From Sphingobium sp. (lineage in GTDB: Bacteria > Pseudomonadota > Alphaproteobacteria > Sphingomonadales > Sphingomonadaceae), in assembly GCA_023266575.1 (NCBI GenBank), contig JAHFPV010000010.1, positions 62,001-126,000 of the forward strand: DNA of 64,000 nucleotides, given 5' to 3'. The notes under the pieces were generated by a model. The model saw only the letters and a program-made list of their open reading frames with translations, did no database searches and had not been told where the DNA came from. This document shows, one piece after another, positions 1 through 64,000 of this stretch. The translations under genes and the position numbers were made by a program. Position 1 is the first letter of the stretch, and every line of letters begins with the position of its first letter.

Positions 1-1146
1 CTGAGCCTGTCGCAAGGTGAATATAGCCGTGACGCCAAGGGCAAGACGCCGCTCAAATGGAATGTGCCGGTGATGGCGCAGACCATTGGTGGCGCGCCGC
101 AGCGGCTGATCTTGCAGGGCAAGGGGCAGATGGTGCTGCCGGGTTGCGGCGCATACGTCGTCAATGCCGGGCAGACGGGCTATTATCGCTCGCTCTATCC
201 CGCTGCCAATGTGCAGGCGCTGGCGAAGGATTTTACCAAGCTGGCGTCGATCGATCAGACCGGATTGCTGGCGGATAATTTTCAGCTGGGGCTGGGCGGC
301 TATCAGCCGATCGGGCTGGCGCTGGACCTGATCGACGCGGTGCCGGTTTCGGCCAGCCCCGCCGTGCTGGCGGAGGTGCCGGGCTATCTCGACAGTGCCT
401 ATGCCATGCTGGAAAGCGACAAGGCGGCGCAGGGCCGGGTCGCGGCCTATACGTCGGCCAAGCTGACCCCGGCGCTGAGTGCGATCGGCTATGACGCGAA
501 GGCTGGCGAGGGCGCGCAGGTGCCGGTGCTGCGCTCCGCGCTGATATCGACGCTGGGCGATATGGGCGACAAGGCGGTGGTGGCGGAGGCCAACCGGCGC
601 TTTGCCGCGCTGGCAAGCAACCCCGCCGCGCTCGACGGGCCGCTGCGCAATGTGTGGCTGGCGATCATCGCGAAAAATGCCGATCAGGCGACCTGGGACA
701 AGTTGCGGGTGATGGCCAAGGGCGCGAAGAGCGATCTGGAAAAGAGCAGCCTGTTCGCGCTGCTGGGCGCGGCGAAGGATGAGGGGCTGGGCGCCAAGGC
801 GCTCGACCTGGCGCTGACCGACGAACCGGGCAAGACTACCAGCGCGGCGATCATCGCGCAGGTGGGGGCGGAGCATCCGATGCTGGCGGTCGATTATGTG
901 CTGGCGCACCGCGCGCAATATGAAGCGCTGATCGACGTGTCGGCGCGGAGCCAAGCGCTGGCGCGGCTCGGCGGCGGGTCGGCGGACCCGGCGATGGCGA
1001 CCAAGCTGGACGCCTATGCGACCCAATATCTGACGCCCGAATCGCGCAAGGTAGTCGATCGCTCGATCGCTGCGATCAAGACGCGGATCGAGACGCGGAC
1101 GCGGCTCAAGGCGCCGCTGGCGGCCTGGTTTGCCGCAAAGAAATAA
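1..1146 (+). CDS. M1 family zinc aminopeptidase, C-terminal part (5' end outside window)
   Basis: The frame is open from the first base and runs 381 codons to a TAA at 1144-1146. An internal ATG at 64 is not the start, because coding continues upstream of it. The translated segment with NAGQTGYYR followed by SLY near residue 60 is the junction typical of the ERAP1-like helical C-terminal domain of M1 aminopeptidases. The remainder is Ala/Leu-rich alpha-helical repeat, as expected for that domain. The catalytic GxMEN and HExxH motifs would lie upstream, outside the window. By family, the enzyme removes N-terminal residues from peptides, and sphingomonad homologues are usually exported. A strong terminator follows within 10 bases. 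The family call is fairly sure; the substrate is unknown. Confidence 0.85.
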   Translation: MSLSQGEYSRDAKGKTPLKWNVPVMAQTIGGAPQRLILQGKGQMVLPGCGAYVVNAGQTGYYRSLYPAANVQALAKDFTKLASIDQTGLLADNFQLGLGGYQPIGLALDLIDAVPVSASPAVLAEVPGYLDSAYAMLESDKAAQGRVAAYTSAKLTPALSAIGYDAKAGEGAQVPVLRSALISTLGDMGDKAVVAEANRRFAALASNPAALDGPLRNVWLAIIAKNADQATWDKLRVMAKGAKSDLEKSSLFALLGAAKDEGLGAKALDLALTDEPGKTTSAAIIAQVGAEHPMLAVDYVLAHRAQYEALIDVSARSQALARLGGGSADPAMATKLDAYATQYLTPESRKVVDRSIAAIKTRIETRTRLKAPLAAWFAAKK

Positions 1147-1153
1147 GCGGGAA

Positions 1154-1186
1154 GGGCGGTGGCGCGATCCACCGCCCTTTTTGTTT
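1154..1186 (+). terminator. Rho-independent terminator after the aminopeptidase gene
   Basis: A perfect 9-bp stem (GGGCGGTGG / CCACCGCCC) with a 6-base loop is followed by TTTTTGTTT. It sits between two convergent genes and could also act on the minus-strand CoA-transferase gene, although the T-run favours the plus strand. Confidence 0.9.
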
Positions 1187-2502
1187 CAGAACAGGCGCCG
1201 TTCGCGGGCGGCGCGCGTAAGATCCTCGCGGAAGGCGGGGTGGGCGATGGCGATGAGCGCGCGGGCGCGATCGGCCAGGCCTTTGCCCTTCATGTCGGCA
1301 GCGCCAAATTCGGTGACGATGATATGGGTGTCGGTGCGCGGCGTCGTCACCGGGCCGTCGAGCCAGGGCACGATGCGCGACACGCTGCCTTTGGCGGCTG
1401 TGGAATGGCAGGCGATGATCGACCGGCCACCCTTTGAGGCATAAGCACCGCGCACGAAATCGAGCTGGCCACCGGTGCCGCTATATTGGCGACCGTTCAT
1501 ATACTCTGAATTACATGCACCGCTCAGGTCGACCTGAAGCGTGGCGTTGACCGACAACATCCGGTCATTCTGCGCGATGATGTGGGGGGCGTTTACATGC
1601 TCGACCGGATGCGCTTCGAGCGCGGGATTGTTGTGCAGAAAGTCGTAAAGCGGCTGGTCGCCCATGGCGAAGGTGAATACCGACTTGCCGGGATGCAGCG
1701 TCTTGGCGCTGTTATCGACGACCCCGGCCTGAATCAGGCTGACGAGGCCGGGTGAGAGCAGTTCGGTGTGGATGCCGAGGCGGCGGTGGCTCATCAGCGC
1801 GGCGCACACCGCATCGGGCACTGCGCCAATCCCCATTTGCAGGCAGGCACCATCCTCCACCATCGTGGCGATAATCGCGCCGATCGCTTCGTCCGTGGCA
1901 TTGCGGGGGAGCGAGGGGATTTGCGGCAGCGGCGCATGATGTTCGACCAGGGCGGTCACGTCCGACACATGGACCAGGCAATCGCCATGGACATAGGGCA
2001 TGGCCGGGTTGACCTCCACGATCAACTGCGCGCCGCTGCGCGCGACCGCCAGCGCATAGTCGGTGTCGGTGCCGAGGCTGAAATAGCCGTTGGCGTCCAT
2101 TGGGGAGACGGTCGTGATCAGCGTATCGACGCCGATATGCTCGGTCAGGGCGCGGGGTATCTGATGGAAAGGCACCGGCAGCAGTTCGGTGAAGGGCGCG
2201 GTGCCGCCCGCGATCAGCGCGTCATTGGCGCGCTCCACACCGCCATGAAACAGGCTGACCCGGCGGATGCGGTCGCCAAGGTCCGGGGCGAGGATGGCGG
2301 CGGCGGACGCGGCTGGCGCAAGCATGGCATAGAGGGTGGCGTCGCGCAGCGCGCCGGCGCTGACCCGGTCGGCCAGCGATGCCGCCAGCGCAGGCGGGAA
2401 GCTGACGGCGAGGCCGGCGACGATCTTCGCGCCCTGCGGGATCAGCGCGACGGCCCGGTCCGCCGTCATTCTTTTTGCGGTATAGAGACTGTCGATGGTC
2501 AT
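1186..2502 (-). CDS. Acetyl-CoA hydrolase/transferase family (4-hydroxybutyrate CoA-transferase-like)
   Basis: This 438-residue protein belongs to the family that moves CoA between acetate or acyl-CoA and a carboxylate such as 4-hydroxybutyrate or succinate. Seen: the GIHTE block (Glu247, by homology the likely catalytic glutamate that forms the glutamyl-CoA thioester), MGIGAVPDAV just before it, the GTGGQLDFVRGA glycine-rich block, and a C-terminal TEFGAADMKGKGLADRA segment typical of the family. The start at 2502 is preferred over an ATG six codons upstream because GGGGAGAAGCC precedes it at good spacing. It is a cytosolic single gene whose 3' end meets the aminopeptidase terminator. The exact acyl substrate cannot be read from sequence. 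Confidence 0.85.
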   Translation of the reverse strand: MTIDSLYTAKRMTADRAVALIPQGAKIVAGLAVSFPPALAASLADRVSAGALRDATLYAMLAPAASAAAILAPDLGDRIRRVSLFHGGVERANDALIAGGTAPFTELLPVPFHQIPRALTEHIGVDTLITTVSPMDANGYFSLGTDTDYALAVARSGAQLIVEVNPAMPYVHGDCLVHVSDVTALVEHHAPLPQIPSLPRNATDEAIGAIIATMVEDGACLQMGIGAVPDAVCAALMSHRRLGIHTELLSPGLVSLIQAGVVDNSAKTLHPGKSVFTFAMGDQPLYDFLHNNPALEAHPVEHVNAPHIIAQNDRMLSVNATLQVDLSGACNSEYMNGRQYSGTGGQLDFVRGAYASKGGRSIIACHSTAAKGSVSRIVPWLDGPVTTPRTDTHIIVTEFGAADMKGKGLADRARALIAIAHPAFREDLTRAARERRLF

Positions 2503-2585
2503 GGCTTCTCCCCGGCTCATTCGCGCCTTGTCGGCTGATGAGTCGGGGAGCGCAATCCATCATTAGCGGGATGCGGGTGCCACCT

Positions 2586-3680
2586 TCATTGCGGCAGGCC
2601 GAGCGCCTTCACGATATCGTCCCACGCGACCAGCTTGAAATTCTGCGCGGCTGCTGCGTTGTGGCCGTCCTGTGCGATGAACAGGCCGCCGGGGAATTGC
2701 GGGCCGAAATCGCCCAGCATCAGGTCGATGCCGTCGGTTTCTTCCGATCCGCCAATCGCGCCATCGACCACGCGGAAGCGACCGACATAGGCGTCGTCGG
2801 ACAGGCGATAGGCGACATAGGCATTGTCGCCCTGGCTGGAGACGAGGACATAGCCGTCCTTTTCGCCTATCGGCGCGATGGCGACGCCTTCGGCATCCAT
2901 GACCAGATTCTTGCCGTCCGCCGCCGCGATCTGGACCGGCGTGGTCGGGCCGGTCGCGCGGGCGTCGAAGCGCCAGAGGCCGACATCTTCCTCTGCGACA
3001 TAGAGACGTGCCGTGCGGTCATCGACGGCGCAGCCTTCCGACTGGGTGCCAAGCTTTAAGGTGCGGACGATGCGGCCGGTGGGCGTCGCCCCGGACGTAT
3101 CGAGCGCGACCTGATTGATCGTGCCGTCCTTCAGCACGATGAAGGCGTAAAGGCCCGCGGCGTCCGACCCTATGCAGATACCATAGGCTTCGCCCGCGCC
3201 GCCATCGACCTTGCCCAGCGCGGTCAGTTTCGCGGTGGCGGGGTCGAGTTGGAACAGCGCGATCTTCGCGCGGGTGACAGCGTTGCGATCGCTGGCGGCG
3301 ACCAGGATGCCGCGCTGGCCGTTGATGCTCACCCCATCCTTCAGATCGACATTATTGACCCGGCCCGCGTCCAGAAAGTCGCGCACCTTGCCGTCCAGCC
3401 CATAGACATAGAGGCCCGCTTTCTTGTCGGTCCCCACGATCAGGCTGGCGGCCGGGTCAGCCGCGTTGCGCCAGATCGCCGGATCGTCCGCCGCATCGGC
3501 ATTGGTGGTGCCGACCGGGGTGGTTTCGCCGCGCGCAGTTACGGAAACGGCAGGCGCGGCATTGGCGATGCGAACGGCGACAGGTACTTCAGTTTCGACA
3601 GTGGTACAGGCCGATAATGTAATAAAAGTGAAACAGAAAATCATCGAACTGTAATATTTATTTCGCGATATAGTCACCAA
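2586..3680 (-). CDS. Beta-propeller phytase lipoprotein (3-phytase)
   Basis: The product has 364 residues. A hydrophobic N-terminus ends in the lipobox LSAC (Cys25), so it is probably a lipid-anchored envelope protein. DDPAIW at 65-70, GTDKKAGL at 83-90 and NNVD at 109-112 are hallmarks of calcium-dependent beta-propeller phytases, which release phosphate from myo-inositol hexakisphosphate. Further blade motifs follow (ASDRN, QSEGCAVDD, AEEDVGLWRFD, SSQGDN, EETDGIDL). It is divergent from a TonB receptor gene, with an 83-bp shared promoter region. That pairing suggests the phosphate-bearing ligand or its inositol product is handled with the receptor. Family call strong; partnership inferred from position. 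Confidence 0.92.
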   Translation of the reverse strand: MVTISRNKYYSSMIFCFTFITLSACTTVETEVPVAVRIANAAPAVSVTARGETTPVGTTNADAADDPAIWRNAADPAASLIVGTDKKAGLYVYGLDGKVRDFLDAGRVNNVDLKDGVSINGQRGILVAASDRNAVTRAKIALFQLDPATAKLTALGKVDGGAGEAYGICIGSDAAGLYAFIVLKDGTINQVALDTSGATPTGRIVRTLKLGTQSEGCAVDDRTARLYVAEEDVGLWRFDARATGPTTPVQIAAADGKNLVMDAEGVAIAPIGEKDGYVLVSSQGDNAYVAYRLSDDAYVGRFRVVDGAIGGSEETDGIDLMLGDFGPQFPGGLFIAQDGHNAAAAQNFKLVAWDDIVKALGLPQ

Positions 3681-3763
3681 TGCCTCCTAGCGGCCCATTC
3701 AGACGGGCTAGATACAAGAGATAGTCCGATCGTCAATGTATCTGTTAAATACAGGGGGACTAT

Positions 3764-6094
3764 ATGGTCGCGAATAAGTGGCTGATGCTGGGTTGTGCTT
3801 CGCTTGCACTGATGTCGGCACCCGCCGGTGCGCAGGCACCTGCCGCCGCTGATGATGTTGCGCGGACGGACGGGCCGATCACCCAGGCCGCCGACATCGT
3901 CGTCATTGCCGGGATCGGCTATCGCGACCGCACCGACACGCCCGAACCCGTGCTGAAATATGGCACCGATTATTTCCAGCGGTTCGAGCCGCTGACCGCC
4001 GGTGATGCGCTCAAGCGCGTCCCGTCCGTCACCTTCCTGTCGGACGTGATCGAAAGCGACGCGCCGCGTTTGCGCGGTCTGCCGCCGGGCTATACCCAGA
4101 TTTTGATCAATGGCGAGCGTGTCCCCGGATCGTCCGCCGACCGCAGCTTCTTCCTGGATCGCATTCCTGCCGAGCTGATTTCCAGCGTCGAGATCGTCCG
4201 CTCCTCCTCCGCGCGCCGCACGGGTGATGCGGTCGCGGGCACGCTCAACATCAACCTGCGCGACGGCTATGAACTGAATGGCGGTTATGTCCGCGCGGGC
4301 GGGCTATATTATGACGACAAGGAAATCGAGCCGAGCCTGGGTCTGGTCTGGGGCGGCCCGGTCGGTCCCGGTCGCCTGCTGCTGGGCGCGAATTTGCAGG
4401 GGCGGCACAACCCCAAGCAGAAGAAGAGCCTGCGCTTTGGCGATTCGCCGGAAAACAACGCCGATTACGCCACCGACGATTTCGACAATCGCGAGGACCA
4501 GAGCGATACCCGCGATGGCAAGGATTACAGCTTCAACGGCACATATGAGATTGACGCTGGCGACACCAATTTCAAGCTGAACGGCTTTTACGTAAAGACC
4601 GACCGGACCGAGACCGAGCGCAGCTTCGAATATGACGACGCCACCGCCATCAACGGCCCGGTGCCGACCGGCAATCTGCTGAGCGACAATGCCAATGTCG
4701 CCAAGATCGATCAGGAGAATTTCTCGATCGACGGCAAACTCTCGCACCAATGGGCGGCGGGCAAGACATCGGTGCGCGTGGGCTATGCCCAATTTATCGA
4801 GGACCGCCAGGAAACCGAATATGAGATCGGTTTCGATGTCGATGAGGGCGACGACCCGGAATTTGAGGGCGCGCTGACTAGCACCGCGATCAAGGATCGG
4901 GAATTTTCGGTCAAGCTGGAGCACGAAATCCCCTTGAACGACACGATGAAGTTCGTGTTCGGTGGCTTCTATCAGGACAAGAATCGCCGTACGGGCATCT
5001 TTGAGGCCGAACAGGAAGGCACGGGTAGCTTTGCATGGGACCAGTTCACCCAGAACCCTACCGATCTTGCCACCCCCTTTGACGATGTCGAGGCGATTGA
5101 TGGCGGCGACAACCGCATCAAGGAAAAGCGCCGCGACGGCTTCGCCCTGATCGAAGGGGATAGCGGCAGCCTGAAATGGGAAGCGGGCCTGCGCTATGAA
5201 CATACCAAGGTTCGCATCAGCGACTTTACGGTCGCGGCCGCGATCGCTGATCAGGAAAGCGACTATGACGCCTTCCTGCCGTCCGCGTCGTTCAAATATT
5301 CGCTGACCGACCATGACCGTATCATTGGGTCGGTTGCCCGCACGCTGCGCCGCCCTGAATTCAACTATCTGACGCCAGCCGTGCTGGAAGAGGAAGTGGG
5401 CGACAGCGATCTGCTGGGCAATCCGCAACTCGGCCCGGAAACAGCCTGGGGCTTCGATATCGGCTATGAACATCGCATGGGGTCGGGCGGCATTTTCGGC
5501 GTTAACTTCTTCTATCGCGACGTCAAGGATCTGATCGAGCTGACCAATACCGGCGAAGAAGGGTCGGAAGGCGAAGGCACATTCGTCTATCAGCCGATGA
5601 ATGTCGGCAATGGCAAGGTGTGGGGCGTGGAGTTCGACCTGTCGACCGATCTGGGCTTTGTCGGCCTGCCCAACACCGGCATTTTCGGCAATCTCTCGCT
5701 GCTCGACAGCAAGATTACCGACGTGATCGGCGAACGGCGGTTCAACGACCAGTCGAAATATGTCTATAATTTCGGCTTCATCCAGGATTTCCCGCAGGCA
5801 GGCGCGGCATTCGGCGCGACCTATCGCAAGCAGGGCAGCGCCTTTGGCCGGGTGATCGCGGAGGAAGTGACCACCACCTATGGCGCGGACCTGGAAATCT
5901 TCGTGGAAAAGCGGATCGGCAAAACCTTCACGATTCGCGCGGTCGGGTCCAACCTGCTGAACGGGGCCAAGCGCGAGACGTTCAACAAGTTCGACAATCT
6001 GGCAGACCAGATCGACCGCGATTTCGACGAATATGAGCTGGAAAGCGAAAAGGCCGGACCGGTGTTCCAGATCATGGCGCGCTACGCCTTCTGA
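3764..6094 (+). CDS. TonB-dependent outer-membrane receptor next to the phytase gene
   Basis: A 776-residue receptor with a Sec signal peptide ending GAQA (about residue 25). It has a plug domain with DALKRVPSV, the LRGLPPGYTQILINGE segment and a VEIVRSSSARR/GAVAGTLNI-like plug end. A long beta-barrel follows, and the last residues MARYAF carry the C-terminal aromatic signature of outer-membrane proteins. The barrel is rich in Asp/Glu/Gly loops. Receptors of this class take up scarce ligands using TonB-ExbBD energy. Because it diverges from a phytase lipoprotein gene, phytate, an inositol phosphate or a metal chelated by phytate are plausible ligands; this is inference. A strong terminator closes the gene. 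Confidence 0.93.
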   Translation: MVANKWLMLGCASLALMSAPAGAQAPAAADDVARTDGPITQAADIVVIAGIGYRDRTDTPEPVLKYGTDYFQRFEPLTAGDALKRVPSVTFLSDVIESDAPRLRGLPPGYTQILINGERVPGSSADRSFFLDRIPAELISSVEIVRSSSARRTGDAVAGTLNINLRDGYELNGGYVRAGGLYYDDKEIEPSLGLVWGGPVGPGRLLLGANLQGRHNPKQKKSLRFGDSPENNADYATDDFDNREDQSDTRDGKDYSFNGTYEIDAGDTNFKLNGFYVKTDRTETERSFEYDDATAINGPVPTGNLLSDNANVAKIDQENFSIDGKLSHQWAAGKTSVRVGYAQFIEDRQETEYEIGFDVDEGDDPEFEGALTSTAIKDREFSVKLEHEIPLNDTMKFVFGGFYQDKNRRTGIFEAEQEGTGSFAWDQFTQNPTDLATPFDDVEAIDGGDNRIKEKRRDGFALIEGDSGSLKWEAGLRYEHTKVRISDFTVAAAIADQESDYDAFLPSASFKYSLTDHDRIIGSVARTLRRPEFNYLTPAVLEEEVGDSDLLGNPQLGPETAWGFDIGYEHRMGSGGIFGVNFFYRDVKDLIELTNTGEEGSEGEGTFVYQPMNVGNGKVWGVEFDLSTDLGFVGLPNTGIFGNLSLLDSKITDVIGERRFNDQSKYVYNFGFIQDFPQAGAAFGATYRKQGSAFGRVIAEEVTTTYGADLEIFVEKRIGKTFTIRAVGSNLLNGAKRETFNKFDNLADQIDRDFDEYELESEKAGPVFQIMARYAF

Positions 6095-6123
6095 TCTTCG
6101 GTCTGCTTCTGGAAAACAGGGAA

Positions 6124-6154
6124 GGGGGCTGCGGCGGACGCAGCCCCCTTTTTT
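6124..6154 (+). terminator. Rho-independent terminator after the TonB receptor
   Basis: A perfect 10-bp GC stem (GGGGGCTGCG / CGCAGCCCCC) with a 5-base loop is followed by six T. It lies between this receptor and the convergent DUF3606 gene. Confidence 0.93.
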
Positions 6155-6157
6155 GTG

Positions 6158-6340
6158 TCAGGAGGCAGTGTTGAGATAGGCGGCGACGGCATCGACGCTG
6201 TCGCCCACAGTATCGACCGCTTCCTCGAGCTCCTCGCGCGACACGTCGAACCGGCGCGTCCAATAATCGATGGCGTCGGCATCATCCAGGCAGACGTGGC
6301 TGGCCTCCGGCGGCCCTGCCCGGCTTTGGTCTTGGTTCAT
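6158..6340 (-). CDS. DUF3606 small protein
   Basis: A 60-residue acidic protein matching the DUF3606 pattern: a polar N-terminus, a central YWTRRFDVSREELEEAV segment and a C-terminal DAVAAYL. The function of the family is unknown. Many homologues are small stress- or stationary-phase-associated proteins, but nothing here shows that. It stands alone between the TonB receptor terminator and the OPT transporter gene, with about 90 bases upstream for its own promoter. No signal peptide or membrane segment. Confidence 0.8.
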   Translation of the reverse strand: MNQDQSRAGPPEASHVCLDDADAIDYWTRRFDVSREELEEAVDTVGDSVDAVAAYLNTAS

Positions 6341-6430
6341 CGTTGCGCCCGTCTGCTGAGTCTTTTCGAAGCATCAGCAATGCACAAATGGCGATCCATG
6401 TCCGCTTCCCTTTAGGACAGGTTTTGGCCT

Positions 6431-8392
6431 TCACGACAGGGGGGCGGAGGCCCAGCGGCGCAGTTTGAGGTAGAGGCCGCCGATCACCAGCGCAAAGACC
6501 AGGATGGAGAGCGGCACCGCCCAATGGCTTTCCCCGACCAGCGCCAGCGGTGCGTCGCTGTCCGTCGCTGCGACGATCCCGGCGAAGGCGACGCCGAACA
6601 GGCTTTCGCCCACGATGAAGCCCGTTGCCATCAGCACGCCCATCCGCTCGGCAAATTCGGGGTGCGACTGGCGCAGTGCCCAGCGATTATAGAGATGGCC
6701 GATCACCGCGCCGACCGGGATCAGCAGGGTCAGCGCCATCGGCAGATAGATGCCCATGCCGACTGCCAGCGGCGGCAGGCGCAGCTTGCCCGCCTTGCCC
6801 AGCAGTTCGTCGACCAGCACCACGATCGCGCCGATCCCCGCGCCGATGCCGATCAGCCCCCAGTCGAGATCACCGCCCAGCACACCTTTGGCCAGCGCAG
6901 AGATGAGCGCGGCCTGCGGGGCGGGCAGGGCGTTCGGCCCGGCACCGGGCGCGCCGGCAAAACCGAAGGCGCTGTTCAAAAGGTCCAGCACCGGCGGGAT
7001 CACCAGCGCGCCGAACAGCACGCCCAGGATCAGCGCGATCTGCTGCTTCCACGGGGTCGCACCGACCAACTGGCCGGTCTTGAGGTCCTGGAGATTGTCG
7101 TTGGAGATGGTCGCTATGCCGAACACGATGGCGGTGGTGAACAGCGCATAGGCGACAAGCGCCTGACTGCGATCCGGGTCGCCGCCCGATCCGTAAATCG
7201 CCGCCAGCATGAGCGACGCGCCCAGCACGGCGAGGATGCCGACGCCCGAAATCGGGCTGTTCGACGCGCCGATCAGGCCCGCCATATAGCCGCAGACCGA
7301 AGCGATGACGATGCCCGCAACCAGCACATAGGCGAGCGTCAGCGCGATCACCGGAATGGGATTGGCCGCGATCGGGCCGCCCTGTGCGAAAATCCAGAGC
7401 AGCACGCCGATCGGCAGCATCGACGCGACGATGGTGCCGCCGACAATGCCGATCGGCAGGTCGCGCTCGGTCAATGCCAGACTGGCGGCATTGCCCGCCT
7501 TGCGCGTGGCGTTGGCGACGAGGGCTGAGCGGATGCCGCTGACGATCGGGCCGAGAATCTTGAGCAGGGTCCAGATCGCGGCGACGCCGATCGTGCCGGC
7601 GCCGATGAAGCGTGCCTTCATGCGGAAGGTGGTGCCGACCAGGTCTGCCAGGTCCGCGCCAGCGGGGACGGGCGTGGTCAGATAGGGGACGATGCCGACC
7701 CAACTGATCAGCAGGCCAACGAACATCGCAACGCCGACCGACAGACCGACCAGATGACCCACGCCGATCAGCGCCATGGAGAAGCTGGTCGACATGGATG
7801 TCGCGCCCGCGCCGAATGTGAAGAAGGTGGCGGCTTCCTCGGCCAGCAGTTTCGTCTTGGCGATGATGGAGAAGGCGGCGGCGGCGAGCGCGCTCAGCAG
7901 GATGGCGGACAGGCCGCGCTTATTCTCTTCCTCGCCCAGGCGCGATCCGGCTCCGACTTTCAGCACTTCGGCGGCAGCGACGCCTTCGGGATAGGGCAGG
8001 TCCGATCCGGTGACGAGCGCGCGGCGCAGAGGGACGGAGTACATGACCCCCAATATGCCGCCCAAGGCGATGGTGCAGGCGGACAGCCAGTAGGGGAAGC
8101 CCTGCCACCAGCCGATGATGACGAGGCCGGGCAGCACGAAGATGATGGCCGACAATGTGCCTGCGGCCGATGCGATGGTCTGGACGATATTATTTTCCAG
8201 AATCGTGCCGGTGGCAAACAGCCGCAGCACCGCCATGGAGATGACCGCGGCGGGAATCGAGGTAGCGAAGGTCAGGCCGATCTTGAGGCCCAGATAGACG
8301 TTGGCGGCGGTGAAGATCAGGGTGATGAGCGCGCCGAGGATGACCCCGCGCAGCGTCAGTTCGGCCATCGCGCTGGCCTGTGCCTTCTCCAT
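6431..8392 (-). CDS. OPT family oligopeptide/metal-chelate transporter
   Basis: A 653-residue, very hydrophobic polytopic membrane protein. The N-terminal ELTLRGVILGALITLIFTAA and NVYLGLKIGLTFATSIPAAV blocks are typical of OPT family transporters, as are LPYPEGVAAAEVLK and ISNDNLQDLKTGQLVGATPWKQQ. The start at 8392 is preferred over an ATG 24 codons upstream because the protein aligns with the family from MEKAQ and an AGGG element lies about 8 bases before it. OPT proteins import peptides or metal-siderophore complexes with protons at the inner membrane. The substrate cannot be read here. Monocistronic by spacing (about 94 bases to the next gene). Confidence 0.9.
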   Translation of the reverse strand: MEKAQASAMAELTLRGVILGALITLIFTAANVYLGLKIGLTFATSIPAAVISMAVLRLFATGTILENNIVQTIASAAGTLSAIIFVLPGLVIIGWWQGFPYWLSACTIALGGILGVMYSVPLRRALVTGSDLPYPEGVAAAEVLKVGAGSRLGEEENKRGLSAILLSALAAAAFSIIAKTKLLAEEAATFFTFGAGATSMSTSFSMALIGVGHLVGLSVGVAMFVGLLISWVGIVPYLTTPVPAGADLADLVGTTFRMKARFIGAGTIGVAAIWTLLKILGPIVSGIRSALVANATRKAGNAASLALTERDLPIGIVGGTIVASMLPIGVLLWIFAQGGPIAANPIPVIALTLAYVLVAGIVIASVCGYMAGLIGASNSPISGVGILAVLGASLMLAAIYGSGGDPDRSQALVAYALFTTAIVFGIATISNDNLQDLKTGQLVGATPWKQQIALILGVLFGALVIPPVLDLLNSAFGFAGAPGAGPNALPAPQAALISALAKGVLGGDLDWGLIGIGAGIGAIVVLVDELLGKAGKLRLPPLAVGMGIYLPMALTLLIPVGAVIGHLYNRWALRQSHPEFAERMGVLMATGFIVGESLFGVAFAGIVAATDSDAPLALVGESHWAVPLSILVFALVIGGLYLKLRRWASAPLS

Positions 8393-8486
8393 TGTCACCC
8401 TGAATCCCCTTGGCTTGGCGCTTGTCGTTGGAACTTGTAATAATGTTGCTTGGTTTTGGATCAATCGGAAAGTGCGATCGGGCGGT

Positions 8487-9257
8487 TTATGACGCCTTTC
8501 TTGTCGCGCCCGCGCCAGGCGCGACGCGATCGAGCCAATTGTCGATGAGCTGCGTCCAGCGCTGATAGCCCCGTGGGTTCATGTGCAGCCCGTCTGGGCG
8601 AAACAGCGAGGCGTCGGGCAGGCCGTCGCGCGCCAGCAGCACGCTGCCGACATCGAGATAAGTGAAGCGGTCCGCCCCGGCGCGCTTGGCAATCGCCTGG
8701 TTGACCGCCGCCATTTTGGGCCACAGCGTCCAGCGGATCGGGCTGGGCTTCAAGGAGAGGAAAGCGATCGGCGCACGCGGATAATCGGTGCGCAGCTGCT
8801 TGAGCAGGGTCAATATGTCGTCGGCGACCTTGTCGGGACTCGCGCCTGCGGCCAGATCATTTTCGCCGACATAGACGATGATCGTGCGCGGCTGGATCGG
8901 CGGCAGCAGGCGGCGGTAATGGCGCAGCACATCGGGCGTGCTGGCCCCGCCAAAGCCGCGATTGACGGTGGGAATGTCCGTAAAGCTGGCCGCTATGTCC
9001 CACAGGCGGATGCTGCTACTGCCCAGGAACAGGGTCGCGCCGTCCACCGGCGGGCTGGCGGTATTGGCTTTGGCAAAGGCCTCAATCTCCCGCGCGAAGG
9101 GGAAGGTCGGGTCGGCATTGGGTGGTCGGTCCTGCGCCTGCGCGCTGCCCGCGCCGGGCAGCGCGAGCGCCAGCAGCAAGGCTGCGATCGCCCTAGTGGG
9201 GTGGAATTGAAATTCGCCTGCTTTTGCGGCAGGTGCCGGATCGAATTTCAATTCCAT
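8487..9257 (-). CDS. SGNH/GDSL-type hydrolase whose start lies inside a palindromic repeat
   Basis: The 256-residue product has the SGNH blocks: FLGSSSIRLW (nucleophile probably Ser81), NRGFGG, YVGENDLA (Asn of block III) and DGLHMN (catalytic Asp-x-x-His). It is probably a secreted esterase or lipase. The first 22 residues are translated from a palindromic repeat (9193-9269). The hydrophobic stretch AIAALLLALALPGAGSAQAQ, a plausible signal peptide core, begins right after it. There is no alternative ATG or GTG between the repeat and the core, so ATG 9257 (or GTG 9266) must serve if the gene is still expressed. The repeat therefore replaced or remodelled the original start. Confidence 0.8.
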   Translation of the reverse strand: MELKFDPAPAAKAGEFQFHPTRAIAALLLALALPGAGSAQAQDRPPNADPTFPFAREIEAFAKANTASPPVDGATLFLGSSSIRLWDIAASFTDIPTVNRGFGGASTPDVLRHYRRLLPPIQPRTIIVYVGENDLAAGASPDKVADDILTLLKQLRTDYPRAPIAFLSLKPSPIRWTLWPKMAAVNQAIAKRAGADRFTYLDVGSVLLARDGLPDASLFRPDGLHMNPRGYQRWTQLIDNWLDRVAPGAGATRKAS

Positions 9258-9269
9258 AAACCCCACTAG
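9193..9269. repeat. Palindromic repeat, left member of a twin element
   Basis: CTAGTGGGGT plus GGAATTGAAATTCG (9193-9216) is mirrored by CGAATTTCAATTCC plus ACCCCACTAG (9242-9269). The right arm has a 4-base insertion, and an inner small hairpin (CCTGC / GCAGG) fills the loop. The right arm contains both possible start codons of the SGNH hydrolase. Confidence 0.9.
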
Positions 9270-9280
9270 AATCAGATATT

Positions 9281-9357
9281 TCTAGTGACCCTTTTGAATC
9301 TGAAGTCCGCTCAGACCTTTACTCAAAATGTGGCGGACTTCAGATTCGGGTCACTAG
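9281..9357. repeat. Palindromic repeat, right member of the twin element
   Basis: CTAGTGACCC, then GAATCTGAAGTCCGC (9296-9310), is mirrored by GCGGACTTCAGATTC and GGGTCACTAG (9333-9357). The outer CTAGTG ends match those of the neighbouring palindrome, so both belong to one family. The outermost CTAG supplies the TAG stop codon of hspQ (9354-9356). Confidence 0.9.
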
Positions 9358-9725
9358 TGGCGATGGAGCGGGCGCAGGCGATATTTGCCGTCCGCATAGG
9401 CACCGAACATGCCGGTAATGGCGGGATGATCGACCGGCTCGTCGCTGTCGTCGGTGACCAGATTTTGCTGGCTGACATAGGCGACATAGCTGGATTCGCC
9501 ATTTTCGGCGAGCAGATGGTAGAAGGGCTGTTCCTTGTCCGGCCGCGCATGTTCGGGGATGGCATCATACCATTCCTCGCTATTGGCGAACACCGGATCA
9601 ATATCGAACACGACGCCGCGAAAGCCGAACAGGCGGTGCTTGACGACGTCGCCAATGCTGAAGCGGGCATGGACAATCGGCGGGGCGGTGACGCCAGTGC
9701 CGAAAATCTGAATCGTGTCTCTCAT
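9354..9725 (-). CDS. hspQ: Heat shock protein HspQ
   Basis: A 123-residue protein carrying the HspQ/YccV hemimethylated-DNA-binding-like domain: RFSIGDVVKHRLFGFRGVV, the VFDIDP segment, then PFYHLLAENGESSYVAYVSQQNL. In E. coli HspQ acts as a specificity factor for Lon protease and promotes turnover of certain proteins. About 20 extra residues precede the usual start. The stop codon falls inside the CTAG end of a palindromic repeat, so the last few residues may be repeat-derived. No clear heat-shock promoter was recognised upstream. Confidence 0.88.
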   Translation of the reverse strand: MRDTIQIFGTGVTAPPIVHARFSIGDVVKHRLFGFRGVVFDIDPVFANSEEWYDAIPEHARPDKEQPFYHLLAENGESSYVAYVSQQNLVTDDSDEPVDHPAITGMFGAYADGKYRLRPLHRH

Positions 9726-9873
9726 ATGTCCAATTTAGGACTGTTCGCCTGTCACACAAGAAAAATACCGACAAGGCTGCTTGGCAAGGCGGGAATCATT
9801 CGCTAATGGCCGCGCTCGACCCGGTTGGGACGGGCTTTTCCTGTGCGAAAAGCCGCATGTCCCGGCCTTCTGC

Positions 9874-9963
<90 letters not shown>

Positions 9964-10021
9964 GTTTCCCTTGAAACCATTGCTGGAACAGGGATTTTGC
10001 ACGATAGGGATGATGGTCCCC

Positions 10022-10675
10022 ATGTCGTCGCTCCCCATCCTCTACAGCTTCCGCCGCTGCCCCTATGCGATCCGCGCGCGGCTGGCTTTGCTGGTGAGCG
10101 GGCAGGCGGTGGTGCTGCGCGAAGTCGTGTTGCGCGACAAGCCGGACGCGCTGCGGCAGGCGTCCCTAAAGGCGACGGTGCCGGTGCTGGTGTTGCCCGA
10201 CGGGCAGGTGATCGACCAGAGTCTGGACATCATGCGCTGGGCGCTCGGCCGGTCCGACCCGGAGGGGTGGCTGATGCGCGACGATGTCGGGCTGGTCGCG
10301 GCCAATGACGGTCCGTTCAAGGCGCATCTGGACCGCACCAAATATCCCGACCGCCATGGCAGCGATCCGGCGGTTCACCGCGCCGCGGCGCTTGACTGGT
10401 TGCATAGGCTCGACCGGCGGTTGGGCGGAAGCGATCAGCTATGCGGTGCGACGCGGGGCCTCGCCGACATGGCGATTATCCCCTTCGTTCGCCAGTTTGC
10501 GGCGATCGACCCGGCCTGGTTTGCGGCGCAGGCGCTGCCCCATCTGCGCCGCTGGCTCGACGGTCATTTGCAAGGCTCTCTGTTCGCCGCCGCCATGGTG
10601 CGCATCCCGCCCTGGCGCGAGGGCGACGCGCCAGTGGTTTTTGCGCCCGCAAAGGACGCGCCCGGCGATTTTTGA
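10022..10675 (+). CDS. Glutathione S-transferase family protein
   Basis: This 217-residue protein starts with a thioredoxin-like GST N-domain: LYSFRRCPYAIRARLAL, with Cys13 in a CPYA context typical of GSTs related to omega or beta classes and to stringent starvation protein-like proteins. KATVPVLVL and the DQSLDIMRWAL segment (glutathione gamma-glutamyl contact region) follow. The C-terminal half is helical. ATG 10022 is used; frames with ATGs at 9971 and 10010 exist, but the family begins at SSLPILYSF. It lies just after tRNA-Ser and may be read from the tRNA promoter. Substrate unknown. Confidence 0.85.
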   Translation: MSSLPILYSFRRCPYAIRARLALLVSGQAVVLREVVLRDKPDALRQASLKATVPVLVLPDGQVIDQSLDIMRWALGRSDPEGWLMRDDVGLVAANDGPFKAHLDRTKYPDRHGSDPAVHRAAALDWLHRLDRRLGGSDQLCGATRGLADMAIIPFVRQFAAIDPAWFAAQALPHLRRWLDGHLQGSLFAAAMVRIPPWREGDAPVVFAPAKDAPGDF

Positions 10676-10759
10676 GTTTTACGCGAAATATTTGCAGATA
10701 ATTCGGACAAAATCCTAACTGCTGGCAAAATATTCAGAATACTTTAACAAAGCGCCATA

Positions 10760-10774
10760 AAGAACCTCGTTCTT
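10760..10774 (+). promoter_or_regulatory. Perfect palindrome upstream of a sigma-54-like promoter
   Basis: AAGAAC-CTC-GTTCTT is a perfect 6-3-6 inverted repeat centred about 32 bases from the centre of the -24/-12 element at 10792. It is a plausible site for a regulator of the small secreted-protein gene. No known factor is assigned. Confidence 0.5.
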
Positions 10775-10791
10775 CCGGGATTTTTTCAAAC

Positions 10792-10807
10792 TGGCACGCC
10801 TCCTGCA
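10792..10807 (+). promoter_or_regulatory. Candidate sigma-54 (-24/-12) promoter for the small secreted protein
   Basis: TGGCACGCCTCCTGCA keeps the invariant GG and GC ten bases apart and differs from the TGGCACG-N4-TTGCA consensus at one position. It is almost identical to the glnK element at 55782-55797. The predicted start is about 50 bases before the ATG at 10867, and the upstream stretch is AT-rich. Confidence 0.65.
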
Positions 10808-10866
10808 AAGCTGTTGGCATGATCCAAAACGGATCGCCAACCATTGTTCAGGGAAGGACATATATC

Positions 10867-11127
10867 ATGAAGACCATCGCTTTCGCCGCCGCCGTTGTCG
10901 CCGCCACCGTCGCCGTTTCGGCTGCCAGCACCCCGGCTTTCGCCCAGTCGCATGGCAGCTTTGGCAAGGCCAAGGTGACCTATGACGCCAAGACCGACCG
11001 CTATTGCTTCCGCGAAACCGTGACCGGTTCGCTGGTCCCCGTGACTCAGTGCCAGTCGAAGGCTGAATGGGCGCGCAACGGCCTGACCATCAGCCGCAAG
11101 TCGAGCGTCCAGCTGGCCCAGCGCTGA
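10867..11127 (+). CDS. Small secreted protein of unknown function
   Basis: An 86-residue protein with a clear Sec signal peptide: a Lys near the start, an Ala/Val-rich core and cleavage near TPAFA-Q (about residue 26). The mature part has about 60 residues, two cysteines (in DRYCFRE and VTQCQSK) and a basic C-terminus. The start at 10867 has AAGGA ten bases upstream; the longer frame from 10819 would place the signal peptide internally. A sigma-54-like promoter and a palindrome lie upstream, so expression may depend on nitrogen status or another enhancer-binding protein. Short proteins with this cysteine layout are common in sphingomonads, but I know of no assigned function. Confidence 0.8.
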   Translation: MKTIAFAAAVVAATVAVSAASTPAFAQSHGSFGKAKVTYDAKTDRYCFRETVTGSLVPVTQCQSKAEWARNGLTISRKSSVQLAQR

Positions 11128-11141
11128 TGCTATCGCAGGCA

Positions 11142-11160
11142 CCCGCTCCTGGGGAGCGGG
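11142..11160 (+). terminator. GC stem-loop after the small secreted-protein gene
   Basis: CCCGCTCC and GGAGCGGG form an 8-bp stem with a 3-base loop, 14 bases after the stop codon. No T-run follows, so termination may be weak or Rho-assisted; a second small stem (CCGGTC/GACCGG) lies further on. Confidence 0.45.
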
Positions 11161-11241
11161 CCCTGCCCGTAATGGAGACGGGTGGCCGGTCCTGCCAGAC
11201 CGGCCTGACCCGATTCTGGCGACCATCGCCTTAGATACCGG

Positions 11242-11943
11242 TCATGCCCCAATATCCGTCATTTTCAGGCGATAGCCGATCCCCGGTTCGTTGCAGATGA
11301 TCTGCGGTCGTTGCGGGTCTGCCTCCAGCTTCTGGCGCAGGGTGCGAACCAGGACGCGCAGATATTCGACATGATGGGCATATTCGTTGGGCCAGACCTG
11401 ATCCATGATCTGCTTGTGGGTGATCACCCGGCCGGGAAAGCGGGCAAGCTGGGCCAGCACCCCATATTCCTTGGGCGTCAGATGCACTTCCTGTCCGTCG
11501 CGCGTCACGACATGGGCCAGCAGGTCGATAACGATATTGCCGGCCTGCAACTGCGCGGCACTGCCCGCGCGGGCCAGCCGGTTACGCAGCGCCACCCGCA
11601 CCCGCGCCAGCAGTTCGTCGGTATCGAACGGCTTGGTCAGATAATCGTCCGCACCCAGATCGAGCGCCGCGACCTTCTCGTCCGTGCCGTCGCGCGCCGA
11701 CAGGATGATCAGCGTCGTGTCCGTCTCCTTCTTGATCAGCGGCACCAGTTCCAGCCCGTCGCGATCGGGTAGGCCGAGATCCAGCAGGGTTATCGCAGGA
11801 CGCACCCGGCGCAACGCCTCCATCCCCTCCCGCGCGGTCGCGGCTTCCACCGTGTCATAGTCGGCGCGGGTCAGCGCGGCCTGGACCAGACGGCGGATCT
11901 GCGGTTCGTCGTCGATGATGAGCAGGCAGTGGCGCAGGGTCAT
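11242..11943 (-). CDS. kdpE: KdpE-type response regulator, orphaned from its sensor kinase
   Basis: A 233-residue OmpR/PhoB-family regulator. The receiver domain has acidic residues Asp11-Asp12, phospho-acceptor Asp55 in LLDLGLPDRDG and Lys104 in LTKPF. The C-terminal winged helix has LTPKEYGVLAQL, TH-KQIMDQVWP and VLVRTLRQKLE, the pattern of KdpE, which turns on the KdpFABC potassium pump when its kinase KdpD is active. Its ATG overlaps the stop of an upstream kdpD tail by four bases, but the rest of kdpD is absent and no kdpFABC is nearby. Unless it has another partner it may be inactive or constitutive. Confidence 0.85.
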   Translation of the reverse strand: MTLRHCLLIIDDEPQIRRLVQAALTRADYDTVEAATAREGMEALRRVRPAITLLDLGLPDRDGLELVPLIKKETDTTLIILSARDGTDEKVAALDLGADDYLTKPFDTDELLARVRVALRNRLARAGSAAQLQAGNIVIDLLAHVVTRDGQEVHLTPKEYGVLAQLARFPGRVITHKQIMDQVWPNEYAHHVEYLRVLVRTLRQKLEADPQRPQIICNEPGIGYRLKMTDIGA

Positions 11944-12113
11944 GGATGGTTTCCGTCAACGGGGGGATCGGACAGGATGAGCGGCTGGGGCAGTATCAGG
12001 GTGAAGCAGGCACCGACCGGATCGGTCAAGGCCGGATCTGTCATTGTGCGTGCTGCAACGCTCATGCCCATGGCTTGGGGGAACGCCTCGACGATGGCAT
12101 GGCCGCGGCGCAA
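11940..12113 (-). pseudogene. kdpD: Remnant of kdpD sensor kinase (C-terminal tail only)
   Basis: Just upstream of kdpE, in the ATGA-overlapping frame, the translation AIVEAFPQAMGMSVAAR then PVGACFTLILP resembles the end of a histidine-kinase ATPase domain (the GLAIV-EA helix and the closing GACF-TLP strand of KdpD). Similarity stops near 12113, where the preceding residues no longer show the G-x-GLGL loop. No H, N or G1 box is found upstream. About 55 codons of a gene normally near 2.6 kb remain, so this looks like a deletion scar. Confidence 0.65.
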
Positions 12114-12213
12114 CGCCGCGCAAAAGCATTTCTGTCCTCCTCCCCAGCATTGCTTGAGCGACGTTTGTCTATAGGATCGATAGATAAGTTGCATGAATCG
12201 GCGCGGAGGATGC

Positions 12214-12384
12214 ATGATCGGACGGCAGGGACAGGATGGGCGCTTTGCCCGGTTGCGGGCGCGACTGGCGCAGGCGCTGTTGCGTGAACCCACGGTGGTC
12301 CTGCTGGAACGGGACGCTGACGCCTTCATGTTGGCGCGCGGTCAGGGCGACCGAACCGGCCAGCCGTTTGAAGCGATCCGCTGA
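12214..12384 (+). CDS. Possible small basic protein, unknown
   Basis: A 56-codon frame starting at ATG 12214 with a very good ribosome binding site (CGGAGGATGC). An in-frame ATG lies seven codons earlier. The product is Arg/Leu-rich with a helical middle (LRARLAQALL) and normal high-GC codon use. It occupies the stretch between the kdpD deletion scar and a nitroreductase gene, 12114-12450, where I see nothing else. It could be a real small gene or a remnant of sequence brought in when kdpD was lost. No family recognised. Confidence 0.4.
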   Translation: MIGRQGQDGRFARLRARLAQALLREPTVVLLERDADAFMLARGQGDRTGQPFEAIR

Positions 12385-12450
12385 CCCCTTCGCAACCGCA
12401 ATATCCACCCTATATTGCGCCGGTCTTTCACGCTCATGCAAGGAGCCTTC

Positions 12451-13044
12451 ATGGCCACGAACCCCCGCACCGTGACCCGCGCGGTCGATCCGCTGTTTCT
12501 GGAACGCTGGTCGCCACGCGCTTTTGACAGCTCGCCAATCCCGCAGGCAGACCTCGACACGCTGTTCGATGCGGCCCGCTGGGCGCCGTCGGCGTTTAAT
12601 TATCAGCCCTGGCGCTTTCTCTATGCCCATCGCGACAGCGCGGACTGGACCCGGTTTCTTGGCGTCCTGCTGCCGTTCAACCAGAGCTGGGTGCAACATG
12701 CCGGTGCGCTGGTCTATATCCTGTCCGACACGCTGACTGCCGCGCCGGGATCGGACGATTTCAAGCCGTCGCACAGCCACAGTTTCGATGCGGGCGCTGC
12801 CTGGGCCTTGCTGGCGTTGCAGGCGACCCGGCTGGGCTATCACACCCATGCAATGAGCGGCGTGGATTTCGAGGCCGCCCGCACCGAGCTGGCCGTGCCG
12901 GATCGTTTCCGTATCGAAGCGGCAGTGGCGATCGGGCGGATGGGCGACAAGTCGGTGTTACCCGAAGCCTTGCAGGCGCGCGAAGTGCCAAGCGATCGCA
13001 AGGATATCGCAGCGTTCGCCCGGCCGGGTAATTTCGTGGATTAG
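12451..13044 (+). CDS. Nitroreductase family FMN oxidoreductase
   Basis: A 197-residue nitroreductase-fold protein. The N-terminal RWSPRAFDSSPI (FMN phosphate-binding Arg-x-S-x-R type motif), FDAARWAPSAFNYQPWRF, a central DAGAAWALLALQATRLGYHTHAM and the C-terminal AAVAIGRMGD segment are all usual for the family. These NAD(P)H-dependent flavoproteins reduce nitro compounds, quinones or unsaturated carbonyls. ATG 12451 has AAGGAG upstream at good spacing, which decides the start over an in-frame codon at 12415. Cytosolic, single gene, convergent with the FAD oxidoreductase gene with only four bases between stops. Confidence 0.9.
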   Translation: MATNPRTVTRAVDPLFLERWSPRAFDSSPIPQADLDTLFDAARWAPSAFNYQPWRFLYAHRDSADWTRFLGVLLPFNQSWVQHAGALVYILSDTLTAAPGSDDFKPSHSHSFDAGAAWALLALQATRLGYHTHAMSGVDFEAARTELAVPDRFRIEAAVAIGRMGDKSVLPEALQAREVPSDRKDIAAFARPGNFVD

Positions 13045-13048
13045 GGCT

Positions 13049-14014
13049 TCAGCCGGACTCGGCGAGCGGCAGCGTCATATCCTGCGCCACCCGCGCGCCG
13101 AGCATCCGGCCGGATAGCCAGGCCAGTTCCACGCGCGGCCCCAGCAGCCAGTCGCCGCACGCGCCCAGCCGGATATGATCGTTCCACAGCGCGCCATTGT
13201 CGGTGCCGCGCGTCATGGCAAAGCGCCAGCGATGCGCGGTCAGGTGTGCCACTGGCGGCAGCCCTGCGCCGCCCGTCATCTGCCCCAGCGCATCGAGCAG
13301 CAGCGGACCGATGACGTGTGGATTTTCCTCCAGATGCGCCGCCGACCAGGCACCATTGGCCTGCACGACCCAGGCTTCCGGCCCGTCGCGGCCCGGCTTT
13401 GCGCTGTTGCGCGCCGCCCATGACAGGATGCCGCCGCCGCTGACATGATCGACCGGCAGGTCGACCGGCTCGTCAAAGGCGATCATTGCGGTCCAGCAGG
13501 GTTGCGAGCGCGCCGTCATCGCCACCCGCGCCATCGCCAGATCATGCAGGCCCAATATGGACGCAGCCTGTTCGGACGGCAGCGCGACGATCGCGGCGTC
13601 AAATGGCCCCTCCATGCCTGTGTCCAGCCGCACCCACCACCCAGCGGCATCGCGTTGCAGGCCATGGACGTGATGCTGGAAATCGACCTGATGGGCTGCC
13701 GCCATATGGCGGATCGGCGCATTCATGGCCGGGTTGCCGATCCAGGCGTCGGCACCGGCTTCGGGCCAGGGGACGACGACCCCGGCCGCAGCCCAGGCAT
13801 CGACCTGATCGCGGAACAGCGGATCGCGCACGGTAAAATATTGCGCGCCATGGTCGAAAGTGGCGGTGCCAGCGGAGGTTTCGACCCGGCGGGTCGACAT
13901 GCGCCCGCCCGGCCCGCGCCCCTTGTCGAACAGGCGCACGGCAACGCCGTCCTCCGCCAGCCGGTCGGCACAGGCCAGCCCAGCCATGCCTGCGCCTATG
14001 ATCGCCAGCGTCAC
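13049..14014 (-). CDS. FAD-dependent oxidoreductase, renalase-like (COG3380)
   Basis: A 321-residue flavoprotein. N-terminal GAGMAGLACA is the Rossmann dinucleotide-binding loop; the RLFDKGRGPGGRMSTRR segment and FDHGAQYFTVRD are typical of the renalase-like amine-oxidase group. A C-terminal LGACGDWLLG region matches the second FAD contact. Reaction and substrate are not known; relatives oxidise nicotinamide by-products or amines. No signal peptide. It lies 16 bases downstream of folE on the same strand, so the two may be co-transcribed. Confidence 0.85.
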   Translation of the reverse strand: MTLAIIGAGMAGLACADRLAEDGVAVRLFDKGRGPGGRMSTRRVETSAGTATFDHGAQYFTVRDPLFRDQVDAWAAAGVVVPWPEAGADAWIGNPAMNAPIRHMAAAHQVDFQHHVHGLQRDAAGWWVRLDTGMEGPFDAAIVALPSEQAASILGLHDLAMARVAMTARSQPCWTAMIAFDEPVDLPVDHVSGGGILSWAARNSAKPGRDGPEAWVVQANGAWSAAHLEENPHVIGPLLLDALGQMTGGAGLPPVAHLTAHRWRFAMTRGTDNGALWNDHIRLGACGDWLLGPRVELAWLSGRMLGARVAQDMTLPLAESG

Positions 14015-14030
14015 CCTGTCATGCCCCGTT

Positions 14031-14648
14031 TCAATAACCCATCAACGCGAGCAGTTCGCGGCGGCTGGCACGATCGTCGAGAAAACAGCCGAGCAGGCGG
14101 CTGGTGACCATGGCGACGCCGGGGGTGCGGACGCCGCGCCCGGTCATGCAGCCATGCTGCGCCTCTATCACCACGGCAACGCCATGGGGCTGAAGATGGT
14201 CCTGAATGCTCTGCGCGACTTCCGCGGTCAGCCGTTCCTGCACCTGCAACCGTCGGGCAAAGCCGTGCAGCACGCGGGCGAGTTTGGATATGCCCACCAC
14301 CCGGTCGCGCGGCAGATAGGCGATCGACGCCTTGCCGGTGATCGGCGCCATATGATGTTCGCAATGCGACTGGAACGGAATGTCCTTCAGCAGCACGATC
14401 TCGTCATAACCGCCCACTTCCTGAAAGGTGCGGGACAGATGGCGACCGGGATCTTCCTCATAGCCGGTGCAATAGTCGCGCCATGCCCGACCGACCCGTG
14501 CAGGCGTATCGCGCAAGCCTTCGCGTTCCGGGTCGTCCCCGGCCCAGCGAATAAGCGTACGCACCGCGTCCTGCACGGCCTGCGGCACGAGCGGGCGTCC
14601 TTCATCGTCGAAGGCATAATCGCCAAGATCGCCGGGGATGAAATTCAT
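14031..14648 (-). CDS. folE: GTP cyclohydrolase I
   Basis: The 205-residue product catalyses the first step from GTP to 7,8-dihydroneopterin triphosphate in folate/pterin synthesis. Seen: ETxRRV-like DTPARVGRAW, QSHCEHHMAPITGKASIAYLP (zinc Cys and catalytic His), RLQVQERLT, and a C-terminal HGCMTGRGV followed by SRLLGCF. ATG 14648 is chosen over the open upstream frame because AAGGGAAAGG precedes it and the family begins there. It is divergent from the LOV regulator gene with about 120 bases between, which contain a dyad (14717-14736), so light-linked control of folE is possible but unproven. Confidence 0.95.
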   Translation of the reverse strand: MNFIPGDLGDYAFDDEGRPLVPQAVQDAVRTLIRWAGDDPEREGLRDTPARVGRAWRDYCTGYEEDPGRHLSRTFQEVGGYDEIVLLKDIPFQSHCEHHMAPITGKASIAYLPRDRVVGISKLARVLHGFARRLQVQERLTAEVAQSIQDHLQPHGVAVVIEAQHGCMTGRGVRTPGVAMVTSRLLGCFLDDRASRRELLALMGY

Positions 14649-14716
14649 GGCCTTTCCCTTTCGTTCATCAGGGGCCTGATGCAGCCTGCTTGCGGCAGGC
14701 AGGGCATTTGGGGCAA

Positions 14717-14736
14717 CATGCCCAAAGGGGCATCGC
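14717..14736. promoter_or_regulatory. Dyad in the folE / LOV-regulator divergent promoter
   Basis: TTTGGGGCA-ACA-TGCCCAAA is a near-perfect inverted repeat midway between the two divergent start codons. A GCCTGC/GCAGGC stem-loop lies just to its left (14694-14710). Placement suits an operator controlling one or both genes. Confidence 0.4.
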
Positions 14737-14769
14737 ATCCGCCGATCGCCCGCCAGTCTGTGAGTGACC

Positions 14770-15357
14770 ATGTCCTTGTCCGAAATGATCGCCAACAGCG
14801 CGATCGCCGCCGTGATCAGCAACCCGCGCCTGCCCGACAATCCCATTGTCGAATGTAATGAAGCGTTCATCGCGCTGACCGGCTATACGCGGGATGAAAT
14901 TGTCGGGCGCAACTGCCGCTTCCTGTCCGGGCCGGATACCGAACCCTGGCTGACAGAAACGATCCGCACTGGCGTGCGCGAACGGCGGCCGGTGCTGGTG
15001 GAAATATTAAACTATCGCAAGGACGGCACGCCGTTCCGCAACGCCGTGATGGTCGCGCCGATCTTTGGCGTGGATGGTGAACTGGATTATTTTCTGGGGT
15101 CACAAATGGCGGTGGAAACCCCGGACGTTGCCGGGGCGGAACGATCGTCGGGCGCGCGCGAACGGATCGCCGCGCTGACATCGCGCCAGCGCGACGTGCT
15201 GATCGCGATGGCGGCGGGCAAGCTCAACAAGCAAATCGCCTGGGATCTGGGCCTGACCGAACGCACCGTGAAGATGCACCGCGCCGCGATGCTGAAAGCG
15301 TTGGGCGTCAGGACCGGGGCTGAGGGAATCAGGCTGGCGATCGAGGCTGGCTATTAA
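14770..15357 (+). CDS. Blue-light LOV-HTH transcription factor, EL222-like
   Basis: A 195-residue protein with an N-terminal LOV (PAS) domain and a C-terminal LuxR-type HTH, the same architecture and length class as EL222 of Erythrobacter litoralis. The flavin-reactive GRNCRFLSG motif places the photo-active Cys at 49. ILNYRKDGTPFRNAVMVAP and YFLGSQ supply the conserved Asn, Asn and Gln flavin contacts. The HTH holds LTSRQRDVLIAMAAGKLNKQIAWDL then TERTVKMHR. In EL222, light frees the HTH to dimerise and bind DNA. ATG 14770 is used (a GTG lies two codons earlier). It is divergent from folE and 12 bases before a DUF969-DUF979-DUF2891 operon. Confidence 0.93.
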   Translation: MSLSEMIANSAIAAVISNPRLPDNPIVECNEAFIALTGYTRDEIVGRNCRFLSGPDTEPWLTETIRTGVRERRPVLVEILNYRKDGTPFRNAVMVAPIFGVDGELDYFLGSQMAVETPDVAGAERSSGARERIAALTSRQRDVLIAMAAGKLNKQIAWDLGLTERTVKMHRAAMLKALGVRTGAEGIRLAIEAGY

Positions 15358-15369
15358 GGCGCTCAACTA

Positions 15370-16038
15370 ATGTGGGTGCTGCTGGGCATTGCGGTGATCG
15401 TTGCGGGTTTCGTGCTGCGCTTCAACCCGCTGCTCGTCATCCTGGCGTCAGCGGTCGTGACGGGGATCGCAGCAGGGCTTGATCCGCTCGCTATCCTCGC
15501 CGCCTTCGGCAAGGCGTTCAACGAGGCGCGCTATGTCAGCATCATCTGGATCGTGCTGCCGGTCGTCGCCCTGCTGGAGGCGCATGGGTTGCAGGAGCGG
15601 GCGCGCGGGCTGATCGGACGGATGCGCGGGGCGACGGTGGGCCGGTTCCTGACGGGCTATCTGCTGGTGCGGCAGGGTCTGGCCGCAGTGGGGCTGACAT
15701 CGGTGGCGGGTCATGCGCAAACCGTGCGCCCGCTGGTCGCGCCCATCGCGGAGGCCGCCGCTGAACGGCAGGCGGGCGATCTGGACGATACGGAGCGCGA
15801 GAAGGTCAAGGCGATGGCGGCGGCGACCGACAATGTCGGGCTGTTCTTTGGCGAGGATATCTTCCTTGCCATCGGATCGATCCTGCTGATCAAGGGGCTG
15901 CTGGAGCAATATGGCATCAACCTTGAACCGCTCCAGCTGTCGGTCTGGGCGATCCCGACCGCGATCGCCGCTTTCCTGATCCACGGGTTCAGGCTGTGGC
16001 GGCTCGATCGTCGTCTGAACCGGGCGGATCGGCCATGA
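15370..16038 (+). CDS. DUF969 membrane protein, putative permease subunit
   Basis: A 222-residue polytopic inner-membrane protein of the DUF969 family: an N-terminal hydrophobic pair, KAFNEARYVSIIWIVLPVVALLE, LTGYLLVRQGLAAVGLTSVAGHAQTVRPL and ATDNVGLFFGEDIFLAIGS. DUF969 proteins occur with DUF979 proteins and are named in current annotation schemes as subunits of a 5-oxoproline transporter, from genomic context with 5-oxoprolinase genes. No oxoprolinase gene is next to this copy. It starts 12 bases after the LOV regulator, so may be in its transcript, and overlaps the next gene by four bases (ATGA). Confidence 0.88.
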   Translation: MWVLLGIAVIVAGFVLRFNPLLVILASAVVTGIAAGLDPLAILAAFGKAFNEARYVSIIWIVLPVVALLEAHGLQERARGLIGRMRGATVGRFLTGYLLVRQGLAAVGLTSVAGHAQTVRPLVAPIAEAAAERQAGDLDDTEREKVKAMAAATDNVGLFFGEDIFLAIGSILLIKGLLEQYGINLEPLQLSVWAIPTAIAAFLIHGFRLWRLDRRLNRADRP

Positions 16039-16970
16039 TCACGCTGCACTGGGTCTATGCGCTGGCCGGGGCGATCTTCGCCGCCTTTGCGCTGCTGGGC
16101 GTGGCCGACAAAAGCAATACGCGCGCCCGGCGAACAGCGGCCTTCTGGGCGCTGCTGGCCCTGTCGATGTGGGCCGGGGATGCGCTGGGCGACCTTGGCA
16201 ATGGCGTGCTGGTGCTGGGGCTGGTGGGACTGGCCGCATCCGGGCTGGGCCGGGGCAGCGGCGCGGTGGCGGATGCTGTGCGACAGGAGCGGGCGGGGCG
16301 TTTCGGCAATGGACTGTTCGCCGTTGCGCTGGTCATTCCGGTGACCGCGCTGGTCGGCACGCTGCTGTTCAAGGAGATGCCCGGCTGGGTCGATGGCAAG
16401 CAGGCGACGCTCATTGCGCTGGCACTGGGCGTGCTGATCGCGCTGGTCGTGGGGTGTCTGTGGCTGCGGGCGTCGCCGGTCGTGCCGTTGCAACAGGGCC
16501 GGCGGCTGATGGACCAGGTCGGTTGGGCGGCGATATTGCCGCAGATGCTCGCCAGCCTGGGCGCAGTATTCGCGCTCGCCGGGGTGGGCGATGCGGTCGG
16601 CGGGCTGGTCAGCCAGGCGATCCCGCAGGGCAGTCTGCTCGGCGCAGTGATCGCTTATGGCCTTGGCATGGCGCTGTTCACCATCGTCATGGGCAATGCC
16701 TTTGCCGCCTTCCCGGTGATGACCGCCGCGATCGGCGTGCCGTTGCTGATCCGCACCTATCATGGCGATCCCGCGATCGTCTGCGCCATCGGGATGCTGG
16801 CGGGTTTCTGCGGCACGCTGCTGACGCCGATGGCGGCCAATTTCAACCTGGTCCCCGCCGCCCTGTTGGAACTCAAGGACAAGCATGGCGTCATTAGGCA
16901 GCAGGTCGGCACCGCCCTGCCGCTGCTCGCCGTCAATATCGCCCTCATTTACTGGCTGGCTTTTCCATGA
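16035..16970 (+). CDS. DUF979 membrane protein, putative permease subunit
   Basis: A 311-residue polytopic membrane protein of the DUF979 family with roughly nine hydrophobic segments. Recognised by MITLHWVYALAGAIFAAFA at the start and GNAFAAFPVMTAAIGVPLLI and GFCGTLLTPMAANFN near the C-terminus. It presumably forms one transporter with the DUF969 partner, as the two are nearly always adjacent. The start at 16035 overlaps the DUF969 stop (ATGA) and its own stop overlaps the DUF2891 start in the same way, which indicates translational coupling. The transported compound is not shown by the sequence. Confidence 0.88.
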   Translation: MITLHWVYALAGAIFAAFALLGVADKSNTRARRTAAFWALLALSMWAGDALGDLGNGVLVLGLVGLAASGLGRGSGAVADAVRQERAGRFGNGLFAVALVIPVTALVGTLLFKEMPGWVDGKQATLIALALGVLIALVVGCLWLRASPVVPLQQGRRLMDQVGWAAILPQMLASLGAVFALAGVGDAVGGLVSQAIPQGSLLGAVIAYGLGMALFTIVMGNAFAAFPVMTAAIGVPLLIRTYHGDPAIVCAIGMLAGFCGTLLTPMAANFNLVPAALLELKDKHGVIRQQVGTALPLLAVNIALIYWLAFP

Positions 16971-17956
16971 CGCACCTGACCCCCGACATGGCCAATCGCT
17001 TTGCCGCGCTGACCCTGTCTCATCTGGGGCGGCGTTACCCCTACAAGATGGATCTGGTGCTGGCAGGGCCGCAGGATGCGCGCGAACCGGCCGATCATCA
17101 CCCGATCTTCCATGGCAGTTTCGACTGGCACAGCTGCGTCCATGGCTGGTGGCAGGTGATGCGGCTGTTGCGCCGTTACCCGGCCATGCCACAGGCTGCT
17201 ACGATCCGGGCGCAGGCCGACGCGATGCTGGTGCCGGACAAGGTGGCGGGCGAACTCGCCTTTCTCGCGCGGCCCACCGCCACCGGTTTCGAACGACCCT
17301 ATGGCTGGGCGTGGGCGCTGGCACTGCATGGCGAACTGGCGCGGCACGATGCGCCCTGGGCAGCGGCAGTCGAGCCGCTGGCGCTGGCCTTCGCGGCGCG
17401 CTTCCATGGCTTCCTGCCCAAGCTCACCTATCCGCTGCGGGTCGGCACCCATTTCAACATCGCCTTCGCGCTGGTGCTGGCGCTGGAATGGGCCGAGGCG
17501 CGCGATCCCGCGCTGGTGGCGCTGATCCGCGACCGGGCGCTGCACTGGTTCGGCAAGGATCGCGCCTGTCAGGCGTGGGAGCCGGGCGGCGATGAATTTC
17601 TCTCGCCCGCTCTGTGCGAAGCGCTGCTGATGAGCCGCCTGCTGCCGCGCGCTGATTTCGCCGACTGGTTTCACGCCTTCCTGCCGCATCTGGCGCAGGG
17701 CGAACCGGCGACGCTTTTCACCCCGGCAACCGTGTCCGACCGCAGCGATGGCAAGATCGCCCATCTCGATGGCTTGAACCTCAGCCGCGGCTGGTGCTGG
17801 CGCGCGATTGCCGCGGCGCTGGGACCGGACGACCCGGTTTCGCCGCTTGCGATCGACGCGGCGCAGCGCCACATCGCCGCCAGCCTGCCCCATGTCGCGG
17901 GCGACTATATGGGGGAACATTGGCTGGCGACGTTTGCGCTGCTGGCGCTGGAATGA
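16967..17956 (+). CDS. DUF2891 protein, last gene of the DUF969-DUF979 operon
   Basis: A 329-residue soluble protein of the DUF2891 family, with no signal peptide. Recognised by HHPIFHGSFDWHSCVHGWWQVMR (His/Trp-rich), FERPYGWAWALAL, YPLRVGTHFNIAFAL and LDGLNLSRGWCW. Several invariant His, Asp and Trp residues in a largely helical protein suggest an enzyme, possibly acting on a sugar- or peptide-derived compound, but no activity is established to my knowledge. Translationally coupled to DUF979 through an ATGA overlap, so it likely processes what the transporter brings in. A GC hairpin repeat follows the stop. Confidence 0.88.
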   Translation: MTHLTPDMANRFAALTLSHLGRRYPYKMDLVLAGPQDAREPADHHPIFHGSFDWHSCVHGWWQVMRLLRRYPAMPQAATIRAQADAMLVPDKVAGELAFLARPTATGFERPYGWAWALALHGELARHDAPWAAAVEPLALAFAARFHGFLPKLTYPLRVGTHFNIAFALVLALEWAEARDPALVALIRDRALHWFGKDRACQAWEPGGDEFLSPALCEALLMSRLLPRADFADWFHAFLPHLAQGEPATLFTPATVSDRSDGKIAHLDGLNLSRGWCWRAIAAALGPDDPVSPLAIDAAQRHIAASLPHVAGDYMGEHWLATFALLALE

Positions 17957-17957
17957 A

Positions 17958-18005
17958 CCTCCCCGGCACGGGGAGGTGGCAGCCCGCAGGGCTGACGGAG
18001 GGGGC
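17958..18005. repeat. Intergenic palindromic repeat, possible terminator
   Basis: CCTCCCCG-GCA-CGGGGAGG (17958-17976) followed by a second small stem (AGCCC/GGGCT) and GACGGAGGGGG. This motif is a common dispersed alphaproteobacterial intergenic repeat. It lies between convergent genes (DUF2891 and dapD) and may stop transcription from both sides. Confidence 0.65.
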
Positions 18006-18031
18006 TATCGACGGGACGCCCCCCGGACCGA

Positions 18032-18868
18032 TCAGTCGCGCAGCAGATCGTTGATCCCGGTCTTGGACCGCGTCTGGGCGTCCACCCGCTTGACGATGAC
18101 CGCGCAATAGAGGCTGGGGCCGGGCGTGCCGTCGGGCAGGGGCTTGCCGGGCAGGCTGCCGGGGACGATCACCGAGTAAGGCGGCACTTCGCCCATGAAT
18201 ATTTCGCCGGTCGCGCGGTCGATAACCTTGGTCGACTGGCCGATGAACACGCCCATCGACAGGACCGATCCCTTGCCGATGCGGACGCCTTCGACCACTT
18301 CGGACCGCGCGCCGATGAAGCAGTCATCCTCGATGATGACGGGATCGGCCTGCAACGGCTCCAGCACGCCGCCAATGCCGACGCCGCCCGACAGATGGAC
18401 ATTCTTGCCGATCTGGGCGCAGCTGCCGACCGTCACCCAGGCGTCGACCATCGTGCCTTCATCGACGAATGCGCCGATATTGACGAAGCTGGGCATCAGG
18501 ATCGCATTCTTGGCGATATGCGCGCCAGCGCGGGCAAAGGCGCCCGGCACCGCGCGGAAACCGGCGGCGCGAAATTCCGCCTCGCCCCATCCGGCGAATT
18601 TGCTCGGCACCTTGTCCCACCAGAAACCGCCGCCGGGGCCGTTTTCGATCAGCGCATTGTCGTTGAGGCGGAAGGAAAGCAGCACCGCCTTTTTGAGCCA
18701 CTGGTTGACCTGCCAGCCGCCATCGACCGGCTCGGCGACACGGGCCTTGCCGCTGTCGAGCAGTGCCAGAGCCTGATTCACGGCGTCGCGCACCGGCCCT
18801 TGCGTGGTCAGGCTCACATTGGCCCGGTCCTCCCAGGCGGCGTCGATTATGGTTTGCAGGTCGGTCAT
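18032..18868 (-). CDS. dapD: 2,3,4,5-tetrahydropyridine-2,6-dicarboxylate N-succinyltransferase
   Basis: A 278-residue enzyme of the succinylase branch of lysine and meso-diaminopimelate synthesis; it transfers succinyl from succinyl-CoA to tetrahydrodipicolinate. The N-terminal helical domain is followed by a left-handed beta-helix of hexapeptide repeats ([60 protein letters not shown]). The C-terminal [16 protein letters not shown] and the [19 protein letters not shown] tail are diagnostic for DapD. The start overlaps the stop of the upstream HAD nucleotidase by four bases, so the two form an operon. Confidence 0.96.
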
Positions 18869-19536
18869 GCATTGTCCCCAAGTATGCTGGCCAGAAAAGG
18901 CCTCAGATGGTCGGTCTCAAAATCGATAAAATCGGGATGATGGTCATGATTGCCCGCTTCGGAGCCATTATTGACCCAGATCGTCGCCATGCCGATCGCC
19001 TTGGCGGGCCGCAAATTGCGGGCCATATCCTCGAAAAAGGCGGCGCGGGTCGGATCGACATCATGGACCCGGCACAATTCGGCATAGCCCGACGGGTCGG
19101 GCTTGGGCACATATTGGCAGGCGTGAATGTCGTGGATCTGCTCGAACAGGTCGGAAAGGCCCAGTCTCTCCAGCACGCGGCCCGCATAGGCTGCATCACC
19201 ATTGGTGAAGATCAGGCGGCGGCCCGGCAAAGCGGCAATATGGGCGTTCAGATCGGCATCGACCGCCAGCCGGTCCATCGAAATGTCATGGACATAGTCG
19301 AGGAATTCGCGCGGCTCGATACAATGATGGTGCATCAGCCCCGACAGGGTGGTGCCATGCTCCATGAAATACCGCTTCTGCGTCTGCCGCGCGGCCACCG
19401 GGTCGCACCCCAGCAACCCCTGGATAAACTCGCCCATCTTCACGTCGATCAGCGCGAACAGGTCCGCCTTCGCCGGATAGAGCGTGTTGTCCAGATCGAA
19501 GATCCAGGTGTCGACATGGGCCAGATCGCCAAGCAT
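18865..19536 (-). CDS. HAD family pyrimidine 5'-nucleotidase
   Basis: A 223-residue HAD hydrolase related to the yeast Sdt1/Phm8 pyrimidine 5'-nucleotidases. Motif I is [11 protein letters not shown] (nucleophile Asp in DLDNT); motif II lies in LIFTNGD; Lys sits in the YVPKPDP loop; motif III/IV is [12 protein letters not shown]. The helical cap region holds [16 protein letters not shown]. These enzymes remove the 5' phosphate from nucleoside monophosphates or related phosphates. Operon partner of dapD through a four-base overlap, an arrangement often seen in sphingomonads; a link to lysine synthesis itself is not evident. Confidence 0.88.
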
Positions 19537-19584
19537 GGCCGCGCCCTAGTCCTGTGCGCGGGCGAGGGCAAGAGCCACAACAAA

Positions 19585-19744
19585 CCTTCTCCCCGTGGGG
19601 GAGAAGGATACGCAGCCTTGGCCCGAAGGGCCTAGGCGAAGTTGGAAGAGGGGGATGGGCATGGCGTGCGGCGCACCCCCTCTCCGGCTGCGACTAGGCG
19701 GCAAAGCCGCCAAGTCTCGCTTCCCTCTCCATGGGGAGAGGGGG
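19585..19744. repeat. 160-bp dispersed intergenic repeat, copy A
   Basis: Begins CCTTCTCCCC / GGGGAGAAGG as a hairpin, passes through ACGCAGCCTTGG, GCCTAGGCGAAGTTGGA and GGCTGCGACTAGGCGGC, and ends with a CCCTCTCC / GGAGAGGG hairpin that abuts the LOG gene stop codon. The same order of blocks is found at 43996-44175 and, inverted, at 31456-31634. Confidence 0.88.
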
Positions 19745-20623
19745 TCAGCCGCACCCCAGCGGCTCGCTGTCATGATAAAAGGCCTGCACCGCCTGCCACG
19801 CCTCCTCGGCACTTTCGACCCAGGTGATGAGGTTGAGGTCGGCGGGCGCGATCACGCCCTCATCGGCCAGCGCCTCGAAATCGACCACCCGGTTCCAGAA
19901 GGCCTTGCCGAACAGCAGGATCGGGATCGGCTTCATCTTGCCGGTCTGGATCAGGGTCAGCAGCTCGAACATCTCGTCGAACGTGCCGAACCCGCCGGGA
20001 AACACCGCCAGCGCCCGCGCGCGCAGCAGGAAGTGCATCTTGCGCAGCGCGAAATAGTGGAACTGGAAACTCAGCTCCGGGGTGACGAAGCGATTGGGTG
20101 CCTGTTCGTGGGGCAGGACGATGTTCATGCCGATCGTGGTCTGGCCGACATCAGCCGCGCCGCGATTGGCCGCCTCCATGATCGAGGGGCCGCCGCCCGA
20201 ACAAACGACGAAGTGACGGCATCCCGCCTCATTCACCGGATATTGCGCCGCGATGCTCGCCAGCTTGCGGGCTTCATCATAATAATGGGCTTTCTTGCCC
20301 AGATTTTCGGCAATCCGCTTCAGCTCTGGCGTGGTCGCCGCGTCGATCCGCGCCTGCACCTGATCGGGTTCGGGAATCCGCGCGGAGCCATAGAAAACGA
20401 AGGTCGATTCGATTCGCGCCTCGTCCATCAGCAATTGCGGCTTCAACAGCTCCAGCTGGAAGCGGACCGGGCGCAAATCTTCGCGCAACAGAAATTCGGT
20501 GTCCTGAAAGGCCAGCCGATAGGCGCTGCTGCTGGTCTGGGGTGTGTCGATCGCCTTGCGGGCGTCTGCCGCCTCCTGCCGTGCGGGGCGGAATTTGGGT
20601 TCTTCAATGTCTTTCTTTGTCAT
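19745..20623 (-). CDS. LOG family protein (TIGR00730-type), long form
   Basis: A 292-residue Rossmann-fold protein of the LOG (lysine decarboxylase-like) family. It shows VVCSGGGPSIMEAANRGA (nucleotide-binding) and FPGGFGTFDEMFE, the PGGxGTxxE motif used for nucleoside monophosphate phosphoribohydrolase activity in plant and bacterial LOG enzymes, which release cytokinin-type bases or recycle AMP. The N-terminal 70 residues are extra compared with short LOGs. Start at 20623 is preferred; an ATG 17 codons upstream would overlap the extensin-like gene. A second, shorter LOG lies in the carotenoid cluster at 52230. The gene ends exactly where repeat copy A begins. Confidence 0.85.
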   Translation of the reverse strand: MTKKDIEEPKFRPARQEAADARKAIDTPQTSSSAYRLAFQDTEFLLREDLRPVRFQLELLKPQLLMDEARIESTFVFYGSARIPEPDQVQARIDAATTPELKRIAENLGKKAHYYDEARKLASIAAQYPVNEAGCRHFVVCSGGGPSIMEAANRGAADVGQTTIGMNIVLPHEQAPNRFVTPELSFQFHYFALRKMHFLLRARALAVFPGGFGTFDEMFELLTLIQTGKMKPIPILLFGKAFWNRVVDFEALADEGVIAPADLNLITWVESAEEAWQAVQAFYHDSEPLGCG

Positions 20624-20664
20624 CCCCACGACGTAAGGGGCGCGGATGACATTGCCAAGACGGC

Positions 20665-21330
20665 TTACCTGCAAAACCCGCCCTTGCCCCCCATGTCGAA
20701 ATGAAAATGGTCGTGATGGGCCGCGTTATAATCGGGGCTGAGAACGGTGTTGAACCGCTTGCAGGCGCTGGCATGGACGATTTTCAGGAACTGGCGCGTT
20801 TCCCGGTCGCCGCTCCAGCCTTGCTCGACGCTGATCCTGCGCCCGTCCGCCAGCACGAAGGCGGCAATGTCGATCGCGTTGCTGTGCGCATGTTCGGACA
20901 ATTTGCCGCTGCCCGCGATCGGGCGGCAATTATAGGTGCCGAATGTCTCGATCCGCACAATCTCCGTCCCCAATATGGTGCGCGCGGCGGGTTGCACCCC
21001 ATAGCGCGCCCAGGCCGCGAAATTGGCCGCCAGCTGGCAGGTCATCGCCCCCAGATTGGTCGCAGGCACGCCAAAGTCGATCAGCTTGACGCTCCCCACC
21101 GCGCTGCATCCGCCGCCAAATGTCCGGTCGGGCAGCGGGGTGTAGGCGATCGCCTGCGCATTGAGTTTCGCCAGACACTGACGCACTTCCATCGGCGGCG
21201 GCGCTGCGGGTCGGACGGGCTTGGAGACTCGCGCCACCCGCCCGCGCGGCACCAGATCGCCGCCGCACGCGCTCAGCATCATCGCCATCGTCACGGCCAG
21301 CGCCGCGCCGCGAAACATCCTCATCGTCAT
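20665..21330 (-). CDS. Extensin-like (Extensin_C) lipoprotein
   Basis: A 221-residue protein from ATG 21330 with a signal peptide ending in the lipobox LSAC, so probably an outer- or periplasmic-facing lipoprotein. The domain has SEHAHSNAIDIAAFVLADG and a C-terminal YNAAHHDHFHFDMG, the His/Asp/His pattern of the Extensin_C family. That fold resembles D-Ala-D-Ala carboxypeptidases of the VanY/MepA type (zinc-binding H-D-H), so peptidoglycan processing is a reasonable guess. Several conserved cysteines (CGGGCS, MTCQL, YNCRP, ACKRF) may form disulfides. An upstream in-frame ATG at 21396 lacks a signal peptide at its start and is less likely. Confidence 0.85.
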   Translation of the reverse strand: MTMRMFRGAALAVTMAMMLSACGGDLVPRGRVARVSKPVRPAAPPPMEVRQCLAKLNAQAIAYTPLPDRTFGGGCSAVGSVKLIDFGVPATNLGAMTCQLAANFAAWARYGVQPAARTILGTEIVRIETFGTYNCRPIAGSGKLSEHAHSNAIDIAAFVLADGRRISVEQGWSGDRETRQFLKIVHASACKRFNTVLSPDYNAAHHDHFHFDMGGKGGFCR

Positions 21331-21439
21331 CGCCCGCTCTATCAGGAGCCAGCCATGGTAGCAGGACAAATCTTGCCGATGGTTAACGGGGCGCACGGCT
21401 CGTCGCGTTTTTGCAACCAGCTTGACAGTTCAGCCGAAA

Positions 21440-21500
21440 TCTTTAGGGCGGCCGACGGGCCACGCGGTCCCAACGCCGCGCTGCTCTCTGTAAGGAGAAG
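21440..21500 (+). ncRNA. Candidate serC leader RNA
   Basis: Directly upstream of serC lies a GC-rich structured stretch with a CGCGG/CCGCG stem-loop, a GGCC-GACG-GGCC element before it, and CTGCTCTCTGTAAGGAGA after it, where CTCT can pair with the AGGAGA ribosome binding site. A serC RNA motif is known upstream of serC in alphaproteobacteria, and position and composition fit. A TTGACA at 21422-21427 could be the -35 of its promoter. I could not run a covariance model. Confidence 0.5.
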
Positions 21501-21504
21501 CTAC

Positions 21505-22665
21505 ATGACTGATTTGACTGCCGTTGACGCCACCGTTGCGCCTGCCGTAAAGCCCGCAACCCTTCCGGCCCGTCCCTTTTTCTCGTCCGGTCCCTGTGCC
21601 AAGCCGCCCGGCTGGAGCGCCGCTGCGCTCGCCACTGAGTCGCTGGGCCGTTCGCACCGGTCCAAGATCGGCAAGACCCGCTTAGCCTACTGCATCGACC
21701 TGATGCGCGAATTGCTGAACCTGCCCGACACCCACCGCATCGGCATCGTCCCCGGCTCCGACACCGGCGCGTTTGAAATGGCGATGTGGACGATGCTGGG
21801 CGCCCGCCCGGTCACGACCATCGCCTGGGAAAGCTTCGGCGAAGGCTGGGTGACGGACGCGGCCAAGCAGTTGAAGCTCGACCCCACCGTGATCCGCGCC
21901 GATTATGGCCAGCTGCCCGATCTGTCGGCGGTCGATTTCAGCCATGACGTGCTGTTCACCTGGAATGGCACGACGTCGGGCGTGCGCGTTCCCAATGCGG
22001 ACTTCATCCCCGCCGACCGCGAAGGCCTGACCTTCGCCGACGCGACCAGCGCGGTGTTCGCCTATGACATCGACTGGGCCAAGATCGACGTTGCCACCTT
22101 CTCCTGGCAGAAGGTGCTGGGCGGCGAGGGCGGCCATGGCGTGCTGATCCTTGGTCCCCGCGCCGTTGAGCGCCTCGAAACCTACACCCCCGCCTGGCCG
22201 CTGCCCAAGGTTTTCCGGCTCGTTTCCAAGGGCAAGCTGACCGAAGGCGTGTTCAAGGGCGAGACGATCAACACCCCCTCCATGCTGGCGGTCGAAGATG
22301 CGATCTTCGCGCTGGAATGGGGCAAGTCGATCGGCGGTGCCGCTGGCCTGATCGCCCGCAGCGACGCCAATGCTGCCGCTCTGGACAAGATTGTGGCGGA
22401 GCGCGACTGGCTCGGCCATCTCGCGGTCGATGAAGCCTCGCGCTCGAAAACCAGCGTCTGCCTGACCGTCGCGGGTGCCGACGAAGCCTTTATCAAGGCC
22501 TTCGCTGCCCTGCTCGAAAAGGAAGGCGCGGCACTCGACATCGCCGGCTATCGCGACGCCCCCGCCGGGCTTCGCATCTGGTGCGGCGCGACCGTCGACA
22601 CCGCCGACATCGAAGCGCTCGGCCCCTGGCTCGACTGGGCCTATGCGACCGTGAAGGCCGCTTAA
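21505..22665 (+). CDS. serC: Phosphoserine aminotransferase
   Basis: A 386-residue PLP enzyme that makes O-phosphoserine from 3-phosphohydroxypyruvate and glutamate, and also serves pyridoxal phosphate synthesis. It belongs to the alphaproteobacterial SerC type: RPFFSSGPCAKPPGW at the start, IVPGSDTGAFEMAMW, FTWNGTTSGVRVP, FADATSAVFAYDIDW, and SWQKVLGGEGGHGVL with the PLP-binding Lys. ATG 21505 follows AAGGAG; a long open upstream extension to 20701 is only antisense to the extensin-like gene. serA lies 127 bases downstream, so serine synthesis genes 2 and 1 are adjacent, separated by a palindromic repeat. Confidence 0.96.
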   Translation: MTDLTAVDATVAPAVKPATLPARPFFSSGPCAKPPGWSAAALATESLGRSHRSKIGKTRLAYCIDLMRELLNLPDTHRIGIVPGSDTGAFEMAMWTMLGARPVTTIAWESFGEGWVTDAAKQLKLDPTVIRADYGQLPDLSAVDFSHDVLFTWNGTTSGVRVPNADFIPADREGLTFADATSAVFAYDIDWAKIDVATFSWQKVLGGEGGHGVLILGPRAVERLETYTPAWPLPKVFRLVSKGKLTEGVFKGETINTPSMLAVEDAIFALEWGKSIGGAAGLIARSDANAAALDKIVAERDWLGHLAVDEASRSKTSVCLTVAGADEAFIKAFAALLEKEGAALDIAGYRDAPAGLRIWCGATVDTADIEALGPWLDWAYATVKAA

Positions 22666-22679
22666 TTTAAAACAAAGTC

Positions 22680-22766
22680 GTCATTCCCGCGAAGGCGGGA
22701 ATCCATCTCCCAGCCTATCGACAGGTGCAATGGCGGGAGATAGATCCCCGCCTGCGCGGGGATGAC
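22680..22766. repeat. Palindromic intergenic repeat between serC and serA
   Basis: GTCATTCCCGCGAAGGCGGGAAT...CTCCC (22678-22711) is mirrored by GGGAGATAGATCCCCGCC...GGGGATGAC (22735-22766). Each half also forms its own hairpin. This GTCATTCCCGC type is a widespread dispersed repeat in many proteobacteria. Confidence 0.88.
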
Positions 22767-22792
22767 GGGACTATTTTCCAAAGGAAATACAG

Positions 22793-24373
22793 ATGCCCAA
22801 AGTACTTATCAGCGACCAGATGGACCCCCGCGCCGCCGCGATCTTCCGGGAGCGTGGCGTCGATGTCGATGTCATCACCGGCAAGACCCCTGAAGAGTTG
22901 AAGGCGATGATCGGCCAATATGACGGCCTCGCCATTCGCAGCTCGACCAAGGTGACCAAGGACATCCTCGACGCCGCCACCAACCTGAAGGTCATTGGCC
23001 GCGCCGGGATCGGCGTCGACAATGTCGACATCCCCTATGCCTCGGCCAAGGGCGTGATCGTCATGAACACCCCGTTCGGCAACTCGATCACCACCGCCGA
23101 ACATGCCATCGCGCTCATCTTCGCACTGGCGCGCCAGATTCCAGAAGCCAACGCCCAGACCCAGCAGGGCCTGTGGCCCAAAAACGGCTTCATGGGCGTG
23201 GAAGTCACTGGCAAGGTGCTGGGCCTCATTGGCGCGGGCAATATCGGCTCGATCGTCGCCAGCCGCGCACTGGGCCTGAAAATGAAGGTCGTCGCGTTCG
23301 ATCCCTTCCTGACGCCCGAACGCGCCGTCGAAATGGGCGTGGAAAAGGCGGATCTGGACACGTTGCTGGCAAAGGCCGACTTCATCACCCTGCACACGCC
23401 GCTGACCGACCAGACCCGCAATATCCTGAGCCGTGAAAATCTCGCCAAGACCAAGAAGGGCGTGCGCATCGTCAACTGCGCGCGCGGCGGGCTGATCGAC
23501 GAAGCTGCGCTCAAGGATGCGCTCGATTCGGGCCAGGTCGCGGGCGCCGCGCTCGACGTGTTCCAGACCGAACCGGCCAAGGAATCGCCCTTGTTCGGCA
23601 CCCCCAATTTCATCTGCACCCCGCATCTGGGCGCGTCGACCGACGAAGCGCAGGTCAATGTCGCGTTGCAGGTCGCCGATCAGCTGTCCGACTATCTGCT
23701 CGACGGCGGCATCACCAATGCGCTGAACGTGCCCAGCCTGTCGGCGGAGGAAGCCCCCAAGCTCAAGCCCTATATGGCGATTGCCGAGAAGCTGGGCAGC
23801 CTGGTCGGCCAGCTGGAAGGCGACCAGATCACCGGCGTTGCGGTCGAAGTGGAGGGTCATGCCGCCGAACTGAACCAGAAGCCGATCACCGCCGCCGTAC
23901 TCGCAGGCCTGATGCGCGTCTATTCGGACACGGTGAACATGGTCAACGCGCCCTTCCTGGCCAAGGAACGCGGCCTTGACGTGCGCGAAGTGCGCCATGA
24001 CCGCGAAGGCGACTATCAGACGCTGGTGCGCGTCACCGTCACCACCGAAAGCGGCCAGCGTTCGGTTGCCGGCACTTTGTTCGGTCACGCAAGCCCGCGT
24101 CTGGTCGAACTGTTCGGCATCAAGGTGGAGGCCGATCTGGACGGCACCATGCTCTACATCGTCAACCAGGACGCGCCCGGTTTCATCGGTCGCCTGGGGT
24201 CGACGCTGGGTGCAGCCGACGTCAATATCGGCACCTTCCATCTTGGCCGTCGCAACCAGGGCGGCGAAGCCGTGCTGCTGCTGTCGGTCGACGGCACCGT
24301 CACCGAACCGCTCCGCTGGGAAATCTGCAACCTGACGGGCGTGAAACAGGTCAAGGTGCTGCGCTTCGCATAA
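22793..24373 (+). CDS. serA: D-3-phosphoglycerate dehydrogenase
   Basis: A 526-residue enzyme, the usual length of the long SerA form. It oxidises 3-phosphoglycerate to phosphohydroxypyruvate with NAD, the first step of serine synthesis. GRAGIGVDNVD, the Rossmann loop LGLIGAGNIGSIVA, NCARGGLIDEAAL (catalytic Arg), and CTPHLGASTDEA (catalytic His) are seen. An intervening ASB domain and a C-terminal ACT domain (MLYIVNQDAPGFIGRLG) follow; the ACT domain usually binds serine for feedback control. AAGGAAAT precedes the start. A DUF559 element is inserted immediately downstream. Confidence 0.97.
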   Translation: MPKVLISDQMDPRAAAIFRERGVDVDVITGKTPEELKAMIGQYDGLAIRSSTKVTKDILDAATNLKVIGRAGIGVDNVDIPYASAKGVIVMNTPFGNSITTAEHAIALIFALARQIPEANAQTQQGLWPKNGFMGVEVTGKVLGLIGAGNIGSIVASRALGLKMKVVAFDPFLTPERAVEMGVEKADLDTLLAKADFITLHTPLTDQTRNILSRENLAKTKKGVRIVNCARGGLIDEAALKDALDSGQVAGAALDVFQTEPAKESPLFGTPNFICTPHLGASTDEAQVNVALQVADQLSDYLLDGGITNALNVPSLSAEEAPKLKPYMAIAEKLGSLVGQLEGDQITGVAVEVEGHAAELNQKPITAAVLAGLMRVYSDTVNMVNAPFLAKERGLDVREVRHDREGDYQTLVRVTVTTESGQRSVAGTLFGHASPRLVELFGIKVEADLDGTMLYIVNQDAPGFIGRLGSTLGAADVNIGTFHLGRRNQGGEAVLLLSVDGTVTEPLRWEICNLTGVKQVKVLRFA

Positions 24374-24385
24374 GCTGCTCTAAAG

Positions 24386-24805
24386 CCCTCTCCCTCCGGG
24401 GAGAGGGTTGGGAGAGGGGGAGCAACAGTGCGGCTGGACCCAACACTGAAGCAGCGCGCAAAACATATGCGCGCCAACCCCACCCCCGCCGAACAGAAAC
24501 TCTGGCTTGCCCTGCGCGCCAACCGTTTTGAAAACCGACAATTCACGCGCCAGACCATCATCGCGCCCTATATCGTCGATTTCGCGTCAAAGGCCGCGGG
24601 CCTCATCATCGAAGTCGATGGGGATACACATTCCGCCAAAGATCGCTATGACGCGCGGCGAACCGAATTTCTGGAATCGCTGGGGTATCGCGTGATCCGT
24701 TTTGCCAATCCCGATGTCATCAGCAATATCGAGGGTGTATTGAGCGTGATTGCCGATGCGTTGCGCGTGCCCCCTCTCCCCAGCCCTCCCCCCCTAGGGG
24801 GAGGG
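24386..24805 (+). mobile_element. DUF559 nuclease cassette with terminal inverted repeats, copy 1
   Basis: The left end (24386-24419), a CCCTCTCCC/GGGGAGAGGG hairpin then TTGGGAGAGGGG, is the inverse of the right end (24771-24805), CCCCTCTCCCCAGCCC then CCCCCTAGGGGGAGGG, with only small differences. Between them lies one gene, a DUF559 nuclease. The unit is 420 bp, with no transposase and no obvious target duplication. It separates serA from hisZ. Confidence 0.7.
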
Positions 24806-24811
24806 AGCTAA
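24428..24811 (+). CDS. DUF559 endonuclease-domain protein, cassette 1
   Basis: A 127-residue protein of the DUF559 family, small PD-(D/E)xK-type nucleases related to very-short-patch-repair (Vsr) enzymes. Seen: LWLALRANRFENRQFTRQ, the core IVDFASKAAGLIIEVDGDTH (candidate catalytic Asp, Glu and Asp), and YRVIRFANPDVISNIEGVL. It starts with GTG 24428, and its GGGGGAG ribosome binding site is the inner edge of the left repeat; its last 15 residues (Pro/Gly-rich, LPSPPPLGGGS) are translated from the right repeat. The hisZ start is three bases after its stop. Function unknown; mobility of the cassette is an inference. Confidence 0.85.
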   Translation: MRLDPTLKQRAKHMRANPTPAEQKLWLALRANRFENRQFTRQTIIAPYIVDFASKAAGLIIEVDGDTHSAKDRYDARRTEFLESLGYRVIRFANPDVISNIEGVLSVIADALRVPPLPSPPPLGGGS

Positions 24812-24814
24812 GGT

Positions 24815-25945
24815 ATGACCATGATCCCGCCTGGCCTTCTTCCCGAAGGATTATCCGACCGCCTGCCACCGCAGGCCGAAGCCTCCGCCCGCCTCGCGCG
24901 CCGCGTGCTGGATACGGTTGCGACCCATGGTTATGAGCGGGTCATGCCGCCGCTTGCGGAGTTTGAGGATACGCTGACCCAGCGGCTCAAATCCATGCGC
25001 GCGCAGGATCTGGTCCGCGCGGTCGATCCGGTGTCGCAGCGCAGCCTGGCGCTGCGCCCGGACATGACAGCGCAGGTCGGCCGCATCGCCGCGACCCGCC
25101 TGGCCACCGCGCCGCGCCCGCTGCGTCTTTCCTATGCCGGGCCGGTGATCCGCCTCAAGGCCAACCAGTTGCGGCCGGAGCGGGAGAAATTGCAGGTCGG
25201 GGCCGAACTGATCGGGTCGGATAGCGTCGCCGCCGCGGTCGAGATCGTCAATGTCGCGATCGAGGCGTTGCAGGCGGCGGGTGTCAGTGGCCTCACCATC
25301 GACTTCACCCTGCCTGACCTCATCGACATGCTGGCTGCCGGGCCGCTGCCGCTGGCGGCGGACGAGCTGGAAGCGGTGCGCACCGAACTCGACGCCAAGG
25401 ATGCAGGCGCGCTTGTCGCGCTCGGCCCGCAGGCGGCGGCCTATCTCCCGCTGATCGAGTCGACCGGCCCGTTCCACGCCGCGATGGAGCGGCTCGAAGC
25501 CTTCAATGCACAGTTGGGCGGCGCGATCGACAGCCGCATCGCGGGCCTGCGCGCTATCGCCAAACCGATCGGCTGGGACATCACCCTGACGCTCGATCCG
25601 ACTGAACGGCACGGCTTTGAATATCAGAACTGGTTTGGCTTCTCGATCTTTGCCGAAGGCTTCATCGGCGAAATCGGCCGGGGCGGCAGCTACGCCATTT
25701 TGCGCGCCGACGGGCAGGACGAACCCGCCATCGGCTTCTCGCTCTATCCCGACCCGCTCATCGACGCGGGCTTTGGTGACGAGGCACCCAAACGCCTGTT
25801 CCTGCCGCTGGGTGCCGACGCAATTCGCGCCGCCGAATTGCGGGCCGAGGGCTGGCACACCGTCGCCGCGCTGGTGGGTGATGAGGATGGCGCGACCCTG
25901 CGCTGCTCGCACTGGCTCGACGGCGCGGAACTGCGCTCTTTCTAA
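24815..25945 (+). CDS. hisZ: ATP phosphoribosyltransferase regulatory subunit
   Basis: A 376-residue class II tRNA-synthetase-like protein. It resembles HisRS in its catalytic core (motif 2 region RPLRLSYAGPVIR and RPDMTAQVGRIAATR) but lacks the C-terminal anticodon-binding domain, as HisZ does. HisZ forms a complex with the short form of HisG and makes it sensitive to histidine. FEYQNWFGFSIFAEGF and GGSYAILRADG near the end are typical. The start may be ATG 24815 or 24821; GGGAGGGAGCTAAGG upstream is partly the right end of the DUF559 cassette. It overlaps the convergent esterase gene by four bases. Confidence 0.92.
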   Translation: MTMIPPGLLPEGLSDRLPPQAEASARLARRVLDTVATHGYERVMPPLAEFEDTLTQRLKSMRAQDLVRAVDPVSQRSLALRPDMTAQVGRIAATRLATAPRPLRLSYAGPVIRLKANQLRPEREKLQVGAELIGSDSVAAAVEIVNVAIEALQAAGVSGLTIDFTLPDLIDMLAAGPLPLAADELEAVRTELDAKDAGALVALGPQAAAYLPLIESTGPFHAAMERLEAFNAQLGGAIDSRIAGLRAIAKPIGWDITLTLDPTERHGFEYQNWFGFSIFAEGFIGEIGRGGSYAILRADGQDEPAIGFSLYPDPLIDAGFGDEAPKRLFLPLGADAIRAAELRAEGWHTVAALVGDEDGATLRCSHWLDGAELRSF

Positions 25946-26808
25946 CGGAATATCCGCGCCAGCCAGTTATCCACGATCGCCGTCCCCGGATAGTCGGGGT
26001 CACCCATCTGCCGGTTGATCTGCATATGGCCGCGCAGCCCGCGGCCCTCCAATGCCTGTATCTCCACCGGCGTGCCTGCGCGTTTCAAGGCAGCGGCCAG
26101 CGCCTCTGATTGCGCCGCGCCATCGTCCCGGTCGACATGCAGGATCAGGAAGGCAGGGGCATTGGGCTTCGCGGCATGGCGGGTCGGCGACAGCGCTTGC
26201 TGCCGCGCGGAATTGGTGCCGAACGCCTGTTCATAGGTGCCCTTCATGAACCGGCCCGATTGCGCCATCTGCGCCGCCACATCATAGGCCGCGCCGTCCA
26301 GCGGGATGATCCCGCGCACGGCATCGGGCGGCAGGCCAGCCTTGGCGAAATAGCGCATGTCCGTCCCCACCAGCGCGACCAGATGCGCGCCCGCGCTATG
26401 CCCCATCAGCACGATTCGGTTCGGATCGACGCCCAATGTCGCCGCGCGCTTGCGCAGGAAAGCGACGGCATCGGCGACATCCTGCGCCTGCTGTTCCACT
26501 GTGGCCCCCGGAACCAGGCGGTAGTCGATGGACGCGAAAGCATAATCAAGCTGTTGATAATGAACGGATTTATGCCGACCGGTGGCATTGTCCTTGCTAC
26601 CGCGCTTCCACCCGCCGCCATGGACGAAAATCACCAACGGCTTTACTATGTTCGGGTCACTGTCGGCTTTGCCAGGCCAGAAATCGAGCGTCTGCGCCGG
26701 ATCGCTGCCATAGGCCATCATTTCCTCTCTAGCCTGCTCCCGCAGCGGCGCGCCGCTGGCGGGGGACACAAGCGACAGGCACAGGGCAAGGATCAACGCT
26801 ATCCGCAC
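25942..26808 (-). CDS. Secreted alpha/beta hydrolase (esterase/lipase family)
   Basis: A 288-residue hydrolase with a signal peptide (MRIALILALCLSLVSPASGA). HGGGW at 63-67 is the oxyanion loop of the HSL/BD-FAE-like esterases, and GHSAG places the nucleophile at Ser138. The Asp (HVDRDDG) and His (GLRGHMQIN) of the triad are visible downstream. It probably cleaves carboxyl esters in the periplasm or outside the cell. It lies tail-to-tail with hisZ (four-base overlap) and divergent from purA, with a 236-base shared upstream region in which I see no clear operator. Confidence 0.87.
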   Translation of the reverse strand: MRIALILALCLSLVSPASGAPLREQAREEMMAYGSDPAQTLDFWPGKADSDPNIVKPLVIFVHGGGWKRGSKDNATGRHKSVHYQQLDYAFASIDYRLVPGATVEQQAQDVADAVAFLRKRAATLGVDPNRIVLMGHSAGAHLVALVGTDMRYFAKAGLPPDAVRGIIPLDGAAYDVAAQMAQSGRFMKGTYEQAFGTNSARQQALSPTRHAAKPNAPAFLILHVDRDDGAAQSEALAAALKRAGTPVEIQALEGRGLRGHMQINRQMGDPDYPGTAIVDNWLARIFR

Positions 26809-27044
26809 GACACATCTCCACAGACGACGGATAATCAGGATTGCGCGCCTGCATCATCTCGTAAAGCCACTGCCCTGTATCAAAGTGTAATCGCTCCCCG
26901 CCTTGACGCGCCCGCCCCGCGCCGCTAACCCGCGCCCGCACCGGGTGCCCCATGTTTCTGTCGGGCGCCCAATCGATCCTACTGGCATGTCGAGTCCCGT
27001 CGAAGGGCATGGCCGGTCCGCGCGGCGGGCGGAGATCTGTATCC

Positions 27045-28334
27045 ATGGCAAATGTAACCGTGATCGGCGCCCAATGGGGTGACGAGGGCAAGGGCAAGAT
27101 CGTCGACTGGCTGTCGGAGCGCGCCGATGTCGTCGCCCGTTTCCAGGGCGGCCATAATGCGGGCCACACGCTGGTGGTCGGCGAGAAAGTCTATAAGCTC
27201 TCGCTGCTGCCATCGGGCATCGTGCGGGGCACGCTGTCGGTGATCGGCAATGGCGTGGTGCTGGACCCGTGGCATTTCCGCGATGAAGTCGCCAAGCTGA
27301 CCGGGCAGGGCGTGTCGATCACGCCCGACAATCTCCAGATTGCCGAAACCTGCCCGCTGATCCTGCCCTTCCACCGCGACCTGGACGGCCTGCGCGAGGA
27401 TGCGAGCGGTGCTGGCAAGATCGGCACCACCCGGCGCGGCATTGGCCCCGCCTATGAGGATAAGGTCGGCCGCCGCGCTATCCGCGTGTGCGACTTGGCC
27501 CATCTCGACGACCTTGGCCCGCAGCTGGACCGGCTGACCGCCCATCATGACGCGCTGCGTGCCGGTTTTGGCGAACCGCCGATCGACCGCGCCGCGCTGA
27601 TGGCGGAACTGACCGAGATTGCCGACTTCATCCTGCCCTTCGTCAAGCCGGTCTGGCTGACGCTCAACCGCGCCAAGGCGGCAGGCAAGCGTATCTTGTT
27701 CGAGGGCGCTCAGGGCACGCTGCTCGACATCGACCATGGCACCTATCCCTTCGTCACCTCGTCCAACACGGTCGCGGGCACGGCGGCGAGCGGCACCGGC
27801 CTTGGCCCCAATGCGGCAGGCTTCGTGCTGGGCATCGTAAAGGCCTATACCACCCGCGTCGGCTCCGGCCCGTTCCCGACCGAACTGGAGGACGCCACCG
27901 GCCAGCGGCTGGGCGAACGCGGCCATGAATTTGGCACTGTCACCGGGCGCAAGCGCCGCTGCGGCTGGTTCGACGCGGTGCTGGTGCGCCAGTCGATCGC
28001 GGTGTCGGGCGTCACCGGCATCGCGCTGACCAAGCTCGACGTGCTGGACGGGTTCGACACGCTCAACATCTGCATTGGCTACAAGATTGGCGAGCAGACT
28101 TACGACTATCTGCCCGCCCATGCGCAGGATCAGGCGAAGGCGCAGCCGATCTACGAAACGATCGAAGGCTGGCACGATACCACCGCCGGCGCACGCAGCT
28201 GGGCGGACCTTCCGGCGCAGGCGATCAAATATATCCGCCGGATCGAGGAACTGATCGGCTGCCCGGTCACGCTCGTATCCACCAGCCCAGAGCGCGAGGA
28301 TACCATCCTGGTGCGCGATCCGTTCGCGGATTAA
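27045..28334 (+). CDS. purA: Adenylosuccinate synthetase
   Basis: A 429-residue enzyme joining IMP and aspartate with GTP in AMP synthesis. It begins [15 protein letters not shown] (catalytic Asp, P-loop) and carries [48 protein letters not shown], and [13 protein letters not shown], all hallmarks. ATG 27045 is chosen because the family begins MANVTVIG and GGAG lies upstream; an in-frame ATG at 26952 would add 31 unlike residues. The next gene, a 59-residue HTH-like protein, starts five bases after its stop. Confidence 0.97.
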
Positions 28335-28339
28335 GGGCG

Positions 28340-28519
28340 ATGGCCGAGAAATTCGAGCGGCATCGCCAGCCCTGGACTCAGGATGAGATCCAGAAGCTGC
28401 ACCTGCTGGCGAAGAAAGGCATGGGCCTCAAGGCCATTGCCAAGGCGCTGACCCGGACCGAGGAATCGACCAAGGCCCGTGCCAAGGAAGACGGGTTGAA
28501 CATCGCCAAGCTGCGTTAA
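28340..28519 (+). CDS. Small HTH-like basic protein, 59 residues
   Basis: An ATG at 28340 opens a 59-codon frame ending TAA 28517-28519. The product has the pattern W-T-x-D-E-I, LHLLAKKGMGLKAIAKAL and a second amphipathic helix (ESTKARAKEDGL), like a small helix-turn-helix with a W-x-x-E start similar to GcrA- or SANT-type DNA-binding modules. It is rich in Lys and Ala and has a GC-rich third position, so coding is likely. It sits five bases after purA and is probably co-transcribed. Its end overlaps the convergent Pr6Pr gene by four bases. Function unknown. Confidence 0.75.
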   Translation: MAEKFERHRQPWTQDEIQKLHLLAKKGMGLKAIAKALTRTEESTKARAKEDGLNIAKLR

Positions 28520-29112
28520 CTGCGCTCCGCCATGCGCCGGTCGATCCAGACCAGCGCATGGCCTGCCGCGACGAAGCCTATCGCGATCAGCACGGCATTG
28601 ACCAGCACCGTGCCGATGCCGAGCTTCGCGACGTCGATGAACGGATAGGCATAGCGTCCCTCCGCCATGCCGCGCAGCAAAGCATAGGGCAAATAGAGCG
28701 CGGGAAACAGCGTCCATCCCCATGCATCGCGCCATCGCAACTGGCCTCGCACCGCAAAGGCGATCCACCACAAGGGGACCAGCACGGGCGTCACCTTGTG
28801 CAGCAGCGTATCGGCGAGCAGCGCGCCGCCGCTCAACGTCAACAGTCCGCGCAGCAGCAGGCCATAGATGATCCCGACCAGCAGGATCGCCAGCATGACG
28901 CCTGCCAATCGGCGCGGATGCGGCCGCCCACCGATCGCAACCCAGCCAAAGGCGAGCGCGACGAGCAGATTGGTCAGCACCGTGAAGTAGCGCAGCAATA
29001 CCCAGAGCGTGCCCGCAACCGACCCGGTCTGATCGAGCGTCGCTGCGAATTGCACGACCAGCCCGGCCAGTGCGACAAGGGCCACGATCGCCGCCGCTAT
29101 CCTTGCCGTCAT
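28516..29112 (-). CDS. Pr6Pr family membrane protein
   Basis: A 198-residue inner-membrane protein with about six hydrophobic segments. The pattern of the Pr6Pr (FAR-17a/AIG1-like) family is visible: LLRYFTVLTNLLVALAFG in TM2, LLHKVTPVLVPLWWIAF with the conserved His, and YLPYALLRG followed by YPFIDV. Eukaryotic relatives are lipid (FAHFA) hydrolases using Thr and His; whether bacterial members do this is untested. The start overlaps the stop of the upstream symporter gene by four bases, so the two are coupled. Confidence 0.85.
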   Translation of the reverse strand: MTARIAAAIVALVALAGLVVQFAATLDQTGSVAGTLWVLLRYFTVLTNLLVALAFGWVAIGGRPHPRRLAGVMLAILLVGIIYGLLLRGLLTLSGGALLADTLLHKVTPVLVPLWWIAFAVRGQLRWRDAWGWTLFPALYLPYALLRGMAEGRYAYPFIDVAKLGIGTVLVNAVLIAIGFVAAGHALVWIDRRMAERS

Positions 29113-30419
29113 GCCCGATCCTCCTCACCCGCGGCGATCACTGTCGCCGCGACCAGATCGCCGGTCACGTTGAGCGCAGTGCGGCACATGTCGAGCAGCC
29201 GGTCGACCCCCAGCACCAGCCCGATCCCTTCGGGCGGGATGCCGACCATGCCCAATATCATCGCCACCACGGGCAGCGATCCGGCCGGCACCCCCGCCGT
29301 GCCAATGCCGCCCAAGATGCACATCATCATCACCATGACCTGCTGGGCGATGCTGAGGTCAATGCTGAAAAACTGGGCGAGGAAGATCACCGTAATCCCC
29401 TCGAACATCGCCGTGCCATTCTGGTTGGCGGTTGCGCCGATGGTCAGGACGAAGCGGGCGATGCGGCGCGGCAGGCGCAACTCCTCTTCGGCCACGCGCA
29501 AGGCGGTCGGCAGGGTCGCGTTGGAGGATGCGGTGGCAAACGCCATGACCGTCGCCTCCTGCACGTCGGCGAAGAAGCGCCAAGGCGATCGTTTGGCGAT
29601 GAAGGCGATCAGCAGCGAATAGACGCCGAACATCTGGATCGCCAGCGCCAGCAGCACCACGCCGACATAGGCGGACAGGCGAATGAGCAAGTCCCAGCCG
29701 AAATGTGCGGCCAGGTTGAACATGAAACAGGCGATGGCGATCGGGGCCAGGCGGATCACCAGCCCCATCAGCCGCATCGTCACCGCCAGCAGCCCTTCCA
29801 TCGCACTCAGCAGCAATTGGGTCTGCGGCGTACGGACCAGCATCAGCCCGATGCCGAAAAACAGGGCAAAGACCATCACCGCCAATATGTCGTTACCCGC
29901 CATGGCCGCGACGATATTGTCGGGGACGATGGCGATGAAGGCGGCCATCCCATGCGGCGCGTCACTGCCCCGGCTCAGTATCGCCTGCGCGCCCGGTCCT
30001 GCCTCGCTCAGCATCGCCCGCGCCATGGCCGGGTTAATGCCCGCGCCCGGCCGCAACAGGTCGACCACCAGCAGGCTGACCGCCACTGCAATGGCCGACA
30101 CGACCAGCGTGTAGACCAATGTGCGCAGCCCCACGCGGCGCAGGGCACGGATTTCGCCCATCTCGGCAATGCCGACGATCAGCGCCGACACCAGCAACGG
30201 GATGACCAGCATGAACAGCAGGCGCAGGAAAATCTGGCCGATCGGCCCTGTAACATAGGTGGTGACGTGATCGACCCAGCGCGCGTCAGGCGCGGTCATA
30301 TAGACGGCAAGGCCAACCACCAGCCCGATGACGAACCCGGCCAGCATCTGCCACTGGAGCGACACAGCCGCGGTCCTTGTTCCGGTCTCGGCGCTTGGTT
30401 CGAGGCTCGTGCCGGTCAA
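29109..30419 (-). CDS. Dicarboxylate/amino acid:cation symporter (DAACS), first copy
   Basis: A 436-residue transporter of the GltP/DctA fold. Seen: eight or so hydrophobic segments, MLVIPLLVSALIVGIAEMG, the serine-rich hairpin FATASSNATLPTALR, ATANQNGTAMFEGITVIFLAQ (a NMDGT-like substrate/cation motif, here NQNGT) and GIGTAGVPAGSL, then a final VDRLLDMCRTALNVTGD. Members import C4-dicarboxylates, aspartate or glutamate with protons or sodium. Operon with the Pr6Pr gene. It is clearly different from the second DAACS gene at 31641, so the pair is not a recent duplication. Confidence 0.9.
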   Translation of the reverse strand: MTGTSLEPSAETGTRTAAVSLQWQMLAGFVIGLVVGLAVYMTAPDARWVDHVTTYVTGPIGQIFLRLLFMLVIPLLVSALIVGIAEMGEIRALRRVGLRTLVYTLVVSAIAVAVSLLVVDLLRPGAGINPAMARAMLSEAGPGAQAILSRGSDAPHGMAAFIAIVPDNIVAAMAGNDILAVMVFALFFGIGLMLVRTPQTQLLLSAMEGLLAVTMRLMGLVIRLAPIAIACFMFNLAAHFGWDLLIRLSAYVGVVLLALAIQMFGVYSLLIAFIAKRSPWRFFADVQEATVMAFATASSNATLPTALRVAEEELRLPRRIARFVLTIGATANQNGTAMFEGITVIFLAQFFSIDLSIAQQVMVMMMCILGGIGTAGVPAGSLPVVAMILGMVGIPPEGIGLVLGVDRLLDMCRTALNVTGDLVAATVIAAGEEDRA

Positions 30420-30561
30420 TCGCCTGTCCTCATGTTACAGTAGCTGTCCAACGGTCCGGCGCGGCTGCAAGTTGCACTAAAGGCCAGTCATTTCGCTATA
30501 GCATCGAGGGAGCTTTTGCGCGCCTCTTGCGTTAGCGCGGTCCTGTCCTTTGGAGACCCGC

Positions 30562-31446
30562 ATGATCGTTGATCCCGTCCCCAGTCTGCGCCGCATGGCG
30601 ACAGAAGTGTGGAAGCCGCTGACTATCCTGTTCGTGTGGGACTGTGCCGTCACGATCGCTTATTATGTGCTGCCGTTCAAGGCGCCCGAACTGCCGCTGA
30701 CCATCTTCGGCACCGCGCTGGCGCTGTTCCTGGGGTTCCGGTCCAATTCGGCCTATCAGCGCTGGTGGGAAGGGCGCACCCTGTGGGGGGCGATGATCAA
30801 CGCGTCGCGCAGCCTGGCGCGGGCGACCCGCAATTTCCTGCCCGATCCCGAAGGGCGCGATTTGAAGCGGGAAATCGTCAAGCGCCAGATCGCCTATGTC
30901 AACGCGCTGCGCTGCCAGTTGCGGCGGCTGCCGATCGACGACGATGTCACCCGCTTTCTGGAGGAAAAGGACAAGGGGCTGGCGCTGGCCCGCACCAACG
31001 CGGCCAACGGCCTGCTCGACAGCACCGGGCGGCGCATCGACATTGCCCGGCGTGAAGGGTGGATCGACACGATCCAGCAGACCCAGATGGAGGCGGTGCT
31101 GGTCGATATCGCCAATGCGCAGGGCGGGATGGAGCGGCTCAAAAACACGCCGCTACCGGTGCAATATCGCTATCTGCCGACCATCTTCACCCATCTCTTC
31201 TGCCTCTTCCTGCCGATCGGGCTGGTCGAAACGCTGGGGCTGGCGACGCCTTTGGGGTCAACGGTGGCGGGCCTCATGTTCTTGGCGGTGCTGCGGATCG
31301 GCGACGATCTGGTCGATCCCTTCGCCAACAGCGTGCATGACGTATCGCTCAACGCCATGTGCCGCACGATCGAGATCGACCTGCTCCAGTCCATCGGCGA
31401 CCCCGCACCGGAGCCGCTCAAACCGGTGCGCGGGGTGTTGTGGTGA
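30562..31446 (+). CDS. Bestrophin family ion channel
   Basis: A 294-residue membrane protein of the bacterial bestrophin (UPF0187) family: LGFRSNSAYQRWWEGRTLWGAMINASR is the family signature and RYLPTIFTHLFCLFLPIGLVE and DDLVDPFANSVHDVSLNAMCRTIEIDL follow. Bacterial bestrophins form pentameric cation- or anion-conducting channels in the inner membrane. ATG 30562 follows TTTGGAG; a TTG four codons earlier is less likely. It sits alone on the plus strand between two minus-strand DAACS symporter genes. A dispersed repeat (copy B) starts 10 bases after the stop. Confidence 0.9.
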   Translation: MIVDPVPSLRRMATEVWKPLTILFVWDCAVTIAYYVLPFKAPELPLTIFGTALALFLGFRSNSAYQRWWEGRTLWGAMINASRSLARATRNFLPDPEGRDLKREIVKRQIAYVNALRCQLRRLPIDDDVTRFLEEKDKGLALARTNAANGLLDSTGRRIDIARREGWIDTIQQTQMEAVLVDIANAQGGMERLKNTPLPVQYRYLPTIFTHLFCLFLPIGLVETLGLATPLGSTVAGLMFLAVLRIGDDLVDPFANSVHDVSLNAMCRTIEIDLLQSIGDPAPEPLKPVRGVLW

Positions 31447-31455
31447 GGGCTTAAA

Positions 31456-31634
31456 CCCTCTCCCTTTGAGGGAGAGGGTGTGGAGACTTGGCAGCTTGCT
31501 GCCTAGTCGTAGCAGGGAGAGGGTGTGCTAAGCCAACGCAAGCCAGCCGCCTCTGCGTCGAACCCCCTCTTCCAAGTCCGCCTAAGCGACTGCGTCGCCA
31601 AGGCTTCCTATCCTTCTCCCCGGCGGGGAGAAGG
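31456..31634. repeat. 179-bp dispersed intergenic repeat, copy B (inverted)
   Basis: It contains the same blocks as copy A in reverse orientation: a CCCTCTCCC/GGGAGAGGG hairpin, then GACTTGGCAGC...GCCTAGTCGTAGC, later CCCCCTCTTCCAAGT and GCGTCGCCAAGGC, ending in a CCTTCTCCCC/GGGGAGAAGG hairpin. It lies between the bestrophin stop and the end of the second DAACS gene. Confidence 0.88.
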
Positions 31635-31640
31635 CGATGA

Positions 31641-32972
31641 CTACCCCTTGCGCTCGTCATCCACCATGTCGGGGGCCAGCTCCAGCCCGGCGCGGCCATG
31701 CGCGACTGTATGCGCCGGTGCCTTGGGATGGGGCACGTCGATCGGCTCCTCGACCTCCAGCATCCCCTCCCATTTGGTGATGACCGATGTGGCGATGGCG
31801 TTGCCCAGCACGTTGGTGGCGGTGCGGCCCATGTCCATGAAATGATCGACCGCCAGGATGAAGGCGACGCCCTCGACCGGGAGGTCGAACTGGCCCAGCG
31901 TGGCCGCGACCACGACCAGCGACGCGCGCGGCACGGCGGCGATGCCCTTGCTGGTCACCATCAGCACCAGCAGGATCGTTATCTGGGTCGCGATCGGCAG
32001 GTCGATGCCATAGGCCTGCGCGATGAAGATGGTCGCGAAGGTCGAATACATCATCGACCCGTCGAGGTTGAAGCTGTAGCCCAAGGGCAGCACGAAGCTG
32101 TAGATACGGCGCGGCACGCCGAAGCGATCGAGCTGCTCCAGCATCTTGGGATAGGCGGCTTCGGACGAAGCGGTGGAAAAGGCGATCAATATCGGTTCGC
32201 GGACATAGCGGATCAGCGTGAACATCCGCTTGCCGAGGAATATCGATCCCGCCGCAAACAGCAGCAGCCAAAGCGCGCCCAGCGCGATATAGAATTCACC
32301 GATCAGCTCACCAAAGGTGACCAGCACGCCCAGCCCCTCGGTCGTCACGACCGACGCCAGCGCCCCGAACACGGCGAAGGGGGCGACGCGCATGACATAG
32401 CCTGTCACCTGCAACATCAGCTCGACCATCGATTCGATGACGGTGACGACCGGCTTGCCCTTTTCGCCGATCGCGGTCAGCGCGACGCCGACGAACAGCG
32501 AGAATACGACGATCTGGAGGATCGAATTGTCCGCCATCGCGCCGACCATGGAGGTCGGAAAGACATGCAGGATGAAATCGCGGAAATTGAGCGCTTCGGT
32601 ATTCACGCCCGATTCCGCGCCCGACCGGACCAGGTTCAGCCCTTCCCCCGGCGCGAAGAAATTGACGAAGATCAGGCCCAAAGTCAGCGAAATCAGGCTG
32701 GCGATCACGAACCAGGCAAGCGCCCGCCCGCCGATCCGCCCCAGCGCGGCGCTGTCTCCCATATGGGCGATGCCCGCGACCAGGGTGGAGAACACCAGCG
32801 GCGCGATGATCATCTTGATCAGGTGGAGAAATATGTCGGCCAGCAGGTGGAAATAGCCAGCCACATCCTTGGCCAGCGTCTTGTCGCTGCCAACCCACAG
32901 ATTGGCTGCGAAGCCTACAATCACCCCCAGGACCATGCCGGTGAGAATGAAGGCCGTCAGTCTGTTACGCAT
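31641..32972 (-). CDS. Dicarboxylate/amino acid:cation symporter (DAACS), second copy
   Basis: A 443-residue transporter of the same superfamily as the 29109 gene but nearer to the DctA/GltP type. HLIKMIIAPLVFSTLVAGIAHMGD, FSTASSEAAYPKMLEQL (serine hairpin), GYSFNLDGSMMYSTFATIFIAQ (NLDGS motif) and VTSKGIAAVPRAS are seen, plus MDMGRTATNVLGNAIA near the end. It has a charged C-terminal tail. ATG 32972 is used, preceded by GAGGGACACGG; the open frame upstream to 33089 is Arg-rich and not family-like. Substrate probably a C4-dicarboxylate or acidic amino acid. Confidence 0.92.
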   Translation of the reverse strand: MRNRLTAFILTGMVLGVIVGFAANLWVGSDKTLAKDVAGYFHLLADIFLHLIKMIIAPLVFSTLVAGIAHMGDSAALGRIGGRALAWFVIASLISLTLGLIFVNFFAPGEGLNLVRSGAESGVNTEALNFRDFILHVFPTSMVGAMADNSILQIVVFSLFVGVALTAIGEKGKPVVTVIESMVELMLQVTGYVMRVAPFAVFGALASVVTTEGLGVLVTFGELIGEFYIALGALWLLLFAAGSIFLGKRMFTLIRYVREPILIAFSTASSEAAYPKMLEQLDRFGVPRRIYSFVLPLGYSFNLDGSMMYSTFATIFIAQAYGIDLPIATQITILLVLMVTSKGIAAVPRASLVVVAATLGQFDLPVEGVAFILAVDHFMDMGRTATNVLGNAIATSVITKWEGMLEVEEPIDVPHPKAPAHTVAHGRAGLELAPDMVDDERKG

Positions 32973-33150
32973 CCGTGTCCCTCTAGGCCGCAGGAGCCAA
33001 AGCTCCGCGCTTCTTTTACGTCTGTCAGGCCGACACCTAACAGGCCCATGGGCCACCGGCAATCGGCGCGCGTCAGGGGGCATCAGCATAGACGAACAAG
33101 CGCACGCTTTCCGCGCCTCGCTTCGTCCGAAATGGTGGCGTCAGAAGCGC

Positions 33151-33726
33151 TTAGGGGTAGAGAAAACCCTCGTTCCAGCCATCGCCAGCGCGGGTGAACA
33201 GCCGCCGCTCATGCAGACGATGCTCGCGATCCTGCCAGAATTCGATCCGCTGCGGCGTGACGCAAAAGCCCGACCAGTGCGGCGGGCGCGGCACCGGCCC
33301 GCCCTCGAACCGCGCCCGTTCAGCCTCATAGCGGTCCATGAAGGTCTGGCGGTCGGGCAGGGGGCGGGACTGGTCGGATGCCCAGGCACCCAGCTGGCTG
33401 TCGCGGCTGCGGGTCGCAAAATAGGCGTCGGCAGTCGCATCATCGACCGGGCCGACCGGGCCTTCGATCCGGATCTGCCGCCGCGCCGATTTCCAGTGGA
33501 ACAGCAAGGCCGCATGGGGATTGGCCAGCAGCTCGCCCGCCTTGCGCCCCTCAAAATTGGTGTAAAAGACAAAGCCGTCCGGGCCATGCCCTTTCAGCAG
33601 CACCATCCGCACCGACGGATGGCCGTCCGCGTCTGCGGTGGCGAGCGCCATGGCGTTGCTGTCGTTGATTTCACTCTCGCGCGCCTGGGCGTACCAGTCG
33701 TCGAACAGGGCAAAGGGATCGGTCAT
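33151..33726 (-). CDS. pdxH: Pyridoxamine 5'-phosphate oxidase
   Basis: A 191-residue FMN enzyme that oxidises pyridoxine or pyridoxamine 5'-phosphate to pyridoxal 5'-phosphate. [27 protein letters not shown] is the FMN-binding core; [28 protein letters not shown] and the C-terminal [18 protein letters not shown] and HERRLFTR complete the signature. Size is slightly shorter than E. coli PdxH, as usual in alphaproteobacteria. Transcribed away from the second DAACS gene region with about 86 bases to the next upstream gene's end. Cytosolic dimer by family. Confidence 0.95.
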
Positions 33727-33812
33727 GCCCGGTCTTTAGGGGCCGGACGTGGCCCTGTCGATACGGGCTGACCGAAGGGGAGGGGGTGCCGGCGCGACAC
33801 CCCCTTACATCC

Positions 33813-35156
33813 TCAGAAGCGGAAGCCCAGACCGGCCGACCAGCTGGTATAGTCGCCCGCCTTGATCAGGTTGAAGTTCAGCCGGATGAGGTCGCGGGCG
33901 TTGCGCGCCGATTCTTCGCGGCCCCTGATGCCCAGCGACAGGGTCATTTCGTGGAAGGTGTTATAATAGAGCTTGTCGCCGCTATAGTTGGTCAGCGCAT
34001 AGCTGGCCCGCACCGACGTATTGCGTCCGAACCCGCGGAATTTGAGCGGCAGGTCATAGGCCAGCCCGTTGCGGAATGCCCAGTTCTTCAGGCCCGGATT
34101 GACGTTATAGCCGGTAAATCCGGTGCTCATCGTCGATGTGTAGCCGATCATGTTGCCGATGATCAGCCGACCCCGGCCCAGTCCGTCCAGCACATAGCGG
34201 CTGGCCACCGTGGTGGAGATCATATGGCCGAGCGAACCGAGCTGGTCCGACCCGGTAATGCCATAGCCGATCCGCGGTTCGAGCGACCAGCGCTGCGCGA
34301 TCAGTGGAAATTCGACGCCGACGCCGAACTGGGCGGTCGCGGCGCGCGCGCCGTTCACTTCGGAATAGCTGACCGGCAGATCGAATTTCAGCAGGGCGCG
34401 GCCGCCTTCGCTCAGGCGGAAGCTGCGCGCAATCCGGCCGTCCACGCGCATGAAGTCATAGCGGCCGCCATCCGACGAACCGCCGCTATAATTGGCGCCG
34501 ACGATCCAAGGGTCGCCCGCCGTGTTGGTGCCGCCATTGGCCGCCTGTTCGATCGCCGAATCGCCCGACGACAGGTCCAGGCTGGAGCGGATCAGGCCGC
34601 TCTGCACCGAACCGGGATTGCCCGCGAGCGGATCGACCGGCGAATAGCGCGCCAGCGATTTGAGCAGCAGGCGCACCAGCCGTTCGGCTTCGGCGCTGTC
34701 GACCTCGTCCAGATATTCGTTGAACAGGTCGTAGGAGGACTGGCGCGTCACCCCGTTAAAACGGTTCTGGTAGGTTTCGCCTTCCGCATCGAGCGCAGGG
34801 ATAGAGATGCGGAATACCGAGCTGTTGGCGTCATAAAAGCCATAGATTGGCAGGCCGCGAAAATCGATGACGCCGCTGACCGGCAGCAGATCATTATATT
34901 GCGCGCCATAACGCTCGCGCAAACGCTGCGGATTCATGAAATCCTGGCCGTCATTGGCGATGTCCAGGCCATAGCTGTCAGTTCGGGTGAGGCCGCCTGG
35001 CAGACCCAGTGTCACGCCGATGCGGAACAGGCTTTCCAGCTGGTCGAGCTGCTGCGGCGTTGGCGGCGGCGGGCCGACCTGCGCCTGCGCGCTGGTCGCG
35101 ATCGGGCCGAGCATCGACAGGGCGGCCACGGCACCCCATGCAAATTTCTGAAACAT
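33813..35156 (-). CDS. Unknown secreted protein, probable outer-membrane beta-barrel
   Basis: A 447-residue protein with a signal peptide (cleavage after TSAQA-Q, near residue 25) and a C-terminal GLGFRF ending in Phe, as outer-membrane barrels do. From about residue 220 onward it has alternating hydrophobic/polar strands with aromatic girdle residues (YDFMRVDGRIARSF, LKFDLPVSYSEV, VGVEFPLI, RNTSVRASYALTNY, TLSLGIRG). The N-terminal 200 residues hold a Pro-rich start, a GVIDFRGLPIYGFYD segment and a helical region, perhaps a periplasmic or plug-like domain. I do not recognise a named family. About 180 bases upstream separate it from the divergent dnaJ-like gene. Confidence 0.75.
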   Translation of the reverse strand: MFQKFAWGAVAALSMLGPIATSAQAQVGPPPPTPQQLDQLESLFRIGVTLGLPGGLTRTDSYGLDIANDGQDFMNPQRLRERYGAQYNDLLPVSGVIDFRGLPIYGFYDANSSVFRISIPALDAEGETYQNRFNGVTRQSSYDLFNEYLDEVDSAEAERLVRLLLKSLARYSPVDPLAGNPGSVQSGLIRSSLDLSSGDSAIEQAANGGTNTAGDPWIVGANYSGGSSDGGRYDFMRVDGRIARSFRLSEGGRALLKFDLPVSYSEVNGARAATAQFGVGVEFPLIAQRWSLEPRIGYGITGSDQLGSLGHMISTTVASRYVLDGLGRGRLIIGNMIGYTSTMSTGFTGYNVNPGLKNWAFRNGLAYDLPLKFRGFGRNTSVRASYALTNYSGDKLYYNTFHEMTLSLGIRGREESARNARDLIRLNFNLIKAGDYTSWSAGLGFRF

Positions 35157-35333
35157 GATTTAACCCCCAAAATACTCGCATTCCCCACGCGAGACAGGCG
35201 GCGGCTAGCAATTGGCGGGACGGGGCGCATACCCCAACAGGGTTATGGCGGGCTTGGCGCGCATCCATTGCTTGAATGTCGCGCGATCCTCCGCCACATA
35301 GTCGCCAAGTGATGCTTTTTCGCAACAGGTAAG

Positions 35334-36245
35334 ATGATGGCCGATCCCTATTCCACATTGGGCGTCGCGCGCGGCGCGACCGACGCGGAGATCAAGTCCG
35401 CCTATCGCAAGCTGGCCAAGGAATTGCACCCCGACAAAAACCGGGACAATCCCAAGGCTGCGGAGAAATTTTCTGCCGCGACCAACGCCTATGACCTGCT
35501 GTCCGACAAGGACAAGCGCGCCCGTTTCGACCGGGGTGAAATTGACGCTGATGGCAATCCGACCGCGCCCTTCGGTTTTGGCGGCGGCGGGGGCGGGGGC
35601 GGTTTTCGCGGCCAGCCGGGCGGCTTTGAAACGGGCGGCGCTGATTTCGGCGATATTTTCGAAGGATTGTTCGGCGGCGCGGGGCGGCGCGCGGGCGGTG
35701 GCTTTGGCCGTCAGGCACCTTTACCCAGGGGCGCCAACGTCGCCTACCGGCTGGCGGTGCAATTTGCCGACGCGGCCATATTGGCGCCGCAGCGGATCAC
35801 CTTGCAGGATGGCAAGACCATCGACTTGAAACTGCCCGCCGGGGTCGAAAACGGCACCCAGATGCGGCTGTCGGGCAAGGGGCAGCAGGGACCGGGCGGC
35901 GCGGGCGATGCGATCGTCACGATCGACTTGCGCCCGCACCCCTTCTTCACCCGCGACGGCGACAATGTGCGGCTCGACCTGCCGATCACGCTCGACGAAG
36001 CGGTCAGGGGCGGCAAGGTCAAGGTGCCGACCGTCGATGGCCCGGTGATGCTGGGCGTGCCCGCAGGCACTGCGTCGGGCAAGACGCTGCGGCTGCGCGG
36101 CAAGGGCTTTACCGGCAAGGACGGCACGCGCGGCGACCAGCTCGTCACCTTGATGGTCGACGTTCCCGCCGATGATCCGGCGATCCAGGCGCTGGTGGAA
36201 AATTGGCAGGACCGGCGGGCCGTGCGCGCCCATCTGGGCGTCTAG
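35334..36245 (+). CDS. DnaJ-class co-chaperone (CbpA-like, no zinc finger)
   Basis: A 303-residue J-protein. The N-terminal J domain has the HPD tripeptide at 32-34 in KELHPDKN; a Gly/Phe-rich linker follows (GGGGGGGFRGQPGG...GADFGDIF); then two DnaJ C-terminal peptide-binding domains (LPAGVENGTQMRLSGKG; GTASGKTLRLRGKG) with no CxxCxGxG zinc region, making it a type II/CbpA-like co-chaperone that stimulates DnaK ATPase. Start at 35334 or 35337. It heads the dnaJ-like/brkB/fabI group; brkB starts 15 bases after its stop. Confidence 0.92.
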   Translation: MMADPYSTLGVARGATDAEIKSAYRKLAKELHPDKNRDNPKAAEKFSAATNAYDLLSDKDKRARFDRGEIDADGNPTAPFGFGGGGGGGGFRGQPGGFETGGADFGDIFEGLFGGAGRRAGGGFGRQAPLPRGANVAYRLAVQFADAAILAPQRITLQDGKTIDLKLPAGVENGTQMRLSGKGQQGPGGAGDAIVTIDLRPHPFFTRDGDNVRLDLPITLDEAVRGGKVKVPTVDGPVMLGVPAGTASGKTLRLRGKGFTGKDGTRGDQLVTLMVDVPADDPAIQALVENWQDRRAVRAHLGV

Positions 36246-36260
36246 GGCGTTATCGGGCGA

Positions 36261-37217
36261 ATGCCCATGCCTTCGCCCCTGTCGCCTGAATCCCGTCGCC
36301 AGCGGATGGCGGGCCATATCCACCGCCACATCAACCGCGTCCGCCCCGGATCGCACCCGTTCGAGATTTTCAAGCGGGTCGCGGTCGGCACCTATAGCGA
36401 CGGGTTCATCCATGCCGGGAACCTCGCCTATCTCTCGCTGATGACGCTGTTCCCCTTCTTCATCGTCGCAGCGGCGGTGGCCAGTATCTTTGGCCGGACG
36501 CAGGACGGGGTGCAGGCAGTCAACGCTTTCCTCACCACCGTGCCGAGCGGGGTGGCGGAGGTCGTGCGCCAGCCGATCAACGATGTGCTGGCCGCCCGCT
36601 CCGGCCCCCTGCTGTGGCTGGGCGCGCTGGTGGGTCTGTGGACCGTGGGCAGCCTGATTGAAACGATCCGCGACATTCTCCGCCGCGCCTATGGCACCAA
36701 AAGCACCAAGCCCTTCTGGCGCTACCGGCTGGGCGCAGTCGGCATCACCCTCGTCAGCGTGGTCGCGGTGATGTTCGCTTTCTCGTTGCAGGTCGTCATC
36801 ACCGGCATCGACCAGTTTCTGCAACAGATATTGCCCTGGGCCGACGATGCGATCGCGCTGGTGGCGTCGGCCAAGCTGGTGCCGATGGGCATCGTCTGCG
36901 TCGCGCTCTGGTCCTTGTTCGTGTCGCTGACGCCGACCCTGTACAAGGATCGCCGCTTTCCCAAATGGCCCGGTGCGGTCGCCACATCGCTCTGGTGGTA
37001 TGCAACCACCTTGCTGTTGCCGCCCACCCTGTCGCTGCTGGGCGGCTATGACCGCACCTATGGCAGTCTGGCGGGCGTCATGATCACGCTCATTTTTTTC
37101 TTTCTCGTCGGGCTTGGCGTGGTAATTGGCGCGGAACTGAATGCGGCGCTGGCGGAATTTCCCGAAGAGGAAGAGGCCGCAGCGCCGGACACCCAAGGGA
37201 ATGGAACGACGATATGA
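36261..37217 (+). CDS. YihY/BrkB family membrane protein
   Basis: A 318-residue protein with about six membrane segments and polar N- and C-termini. GNLAYLSLMTLFPFFIVAAAV, LWLGALVGLWTVGSLIETIRDILRRAYG, and the C-terminal TLLLPPTLSLLGGYDRTYGSLAGVMITLIFFFLVGLGVVIGAELNA mark the YihY/BrkB family, once misnamed RNase BN. The function is unknown. Its stop overlaps the fabI start by four bases (ATGA), so translation is coupled to fatty acid synthesis. The C-terminal tail is acidic. Confidence 0.9.
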   Translation: MPMPSPLSPESRRQRMAGHIHRHINRVRPGSHPFEIFKRVAVGTYSDGFIHAGNLAYLSLMTLFPFFIVAAAVASIFGRTQDGVQAVNAFLTTVPSGVAEVVRQPINDVLAARSGPLLWLGALVGLWTVGSLIETIRDILRRAYGTKSTKPFWRYRLGAVGITLVSVVAVMFAFSLQVVITGIDQFLQQILPWADDAIALVASAKLVPMGIVCVALWSLFVSLTPTLYKDRRFPKWPGAVATSLWWYATTLLLPPTLSLLGGYDRTYGSLAGVMITLIFFFLVGLGVVIGAELNAALAEFPEEEEAAAPDTQGNGTTI

Positions 37218-38020
37218 ACGGCTTGATGGCAGGAAAGCGTGGCCTCATCATGGGCCTGGCCAATGACAAGTCGCTGGCCTGGGGCATTGCGAAAGCGCTG
37301 CATGAACAGGGCGCGGAACTGGCTTTCTCCTATCAGGGCGACGCGCTGGCCAAGCGGGTCCGGCCATTGGCAGAGCAGGTCGGATCAGACTTTCTGATCG
37401 ATTGCGACGTCACCGACATGGACAAGCTGGACGCAGCCTTTGCAGAGATTGAGGCGCGCTGGGGCGGGCTGGATTTCGTGGTTCATGCGATCGGCTTTTC
37501 CGACAAGAATGAGCTGCGCGGCCTCTATGTCGACACCAGCCTGAAAAATTTCCTGCTGACCATGAACGTGTCTGCTTACAGTTTCGTGGCAGTCACCCGT
37601 CGCGCCCGCGCGCTGATGCCCAATGGCGGCAGCATCCTGACACTGAGCTATTATGGCGCGGAAAAGGTCATCCCCCATTATAACGTCATGGGCGTGGCCA
37701 AGGCGGCGCTGGAAACCAGCGTCAAATATCTGGCGATGGATCTGGGACCGGAAAATATCCGCGTCAACGCCATCTCCGCCGGGCCGATCAAGACGCTGGC
37801 CGCCAGTGGCATCGGCGATTTCCGTTACATTCTCAAATGGAACGAACTGAACTCGCCCCTGCGCCGCAATGTCACGATCGAGGATGTCGGCGGCGCGGGC
37901 CTTTACTTGCTGTCCGATCTGGCAAGCGGCGTGACTGGCGAAATCCACCATGTCGATGCCGGCTATAACGTCATCGGCATGAAGGCCGAGGACGCCCCGG
38001 ACATCGCATTGGACAAGTGA
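37214..38020 (+). CDS. fabI: Enoyl-[acyl-carrier-protein] reductase (NADH)
   Basis: A 268-residue SDR-fold enzyme carrying out the last reduction of the fatty acid elongation cycle. GLANDKSLAWGIAKALHEQGA is the FabI cofactor loop, VHAIGFSDKNELRG follows, and SYYGAEKVIPHYNVMGVAKAALE carries the two Tyr and the Lys of the active site. ISAGPIKTLAASGIGDF and the C-terminal VTGEIHHVDAGYNVIGM confirm FabI rather than a general SDR. FabI is the triclosan target. Coupled to the brkB gene by overlap. A DUF559 cassette separates it from aroC. Confidence 0.96.
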   Translation: MNGLMAGKRGLIMGLANDKSLAWGIAKALHEQGAELAFSYQGDALAKRVRPLAEQVGSDFLIDCDVTDMDKLDAAFAEIEARWGGLDFVVHAIGFSDKNELRGLYVDTSLKNFLLTMNVSAYSFVAVTRRARALMPNGGSILTLSYYGAEKVIPHYNVMGVAKAALETSVKYLAMDLGPENIRVNAISAGPIKTLAASGIGDFRYILKWNELNSPLRRNVTIEDVGGAGLYLLSDLASGVTGEIHHVDAGYNVIGMKAEDAPDIALDK

Positions 38021-38027
38021 CAACTGA

Positions 38028-38505
38028 CCCTCTCCCTTTAGGGGAGAGGGAGGGGCCCGCCGCGAAGCGGTGGGAGGGTGAGGGGAATGAAGCGACCTGA
38101 TCCTGCAACGCCAGACTCGCTGAATCGGGTTCGCGCCATGCGACGCGACCCGACCGAGCCGGAAAGGCGGCTCTGGGCCAGATTGCGCAGTCGCCAGCTT
38201 GCAGGACTAAAATTCCGGCGACAGGTTTGGCTGGTCGATTACATCGCTGATTTCTATTGCGCCGATCTCCGTCTGGTCATCGAAGTTGACGGCGATGACC
38301 ATGCCGTTAGGGAAGCAGCCGACCGGCATCGGTCGGAAAGACTGGCACGAGAAGGCTTCCGCATCGTCCGTTTCGCCAATGCGGATGTGTTGAGCAATAT
38401 CGAAGGGGTGTTGGAGACAATATTGATGACGGCGCGCCAAAACCCCTCACCTTCCCACCCGGCTGCGCCGGGCGGGCCCCTCCCTCTCCCCCAAGGGGAG
38501 AGGGG
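38028..38505 (+). mobile_element. DUF559 nuclease cassette with terminal inverted repeats, copy 2
   Basis: Left end 38028-38085 (CCCTCTCCC-TTTA-GGGGAGAGGG, then AGGGGCCCGCC, a CGCGAAGCG loop, and GGGAGGGTGAGGGG) is matched in reverse by right end 38443-38505 (CCCCTCACCTTCCCACC, a CCGGCTGCGCCGG loop, GGCGGGCCCCTCCC, TCTCCCCCAAGGGGAGAGGGG). About 58-63 bp inverted repeats enclose one DUF559 gene. The 478-bp unit lies between fabI and aroC. No transposase is present. Confidence 0.75.
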
Positions 38506-38512
38506 AATATGA
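38087..38512 (+). CDS. DUF559 endonuclease-domain protein, cassette 2
   Basis: A 141-residue DUF559 protein from ATG 38087. Same layout as cassette 1: [39 protein letters not shown] (candidate PD-(D/E)xK core), [24 protein letters not shown]. The two proteins share the core but differ at roughly half the positions, so they are not a recent duplicate. The ribosome binding site GAGGGGA is the inner edge of the left repeat, and the last 20 or so residues ([19 protein letters not shown]) are encoded by the right repeat. The stop overlaps the aroC ATG by four bases. Function unknown; related to Vsr-type nucleases. Confidence 0.85.
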
Positions 38513-39594
38513 GTTTCAACACCTTCGGTCGTATGTTCCGCTTCACCACCTGGGGCGAGAGCCATGGTCCTGCGATCGGCGCGGTCGTCGATGGCTGTCC
38601 TCCGGGGCTGGACCTGAGCGAAGCCGACATCCAGCCCTGGCTCGACCTGCGCAAGCCCGGCACGTCCAAATTCACCACCCAGCGGCGCGAGGCGGACGAA
38701 GTGCGCATCCTGTCGGGCGTGTTTGAAGGGCGGACCACCGGCACGCCCATCAGCCTGATGATCGAAAATACCGACCAGCGATCGAAAGATTATTCGGACG
38801 TCGCCAAAGCCTATCGCCCCGGCCATGCCGACTATGCCTATGACGCCAAATATGGGTTCCGCGACTATCGCGGCGGCGGGCGGTCGTCGGCGCGTGAGAC
38901 CGCGAGCCGGGTCGCGGCGGGCGCGGTCGCCCGCGCTGTCATCCCCGAAGTCGATATTTTCGCCTATGTCAGCGCCATTGGCGGCGATGCCATCGACTAT
39001 GATAATTTCGATCCGGCGCTGATCGGGCAAAATCCCTTCTTCTGCCCGGATGCGCAGGCGGCGGTGCGATGGGAAAAGCTGGTCGATGCCGCGCGGCTCG
39101 ACGGCTCCTCTCTGGGCGCCGTGGTCGAATGTGTCGCGTCGGGCGTTCCGGCGGGCTGGGGTGCGCCGCTCTATGCCAAGCTCGACAGCGAACTGGCCAG
39201 CGCGATGATGAGCATCAACGCGGTCAAGGGGGTCGAGATTGGCGACGGGTTTGCCGCTGCCAGCCTGCGCGGCGAGCAGAATGCCGATCCGATGCGGCCG
39301 GGTAACGATGGCCCCATCTTCCTCGCCAACCATGCCGGTGGCATCGCCGGCGGCATTTCCACCGGTCAGCCGGTCAAGGTCCGTGTTGCGTTCAAGCCGA
39401 CCAGCTCGATCCTGATCCCGGTCGAAACCGTCACGCGCGAAGGCGCGGCGTCCGACATCATCACCAAGGGCCGCCATGACCCCTGCGTCGGCATACGCGG
39501 CGTGCCGGTGGTCGAAGCGATGATGGCGCTGGTACTGGCCGACCAGAAATTGCTCCACCGCGCCCAATGCGGCGAACGCCCCGAAACCGACTGA
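38509..39594 (+). CDS. aroC: Chorismate synthase
   Basis: A 361-residue FMN-dependent lyase making chorismate from EPSP, the last shikimate step. [34 protein letters not shown] is the start signature (GESHG), followed by [60 protein letters not shown], and [26 protein letters not shown]. The start overlaps the DUF559 stop (ATGA) and its Shine-Dalgarno sequence GGGGAGAGGGG is the right end of the DUF559 cassette. If the cassette moved out, aroC would need another ribosome binding site. Confidence 0.97.
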
Positions 39595-39763
39595 CGCGCC
39601 AAAGCGAAGCGATCCTGCGCCGAAAAGGCGAGACGACTCGGCAAATTTAGGATAGGCTCCGTTTCAGGCCCGCCACAGGGCCAGCGGCAGAGCGTAAGCC
39701 TGGGGAACGTCACCACGCACAGCGCGGACATGACGACAAAACGTCCCCATACCGCCGCGATAC

Positions 39764-39800
39764 GGGCCAGCCATGCAACCATGGCTGGCCCCTTTCGTTT
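39764..39800 (+). terminator. Strong stem-loop downstream of aroC
   Basis: GGGCCAGCCATG-CAAC-CATGGCTGGCCC is a perfect 12-bp stem with a 4-base loop followed by CTTTCGTTTCT. It lies 170 bases after aroC and 50 bases before the permease start, so it may end aroC transcripts or act as an attenuator for the permease. The rest of 39595-39847 shows nothing clear. Confidence 0.7.
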
Positions 39801-39847
39801 CTGCCACGGCAGGACATGCGACGCCGCGATCCGGGGGACAGACACAG

Positions 39848-41629
39848 ATGCACTTCATCACCGCGCTGCTGGGCGTGTATCGCGCGGAAATCGGCCTGTT
39901 GATCCTGGCATTGATGTTCATCGCCTTCGTGCGCGAACGCTATTCGCCCACGGTCATCGCGGTGGTCGGAGCCTGCGCCTTTGCCCTGCTCGGCCTGCTC
40001 GACGAAAAATCGCTCTTCTCCGTCTTTTCCAACAGTGCGCCGCTGACCGTCGGGGCGATGTTCGTGCTGTCGGGCGCGCTGATCCGCACCGGGGTGATCA
40101 ACCGGGTCGCTGACCTCATCATGGCGCGCGCCAAAAAACATCCCCGGCTGGCACTGGCCGAAGTGGCGCTGGGCGCGGCATTGCTATCGGCCTTTCTCAA
40201 CAACACGCCCGTTGTCGTGCTGCTGATCCCGATCATGTTCAAACTGGCGCAGGCAACCGGCTATCCGGTCAAGAAATTGCTGATCCCAATGAACACGATC
40301 GCGGTTCTGGGCGGCTGCCTCACTTTGATCGGCACATCGACCAACCTGATCGTCGCGGGCATCGCTGCCGATCAGGGGATGGAGCCGTTCGGCATTTTCG
40401 ACATCACCCCCTATGGCCTGGCCGGTGCGGCCGCCGGGATCGTTGCCCTGCTCTGCCTGTCCTTTCTGCTGCCCAGCGATCCCCCGGCCATCAGTGGAGA
40501 GACTGGCGGCACCGTGCAGGATTATCTCACCGAACTGGTGGTGCCACAGGACAGCGAGTTGATCGGGCGGGAGATTGGCGCGCTTGGCCTGTTCAGCCCC
40601 TCGATCGTGCTGCTCGGCCTCAAGCGCGGCGGCGAGATACGACGGCGCGAGATATTGACCGAAGAATTGCGCTCCGGCGACCGGCTGATCGTTCGCGCCG
40701 ACGGCACCGCCATCATGACGCTGCGCGAATCGGGCGGGTTCGATCTGGGCGTGGCCGCCGATTCCAGCACATCGGCGCGCGACGGCACGGTGATCGAAGC
40801 GATGGTCGCCCCCAGCCATCCTTCCATCGGGGAGCGGTTGCTGGACATTCCCTTCCTCCATGCCCTGCGCGTCCGCATCATCGGCATCCACCGGTCGCGC
40901 CATCTGCCCGGCCCTGCACTGGCCGAGGCGCGAGTGCGCGGCGCGGACCGGCTGCTGATCGCGGGGAGCGACGACGCTATCCGTTCGCTGCGGGACAATC
41001 CCCACCTGATCGGCGTCGACATCAGCCGCACCCGCGCTTTTCGCCGCAACAAGGCGTGGATTGCCATGGCGGCGATGGCGGCGGTCGTGCTGCTGTCGGC
41101 ACTCGACATGATCGGCATCGGCATGGCGGCCTTCATCGCTGTCGGCATCATCCTCGTGACCCGCTGCATCGACCCCGAAGAAGCCTGGGCGGCGATCGAC
41201 GGCGACGTATTGATCCTGATCTTCGCGATGCTGGCGGTCGGTCTTGGGCTGGAACGGGCGGGCAGCGTGGCGCTGATGGTCGGCTGGATCACTCCGCTGC
41301 TGACCGTCGCGCCGGTCTGGTCGCTGGTGTTCATCATCTATTTCTTCGCGCTATTGCTGTCCGAACTGCTCAGCAACAATGCGGTGGCGGCTCTGCTCAC
41401 GCCGATCACCATCGCGCTGGCGCAGCAATTGGGGGTCGATCCGCGCCCGCTGGTCATCGCCCTGATGATCGGTGCGTCGGCCTGCTTCGCCACCCCGATC
41501 GGTTATCAGACCAATGCGCTGGTCTATGCTGCGGGCGACTATCGCTTTGCCGATTTCGTGCGGATCGGCGTGCCGATCAACATCATCGTCGGGCTGGCGG
41601 TGTGCAGCGCGCTGGTATTGTTGGGCTAG
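39848..41629 (+). CDS. SLC13-family permease with TrkA-C domains
   Basis: A 593-residue polytopic membrane protein. The N-terminal half has LGLLDEKSLFSVFSNSAPLTVGAMFVLSGALIRTG and LLSAFLNNTPVVVLLIPIMFKLA (the conserved SNN/NTP hairpin of the DASS/CitT type). TLIGTSTNLIVAGIA follows. Two TrkA-C-like cytosolic domains lie at roughly 220-390 (SELIGREIGALGLFSPSIVLLGLKRGG; HPSIGERLLDIPF). The C-terminal half repeats the fold: LSELLSNNAVAALLTPITIALAQQL and SACFATPIGYQTNALVYAAGDY. Likely imports anionic substrates (dicarboxylates, sulfate or similar) with sodium. ATG 39848 follows GGGGGA. Confidence 0.9.
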   Translation: MHFITALLGVYRAEIGLLILALMFIAFVRERYSPTVIAVVGACAFALLGLLDEKSLFSVFSNSAPLTVGAMFVLSGALIRTGVINRVADLIMARAKKHPRLALAEVALGAALLSAFLNNTPVVVLLIPIMFKLAQATGYPVKKLLIPMNTIAVLGGCLTLIGTSTNLIVAGIAADQGMEPFGIFDITPYGLAGAAAGIVALLCLSFLLPSDPPAISGETGGTVQDYLTELVVPQDSELIGREIGALGLFSPSIVLLGLKRGGEIRRREILTEELRSGDRLIVRADGTAIMTLRESGGFDLGVAADSSTSARDGTVIEAMVAPSHPSIGERLLDIPFLHALRVRIIGIHRSRHLPGPALAEARVRGADRLLIAGSDDAIRSLRDNPHLIGVDISRTRAFRRNKAWIAMAAMAAVVLLSALDMIGIGMAAFIAVGIILVTRCIDPEEAWAAIDGDVLILIFAMLAVGLGLERAGSVALMVGWITPLLTVAPVWSLVFIIYFFALLLSELLSNNAVAALLTPITIALAQQLGVDPRPLVIALMIGASACFATPIGYQTNALVYAAGDYRFADFVRIGVPINIIVGLAVCSALVLLG

Positions 41630-41710
41630 GCGGCCAATCGCGCACGGGCGGCCCTGTTCGCCTGCCCGCGCGCCCGGCATCACGGCGCTCTATCCATCGA
41701 GGAACCCGCC

Positions 41711-42499
41711 ATGCCCAGCCTGCCCTTCACCCAGGTCGATGCCTTTGCCGACGCGCCATTCACCGGCAATCCCGCTGCCGTCATGCCGCTCGATCAATGG
41801 CTCGACGATGCGACGCTTCAGGGCATAGCGGCGGAAAACAACCTCTCCGAAACCGCGTTCACGATTCCGACGCCGGATGACCCGGACGCAGATTATGCGC
41901 TGCGCTGGTTCACCCCGACGGTGGAGGTCAAATTATGCGGCCACGCCACGCTGGCCAGCGCCCATGTGCTGATCGGCGATCGGGATGCGATCCGTTTCCG
42001 CACCCGCCATGCCGGTATATTGGCGGTCGTGCGGGCCGGGGCGGGCTATGAACTGTCGCTGCCCGCATGGGAGATGCAGGCCAAGCCGTTGCCCGATCTG
42101 GCGGCGGGGATGGGCGGCGATGTGCTGGAAACGCGCTGGCGCGACGGTGGCTATGCCATGTTCGTCTATCGCGATGCCGCCGCGATCCGCGCCCTGACGC
42201 CCGATTTCGCCGCACTCCGCCCGGCGGGCGACCTGCTGCTGATGGCCACCGCGCCGGGGGACGATAGCGACATCATCAGTCGGGTTTTCGTGCCCGGCGG
42301 CGGGGTGGATGAAGATCCGGTGACCGGATCGGCCCATTGCCTGCTCACCCCCTATTGGGCGGCGCGGCTGGGCAAGACGGCGATCAGCGCGGTGCAGGCC
42401 TCGGCCCGCGGCGGGCGCTTGGGCTGTACGCTGGCGGGCGACCGGGTGATCCTGACCGGCGGGTGCCGGACGGTGATCGAGGGGCGCTTCCTGCTTTAA
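41711..42499 (+). CDS. PhzF family isomerase/epimerase-like protein
   Basis: A 262-residue protein of the PhzF superfamily with two diaminopimelate-epimerase-like halves. FTQVDAFADAPFTGNPAAVM at the start, AAENNLSETAF with the likely catalytic Glu47, LRWFTPTVEVKLCGHATLASAHVL, and GGGVDEDPVTGSAHCLLTPYWA are all typical. PhzF itself isomerises DHHA in phenazine synthesis; most chromosomal relatives such as this have unknown substrates. GAGGAACCC precedes the ATG. Convergent with the serine hydrolase gene (four-base overlap). Confidence 0.9.
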   Translation: MPSLPFTQVDAFADAPFTGNPAAVMPLDQWLDDATLQGIAAENNLSETAFTIPTPDDPDADYALRWFTPTVEVKLCGHATLASAHVLIGDRDAIRFRTRHAGILAVVRAGAGYELSLPAWEMQAKPLPDLAAGMGGDVLETRWRDGGYAMFVYRDAAAIRALTPDFAALRPAGDLLLMATAPGDDSDIISRVFVPGGGVDEDPVTGSAHCLLTPYWAARLGKTAISAVQASARGGRLGCTLAGDRVILTGGCRTVIEGRFLL

Positions 42500-43620
42500 C
42501 CCGGAAACAGCCCGATCAGCCGGGCGAGCGCCGTCTTGACCGCGACCCGCTGTTCCTTGTGCGGCGACATGCCGATCCGCACGACGGTCAGCCGCTGCGA
42601 CGGGGAAACCAGTATATATTGCCCATTATGGCCCACGCAGCCGAACAGGCTTGTGGGCGCCTGCCCCGGCATCAGCGCGCTCTCGCTGCTTTCCCGGTTG
42701 AGCCACAGATGCGCGCCATAGGCCGGGTTGCGCGCCGATGGCGTGGTCATGATGTCGATCCATTTTTCCGGCAATATCTGGTGGCCGGTCGGGCTGCGGC
42801 CATGGCGGCGCAGCAATTCGCCAAAGCGGCCATAGTCGCGCGCAGTCATGTGCAGGATGCTGCCACCGATCATCGTGCCTGCCGCGTCATATTCCGGGGT
42901 CAGGCTGGGCAACTGGCCCGGTGCCTTCAGCCTGCCGTCGATGAACATCTGCATCGCCCGCCGCCGCGCATCGGGATCGTCGCTGTTGGTCAGCATCCGC
43001 GTCATCAGGTCGGTCAGGATCATCGTGCTGCCGGTCGAGTAGGAAAAGGTCGATCCGGGCGCATGGGCCAGCGGCTTGGCCTGCGCAAAGCCGCTCATAT
43101 CCTGCGCGCCGTCGGCAAACAGCATCCGCACCGTATCGCCAGCGGGCTGCGGATCGCCATCCTCGACATGGTCCAGCCCCGACGCCATCGTCAGCAACTG
43201 GCGCAGCGTGATCCGCCCGCGCGGATCGCCCGGCTGGCGCCACGCATCGACCGGCACCGGCGCGTCGAGCGCCAGCCGCCCGTCCGACACCATCAGCCCG
43301 ACCAGCACCGCCGTCACGCTCTTGGCGATCGACCAGGACAGCAATTTCGTGTCCGGGCCAAAACCGGTCGCATAGCGTTCCGCAATGATCTGCCCGTCGC
43401 GCATCACCAGCAAGGCGCGCGTGTCGCCCATGTCCGAATCATCGAACAGTGGGTCGATCGCGGCGCGCAGCGCGGCCTCGCCCACCACCGCGTCGCGCGA
43501 CACGCGATAGAGCGGCTGCGGATCGGCTGCACGCACGCTCCAAAGCCCGCCCGCGCCGACCAGCGCAGCCAGGGCCACGCCCAGACCAAGCCGCTTTACG
43601 CTGTTCCATTCCGTCTTCAT
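42496..43620 (-). CDS. Serine hydrolase, class C beta-lactamase-like fold
   Basis: A 374-residue protein with one N-terminal membrane anchor or uncleaved signal (VKRLGLGVALAALVGAGGLWSV). SIAK at 97-100 is the SxxK motif with nucleophile Ser97, YSTGS carries the Tyr-x-Ser/Asn motif, and VGHNGQYILVSPS near the C-terminus is the HxG-type third motif. ITLRQLLTMASGLDH is typical of esterase/amidase/peptidase members (EstB, 6-aminohexanoate-dimer hydrolase types). Substrate unknown. The unusual HNG third motif is more like the EstB/amidase group than true beta-lactamases. Confidence 0.88.
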   Translation of the reverse strand: MKTEWNSVKRLGLGVALAALVGAGGLWSVRAADPQPLYRVSRDAVVGEAALRAAIDPLFDDSDMGDTRALLVMRDGQIIAERYATGFGPDTKLLSWSIAKSVTAVLVGLMVSDGRLALDAPVPVDAWRQPGDPRGRITLRQLLTMASGLDHVEDGDPQPAGDTVRMLFADGAQDMSGFAQAKPLAHAPGSTFSYSTGSTMILTDLMTRMLTNSDDPDARRRAMQMFIDGRLKAPGQLPSLTPEYDAAGTMIGGSILHMTARDYGRFGELLRRHGRSPTGHQILPEKWIDIMTTPSARNPAYGAHLWLNRESSESALMPGQAPTSLFGCVGHNGQYILVSPSQRLTVVRIGMSPHKEQRVAVKTALARLIGLFPG

Positions 43621-43658
43621 AAGCCGCGGCCTTAGCCATCCTCAACCGAGTCGGGAAT

Positions 43659-43979
43659 ATGCCGGGTCGCCGGACGATCATTTATCTTGCCCTTGCGCTC
43701 TGCCTGTCGCTTCTTGTCGCGCTTGGCTGGCATTGGAATGCCTTGCGTGAGCAGGCCCGGCTGGGCGCCGCCTATGGCGCGCGGCTGACCTGTTCCTGCC
43801 GCTATGTCGAAGGCCGCGCCATGGGCAGTTGCGACGATGACAAGGAACCGGGCATGGCCCTGGTCCGGCTGACCGACCGGCCACAGGACAAGGCTGTCGA
43901 CGCCAGCGTCCCGCTCATGGCCACCCGCACCGCCCGCTTCCGCCCCGGCTGGGGCTGCTTGCTCGATCCGGTGGAGTGA
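43659..43979 (+). CDS. Small membrane-anchored cysteine-rich protein, unknown
   Basis: A 106-residue protein with one N-terminal membrane segment (TIIYLALALCLSLLVALGW) and a short outside domain containing LTCSCRYVEGRAMGSCDDD and PGWGCLLD, that is, four cysteines likely paired in the periplasm. It is divergent from the serine hydrolase with 38 bases between start codons, so the two share a promoter region and perhaps a pathway. I recognise no family. A dispersed repeat follows 16 bases after the stop. Confidence 0.7.
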   Translation: MPGRRTIIYLALALCLSLLVALGWHWNALREQARLGAAYGARLTCSCRYVEGRAMGSCDDDKEPGMALVRLTDRPQDKAVDASVPLMATRTARFRPGWGCLLDPVE

Positions 43980-43995
43980 AGCGGGCCAGAAGCGA

Positions 43996-44175
43996 CCTTC
44001 TACCCGGCGGGGAGAAGGATACGCAGCCTTGGCGACGAAGGCGCCTAGGCGAAGTTGGATGAGGGGGATCGGCGCTGATCGTGCGCGCAGCGGTGCGGTC
44101 GCTACACCCTCACCCAGCTACGACTAAGGCTGCAAGCAGCCAAGTCTGCGCAGCCCTCTCCCTCAAAGGAGAGGG
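43996..44175. repeat. 180-bp dispersed intergenic repeat, copy C
   Basis: Same block order as copy A: CCTTCTACCCGGCGGGGAGAAGG hairpin start, ACGCAGCCTTGGC, GCCTAGGCGAAGTTGGATGAGG, later CAGCTACGACTAAGGCTGC, GCCAAGTCTGC, and a CCCTCTCCCTCAAAGGAGAGGG end. It fills most of the gene-free stretch 43980-44261; the rest shows no feature I can name apart from the upstream region of recQ. Confidence 0.88.
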
Positions 44176-44261
44176 ATAAGGGACGTCCGCTACCCCCCGC
44201 ACCCTCATCATAACGTAACACCCACTGGCCCCCCTGCGCCTCAGCCGCTAGAGGCCATGCG

Positions 44262-46034
<1,773 letters not shown>

Positions 46035-46094
46035 CGCGACATCCTTGAAACCGGCGCTGTCCGGGCGCATGGGATGAGCAAAGGAGACCCACCG

Positions 46095-46523
46095 ATGTTC
46101 CGCAAACTGACCGACCATATCCTCGTTTCGCCCCAGATCACGATCAATCAGGTGGCAGAGGCCAAGGCTCAGGGTGTGACAATGATCGTCAACAACCGCC
46201 CCGATGACGAGGAGCCGGGTCAGGTCAACGGCGCGGAAATCGAAGCCGCGGCTAAGGCGGCGGGCATCGCCTATGTCGCCGTCCCCGTAGCCCATGGCGG
46301 CTTTGCCCCCTGGCAGCTCGATGGCATGGCCGCCGCGCTGGAACAGGCCGGGACGGGTAAGACGCTCGCTTATTGCCGGTCAGGCACCCGCAGCACCTTG
46401 CTCTGGGCGCTCACCCGCGCGCGGGCAGGCGACAATGGCGACGTGCTGGCAGCACAGGCCGCCGCCGCAGGCTATGACATCGCCCCGGTGCGCCAGATCA
46501 TGGACGCGCTCAAGAGCGACTGA
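46095..46523 (+). CDS. TIGR01244/DUF442 phosphatase-like sulfur transferase
   Basis: A 142-residue protein of the DUF442 (BLH N-terminal-like) family with a dual-specificity-phosphatase fold. FRKLTDHILVSPQIT at the start and LAYCRSGTRS with Cys94 in the C-x5-R loop are seen; VNNRPDDEEPGQ is the family-specific stretch. In other bacteria such domains are fused or adjacent to ETHE1-like sulfur dioxygenases and act in persulfide metabolism; no such gene is next to this copy. ATG 46095 follows AAGGAG, favoured over a codon at 46074. Ends one base before the convergent secreted protein gene. Confidence 0.88.
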   Translation: MFRKLTDHILVSPQITINQVAEAKAQGVTMIVNNRPDDEEPGQVNGAEIEAAAKAAGIAYVAVPVAHGGFAPWQLDGMAAALEQAGTGKTLAYCRSGTRSTLLWALTRARAGDNGDVLAAQAAAAGYDIAPVRQIMDALKSD

Positions 46524-47225
46524 TCACTGCTCCTCGCACCGCCCGGTAAATTCGGTCGCCGCGCGCACATGGACGATGCGCGTGCGGCGATCATAGTCGA
46601 TGCGCGGCTTGTTCAGCCCGTTCATGCGATAGCTGCCCGTAATCCGGTCCGGCGTCACCAGCAGGTCGGCGATCGGCCACCAGCCGTCGCTCCCGCCCGA
46701 ATGGATCGGCGACACCAGCTTGCCGGACGGATGCACCCGGCCGACGCCATCGGCAATCTCGATTTCCAGGTCGGACGAGAAGGCTTCGCGCCCCATGGTC
46801 GTGCCAAATTCCGGCTCGAATTTGCGCGACTTGCGGTTGTAGCGATAGCCTGACGTGCTTTGCGCCGCCGGCCCGCTGCCCGCGCCGATACAGACCAGCG
46901 AAATCCGGTCATGAGGCTGCGTTGGCCGCATTGCCGCGCTGCCGCCAGCATTGCAATTGGCCGCCGGAACCGTGCCGATCGCACTGTATCGGCCCTCCGC
47001 CGTCGCCACCGAAATGCACTGCCGCTGCCGCTCGCTCCACCAGAAGGACCATTTCGTGTCACGCACCACATTGGTGGTGACGAAGCGATAGCCCCGCGCC
47101 TCCAGCTGGGTTTCGCCCCCGGCGGCCCTGGCACCGACCAGGTCGGCGACATCGGGCGGGGTCTGGGCGATGGCGGGGGTCGCGGATGCCGCCAGCAGGA
47201 CGGCTATCACAGGCAGGCAACGCAT
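46524..47225 (-). CDS. Secreted protein of unknown function
   Basis: A 233-residue protein with a signal peptide cleaving after TPAIA (about residue 20). The mature part begins with a helical DVADLVGARAAGGETQLEARGYRFV repeat-like segment, then WSFWWSERQRQCISVATAEGRYS, which resembles small periplasmic domains found in many sphingomonad secreted proteins. The C-terminal half is beta-rich with RITGSYRMNGLNKPRI and ends FTGRCEEQ. Three cysteines. No family name recognised. It lies 35 bases downstream of the membrane protein at 47261 on the same strand and may be in one transcript with it. Confidence 0.72.
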   Translation of the reverse strand: MRCLPVIAVLLAASATPAIAQTPPDVADLVGARAAGGETQLEARGYRFVTTNVVRDTKWSFWWSERQRQCISVATAEGRYSAIGTVPAANCNAGGSAAMRPTQPHDRISLVCIGAGSGPAAQSTSGYRYNRKSRKFEPEFGTTMGREAFSSDLEIEIADGVGRVHPSGKLVSPIHSGGSDGWWPIADLLVTPDRITGSYRMNGLNKPRIDYDRRTRIVHVRAATEFTGRCEEQ

Positions 47226-47260
47226 GGATCAATCCTCCAGACAGGGCGCAGATATGAACA

Positions 47261-47932
47261 TTAGCGCGTGAACAGAAATCCGACGATAAGGAACAGGGTA
47301 AATGCTTCAAACAGGGTGATGGCAACCGCACCAATCGCGGAAATATAGCCGGTTTCCAGCTTTATGGCGAACCAGCGTGTCTCTACGATGACATAATAGA
47401 CTATGCTTGCGACGACCAGCCCGATGCCGCCCATATAGGTGGTCGGCATTGTCGTGCGGGCCAGGCTGATGCCGATGCCAATCCCCAGCGCGAACACGCC
47501 GGTGGGATAGCATTGCGCGTAAAAGGGCGCGCGCAACGCATTGCGGTCGATCGGCAGGCCGCGCCGGCGCACCATCCTTGTCGCGGTGAACAGGGAAAAG
47601 GACGCAAAAACCACAAGGCGCAGCACCAGCGCGCTGGCATCGTCATTGACCAATCCGGCCAGCCCGTGCCGGTCGGCGACGATCGCGTCGACTTGCCCCA
47701 GCGCCAGCGACACCGCATGGGCCATCAGCAGCGCAATCGCCAGGAACAGCGGCGGACTGAGCGCCGCGCCATATTGCTCGTCATCGGGCAAAGCGAGCTG
47801 GTCGTCGGCATAGTCCATCATCGCAAAGGGATGGACGATCGAACGCCACAGCGTCAGCGGGAAGAAGAGCAGCCAGCTCATGACTTCGTAGAGAAGCTCG
47901 TCGAGCGAGTTGATCCATTTCATGAAATCCAT
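47261..47932 (-). CDS. Polytopic membrane protein of unknown function
   Basis: A 223-residue protein with about five membrane segments: a N-terminal amphipathic part (WLLFFPLTLWRSIVHPFAMM), PPLFLAIALLMAHAVSLALG, LRLVVFASFSLFTATRM, TGVFALGIGIGISLA and two C-terminal segments ending LFLIVGFLFTR. The layout, a charged loop YADDQLALPDD after the first hydrophobic part and no recognisable motif, resembles Yip1/DUF-type membrane proteins, but I cannot assign a family. Probably co-transcribed with the secreted protein downstream. Confidence 0.7.
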   Translation of the reverse strand: MDFMKWINSLDELLYEVMSWLLFFPLTLWRSIVHPFAMMDYADDQLALPDDEQYGAALSPPLFLAIALLMAHAVSLALGQVDAIVADRHGLAGLVNDDASALVLRLVVFASFSLFTATRMVRRRGLPIDRNALRAPFYAQCYPTGVFALGIGIGISLARTTMPTTYMGGIGLVVASIVYYVIVETRWFAIKLETGYISAIGAVAITLFEAFTLFLIVGFLFTR

Positions 47933-47988
47933 GGCGCATCATCGAACAAAGCCGGTGCGCAGGGCAATCCCCTTAGAGCATGGAAATC

Positions 47989-48984
47989 TCAGCTCTCCAC
48001 CGTCACATGCTCCATCCGGGGCAGGGTGCGCACCCGCGCGCGTATCCGCGCGGCGTCTGCGCCCGGTGCCAGGCTGATGATAGATGCATGGGCATGGGGT
48101 CCGATGCGCCAGACGTGCAGGTCGCGGATGGTCGCGCCCTCGGCCTCCACCAGCGTCCGCACCCTCGCCATCAGCGCCGGTTCGGCGGTATCGAGCAGGA
48201 TGGCGGCGGTATCCTTCATCAGGCCCCAGGCCCAGCGCGCAATCACCACCGCGCCCAGCAGGCCGACCGCCGGGTCCATCCACCACCAGCCCAGATATCG
48301 CCCCGCCAGCAACGCCGCGATCGCCAGCACCGACGTCAGCGCATCGGTCAGCACATGCACATAGGCAGCGCGCAGATTATTGTCGGCATGGCCATGCTTG
48401 GCACCATCGGCGTGATCATGCCCGTCATGATCATGGCTATGGTCATGCCCCAGCAGGAAGGCGCTGATGATATTGATGACCAGCCCGACGACCGCCACCA
48501 AGGTCGCTTCGCCAAAGGCAACCTCGACCGGCTGAAAGAAGCGCATCCCCGATTCGATCGCGATGAACAGCGCCATGACGCCCAGCAACAGGGCGGACGC
48601 GAAGCCCGACAGATCGCCAACCTTGCCGGTGCCAAAGGTAAAGCGCGGGTTGCGCGCGTGCCGCCGGGCATAGCCATAGGCCGCCGCCGCTACCGCCAGC
48701 GCGCCCGCGTGCGTGGCCATATGAAAGCCATCGGCCAGCAGCGCCATCGATCCGGTGGTCCAGCCAGCAACAATTTCCACCACCATGGTCGCCGCAGTCA
48801 GCCAGACGACCCACAGGGTGCGCTTGGCATTTTCGTCATGTCCGGCGGACAGATAGATATGGTCGAAATAATGGCTGTCCTCGCCATCGCCGCCTTGCAG
48901 CGATGCGGCATTTTCCAGCCCCTGGTCATGGTCCCGATCATGGGGATGATCGCCATGATGATGATGGTCGTTATGCATCGTCAT
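47989..48984 (-). CDS. dmeF: CDF family Co/Ni efflux transporter DmeF
   Basis: A 331-residue cation diffusion facilitator of the DmeF subgroup. His-rich N-terminus (HNDHHHHGDHPHDRDH), six membrane segments, TM2 metal site SMALLADGFHM, a second HD-type site LTDALTSVLAIAALLAG in TM5 preceded by AYVHV, and an inner His-rich loop GHDHSHDHDGHDHADGAKHGH. The C-terminal domain has LHVWRIGPHAHASI. DmeF proteins pump cobalt and nickel out of the cytoplasm. The start overlaps the stop of dmeR by four bases; the pair is controlled by the operator at 49253-49272. Confidence 0.93.
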   Translation of the reverse strand: MTMHNDHHHHGDHPHDRDHDQGLENAASLQGGDGEDSHYFDHIYLSAGHDENAKRTLWVVWLTAATMVVEIVAGWTTGSMALLADGFHMATHAGALAVAAAAYGYARRHARNPRFTFGTGKVGDLSGFASALLLGVMALFIAIESGMRFFQPVEVAFGEATLVAVVGLVINIISAFLLGHDHSHDHDGHDHADGAKHGHADNNLRAAYVHVLTDALTSVLAIAALLAGRYLGWWWMDPAVGLLGAVVIARWAWGLMKDTAAILLDTAEPALMARVRTLVEAEGATIRDLHVWRIGPHAHASIISLAPGADAARIRARVRTLPRMEHVTVES

Positions 48985-49253
48985 TTCCCGTAGCGGCGGA
49001 TCAGCGCCAGCATTTCCTCACTTGCAGCTGTGCGCTCGGCATCGGTCAGGCCGGGCCGGGCGACATGCTCGCGCATATGCTGCTCGATCAGCTCCTCCAT
49101 CAAACTGCCCACCGCGCCGCGCACCGACGCCACCAGTTGCAGCGTTTCGGAGCAACCCGCGTCGCCCGCCAGTTGGCGCTCGACGGCAGCCAGCTGTCCC
49201 GCGATACGACGCACCCGCGCCAGCAACTTGTCCCGATCAGCGATAATATGCAT
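48981..49253 (-). CDS. dmeR: RcnR/DmeR-type Ni/Co-sensing repressor
   Basis: A 90-residue all-helical DUF156 repressor (RcnR/CsoR/FrmR family). His2, Cys34, His59 and His63 match the His-Cys-His-His metal ligands of RcnR with a one-residue offset, so nickel/cobalt sensing is expected rather than copper or formaldehyde. KLLARVRRIAGQLAAVERQL is the DNA-binding helix; LMEELIEQHMREHV carries the two histidines. ATG 49253 is used although the frame is open further upstream to 49841, because the family starts MH-x-I. It precedes dmeF with a four-base overlap, and its own start codon lies in the operator, so it is autoregulated. Confidence 0.93.
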   Translation of the reverse strand: MHIIADRDKLLARVRRIAGQLAAVERQLAGDAGCSETLQLVASVRGAVGSLMEELIEQHMREHVARPGLTDAERTAASEEMLALIRRYGK

Positions 49254-49272
49254 AGGATAGCCCCCTATGCTA
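49253..49272 (-). promoter_or_regulatory. DmeR operator (RcnR-type, G-tract dyad)
   Basis: Read on the minus strand: TAGCATA-GGGGGC-TATCCTA. A run of five G is flanked by A/T inverted repeats, the layout of RcnR and DmeR sites. It reaches the first base of the dmeR ATG, so repressor binding would block start of transcription or translation. Confidence 0.75.
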
Positions 49273-49309
49273 TTTTCTGGACTTTGACCAGAGCTTGATA
49301 CACCAGCCT

Positions 49310-49415
49310 CCGTTCGTTTCGAGCGAAGTCGAGAAACCTGCGCGCGACGTTTCTCGACGCAGTTTATCCTGAGCGCCTGCCGCAGGCGGGCAGTCGAAGG
49401 GCTCGAAACGAACGG
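49310..49415. repeat. Palindromic intergenic repeat with 15-bp perfect ends
   Basis: CCGTTCGTTTCGAGC (49310-49324) is exactly mirrored by GCTCGAAACGAACGG (49401-49415). The inside holds AGTCGAGAAAC...GTTTCTCGAC and a CCTGCCGCAGG hairpin. It lies between dmeR and crtY, in the gene-free stretch 49254-49535. Confidence 0.88.
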
Positions 49416-49535
49416 GGGACAGGAAAACCAACCCGCGCTTGACGGCGCACCCGTCTCCAGCCGCTTCCCCAAAAACCATGCCGCCGCGCCATTTGAGGCA
49501 TGGCCTTGTCTTATCGCCTCCCCTAACAGGATGGC

Positions 49536-50684
49536 ATGACCAACCGGGTGGAATGCGATCTGGCGATCCTTGGCGGCGGCCTGGCGGGCAGCCTGATTGC
49601 GCTCGCCTTCGCTGCGCGGCGGCCCGATGTGCGGCTGGCGCTGATCGAGCGTGACGCGGTGATTGGCGGCAATCATATCTGGTCCTTTTTCGATGGCGAT
49701 GTCGTGCCGGGTGACCGCTGGCTGGTCGATCCGCTGGTCAGCCATCGCTGGCCGCAGGGCCATGACGTCCGCTTTCCCGGCCATCAGCGTCGGCTCGACA
49801 CCCCCTATAACAGCGTCGCCTCGCCCAAGCTCGACGCCCATGTCCGCGCCGTGCTGGGCGACGCCGTGTTGACCGGGGCGGATGCCATGTCCGTGTCACC
49901 GTCGGGCATCACGCTGGCGGACGGGCGAGAGATTGCCGCAGGTGCGGTCATCGACGCGCGCGGCGCGGGCGATCTGTCGACATTACGCTGTGGCTGGCAG
50001 AAATTTGTCGGCCATACGCTACGGCTCGACGCGCCGCACGGGATCGACCGGCCGGTGATCATGGACGCAACCGTGGATCAGATCGATGGCTATCGTTTCG
50101 TCTATCTGCTGCCCTGGGACGCACGTACGATCTTCATAGAGGACACCTATTACAGCAACAGCCCGGCGCTGGATGTCGCCACCATCGGCGCGCGCATCAC
50201 CGCCTATGCACAAGGCATGGGCTGGCACGGCACTGTCATCCACCGCGAACAGGGCGTGCTGCCGGTGGTCCATGGCGGGGATTTCGACGCCTATTGGCCC
50301 AGCGACGATCCGGTCGCGCGGGCCGGGGTGCGGGCAGGGCTTTTTCAACCAATGACCGGCTATTCGCTGCCCGACGCGGTGCGCTTTGCCACCTGGCTGG
50401 TGGACCAGCCGCTCGATCGTCTGGCTGCCGTCACCCGCGCCCGCGCCGCTGCCCACTGGCGCAATGGCGGCTATTATCGCCTGCTCAGCAAGATGCTGTT
50501 CGGCGCGGCGCAACCCGACCAGCGCTGGCGCATCTTCGCCCGCTTCTATCGCCTGTCCGCGCCGCTCATCCAGCGCTTCTACGCCGGACGCTCCACCCTC
50601 ACCGACCGCATCCGCATCTTGTGCGGACGCCCCCCCGTGCCCATAAGGGATGCCATGCGAACATTGTTGAATCCGCCCGCCTGA
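49536..50684 (+). CDS. crtY: Lycopene beta-cyclase
   Basis: A 382-residue FAD-binding cyclase of the bacterial CrtY type. CDLAILGGGLAGSLIALAFA is the dinucleotide loop; GGNHIWSFFD, HRWPQGHDVRFP, VIDARG, WQKFVG, MDATVDQIDGYRFVYLLPWD, FIEDTYYS and REQGVLPV...LFQPMTGYSLPDAVR are all family motifs. It closes both ends of lycopene into beta-rings to give beta-carotene. AGGATGGC precedes the ATG. The stop overlaps the crtI start (TGATG), so the two are translated together. Later pathway genes (crtZ, crtG) and crtE are not in this window. Confidence 0.96.
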   Translation: MTNRVECDLAILGGGLAGSLIALAFAARRPDVRLALIERDAVIGGNHIWSFFDGDVVPGDRWLVDPLVSHRWPQGHDVRFPGHQRRLDTPYNSVASPKLDAHVRAVLGDAVLTGADAMSVSPSGITLADGREIAAGAVIDARGAGDLSTLRCGWQKFVGHTLRLDAPHGIDRPVIMDATVDQIDGYRFVYLLPWDARTIFIEDTYYSNSPALDVATIGARITAYAQGMGWHGTVIHREQGVLPVVHGGDFDAYWPSDDPVARAGVRAGLFQPMTGYSLPDAVRFATWLVDQPLDRLAAVTRARAAAHWRNGGYYRLLSKMLFGAAQPDQRWRIFARFYRLSAPLIQRFYAGRSTLTDRIRILCGRPPVPIRDAMRTLLNPPA

Positions 50685-52174
50685 TGACCAGAAGAGCGAT
50701 CGTCATCGGCGCAGGCTTTGGCGGGCTGGCGCTCGCCATCCGCCTGCAATCCGCCGGTATAGAGACCACTTTGGTGGAGGCGCGCGACCGTCCCGGCGGG
50801 CGCGCCTACATGTGGGAAAAGGACGGCTTCACCTTCGACGCCGGGCCGACCGTCATCACCGACCCCGACTGCCTGTCGGAACTGTGGCGTCTGTCGGGGC
50901 ATGACATGGCGCAGGATGTGACGCTGATGCCGGTCAGCCCCTTCTACCGCCTCAACTGGCGCGACGGCACCAATTTCGATTATAGCAATGACGAAGCGTC
51001 GCTGCGGACGGAGATCGCCAAGCTCGATCCCGCCGATGTCGCAGGCTATGAACGCTTCCTCGATTATGCCGCCGGCGTCTATGAGGAGGGGTATCGCAAG
51101 CTCGGCTCCGTCGCCTTCCTCGACTTCGCCTCGATGATCAAGGCCGCGCCCGCCCTTGCCAAATATCAGGCCTGGCGCTCGGTTTATTCGATCGTCTCCT
51201 CCTATGTGAAGAATGACAAGCTGCGCGAGGCGCTGTCCTTCCACACGCTTCTGGTCGGCGGCAATCCGATGAACACCAGCGCCATCTATGCGCTGATCCA
51301 CAAGCTGGAAAAGGATGGCGGCGTCTGGTTCGCCAAAGGCGGCACCAACCGTCTGGTGCAGGGCATGGCCACCCATTTCGAGCGGCTGGGCGGCACATTG
51401 CGTCTGGGTGACAAGGTGACCCGGATCGAAACCCATGGCGACAAGGTCACCGCCGTCCATACCGCGTCGGGCTGGCGCGGGGAGGCCGATGCGGTCGCCA
51501 GCAACGCCGACCTGATGCACAGCTATCGCGATCTGCTGGCCCACCATCCGCGCGGGCAAAAACAGGGCGAGAAGCTGGCGCACAAGCGCTGGTCGCCCAG
51601 CCTGTTCGTGCTGCATTTCGGCATCAAAGGCAGCTGGCCCGGCATCCCGCACCATATGATCCTGTTCGGGCCGCGCTATAAGGGGCTGCTGACCGACATT
51701 TATGATCATGGCGTGCTGCCGGAGGATTTCTCCCTCTATCTGCACCACCCGACCGTCACCGATCCGTCGATGGCGCCCGAAGGTCATTCCACCTTCTACG
51801 CGCTCGCCCCGGTGCCGCATATGGGCAAGCTGCCGATCGACTGGGACCAGTTCGCGCCCGCCTATGCCGAACGCATATTGGACGAGATCCAGCATCGCCT
51901 GATCCCCGACATCCGTTCGCGCATCGTCACCCAATTCCATTATGCGCCGTCCGATTTCGGGCGGGATCTGAACGCCCATCTGGGCAGCGCCTTCAGCCTG
52001 GAGCCGCTACTGACCCAGAGCGCTTGGTTCCGCGCGCATAATCGCGACGATGTGATCCCCAACCTTTATCTGGTGGGCGCAGGCACGCATCCGGGGGCTG
52101 GCATTCCTGGCGTCGTCGGCAGCGCGAAGGCGACTGCGGCACTGATGATCGACGATATGGCATCGACAAGTTAA
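50684..52174 (+). CDS. crtI: Phytoene desaturase
   Basis: A 496-residue CrtI-type desaturase that turns phytoene into lycopene with FAD. AIVIGAGFGGLALAIRLQSAGI, RPGGRAYMWEKDGFTFDAGPTVITDP, GGNPMNTSAIYALIHKLEKDGGVWFAKGGTNRLV and the C-terminal NLYLVGAGTHPGAGIPGVVGSAKATA motif are diagnostic. The TGATG overlap with crtY sets the start; a longer in-frame opening begins in crtY and is discarded. A LOG-family gene, instead of crtB, is next, after 55 bases that hold a promoter-like element. Confidence 0.97.
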   Translation: MTRRAIVIGAGFGGLALAIRLQSAGIETTLVEARDRPGGRAYMWEKDGFTFDAGPTVITDPDCLSELWRLSGHDMAQDVTLMPVSPFYRLNWRDGTNFDYSNDEASLRTEIAKLDPADVAGYERFLDYAAGVYEEGYRKLGSVAFLDFASMIKAAPALAKYQAWRSVYSIVSSYVKNDKLREALSFHTLLVGGNPMNTSAIYALIHKLEKDGGVWFAKGGTNRLVQGMATHFERLGGTLRLGDKVTRIETHGDKVTAVHTASGWRGEADAVASNADLMHSYRDLLAHHPRGQKQGEKLAHKRWSPSLFVLHFGIKGSWPGIPHHMILFGPRYKGLLTDIYDHGVLPEDFSLYLHHPTVTDPSMAPEGHSTFYALAPVPHMGKLPIDWDQFAPAYAERILDEIQHRLIPDIRSRIVTQFHYAPSDFGRDLNAHLGSAFSLEPLLTQSAWFRAHNRDDVIPNLYLVGAGTHPGAGIPGVVGSAKATAALMIDDMASTS

Positions 52175-52205
52175 GTGTCTGATATATAATGATAGTGTCT
52201 GATAT
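52163..52205 (+). promoter_or_regulatory. Promoter-like element with direct repeats between crtI and the LOG gene
   Basis: TCGACA (52163), 16 bases, then TATAAT (52185-52190) is close to the sigma-70 consensus and stands out as AT-rich. AGTGTCTGATAT occurs twice (52174-52185 and 52194-52205), 20 bases apart, that is, on the same DNA face on either side of the -10. This could be a regulator site controlling the LOG gene and crtB separately from crtYI. Confidence 0.5.
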
Positions 52206-52229
52206 GCCATATGTGAATATGGGAAGAGT

Positions 52230-52811
52230 ATGAAAAGATTGGCAGTCTATTGCGGATCGGCCACCCCCGCCGATCCCACCTTTATCGAAGCCGCCCGCCA
52301 TGTCGGCCACACCCTGGCCGCGCGCGGTATCGGCGTCGTCTATGGCGGCGGTCGCCTTGGCCTGATGGGCGCAGTCGCGGATGCTGTGCTGGAAGCGGGC
52401 GGGGAGGTGATTGGCGTGATCCCCGAAGCCTTGGTCGGCGCCGAAGTCGCCCATCGCGGCTGCACGGAGTTGCACGTCGTCCAGACCATGCACCAGCGCA
52501 AACAGCTGTTCACCGACCTGTCGGACGGCTTCGTCACCCTGCCCGGCGGCGTGGGCACGATGGACGAATTGTGGGAAGCGATCAGCTGGTCGCAACTGGG
52601 TTACCACCAAAAGCCGGTCGGCCTGCTCAATGTCGGCGGCTTCTACGACCAGCTGATCGGCTTCAACCGCCAGATGGTGCAGGCAGGCTTCATCCGCGCC
52701 CAACATGCGGGCATTCTGCTCCATGCCGACGGCATTGACGCTCTGCTCGACGCCATGGCCGCCTATCAACCGCACGAAACGATCTTCGCGATGAAGGCGG
52801 ATCGGTTGTGA
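52230..52811 (+). CDS. LOG family protein (cytokinin-riboside-monophosphate phosphoribohydrolase-like)
   Basis: A 193-residue short LOG protein: VYCGSATPADPTFIEAARHVG at the start, VYGGGRLGLMGAVADAVLEAGGEVIGVIPEAL, and FVTLPGGVGTMDELWEAISWSQLG with the PGGxGTxxE catalytic motif. Such enzymes hydrolyse N6-substituted AMP (cytokinin activation) or AMP itself. It lies inside the carotenoid cluster between crtI and crtB, where a role in carotenoid synthesis is not expected; its own promoter-like element lies upstream. A different, longer LOG is at 19745. Confidence 0.92.
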   Translation: MKRLAVYCGSATPADPTFIEAARHVGHTLAARGIGVVYGGGRLGLMGAVADAVLEAGGEVIGVIPEALVGAEVAHRGCTELHVVQTMHQRKQLFTDLSDGFVTLPGGVGTMDELWEAISWSQLGYHQKPVGLLNVGGFYDQLIGFNRQMVQAGFIRAQHAGILLHADGIDALLDAMAAYQPHETIFAMKADRL

Positions 52812-52821
52812 CTGAAAAGTC

Positions 52822-52913
52822 CCCGTCCCGCTTGCGGGAGGGGTTAGGGGAGGGCATGTCCGCATGATGGATTTAACAACCCCTCCCCCGCCCCCTCCCG
52901 CAAGCGGGAGGGG
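52822..52913. repeat. TIR palindrome without nuclease gene, at the 5' end of crtB
   Basis: CCCGCTTGCGGGAGGGGTTAGGGGAGGG on the left is mirrored by AACCCCTCCCCCGCCCCCTCC plus CGCAAGCGGGAGGGG on the right, with 23 bases between. Each arm has an outer hairpin and an inner GGGGAGGG part, the same design as the ends of the DUF559 cassettes. The inner bases carry the crtB start codon, and the right arm encodes PPPPPPASGRG. Confidence 0.85.
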
Positions 52914-53856
52914 AGACTACGACCGACCCGCCCTCGTCGCCCATGCGCAGGCGAGTATCGCGCGTGGTTCCAAATCCTTCGCCATGGCCTCCACCCTGTT
53001 CGACCGGGTGACCCGCGAACGCGCCTGGCTGCTCTATGCCTGGTGCCGCAAATGCGACGACATCGCCGACGGGCAGGACCATGGCGGCACGCTCACCGGC
53101 GTGACTGACGGGCAGGCGCGACTCTCCACCATTCGCGTCCTGACCGACATGGCGCTCCGGGGAGAAGCAACGGGCGATCCTGCCTTTGACGGCTTCGGCG
53201 TGGTAATGCGCGAATGTGCCATTCCCGCCCGCTATGCCCATGACCTGATCGAGGGCTTCGCGCTCGACGCACGCGACTGGCGACCGCGCAGTCAGGACGA
53301 CATGCTGCTTTATTGCTACCATGTCGCGGGCGCTGTCGGCTGCATGATGGCGGTGCTGATGGGGGTCGATCCGACCGATGAGGCCACTTTGGACCGCGCC
53401 TGCGATCTGGGATTGGCGTTTCAGCTGGCCAATATCGCCCGCGACATCAGCGAGGATGAGGCCGCCGACCGCTGCTACCTGCCGCAGGAGTGGCTGGCGG
53501 AAATGGATATCCCGCCCGGCGAACATATGAAGCCATGGGCGCGCCCGCGTCTTGCCCAGTTGGGCAAGCGGATGGCCGACATGGCCGCCGCCTACGAACA
53601 AAGCGCGCGCCACGGCACCGGTGCACTTCCGCCGCGCGCCGCCTGGGCGGTCCTGGCCGCAGCAGGTATCTATGGCGACATTGCGCGTGAAGTCGCCAGA
53701 AGGGGCGGACGGGCGTGGGACCATCGCGTCGTCACGCCCAAGTCCGACAAGCTGCTATGGGTTGCCCGGTCCGGCTGGCAGGTGATCGGCCGCGCCCAGC
53801 GCTGGCCCGCGACTACGCCGCGCCCTGCTGATTTGTGGACTCGCCCAACAGCCTGA
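52864..53856 (+). CDS. crtB: Phytoene synthase with repeat-derived N-terminus
   Basis: A 330-residue enzyme joining two geranylgeranyl diphosphates into phytoene. SKSFAMASTLFDRVTRERAWLLYAWCRKCDDIADGQD holds the first Asp-rich motif and DLGLAFQLANIARDISEDEAADRCYLPQEWL the second. The only usable starts, ATG 52864 or 52867, lie in the loop of a palindromic element whose right arm encodes about 18 extra residues (PPPPPPASGRG). The family would begin near DRPALVAHAQASI. So insertion appears to have removed the native start while keeping the frame open. Only about 50 bases separate it from the LOG gene. Confidence 0.94.
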   Translation: MMDLTTPPPPPPASGRGDYDRPALVAHAQASIARGSKSFAMASTLFDRVTRERAWLLYAWCRKCDDIADGQDHGGTLTGVTDGQARLSTIRVLTDMALRGEATGDPAFDGFGVVMRECAIPARYAHDLIEGFALDARDWRPRSQDDMLLYCYHVAGAVGCMMAVLMGVDPTDEATLDRACDLGLAFQLANIARDISEDEAADRCYLPQEWLAEMDIPPGEHMKPWARPRLAQLGKRMADMAAAYEQSARHGTGALPPRAAWAVLAAAGIYGDIAREVARRGGRAWDHRVVTPKSDKLLWVARSGWQVIGRAQRWPATTPRPADLWTRPTA

Positions 53857-53872
53857 CATTTCCTCCAAGAAC

Positions 53873-53901
53873 AAAAAAAGGCCGATGCTTTCGCATCGGC
53901 C
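53873..53901 (-). terminator. Rho-independent terminator after amtB
   Basis: On the minus strand, GGCCGATGC-GAAA-GCATCGGCC (9-bp perfect stem) is followed by seven T. It lies between amtB and the convergent crtB. Two more inverted repeats (ATGTTC/GAACAT and GGGCGGGC/GCCCGCCC) occupy the bases up to the amtB stop. Confidence 0.92.
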
Positions 53902-53976
53902 CAAGGCATGTTCGCAGGAGGAACATAGTGGGGCGGGCGGGCCTTGTCTCTTTCGGGCGGCCCGCCCTGCCAAGTC

Positions 53977-55395
53977 TTACATATTGTAGGCGCGCTCACC
54001 GTGGCTGGAGAGATCCAGACCCTGCTGTTCATCTTCGGCGCTCGGACGCAGACCGATGGTCTTGTCGATGACGAAGAAGAGGATCGCGCTACCCACGCCG
54101 GACCAGACGAGGGTCAACAGGACCGCCTTGATCTGGGTGATGACCTGACCGGAGATGCTGTAGGCCGAGGCATCGAAACCCGCCGGAAAGACGGTATAGT
54201 CGAAATAACCCTGACCGCCGAGCGCCGGAGAGGCGACGATGCCGGTGGCAATGGCGCCAACGATACCGCCAACGCAGTGGACGCCGAACACGTCCAGGCT
54301 GTCGTCATAGCCGAGCTTCCCCTTCACGAAGGCCACGAAGATGTAGCAGATCGGCGAGACGACGAAGCCCAGGACGACCGAGGTCATAGGCGCGCCCAGA
54401 CCAGCCGCCGGGGTGATGGCGACGAGGCCGGCGACAGCGCCGGTGACGGCACCCAGCAACGAAGGCTTGCCATGGTGGAACTGTTCGACCAGCGCCCAGC
54501 TGACGGCGGCTGCGCAGGTGGCGACCATGGTGTTGATGAAGGCGACGCCGGTCACGGCATTGGCTTCCAGGTTGGAGCCGGCGTTGAAACCGAACCAGCC
54601 GACCCACAGCAGGCTTGCGCCGATCATGGTCATGACGAGCGAGTGCGGCGGCATGGGTTCCTTGGGGAAGCCAACGCGCTTGCCGATCATGAGGCAGCCA
54701 ACCAGGCCAGCGATGCCCGCATTGATGTGGACGACGGTGCCGCCCGCGAAATCAAGCGCGCCCATGCCCCATAGGAAGCCGGTGTCGGTCGGTGCATCAG
54801 CCAGGAAGTCGGGGCCAGCCCAATACCAGACCATGTGCGCGATCGGGAAATAGATCACGGTCAGCCAGGCGACCACGAACACGATCAGCGCCGAAAACTT
54901 CACGCGTTCGGCAAAAGCGCCGACGATGAGGGCCGGGGTGATCATGGCGAAGGTCATCTGGAACACGACGAACACCAGTTCAGGCAGATAGACGTTATTG
55001 CTGAACGTCGCTGCATAAGTGGTGGCGTCGACGCCCATCAGGAACGCCTTGGAGAAGTTGCCGATGAACGGATTGTTGCTGGTGAAGGCGAGGCTGTAGC
55101 CCCAGCAGACCCAAACCAGGCCCGCGACCGACACGATCATGAAAACCTGCATCAGGACCGACAGCATATTCTTGCTGCGGACCAGACCGCCGTAGAAGAG
55201 GGCGAGGCCGGGGATCGACATCATCAACACCAGAGCGGCGGAGATCAGCATCCAGGCGACGTCGCCCTTGTTGACCATGCCGGCCATGGCAGCGGCGTCA
55301 GGTGCCTTGATCGGGCCGGCAAATGCCGGCGACGCGGCGAGCAGGGTCAGGCCAAGCGCCCCCGCTACCCCGCAAAGTTTCTTGGAAAAGGTCAT
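53977..55395 (-). CDS. amtB: Ammonium transporter
   Basis: A 472-residue Amt channel with a cleaved signal peptide (to SPAFA-G, near residue 26) and eleven membrane segments. Recognised by WMLISAALVLMMSIPGLALFYGGLVRSKN, GAFAERVKFSALIVF, DFAGGTVVHINAGIAGLVG (first pore His region), WVGWFGFNAGSNL and DVFGVHCVGGIVGAIATG (second pore His). ATG 55395 has GGGGGAAA upstream; a longer opening reaches into glnK and is discarded. It conducts ammonium/ammonia and is blocked by GlnK. Operon glnK-amtB, driven by the sigma-54 element before glnK. Confidence 0.96.
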   Translation of the reverse strand: MTFSKKLCGVAGALGLTLLAASPAFAGPIKAPDAAAMAGMVNKGDVAWMLISAALVLMMSIPGLALFYGGLVRSKNMLSVLMQVFMIVSVAGLVWVCWGYSLAFTSNNPFIGNFSKAFLMGVDATTYAATFSNNVYLPELVFVVFQMTFAMITPALIVGAFAERVKFSALIVFVVAWLTVIYFPIAHMVWYWAGPDFLADAPTDTGFLWGMGALDFAGGTVVHINAGIAGLVGCLMIGKRVGFPKEPMPPHSLVMTMIGASLLWVGWFGFNAGSNLEANAVTGVAFINTMVATCAAAVSWALVEQFHHGKPSLLGAVTGAVAGLVAITPAAGLGAPMTSVVLGFVVSPICYIFVAFVKGKLGYDDSLDVFGVHCVGGIVGAIATGIVASPALGGQGYFDYTVFPAGFDASAYSISGQVITQIKAVLLTLVWSGVGSAILFFVIDKTIGLRPSAEDEQQGLDLSSHGERAYNM

Positions 55396-55408
55396 TATTT
55401 CCCCCTTC

Positions 55409-55747
55409 TTACAGCGCGGTTTCGCCGGTCTCGCCGGTGCGGATACGCACGGCCTGACCGACATCGAGGACGAAGATCTTGCCATCGCCGATGGCGCCCG
55501 AATTGGCGGCCGCCTGGGTCGCTTCCACGACGCGCGGCGCAAGGTCGTCGTCGCAGACCACCTCGATCTTGATCTTCGGGACCATGTTGGTGGAATATTC
55601 GGCGCCGCGATAGATTTCGGTCTGCCCCTTCTGGCGGCCAAAGCCCTTAACTTCGCTGACCGTCATACCTGCGATGCCGAGCGAGGAGAGTGCCTCGCGG
55701 ACATCGTCAAGCTTGAACGGCTTGATGATAGCCATGACAAGTTTCAT
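55409..55747 (-). CDS. glnK: Nitrogen regulatory protein P-II
   Basis: A 112-residue P-II protein. KLVMAIIKPFKLDDVREAL, VKGFGRQKGQTEIYRGAEY with the uridylylation target Tyr51, and IGDGKIFVLDV followed by RIRTGETGETAL are canonical. P-II proteins sense 2-oxoglutarate and ATP and, when not modified, plug AmtB. Co-location with amtB marks this as glnK rather than glnB. ATG 55747 follows GGGGGC; the frame opens a little further upstream without family likeness. Confidence 0.96.
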   Translation of the reverse strand: MKLVMAIIKPFKLDDVREALSSLGIAGMTVSEVKGFGRQKGQTEIYRGAEYSTNMVPKIKIEVVCDDDLAPRVVEATQAAANSGAIGDGKIFVLDVGQAVRIRTGETGETAL

Positions 55748-55781
55748 GTCGCCCCCTGTTACTGGTGTGCGGGGACTACTC

Positions 55782-55797
55782 AGCAAGAGGCGTGCCA
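55782..55797 (-). promoter_or_regulatory. Sigma-54 promoter of glnK-amtB
   Basis: On the minus strand, TGGCACGCCTCTTGCT fits the TGGCACG-N4-TTGCW consensus exactly and ends 35 bases before the glnK ATG. The nitrogen regulator NtrC would be the expected activator; I could not see a clear NtrC site upstream. The rpoN gene that encodes sigma-54 lies at 61103-62629. Confidence 0.88.
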
Positions 55798-55904
55798 ATT
55801 TGTTAAACGCGGGTTAACGCGGGCTTGCGGCGCGATGACATGAAGGGCAGCGCCAAAAAAATGGGCAGCGTCGTTTCGATGCTCAAAAAATAGGCAGCGT
55901 CAGC

Positions 55905-56480
55905 CTACCATTGCGCGCCTTCCGCAACGGCACCGGCTTCTTCGGGCAGCGTCTCCCGCCCCAGCGCGGCATTGCGATGCGGGAAACGGCCAAAGCGGGC
56001 GATGGTTGCATGATGCTGCCGGGCAAAGTCGAGCGAACGGGGGTCGCCGGCCCCTTCAAACAAGGTCAGCGACAGCTCCTGATCCTCAAGCGCCTCGCTA
56101 TGCTGGAACGGCATGTAGAAGAAGAGCCGCCCTGCGCCGCCGATCTGAATGTCATAGCCATGGGCGATCGCACCGCGCGCCACGTCCCGCGCCAGCGCGT
56201 CAGTGGCGAAGGCCTGCGCCGTGCCCCGGAACATGTTGCGCGGCAACTGGTCGAACAGGATCACAGCGGCCAGCGCCTCGTCAGCGCGGTTGAGGAAAGT
56301 GTCGGCAGGGAGCGCTTTCTTTTCGCTCCACAAAGGCTGGAATCGTGCCTGACATTGGTGGTCCAGCGCCGGATCATGACTGTACCAGCCTGCCTCGCCG
56401 ACCTGATTGAACCAGAAGTCGAGCAGCGCCGCCGCCCAGTCGGCGGTGACGGCGTCATGGCTGTCGGTCAGCATGTTCAT
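55905..56480 (-). CDS. DUF924 family protein
   Basis: A 191-residue, largely helical protein of DUF924. LLDFWFNQVGEAGWYSHDPALDHQ at the start, ALAAVILFDQLPRNMFRGTAQAFATDALA in the middle (the most conserved stretch), and FYMPFQHSEALEDQELSLTLF are family marks. It has a TPR-like helical arrangement; the function is unknown. Start not certain: ATG 56480 is chosen, with ATG 56474 and upstream TTG 56531 also possible. It follows tldD closely (about 55 bases) on the same strand and may be in one transcript. Confidence 0.87.
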   Translation of the reverse strand: MNMLTDSHDAVTADWAAALLDFWFNQVGEAGWYSHDPALDHQCQARFQPLWSEKKALPADTFLNRADEALAAVILFDQLPRNMFRGTAQAFATDALARDVARGAIAHGYDIQIGGAGRLFFYMPFQHSEALEDQELSLTLFEGAGDPRSLDFARQHHATIARFGRFPHRNAALGRETLPEEAGAVAEGAQW

Positions 56481-56535
56481 GGAGGCTATACCCACGACCT
56501 TCCCGCCGGGTTCCGCGATCCGTAGCGGCAAAGCG

Positions 56536-57978
56536 TCAGGTCGCCGTGCCGCCGACCGTCAGTCCTTCCATCAGCAGGGTCGGTTGGCCGACGCCAGCGG
56601 GCACGCTCTGCCCGCCCTTGCCGCACATGCCAATGCCTTCGTCCAGCGCCCAGTCGTTGCCGATGCCGACCACCTTAGTCAGCGCGGTCGGACCGTCGCC
56701 GATCAGGGTCGCGCCCTTGATCGGATCGCCCAGCTTGCCATTCTCGACCCGGTAAGCCTCCGTGCAGGAAAAGACAAACTTGCCCGACACAATGTCGACC
56801 TGCCCGCCGCCAAAGCTTTTGGCGAAAATGCCCGACTTCATGCGTGACAGCAATTCTTCCGGGTCGTCATTCCCGCCCTTGATGAAGGTGTTGGTCATGC
56901 GCGGCATCGGGCCGTGGGCATAGCTTTCGCGGCGACCATTGCCGGTCGGCTCGACCCCCATCAGCCGGGCGTTCAGCCGGTCCTGCATATAGCCTTTGAG
57001 GATGCCATCCTCGATCAGGATATTCTCGCGCGTCGGCGTGCCTTCATCATCGATCGAAAGTGATCCGCGCCGGCTGGCGATCGCGCCGTCATCGACCACG
57101 GTCACGCCCGGCGCAGCGACGCGCTGGCCGATGCGGCCGGAAAAGGCGCTGGTCCCCTTGCGGTTGAAATCGCCCTCCAGCCCGTGGCCGATGGCTTCAT
57201 GCACCAGCACGCCGGGCCAGCCGGGGCCAAGCAGCACGGTCATTTCACCAGCCGGCGCCGCGACCGAGCGGAGATTGACCTGCGCCTGCGCCAGCGCTTC
57301 GTCGATCGCGCGGTTCCAGACCGCCGGCTCCATCACCTGATCGTAAAGATAGCGCCCGCCAATGCCGAAGCTGCCGGTTTCGCGGCGTCCATCTTCTTCC
57401 AGAATCAACGAGACGTTGAGGCGCACCAGCGGGCGGATGTCGGTGGCGGTAAAGCCGTCGGCGCGGACGATCTCGACCACCGACCAGCTGCCGGCCAGGC
57501 TGACCGACACCTGCGCGACGCGCGGGTCGCGGGCGCGGGCGGCGGCATCGATCGCGGCGCACAGCGTCACCTTCTCGGCAAAGGGGACGATCTCCAGCGG
57601 ATTGGCGTCGGTATAAAGGTGGCGGTTGGTGCGCTGGGGCGGCGGCGCGGGCGGGGCGGTGGCCGGATCAAGCAGGGTCAGCGTCTGCGCCGCCTTGCGG
57701 ATCGCCGCTTCGCTAATGTCGTTGGCATGGGCAAAGCCGGTCATCTCGCCCGACACGCCGCGCAGGCCGAACCCGGCATCTGTCGAATAATCGGCGGTTT
57801 TCAGCCGTCCGTCGTCGAAACCGAAACTCTCGCTGGCGCGATATTGCAGATAGAGTTCGCCGTCGTCGCAGCTTTTGAGCGCATCGGCGGTCAGGCGGCG
57901 CGCGCCATCGGGATCAAGCAAGCCAGGGCGATAGAGAAGGCCACGGGCGTCGGTAAATTGGGCGGTCAGATCGGTCAT
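56536..57978 (-). CDS. tldD: Metalloprotease TldD
   Basis: A 480-residue protein of the TldD/PmbA family. HEAIGHGLEGD is the HExxxH zinc motif; QYRASESFGFDDGRLK, GFGLRGVSGEMTGFAHAN, EDGILKGYMQDRLNARLMG and MTNTFIKGGNDDPEEL are other conserved parts. TldD pairs with TldE (PmbA) to digest unfolded peptides, and in E. coli matures microcin B17 and degrades CcdA. The partner gene is not in this window. GGGGG precedes the start. Confidence 0.95.
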   Translation of the reverse strand: MTDLTAQFTDARGLLYRPGLLDPDGARRLTADALKSCDDGELYLQYRASESFGFDDGRLKTADYSTDAGFGLRGVSGEMTGFAHANDISEAAIRKAAQTLTLLDPATAPPAPPPQRTNRHLYTDANPLEIVPFAEKVTLCAAIDAAARARDPRVAQVSVSLAGSWSVVEIVRADGFTATDIRPLVRLNVSLILEEDGRRETGSFGIGGRYLYDQVMEPAVWNRAIDEALAQAQVNLRSVAAPAGEMTVLLGPGWPGVLVHEAIGHGLEGDFNRKGTSAFSGRIGQRVAAPGVTVVDDGAIASRRGSLSIDDEGTPTRENILIEDGILKGYMQDRLNARLMGVEPTGNGRRESYAHGPMPRMTNTFIKGGNDDPEELLSRMKSGIFAKSFGGGQVDIVSGKFVFSCTEAYRVENGKLGDPIKGATLIGDGPTALTKVVGIGNDWALDEGIGMCGKGGQSVPAGVGQPTLLMEGLTVGGTAT

Positions 57979-58021
57979 GCCCCCGATATAGGGACGACAT
58001 CATCCAGGCCCAAAGGAAAAG

Positions 58022-58249
58022 TTAGAGGCTGGCGCCCGAAGCGATGTCGGGCAGGTTGCCGACGTCGCCAGTATCCGCAGCGCCACCCGCCAGCACGAAG
58101 CGGCGGTCGCAATAGCCGCAATCGACATAGCCATGCTCGTCAATTTCCAGAAACACGCGCGGATGGCCGAGCGCGGCAGGAATATCGCCCGAACCGTCGC
58201 AGGAGACGCGGGATTTGGAGACTCGGATGATTTCAGGCGGCTGGATCAT
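58022..58249 (-). CDS. Zinc-finger (zf-CHCC) domain protein
   Basis: A 75-residue protein with the zf-CHCC pattern: SCDGSG, LGHPRVFLEIDEHGYVDCGYCDRRFVL, giving Cys, His, Cys, Cys ligands. Relatives include the mitochondrial complex I subunit NDUFS6 and small bacterial proteins, so an assembly or regulatory role is possible. ATG 58249 is the only start near the family N-terminus; the open frame upstream to 58639 has unrelated, Arg/Ala-rich sequence. It lies 43 bases after the tldD promoter region on the same strand. Confidence 0.87.
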   Translation of the reverse strand: MIQPPEIIRVSKSRVSCDGSGDIPAALGHPRVFLEIDEHGYVDCGYCDRRFVLAGGAADTGDVGNLPDIASGASL

Positions 58250-58299
58250 GATCGCGGACCTAGCAGCGGCGGCGCTGCGCTGCAATATGGGACAGGTGC

Positions 58300-58467
58300 C
58301 TACATCAGCGGCAGGCGCGGCCTTTTGCAGGGCATATCCCTGCCACCCTTCACCGCCTTGGCTGCAGGCTTCCAGTCGGCACAATCGCTCGCCGCCATCA
58401 CCGCAAAGGGCGACAGCATCAGCAGGGCAGGCGCGATGGTGCCGCCAATAAGGGCTGCAAAGGGCAT
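58300..58467 (-). CDS. Possible small secreted protein, 55 residues
   Basis: An ATG at 58467 opens a 55-codon frame: a hydrophobic start (FAALIGGTIAPALLMLSPFAVMAA) that could be a signal peptide with cleavage near VMAA-S, then SDCADWKPAAKAVKGGRDMPC. Third positions are GC-rich. It lies between the zinc-finger gene and tRNA-Val, in 58250-58606, where the rest shows only the hairpin at 58562. The coding call rests on composition and the signal-like start; no family known. Confidence 0.4.
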   Translation of the reverse strand: MPFAALIGGTIAPALLMLSPFAVMAASDCADWKPAAKAVKGGRDMPCKRPRLPLM

Positions 58468-58561
58468 GGGCTAATGGTGCCGCAGCGATGCTTGCCACAG
58501 GATGAACGATACGCAGGCGGTTTGATTTCGGCTCCAACCTCGCAGCATAGCTGCTCGGAGC

Positions 58562-58604
58562 TTTTCGGCCGCCCGTCCCCCGGACGGGCTCTAAAGGCCG
58601 AAAA
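58562..58604 (-). terminator. Nested hairpin downstream of tRNA-Val
   Basis: Two perfect inverted repeats are nested: TTTTCGGCC / GGCCGAAAA outside and GCCCGTCC / GGACGGGC inside. It begins three bases from the tRNA-Val 3' end on the minus strand, so it is a likely tRNA terminator; it may also be a dispersed repeat. Confidence 0.75.
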
Positions 58605-58606
58605 AC

Positions 58607-58682
58607 TGGTGGGCGATGACGGGCTCGAACCGCCGACATTCTCGGTGTAAACGAGACGCTCTACCAACTGAGCTAATCGCCC
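58607..58682 (-). tRNA. tRNA-Val (anticodon UAC)
   Basis: Minus-strand acceptor GGGCGAT pairs with ATCGCCC, followed by ACCA (CCA encoded). D arm AGCTCAGTTGGTAGAGC, anticodon stem TCTCG/CGAGA with loop TTTACAC (anticodon TAC, 58647-58649 on the plus strand), and T-loop GTTCGAGCC are all standard. 76 bases. Confidence 0.97.
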
Positions 58683-58737
58683 GCTCCTGCGGAGAAGCGT
58701 CTATCTAGGGAAAAATGCCGGGGCGTCAAGCCGGGAG

Positions 58738-59739
58738 TCAGGTGGTGAGCAGGCGGCGGCTGGCCCCGAACCAGCGGGTCAGCGCTTCGGCAGCCTCGTT
58801 GGCCAGTGCGATGAAGATGCGGCGGCCGTCATGCGGATCGGCCTGCCGCTCGACCAGCCCCTTGTCGGTCAGGGTGCGGATCCAGCGCAGCGCAGTGGTG
58901 GGCGGCACGGCGGCGGCGATGCACAGGCTGGAAACGGACACGCGCTCATGTTCCAGCTTGGCCGCCAGCAGGTCGAGCAGCATGTCCCAGGCGGGATCGG
59001 CAAACAGGTCGCCGGGCAGGAAATCGGCGCGGATGCGGCGGGCGCGCAGCAGGTCGCGGACCTGTGTGGCGGTGATGACGGGCGTGTCGGTGCGTGTCGC
59101 TTCGCCGCCGATCGGGGCGAGCGCGGGCATCCCGATATAGTCGCTCGGCCGATCGGAAATACGCTGGCCCAGATCAAAGCTGGGGGTGGCCACCCGCGTC
59201 CGCTCGGTCAGCGCGTCGAGGGTGCGGGCAAGGCGACCGACTTCCTCGCTCAATTGCTGGAGGCGGGCGCTTTCGCGGTCGATTTCATGCACCTGGCCCG
59301 AAGCTGGCCGACGCTCCCCGGCGGCGACCAGTGCGGCGGCCAGTTCGACCCGGTCGGGATCGCACAGTAATTGCGTATGCGGGCTGCGCAGGCAGGCGAA
59401 GGCGAGTTCCACCGTATCCCATCCGGCGACCAGGATGACCGCCATGCCAGCCTGGATCGCCTGGGTTTCCAGTTGCACCAGCAAGCGTTCCAGCAGAGGG
59501 GTCATGACGGGACAAAAGACCAGTACCGTGTCACACTGGGCCTGAAGATCGAGCCGCACCGGGGCATCGGCCAGCGCGGTCAGCCCCAGCAGGCGGAAGC
59601 CTGCCGCCGCAGCGACCGGCTCCAGAGCGGAGGCGTCCATCTGGTCGGCGATCACCAGCAGGCTGGCGCGATCATCGCGCGGCGTCAGCGGTGCGCTATG
59701 GCTCGTCAGCGGCGAGGCGTAGGAAAAATCTTCCATCAT
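58738..59739 (-). CDS. Winged-helix (MarR-like) regulator with N-terminal receiver-like region
   Basis: A 333-residue protein. The C-terminal 100 residues form a winged helix (WDMLLDLLAAKLEHERVSVSSLCIAAAVPPTTALRWIRTLTDKGLVERQADPHDGRRIFIALANEA), the DPHDGRR wing being typical of MarR proteins. The N-terminal half, about residues 25-150, has alternating strand/helix pattern (SLLVIADQMD, GFRLLGL, DTVLVFCPVM, AVILVAGWD) like a degenerate receiver domain without the phospho-Asp. A central helix with a leucine-rich heptad (RLQQLSEEVGRLARTLDALTER) suggests a dimer coil. A palindrome lies just upstream. Target genes unknown. Confidence 0.82.
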   Translation of the reverse strand: MMEDFSYASPLTSHSAPLTPRDDRASLLVIADQMDASALEPVAAAAGFRLLGLTALADAPVRLDLQAQCDTVLVFCPVMTPLLERLLVQLETQAIQAGMAVILVAGWDTVELAFACLRSPHTQLLCDPDRVELAAALVAAGERRPASGQVHEIDRESARLQQLSEEVGRLARTLDALTERTRVATPSFDLGQRISDRPSDYIGMPALAPIGGEATRTDTPVITATQVRDLLRARRIRADFLPGDLFADPAWDMLLDLLAAKLEHERVSVSSLCIAAAVPPTTALRWIRTLTDKGLVERQADPHDGRRIFIALANEAAEALTRWFGASRRLLTT

Positions 59740-59749
59740 GGTCCGAATC

Positions 59750-59787
59750 CCGTTCTAGCTTCGTTCTAAAGAATAAAGCAAGAACGG
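59750..59787 (-). promoter_or_regulatory. Palindrome upstream of the winged-helix regulator
   Basis: CCGTTCTAGCTT (59750-59761) and AAGCAAGAACGG (59776-59787) are inverted with one mismatch, 14 bases apart, immediately before the start codon at 59739. It suits autoregulation by a dimeric winged-helix protein. Further left in the 59740-59971 gap there is a perfect AGGAAATTTCCT (59914-59925). Confidence 0.5.
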
Positions 59788-59971
59788 ATCGATTCAGCCC
59801 CGCATATTCGCCATTTCGGACAGGCTCTGGAGCAATGGCCTTATTCGGCCATGGAAAAGGGGCGACAGGCGGCCCTTTCCGTCCAGTTTGCAGCCGATCT
59901 GGCGGGAGGATGAAGGAAATTTCCTATCACTTTAGGAAAAGCTGACATTCGCTCCGAAATGGACTCAATTG

Positions 59972-60823
59972 TCACACCGCCGTGGCGCGGGCGAAGGCGA
60001 TGTAGAGCGCGCGCAGCCGCATCGCGACCGGGCCGGGCGTGCCGCTGCCGATGATCTGGCCGTCGATGGTGACGACCGACTGGCACAGGGTCGATGCGCT
60101 GGTGATGAACGCCTCTTTCGCGGACAGCGCTTCCGCGACGGTAAAGGGACGGCGGATCACGGCCAGTCCGCTTTCGGCGGCCAAAGCGGTCAGCGCGTCG
60201 CCAGTGCAGCCTGCCAGCACCGCCTGACTATAGGGGCGGGTGATGATGCCTTCGTCGGTGACGATGAAGGCGGTGGAGGAAGCGCCTTCGGTGACGAAGC
60301 CGTCCTCGACCAGCCAGGCCTCCTGCGCGCCCGCGTCGCGCGCGGCCTGCTTGGCCATTGCCTGGGCCAGCAGGCCAGTGCTTTTGATGTCGCGCCGTTT
60401 CCAGCGCAGGTCGGGCATCGTGGCAACCGCGATGCCGGTGGTGACGGCGGGCAAGTTCAGGAATGGCTTGTCCTGCACGAACAGGAAGAGGGTCGGCGCG
60501 GTATCGGGCGATGGCAGAAAGTCGCGGGTCGCGTCCGCGCCACGGGTGAGCTGGAGATAGACCAGCCCTTCATGGAGCGCATTGCGGGCGACGAGCTGCT
60601 TCTGCACCGCCTCAATCTCGGCAAGGCTGAGCGGCAGGCGGATGCCAAGCGCATCGGCAGAGCGTTGCAGCCGGGCGAGATGGCTGGCGCTGTCGACCAG
60701 CCCGCCATCGATCACCGCGGCGACCTCATAAATGCCGTCGGCAAACAGGAAACCGCGATCCAGCGGCGAGATCCGCGCCTGATCGAGCGGCAGAAAGGCA
60801 CCATTGAGAAAGGCGATCGACAT
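59972..60823 (-). CDS. D-amino acid aminotransferase (class IV aminotransferase)
   Basis: A 283-residue PLP enzyme of fold class IV. LDRGFLFADGIYEVAAVIDG near the start, a central WKRRDIKSTGLLAQAMAKQAARDAGAQEAWLVEDGFVTEGASSTAFIV (catalytic Lys147 and the E-x-G-SS-F phosphate-binding region) and EALSAKEAFITSASTLCQSVVTIDG are typical of D-alanine aminotransferase. It interconverts D-amino acids and 2-oxo acids, for example D-Ala and D-Glu for peptidoglycan. Branched-chain or ADC-lyase functions are possible alternatives. The 279-base gap to rpoN upstream shows no gene. Confidence 0.88.
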   Translation of the reverse strand: MSIAFLNGAFLPLDQARISPLDRGFLFADGIYEVAAVIDGGLVDSASHLARLQRSADALGIRLPLSLAEIEAVQKQLVARNALHEGLVYLQLTRGADATRDFLPSPDTAPTLFLFVQDKPFLNLPAVTTGIAVATMPDLRWKRRDIKSTGLLAQAMAKQAARDAGAQEAWLVEDGFVTEGASSTAFIVTDEGIITRPYSQAVLAGCTGDALTALAAESGLAVIRRPFTVAEALSAKEAFITSASTLCQSVVTIDGQIIGSGTPGPVAMRLRALYIAFARATAV

Positions 60824-61102
60824 GAAGCGGGACGGTTCCTGAGCGGTGGATAGCCCCTGCTTTTGCCGGTCGGGCGGGCAGGGTCAAGCGGCTTGGCGGC
60901 ACATATTGCCTTGGCGCGGGGCCGGTGATGGGCGCGGAACTTCGCTAACTTCGCCCATATCGCGCATGAAGAATGGGCGCAAAGTCGGTCGTCCGCTGGT
61001 GCGGGTTGGGGAGGGGTGGACGATGGGAAGGCGCCGGGAAGCAGGTATAGCAGGGGTGAGGGTCTGTAGGACAGGGTCGATGCTCCGCCTTTGCCTTCCC
61101 GT
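60824..61102. other. Gene-free stretch between rpoN and the D-amino acid aminotransferase gene
   Basis: I see no coding frame with family likeness, no repeat of the kinds found elsewhere, and no strong terminator. The plus-strand frame at 60846-61106 is random (Arg/Gly/Trp-rich). It probably holds the promoter of the aminotransferase gene. Confidence 0.6.
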
Positions 61103-62629
61103 CTAAGCCGCCTTCCCCTGCAACGCCTTCTGCCGCCGCCTTTGCACCGATGACCCGATCCCCATCGCCTCGCGATATTTCGCGACCGTACGCCGGGCTA
61201 TGTCCATGCCCTTGGCGCGGAGCAGGTCGACGAGGGTATCGTCCGACAGGATGGCATGGGGTTCTTCGGCCATGATGAGCGTCTTGATGTGGCTCTTGAC
61301 CGCTTCGGCGGACACCGCGCCGTCGCCTTCTGCGTTGGACACGCCGCTGGTGAAGAAATATTTGAGTTCAAACTGGCCGCGCGGGCAGGAGAGATATTTG
61401 TTCGACGTCACCCGGCTGACGGTCGATTCATGCATGGCGATGGCGTCGGCGACGGTGCGCAGGGTCAGCGGTTTCAGATGCGCGACGCCCTTGCGGAAGA
61501 AATCCTCCTGTTGGCGGACGACTTCGCTGGCGACCTTGATGATCGTTTTCTGCCGCTGGTCGAGCGCCTTCACCAGCCAGTTGGCGCTGGCGAGGCAATC
61601 GGCGAGCCAGGCCTTGGCGCTCTTGTCCTGCTTGCCCGACGCCAGTTCGACATAGTAGCTGCGGTTGATGAGGACGCGGGGCAGGGTGGCGCTGTTGATC
61701 TCGATCGCCCAGCCATCGGCGGTCGGCCGCACGAACAGGTCGGGGGTGACCGGGGCGGCGCGATCGCTGGAAAAGCGCAGGCCCGGTTTGGGATCATAGC
61801 CGCGCAGCTCGCGGATCATGTCGGCCATATCCTCCTCATCCACGCCGCAGATGCGGCGCAGCTGCGGCAGCGCGCCGCGCGCCAGCAGATCGAGATTGGC
61901 GAGCAATCGGGCCATGCAGGGATCGTGGCGGTCGGCCTCCTTGGCTTGCAGGGCAAGACATTCGGACAGCGAACGCGCGCCGACCCCGGTGGGGTCGAAT
62001 GTGTGGATGACGCCCAGCACCCGTTCGACATCGCAAAGCGGCAGGCCGAGCGCATGGGCGGTTTCGAGCAGATTGGCCTCCAGATAGCCCGCCGGGTCGA
62101 TCTGGCCGATCAGCTGGCCAGCAACGATCAGGTCCATGCCGGACAGGGCGGCGCGGGCCTGATCCATCAGATGTTCCTGAAGGCTGGGTTCGGGATTGGC
62201 GAAACTGTCGAAATCGAGCGCCTCGCCGCTGCCGCCCGTCAGCGCGTCCATGCCGCTGCCAGAACCGCTACCCGTGCCATGGGCGCTGGCCATGCGATCG
62301 CCGGGGCCATCGTCGATGAAGGTTTCCGCGCCATAATCCACGTCGAGCGGGGAATCGCTGACACCCAGCCCCTGACCGATCAGATCGTCGCTTGACCCGG
62401 TTTCTGCCGAAAGCGTCGGGCGATCGACATCGCGGTCGATGCCGTCGGGCGCGGGCATATCGTCAGGCGCGCTGCCGCTGTCGAGCAGCGGGTTCTTCTC
62501 AAGCTCGCCCGCGACGAACGCCTCTATCTCCAGATTGGACAGCGCCAGCAGCTTGATCGCCTGCTGGAGCTGCGGCGTCATCACCAGCGACTGGCTCTGC
62601 CGTATGTCGAGGCGTGGACCGAGCGCCAT
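61103..62629 (-). CDS. rpoN: RNA polymerase sigma-54 factor
   Basis: A 508-residue sigma-54. The N-terminal region I starts ALGPRLDIRQSQSLVMTPQLQQAIKLLALSN, the acidic region II follows (SGSAPDDMPAPDG...GADYGAETFIDDGPG), then the core-binding LQEHLMDQARAAL and IGQIDPAGYLEANL, the HTH (LTLRTVADAIAMHESTVSRVTSNKYL) and the RpoN box ARRTVAKYRE near the end. Start at 62629 is preferred (family begins MALGPRLD); ATG 62644 is five codons upstream. lptB is directly upstream, a common alphaproteobacterial arrangement. Sigma-54 sites in this window: 10792 and 55782. Confidence 0.97.
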   Translation of the reverse strand: MALGPRLDIRQSQSLVMTPQLQQAIKLLALSNLEIEAFVAGELEKNPLLDSGSAPDDMPAPDGIDRDVDRPTLSAETGSSDDLIGQGLGVSDSPLDVDYGAETFIDDGPGDRMASAHGTGSGSGSGMDALTGGSGEALDFDSFANPEPSLQEHLMDQARAALSGMDLIVAGQLIGQIDPAGYLEANLLETAHALGLPLCDVERVLGVIHTFDPTGVGARSLSECLALQAKEADRHDPCMARLLANLDLLARGALPQLRRICGVDEEDMADMIRELRGYDPKPGLRFSSDRAAPVTPDLFVRPTADGWAIEINSATLPRVLINRSYYVELASGKQDKSAKAWLADCLASANWLVKALDQRQKTIIKVASEVVRQQEDFFRKGVAHLKPLTLRTVADAIAMHESTVSRVTSNKYLSCPRGQFELKYFFTSGVSNAEGDGAVSAEAVKSHIKTLIMAEEPHAILSDDTLVDLLRAKGMDIARRTVAKYREAMGIGSSVQRRRQKALQGKAA

Positions 62630-62674
62630 TAGAACAGGGTCCATTCAGGACAGTGAGCGCGCGCCACCATCATG

Positions 62675-63463
62675 TCAGAGCGAGAAATTCTCGCCCAGAT
62701 AGAGGCGGCGCACATCGGCATTGGCGACCAGTTCGGTCGGGCTGCCGGCAAACAGCATCTGGCCGCCATAGATGATGCAGGCGCGATCGACGATTTCGAG
62801 CGTTTCGCGCACATTATGGTCGGTGATGAGGACGCCGATGCCGCGATTTTTAAGGTCTTTGACCAGATCGCGAATGTCGGCGATGGATAGCGGGTCGATG
62901 CCCGCAAAGGGTTCGTCCAGCAGCACGATCGAAGGGTTGGCCGCCAGCGCGCGGGCGATTTCGCAGCGGCGCCGTTCGCCGCCCGACAGTGCCATCGCGG
63001 CCGAATCGCGCAGGCGGGTGAGGCCGAATTCGTCGAGCAACTGTTCCAGCCGCGCGTCGCGCGCGGCGCGATCCGGCTCGGCCAGTTCCAGCACGGCGCT
63101 GATATTCTGCGCCACGGTCAGGCCGCGAAAGATCGACGTTTCCTGCGGCAGATAGCCAAGGCCCAATATGGCGCGGCGATACATGGGTAGGCCGGTAATA
63201 TCCTGCCCGTCCAATATGATGCGGCCGCGATCGGGGCGGACCAGCCCCATGACCGAATAGAAGCAGGTCGTCTTGCCCGCGCCGTTCGGGCCGAGCAGGC
63301 CGACCACTTCGCCCTTGCCCACGGTCAGCGATACGTCGGACAGGACGACGCGCTTGTCATAGCTTTTGGCGATCGAGATGACCGACAGGCCGTCGCCCAG
63401 CTCCTGCGGGGCCAGCGGGCGGTGGTCGGCGGCGGGCCGGTCCTGGGTGGTGACGTCGTGCAT
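62675..63463 (-). CDS. lptB: LPS export ABC transporter ATP-binding protein
   Basis: A 262-residue ABC ATPase. Walker A GLLGPNGAGKTTCFY, Q-loop region YLPQETSIFRGLTVAQN, signature LSGGERRRCEIARAL, Walker B SIVLLDEPFAGIDP and H-loop ITDHNVRETL are intact, and the sequence is of the LptB type (YKSYDKRVVLSDVS-like start). It powers the LptFGC bridge that moves LPS (or sphingolipid-rich outer membranes' residual LPS system) to the outside. ATG 63463 has GGACGAG upstream; the frame's extension to 63520 is Gly-rich and not family-like. Upstream of rpoN by 45 bases. Confidence 0.95.
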   Translation of the reverse strand: MHDVTTQDRPAADHRPLAPQELGDGLSVISIAKSYDKRVVLSDVSLTVGKGEVVGLLGPNGAGKTTCFYSVMGLVRPDRGRIILDGQDITGLPMYRRAILGLGYLPQETSIFRGLTVAQNISAVLELAEPDRAARDARLEQLLDEFGLTRLRDSAAMALSGGERRRCEIARALAANPSIVLLDEPFAGIDPLSIADIRDLVKDLKNRGIGVLITDHNVRETLEIVDRACIIYGGQMLFAGSPTELVANADVRRLYLGENFSL

Positions 63464-63597
63464 GGCTCGTCCATATTTGCAGCCAAGGGGTTGACCGCCG
63501 GTAAAAATTGACCCGCCCATGGGGCAGTTGGCATTCTTTGTGCATGGGAATGCCGCCGGGGCAAGGGGGAAAATGCCGGGCGGGGGCTTCGACGCGC

Positions 63598-64000
63598 CTA
63601 GCCGCGCACGGGAAGCGCCGTCTGATATTTGGTCACCGACAGCGCAAATTGCGACGATGCGCCCGCGACCGAAGGATGTTTGAGCAGGGTGCGCATCAGG
63701 AAATGCTCATAATCGGCGACGTTTGAGGCGACAACGCGCATCAGATAATCCCACTCACCGGACATCGAATAACATTCCATCACCTGATCATGATCGCGCA
63801 CGAACATCTCAAACGCGGCAATCGAGTCGCCTGAAAAATCCTTCATCCGCACATGGCAGAAAATGGTGACATCCTGCCCCAGCAATTGCGGATCGGCCAG
63901 CCGCACCGCGCCGCGCAGCACGCCTGCCTCCTCCAGCGCCCTGACCCTGCGCCAGCAGGAGGGGCCGGTGCTGCCCACCCGTTCGGCGAGGTCCGCATTG
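63598..64000 (-). CDS. Lrp/AsnC family regulator (5' end outside window)
   Basis: The minus-strand frame is open to the window edge, so the gene continues beyond 64000. The visible 133 codons begin inside the HTH (NADLAERVGSTGPSCWRRVRALEEAGVL) and run through the ligand-binding RAM/ActR domain (TIFCHVRMKDFSGDSIAAFEMFV, VMECYSMSGEWDYLMRVVASNVADYEHFLM). Lrp-family proteins sense amino acids and control amino acid genes or, in some cases, nearby transporters. Its target is not evident here. Upstream neighbours are outside the window. Confidence 0.92.
   Translation of the reverse strand, partial: NADLAERVGSTGPSCWRRVRALEEAGVLRGAVRLADPQLLGQDVTIFCHVRMKDFSGDSIAAFEMFVRDHDQVMECYSMSGEWDYLMRVVASNVADYEHFLMRTLLKHPSVAGASSQFALSVTKYQTALPVRG

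Follow-up and report, generated by a model that had tools for sequence, protein, structure and literature searches.

A DUF559 nuclease gene between two inverted, structure-forming ends in Sphingobium: a probable small mobile or once mobile element

Of the described systems, the REP/RAYT pair (REPtrons, REPINs) comes closest to the locus presented here. Its enzyme is an HUH tyrosine transposase, and the RAYT genes are inherited largely vertically. The available part of PMC3733652 describes small palindromic repeats that stand as inverted pairs around the enzyme gene, together with dispersed gene-less single and paired copies, and treats the CGTC-REPs, in 2013, as repeats without a dedicated transposase. 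The BoxC/PIT/TM or 'intrastrand triplex' repeats of E. coli include five cases of inverted pairs, and the accessible part of that source does not tie them to mobile elements or to classes of genes (PMC4666352). Terminal inverted repeats, a mobile unit and gene-less derivatives are also found with insertion sequences and MITEs. As to proteins of the DUF559 domain family, a profile comparison of 2005 connected E. coli YcjD (PRK09767) with Vsr (PMC1189080, available part), and Caulobacter VsrA is needed for a DNA-damage response upon loss of a solitary cytosine methyltransferase, so that at least one DUF559-domain protein acts in vivo; in the portion of the text at hand no mobility is described for VsrA (PMC12907096).

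The locus lies in a 64,000-nucleotide stretch of a Sphingobium sp. contig (JAHFPV010000010.1, positions 62,001 to 126,000), called the window below. It consists of the following features:

24386..24420, + strand: left terminal repeat, a BoxC/PIT/TM-type end with the hairpin CCCTCTCCC/GGGAGAGGG, a TT linker and a third purine tract GGGAGAGGG on the gene-ward side
24416..24422, + strand: putative ribosome binding site GGGGGAG, Shine-Dalgarno-like in sequence, overlapping the left repeat at its inner edge
24428..24811, + strand: DUF559 nuclease gene with a GTG start, 127 aa, E...D...ExD...H residues present
24770..24805, - strand: right terminal repeat, an inverted copy of the left one, supplying 12 of the 13 final codons of the gene (PPLPSPPPLGGGS)

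The gene matches PF04480 with an E-value of 3e-35 (120.8 bits, the Pfam curated cut-off being 20.6), and it lies between serA, which codes for a phosphoglycerate dehydrogenase, and hisZ, which codes for a histidyl-tRNA-synthetase-like protein. The two repeats are imperfect copies of each other: aligned in inverted orientation they are identical in 30 of 36 columns, and an independent repeat search returned the same inverted pair (78% over 23 nt). Their inverted-end score is 40, which is reached at none of 593 places of the same geometry in the window (maximum 36). These results bear out an earlier note on this DNA, which had described a nuclease gene between ends that are inverse copies of each other, a C-terminus read from the right repeat, and an insertion between serA and hisZ. 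DUF559 is the sole gene recognised between the repeats, with no transposase gene; Pfam scans of this element and of a second one in the window gave DUF559, MTES_1575 and TY-Chap3 only, and thus no HUH tyrosine transposase. It is important to point out that the architecture of the left repeat was read from the sequence. The automatic parse read this end with a longer stem, and the fit of its third tract was then poor (7/11); the hairpins of this element are weakly supported by DNA folding (z -1.8 and -1.0).

The second element and a solitary repeat were located as follows:

38028..38085, + strand: left terminal repeat of the second element, class II (see below), with outer hairpin, inner hairpin and third purine tract
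38087..38512, + strand: second DUF559 gene, with ATG at 38087 (GTG at 38078 also possible), flanked by a FabI-like ORF and aroC
38443..38504, - strand: right terminal repeat, an inverted copy of 38028-38085
31456..31523, + strand: solitary repeat without nuclease gene, with the hairpin CCCTCTCCC/GGGAGAGGG, an inner hairpin GGCAGC..GCTGCC and a third tract GGGAGAGGG (architecture by eye)

The ends of the second element (38028-38512) are better matched than those of the first, with a score of 82, and its hairpins are strongly supported by DNA folding (z -4.1 and -3.6). Its gene scores 118.5 bits against PF04480; the ORF at 37214-38020 on one side is what we take to be a FabI-like gene, and aroC starts at 38509 on the other. 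In the whole genome, the pattern for the triplex-type repeat gave 74 matches at 53 distinct places and the reversed pattern 4 matches. Several of the gene-less repeats are, by eye, short inverted doublets, and copies of the end type of another DUF559 locus of the genus, L007, recur at many places in related genomes. The only Rfam matches of the window at gathering scores are two tRNAs.

The ends are mostly built alike: the hairpin has pyrimidines in its 5' arm and purines in its 3' arm, and on its inner side comes a third tract, of purines, as a mirror of the 3' arm; an A of that arm may become T in the third tract, and the polarity is fixed, inward. Among 247 ends with a third-tract fit of at least 0.8, 158 belong to class I, with a linker of 2-5 nt (mostly 3), and 86 to class II, with a linker of 12-29 nt and often an inner hairpin. 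In the 349 ends whose tail was usable, the mean fit of the third tract is 0.84 to its own stem, against 0.75 for the tails of other stems and 0.65 for shuffled ones, and a fit of at least 0.85 is found in 63%, 25% and 4% of the cases, respectively. Stem and third tract thus covary among the DUF559 ends. Other end types occur in a minority of the passing loci (e.g. L012, L074, L131, L154, L186); at L074, from Pseudomonadota, the DUF559 gene has inverted ends of ~130 bp, more elaborate than the usual 35-65 bp.

Compared with the BoxC/PIT/TM repeats, as far as the available text of PMC4666352 describes them, the ends have the same architecture, with a core CCCTCTCCC..GGGAGAGGG..GGGTGAGGG, and the same arrangement in inverted pairs; the third tract after the hairpin mirrors the purine arm and may fold into the predicted triplex. 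What differs is that the repeats here bound a nuclease gene. From REP/RAYT the unit differs in having a PD-(D/E)XK nuclease instead of an HUH tyrosine transposase, and in ends that carry the additional mirrored third purine tract but no GTAG tag, which was not found at the repeat foot in position counts 5' of the hairpin for two groups of ends. With neither the transposase nor the tag, the unit is not a RAYT system.

Matched ends were found to be common around DUF559 genes. In the genome of the window, all seven DUF559 genes found have locus-matched inverted ends. PF04480 is present in 56 of 61 genomes of the genus, and 94 of 97 DUF559 loci score above 31 (median 60), these being the seven own loci, 30 best matches and 60 further listed places, hence not a random draw. 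The corresponding shifted places reach 34 at most, with a median of 21 (n=192), and the direct orientation has a median of 32. A DUF559 match is present in 68 of 200 Pseudomonadota genomes, in 47 of them at E below 1e-10 (hand count); 18 of 30 DUF559 loci sampled there score above 29 (shifted maximum 31, n=60) and 12 do not. In a cross-phylum set, consisting of the best 80 of at least 580 relatives in genome contigs, 69 loci score above 31, or 68 of 79 when a run-of-N artefact (L124) is left out, and one of them (L136) passes only via a poly-C run. The shifted places of this set have a 99th percentile of 32, near the threshold of 31, and a maximum of 41 (n=287). The passing records come from alpha-, beta-, gamma-, delta- and zetaproteobacteria, Nitrospirae, Chloroflexi and Gastranaerophilales, with Daviesbacteria marginal (32). 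All these samples of DUF559 loci favour strong profile matches. In the control family YCII, which is small and non-nuclease, none of 30 loci exceeds 31 (maximum 26; one locus, L388, is incomplete), and swapping flanks between loci gives medians of 22-26, compared to observed medians of 42-60, with single swapped flanks up to 85. The earlier note had named a lack of such ends at most DUF559 genes as what would overturn its reading; the genus, Pseudomonadota and cross-phylum counts go the other way. The unit of a DUF559 gene and matched ends is real and general.

The triplex (TM) motif and the gene family also co-occur. The motif is present in 37 of the 200 genomes, and a strong DUF559 match (E below 1e-10) in 27 of these 37 vs 20 of the 163 others (p 5e-13, by hand count and with kinship ignored); the strong match is absent from 10 of the 37. 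Two genomes are rich in the canonical motif: G260 holds 127 copies, those listed being mostly inverted pairs ~111 bp apart, and G233, which is 87% complete and has no strong DUF559, holds 124.

In E. coli, YcjD belongs to the same domain family but has repeats on the right side only, and two ycjD loci, with a score of 20, do not pass. In the sapF-fabI region (L258-L266), the DUF559 gene ycjD has BoxC-like repeats to the right, and to the left it has an unrelated palindrome, CTCATTCTGACAAGA. At least 80% of a 700-bp query is held by 3309 of 5426 genomes. Another option considered was that ycjD is a clean insertion polymorphism; this was rejected, since the four fetched loci without ycjD hold efflux genes after sapF. 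A PF04480 control search matched 2 of 14 named genomes, E. coli not among them, perhaps owing to a strain without ycjD. One gonococcal DUF559 locus is marginal, with a score of 33 and a far stronger direct repeat (163).

Concerning the enzyme, the positions corresponding to E15, D44, E55, D57 and H61 are kept in 204-205 of 206 loci, i.e. the active site is intact and conserved. An AlphaFold2 model of one protein (L083, with 19 relatives; pLDDT 88.7) resembles 3hrl, a gonococcal endonuclease-like protein, and, next, the homing endonuclease I-Bth0305I (3r3p; profile E 7.5e-6, Foldseek E 3.2e-5), with weaker likeness to PvuRts1I and Vsr. Sequence and model together indicate a PD-(D/E)XK-type fold with an acidic active site. 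I-Bth0305I, whose catalytic domain is related, is named 'mobile intron protein' in the PDB, whereas the gene here is stand-alone, intergenic and provided with inverted ends. No Pfam match to the Vsr family was found at E up to 1, and that fold is only distantly similar. The defence models of PADLOC gave partial matches only, the best (1.3e-4) covering 90 positions of a 1911-position model.

Evidence for movement comes from several sites. We aligned the 14 listed pairs of genus loci whose proteins are at least 70% identical and whose flanks do not match. Homology ends no further than 27 bp from the outer edge of the repeat on the left side of all 14 and on the right side of 12, both exceptions involving L243; the pairs fall into about four locus groups and are hence not independent. 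Related elements stand at two places of one genome (L206 and L247). The L007 site was compared in 16 chosen genomes (L307-L322). Two genes stand only a few bases apart here, and the gap between them is empty in five of the genomes (flanks 0-14 bp apart) and filled in the other 11 by four kinds of occupant, each with a nuclease-like gene: this DUF559 element in five, a different DUF559-like gene in reverse orientation in three, a GIY-YIG gene bounded by matched ends of its own in one, and a GIY-YIG-like gene without ends in two, the second and the last being named by eye from translations. For the reverse inserts, matched ends were scored in G009 and G025, and the whole longer insert of G076 fails. 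With four occupant kinds in one gap, the L007 site is an insertion hot spot. The end-to-end homology, which hardly extends beyond the ends, and the empty state of this site in 5 of 16 genomes point to the DUF559 gene and its repeats as a mobile unit.

At the L206 site, re-aligned in nine relatives, the flanks are 12-126 bp apart in seven and about 890-900 bp in two, none of them base-clean, and in the copy of G015 the extra flank amounts to about 72-77 and 46-48 bp. At the junctions of this site and of the L007 site we saw no target duplication, but roughly 10-75 bp of extra flank per side blurs them. The lack of a transposase in the unit distinguishes it from insertion sequences and MITEs.

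For the serA-hisZ site itself, 30 loci were surveyed, in four of which the serA end was not located. DUF559 stands upstream of hisZ in seven, once apparently frameshifted; a solitary repeat is present in two, and several others have, by eye, another palindrome family. Four close relatives without DUF559 (L039, L040, L042, L045) hold a CGTTCGTCCTGAGC/GTCGAAGG palindrome dimer in the spacer, of the GIY-YIG-associated type by eye. The DUF559 and the GIY-YIG-associated repeat families thus appear to exchange at this site. The earlier note had proposed that the element would be cleanly present or absent here, with the flanks rejoining. Its presence does vary, and a clean empty state exists at the L007 site, but the serA-hisZ spacers often carry other repeats and do not rejoin cleanly.

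Movement must be rare, because most close DUF559 homologues in the genus share both flanks. Among 12 serA-hisZ orthologues (66 pairs) the median dN/dS is 0.11 (range 0-0.24), i.e. the gene is under purifying selection. For 15 pairs from six serA-hisZ loci, dS of DUF559 relative to hisZ is 0.34-1.16 and follows hisZ in most, with 13 values at 0.67-1.16 and the others at 0.34 and 0.41. In the 12 orthologues, left ends score 63 across loci vs 49 for left against right within a locus, which indicates that the ends are inherited and not homogenised; concerted evolution as the cause of the matching ends is accordingly unsupported. The correlation between nuclease and end similarity is weak overall (Spearman 0.114, maximum of 300 null values 0.112). 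Among pairs without homologous flanks, end similarity grows with nuclease relatedness, the mean end score being ~22-28 below a relatedness of 0.6, 42 at 0.6-0.7 and 60 above 0.7. The 27 orphan repeats taken from the genome of the window do not resemble its own DUF559 ends significantly more closely than they do the ends of loci drawn at random from the genus, the observed mean being reached in 8 of 60 draws. Inheritance in place and purifying selection point to a long-lived, REP/RAYT-like resident more than to an actively homing gene, and the orthologous places, a dN/dS of about 0.1 and the non-significant test of cognate repeats speak against a hyperactive selfish element. The idea of a transposase-less mobile unit with a single nuclease, put forward in the earlier note, is upheld, the unit being a recurrent one with matched ends; its nuclease-driven, homing-like spread finds less support, close homologues being mostly inherited in place.

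Prompted by the GIY-YIG occupant of the L007 site, we tested two sets of GIY-YIG loci in the genus. Matched inverted ends are present at 25 of 30 PF01541 loci (L323-L352; shifted maximum 26, n=60), the ends being of CCGTTCG types, mostly CCGTTCG..CTGAGC..GTCGAAGG, with the form CCGTTCGYCCTGAGCNNAGTCGAAGG. In the G020 GIY-YIG subfamily (L353-L382), 29 of 30 loci pass (shifted maximum 31, n=58); 24 of these 29 are CGTC-tagged by regular expression (CGTCATGCTGAACTTGTTTCAGCATCCA and CGTCATTCCCGC types), and one, L377, does not look palindromic. Together with the DUF559 results, two unrelated nuclease folds are thus boxed by different palindromes in one genus, and the G020 subfamily is a candidate enzyme for the CGTC-REPs. 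The window has, by eye, a CGTC-type REP dimer of its own at 22679-22767 (CGTCATTCCCGCGAAGGCGGGAATCCA ... GATCCCCGCCTGCGCGGGGATGACG), just upstream of serA and with no gene inside; a repeat search on 22600-22860 reported no inverted pair, although two hairpins are plain by eye. In the open-licence PMC literature, we found no paper that joins GIY-YIG with repetitive extragenic palindromic, and none that joins DUF559 with inverted repeat.

The best explanation of 24386-24805 is a small element that moves or once moved and that combines a single PD-(D/E)XK nuclease gene with two inverted, structure-forming ends, and the DUF559 unit is probably a REP-like element whose movement the nuclease drives. 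In such a scenario, the nuclease would recognise single-stranded ends folded into a hairpin with a mirrored third strand, and would cut at or near them, after which copying into short gaps between genes could be completed by host repair or replication. Single or paired ends that lack a gene would represent non-autonomous copies, mobilised in the same way. The element would then operate in the manner of a REP/RAYT pair, its enzyme being unrelated to RAYT.

Four other explanations were considered. The repeats could be moved by another enzyme, such as a RAYT or a host pathway, with DUF559 captured by chance as passive cargo. The link between nuclease and ends is indeed one of sequence, the motif occurs in 10 of 37 genomes without a strong DUF559 match, and the orphan repeats gave no significant cognate signal; but DUF559 sits inside such repeats in several classes of Proteobacteria, in Nitrospirae and in Chloroflexi, while the control family never does (0/30), and the end type tracks the nuclease type among the nearest non-orthologous pairs. 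We therefore consider a passive role unlikely. That the similarity of the ends reflects chance or low complexity in GC-rich intergenic DNA is extremely improbable: the ends are purine/pyrimidine-rich, such repeats are common in the genus and single swapped flanks score high, yet the in-window, shifted, swapped and YCII controls led us to reject it, with few shifted places reaching the threshold and the swap medians far from the observed ones.

The two remaining explanations place the gene itself at the centre. A homing-type selfish gene, cutting the gene-less allele and being copied in by recombination with the repeats as a secondary matter, would fit the relation to I-Bth0305I in fold and sequence, the occupation of one site in several species and the two low dS ratios. 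The other 13 ratios stay close to hisZ, one site holds different nucleases in both orientations, and homing alone leaves the matched inverted ends and the related copies at unrelated sites unexplained, which makes it quite improbable. A resident repair gene of the host, encoding a Vsr-like mismatch enzyme and having relics or regulatory or terminator structures as its ends, would account for the low dN/dS over 66 pairs and for the mostly vertical inheritance, and it agrees with the DNA-damage phenotype of Caulobacter VsrA and its link to a solitary cytosine methyltransferase (PMC12907096, available part). It is difficult to reconcile with up to 10 DUF559 matches per genome, with their patchy presence, and with the end-to-end homology and insertion into otherwise empty gaps, and we rate it as quite improbable too. 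The nuclease-driven unit thus remains our preferred reading.

A wider proposal can be put forward tentatively, as a real possibility that falls a little short of being probable: there may be a class of transposase-less elements in which small nucleases mobilise palindromic repeats, with DUF559 acting on BoxC-like triplex ends, the GIY-YIG subfamily on CGTC-REPs and other GIY-YIG enzymes on ends of the CCGTTCG.. type, and these nucleases would hence be the enzymes behind major orphan repeat families. About 200 related genes were examined, mostly boxed alike, which suggests that the nucleases may be the missing spreading partners of the repeats. If nuclease genes bounded by repeats are the autonomous partners, the spread of small palindromes becomes testable with enzymes of ~120 residues. 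DUF559, listed with 'unknown function' in Pfam, would gain a role, and structure-specific nucleases would join the enzymes that are able to build a mobile element.
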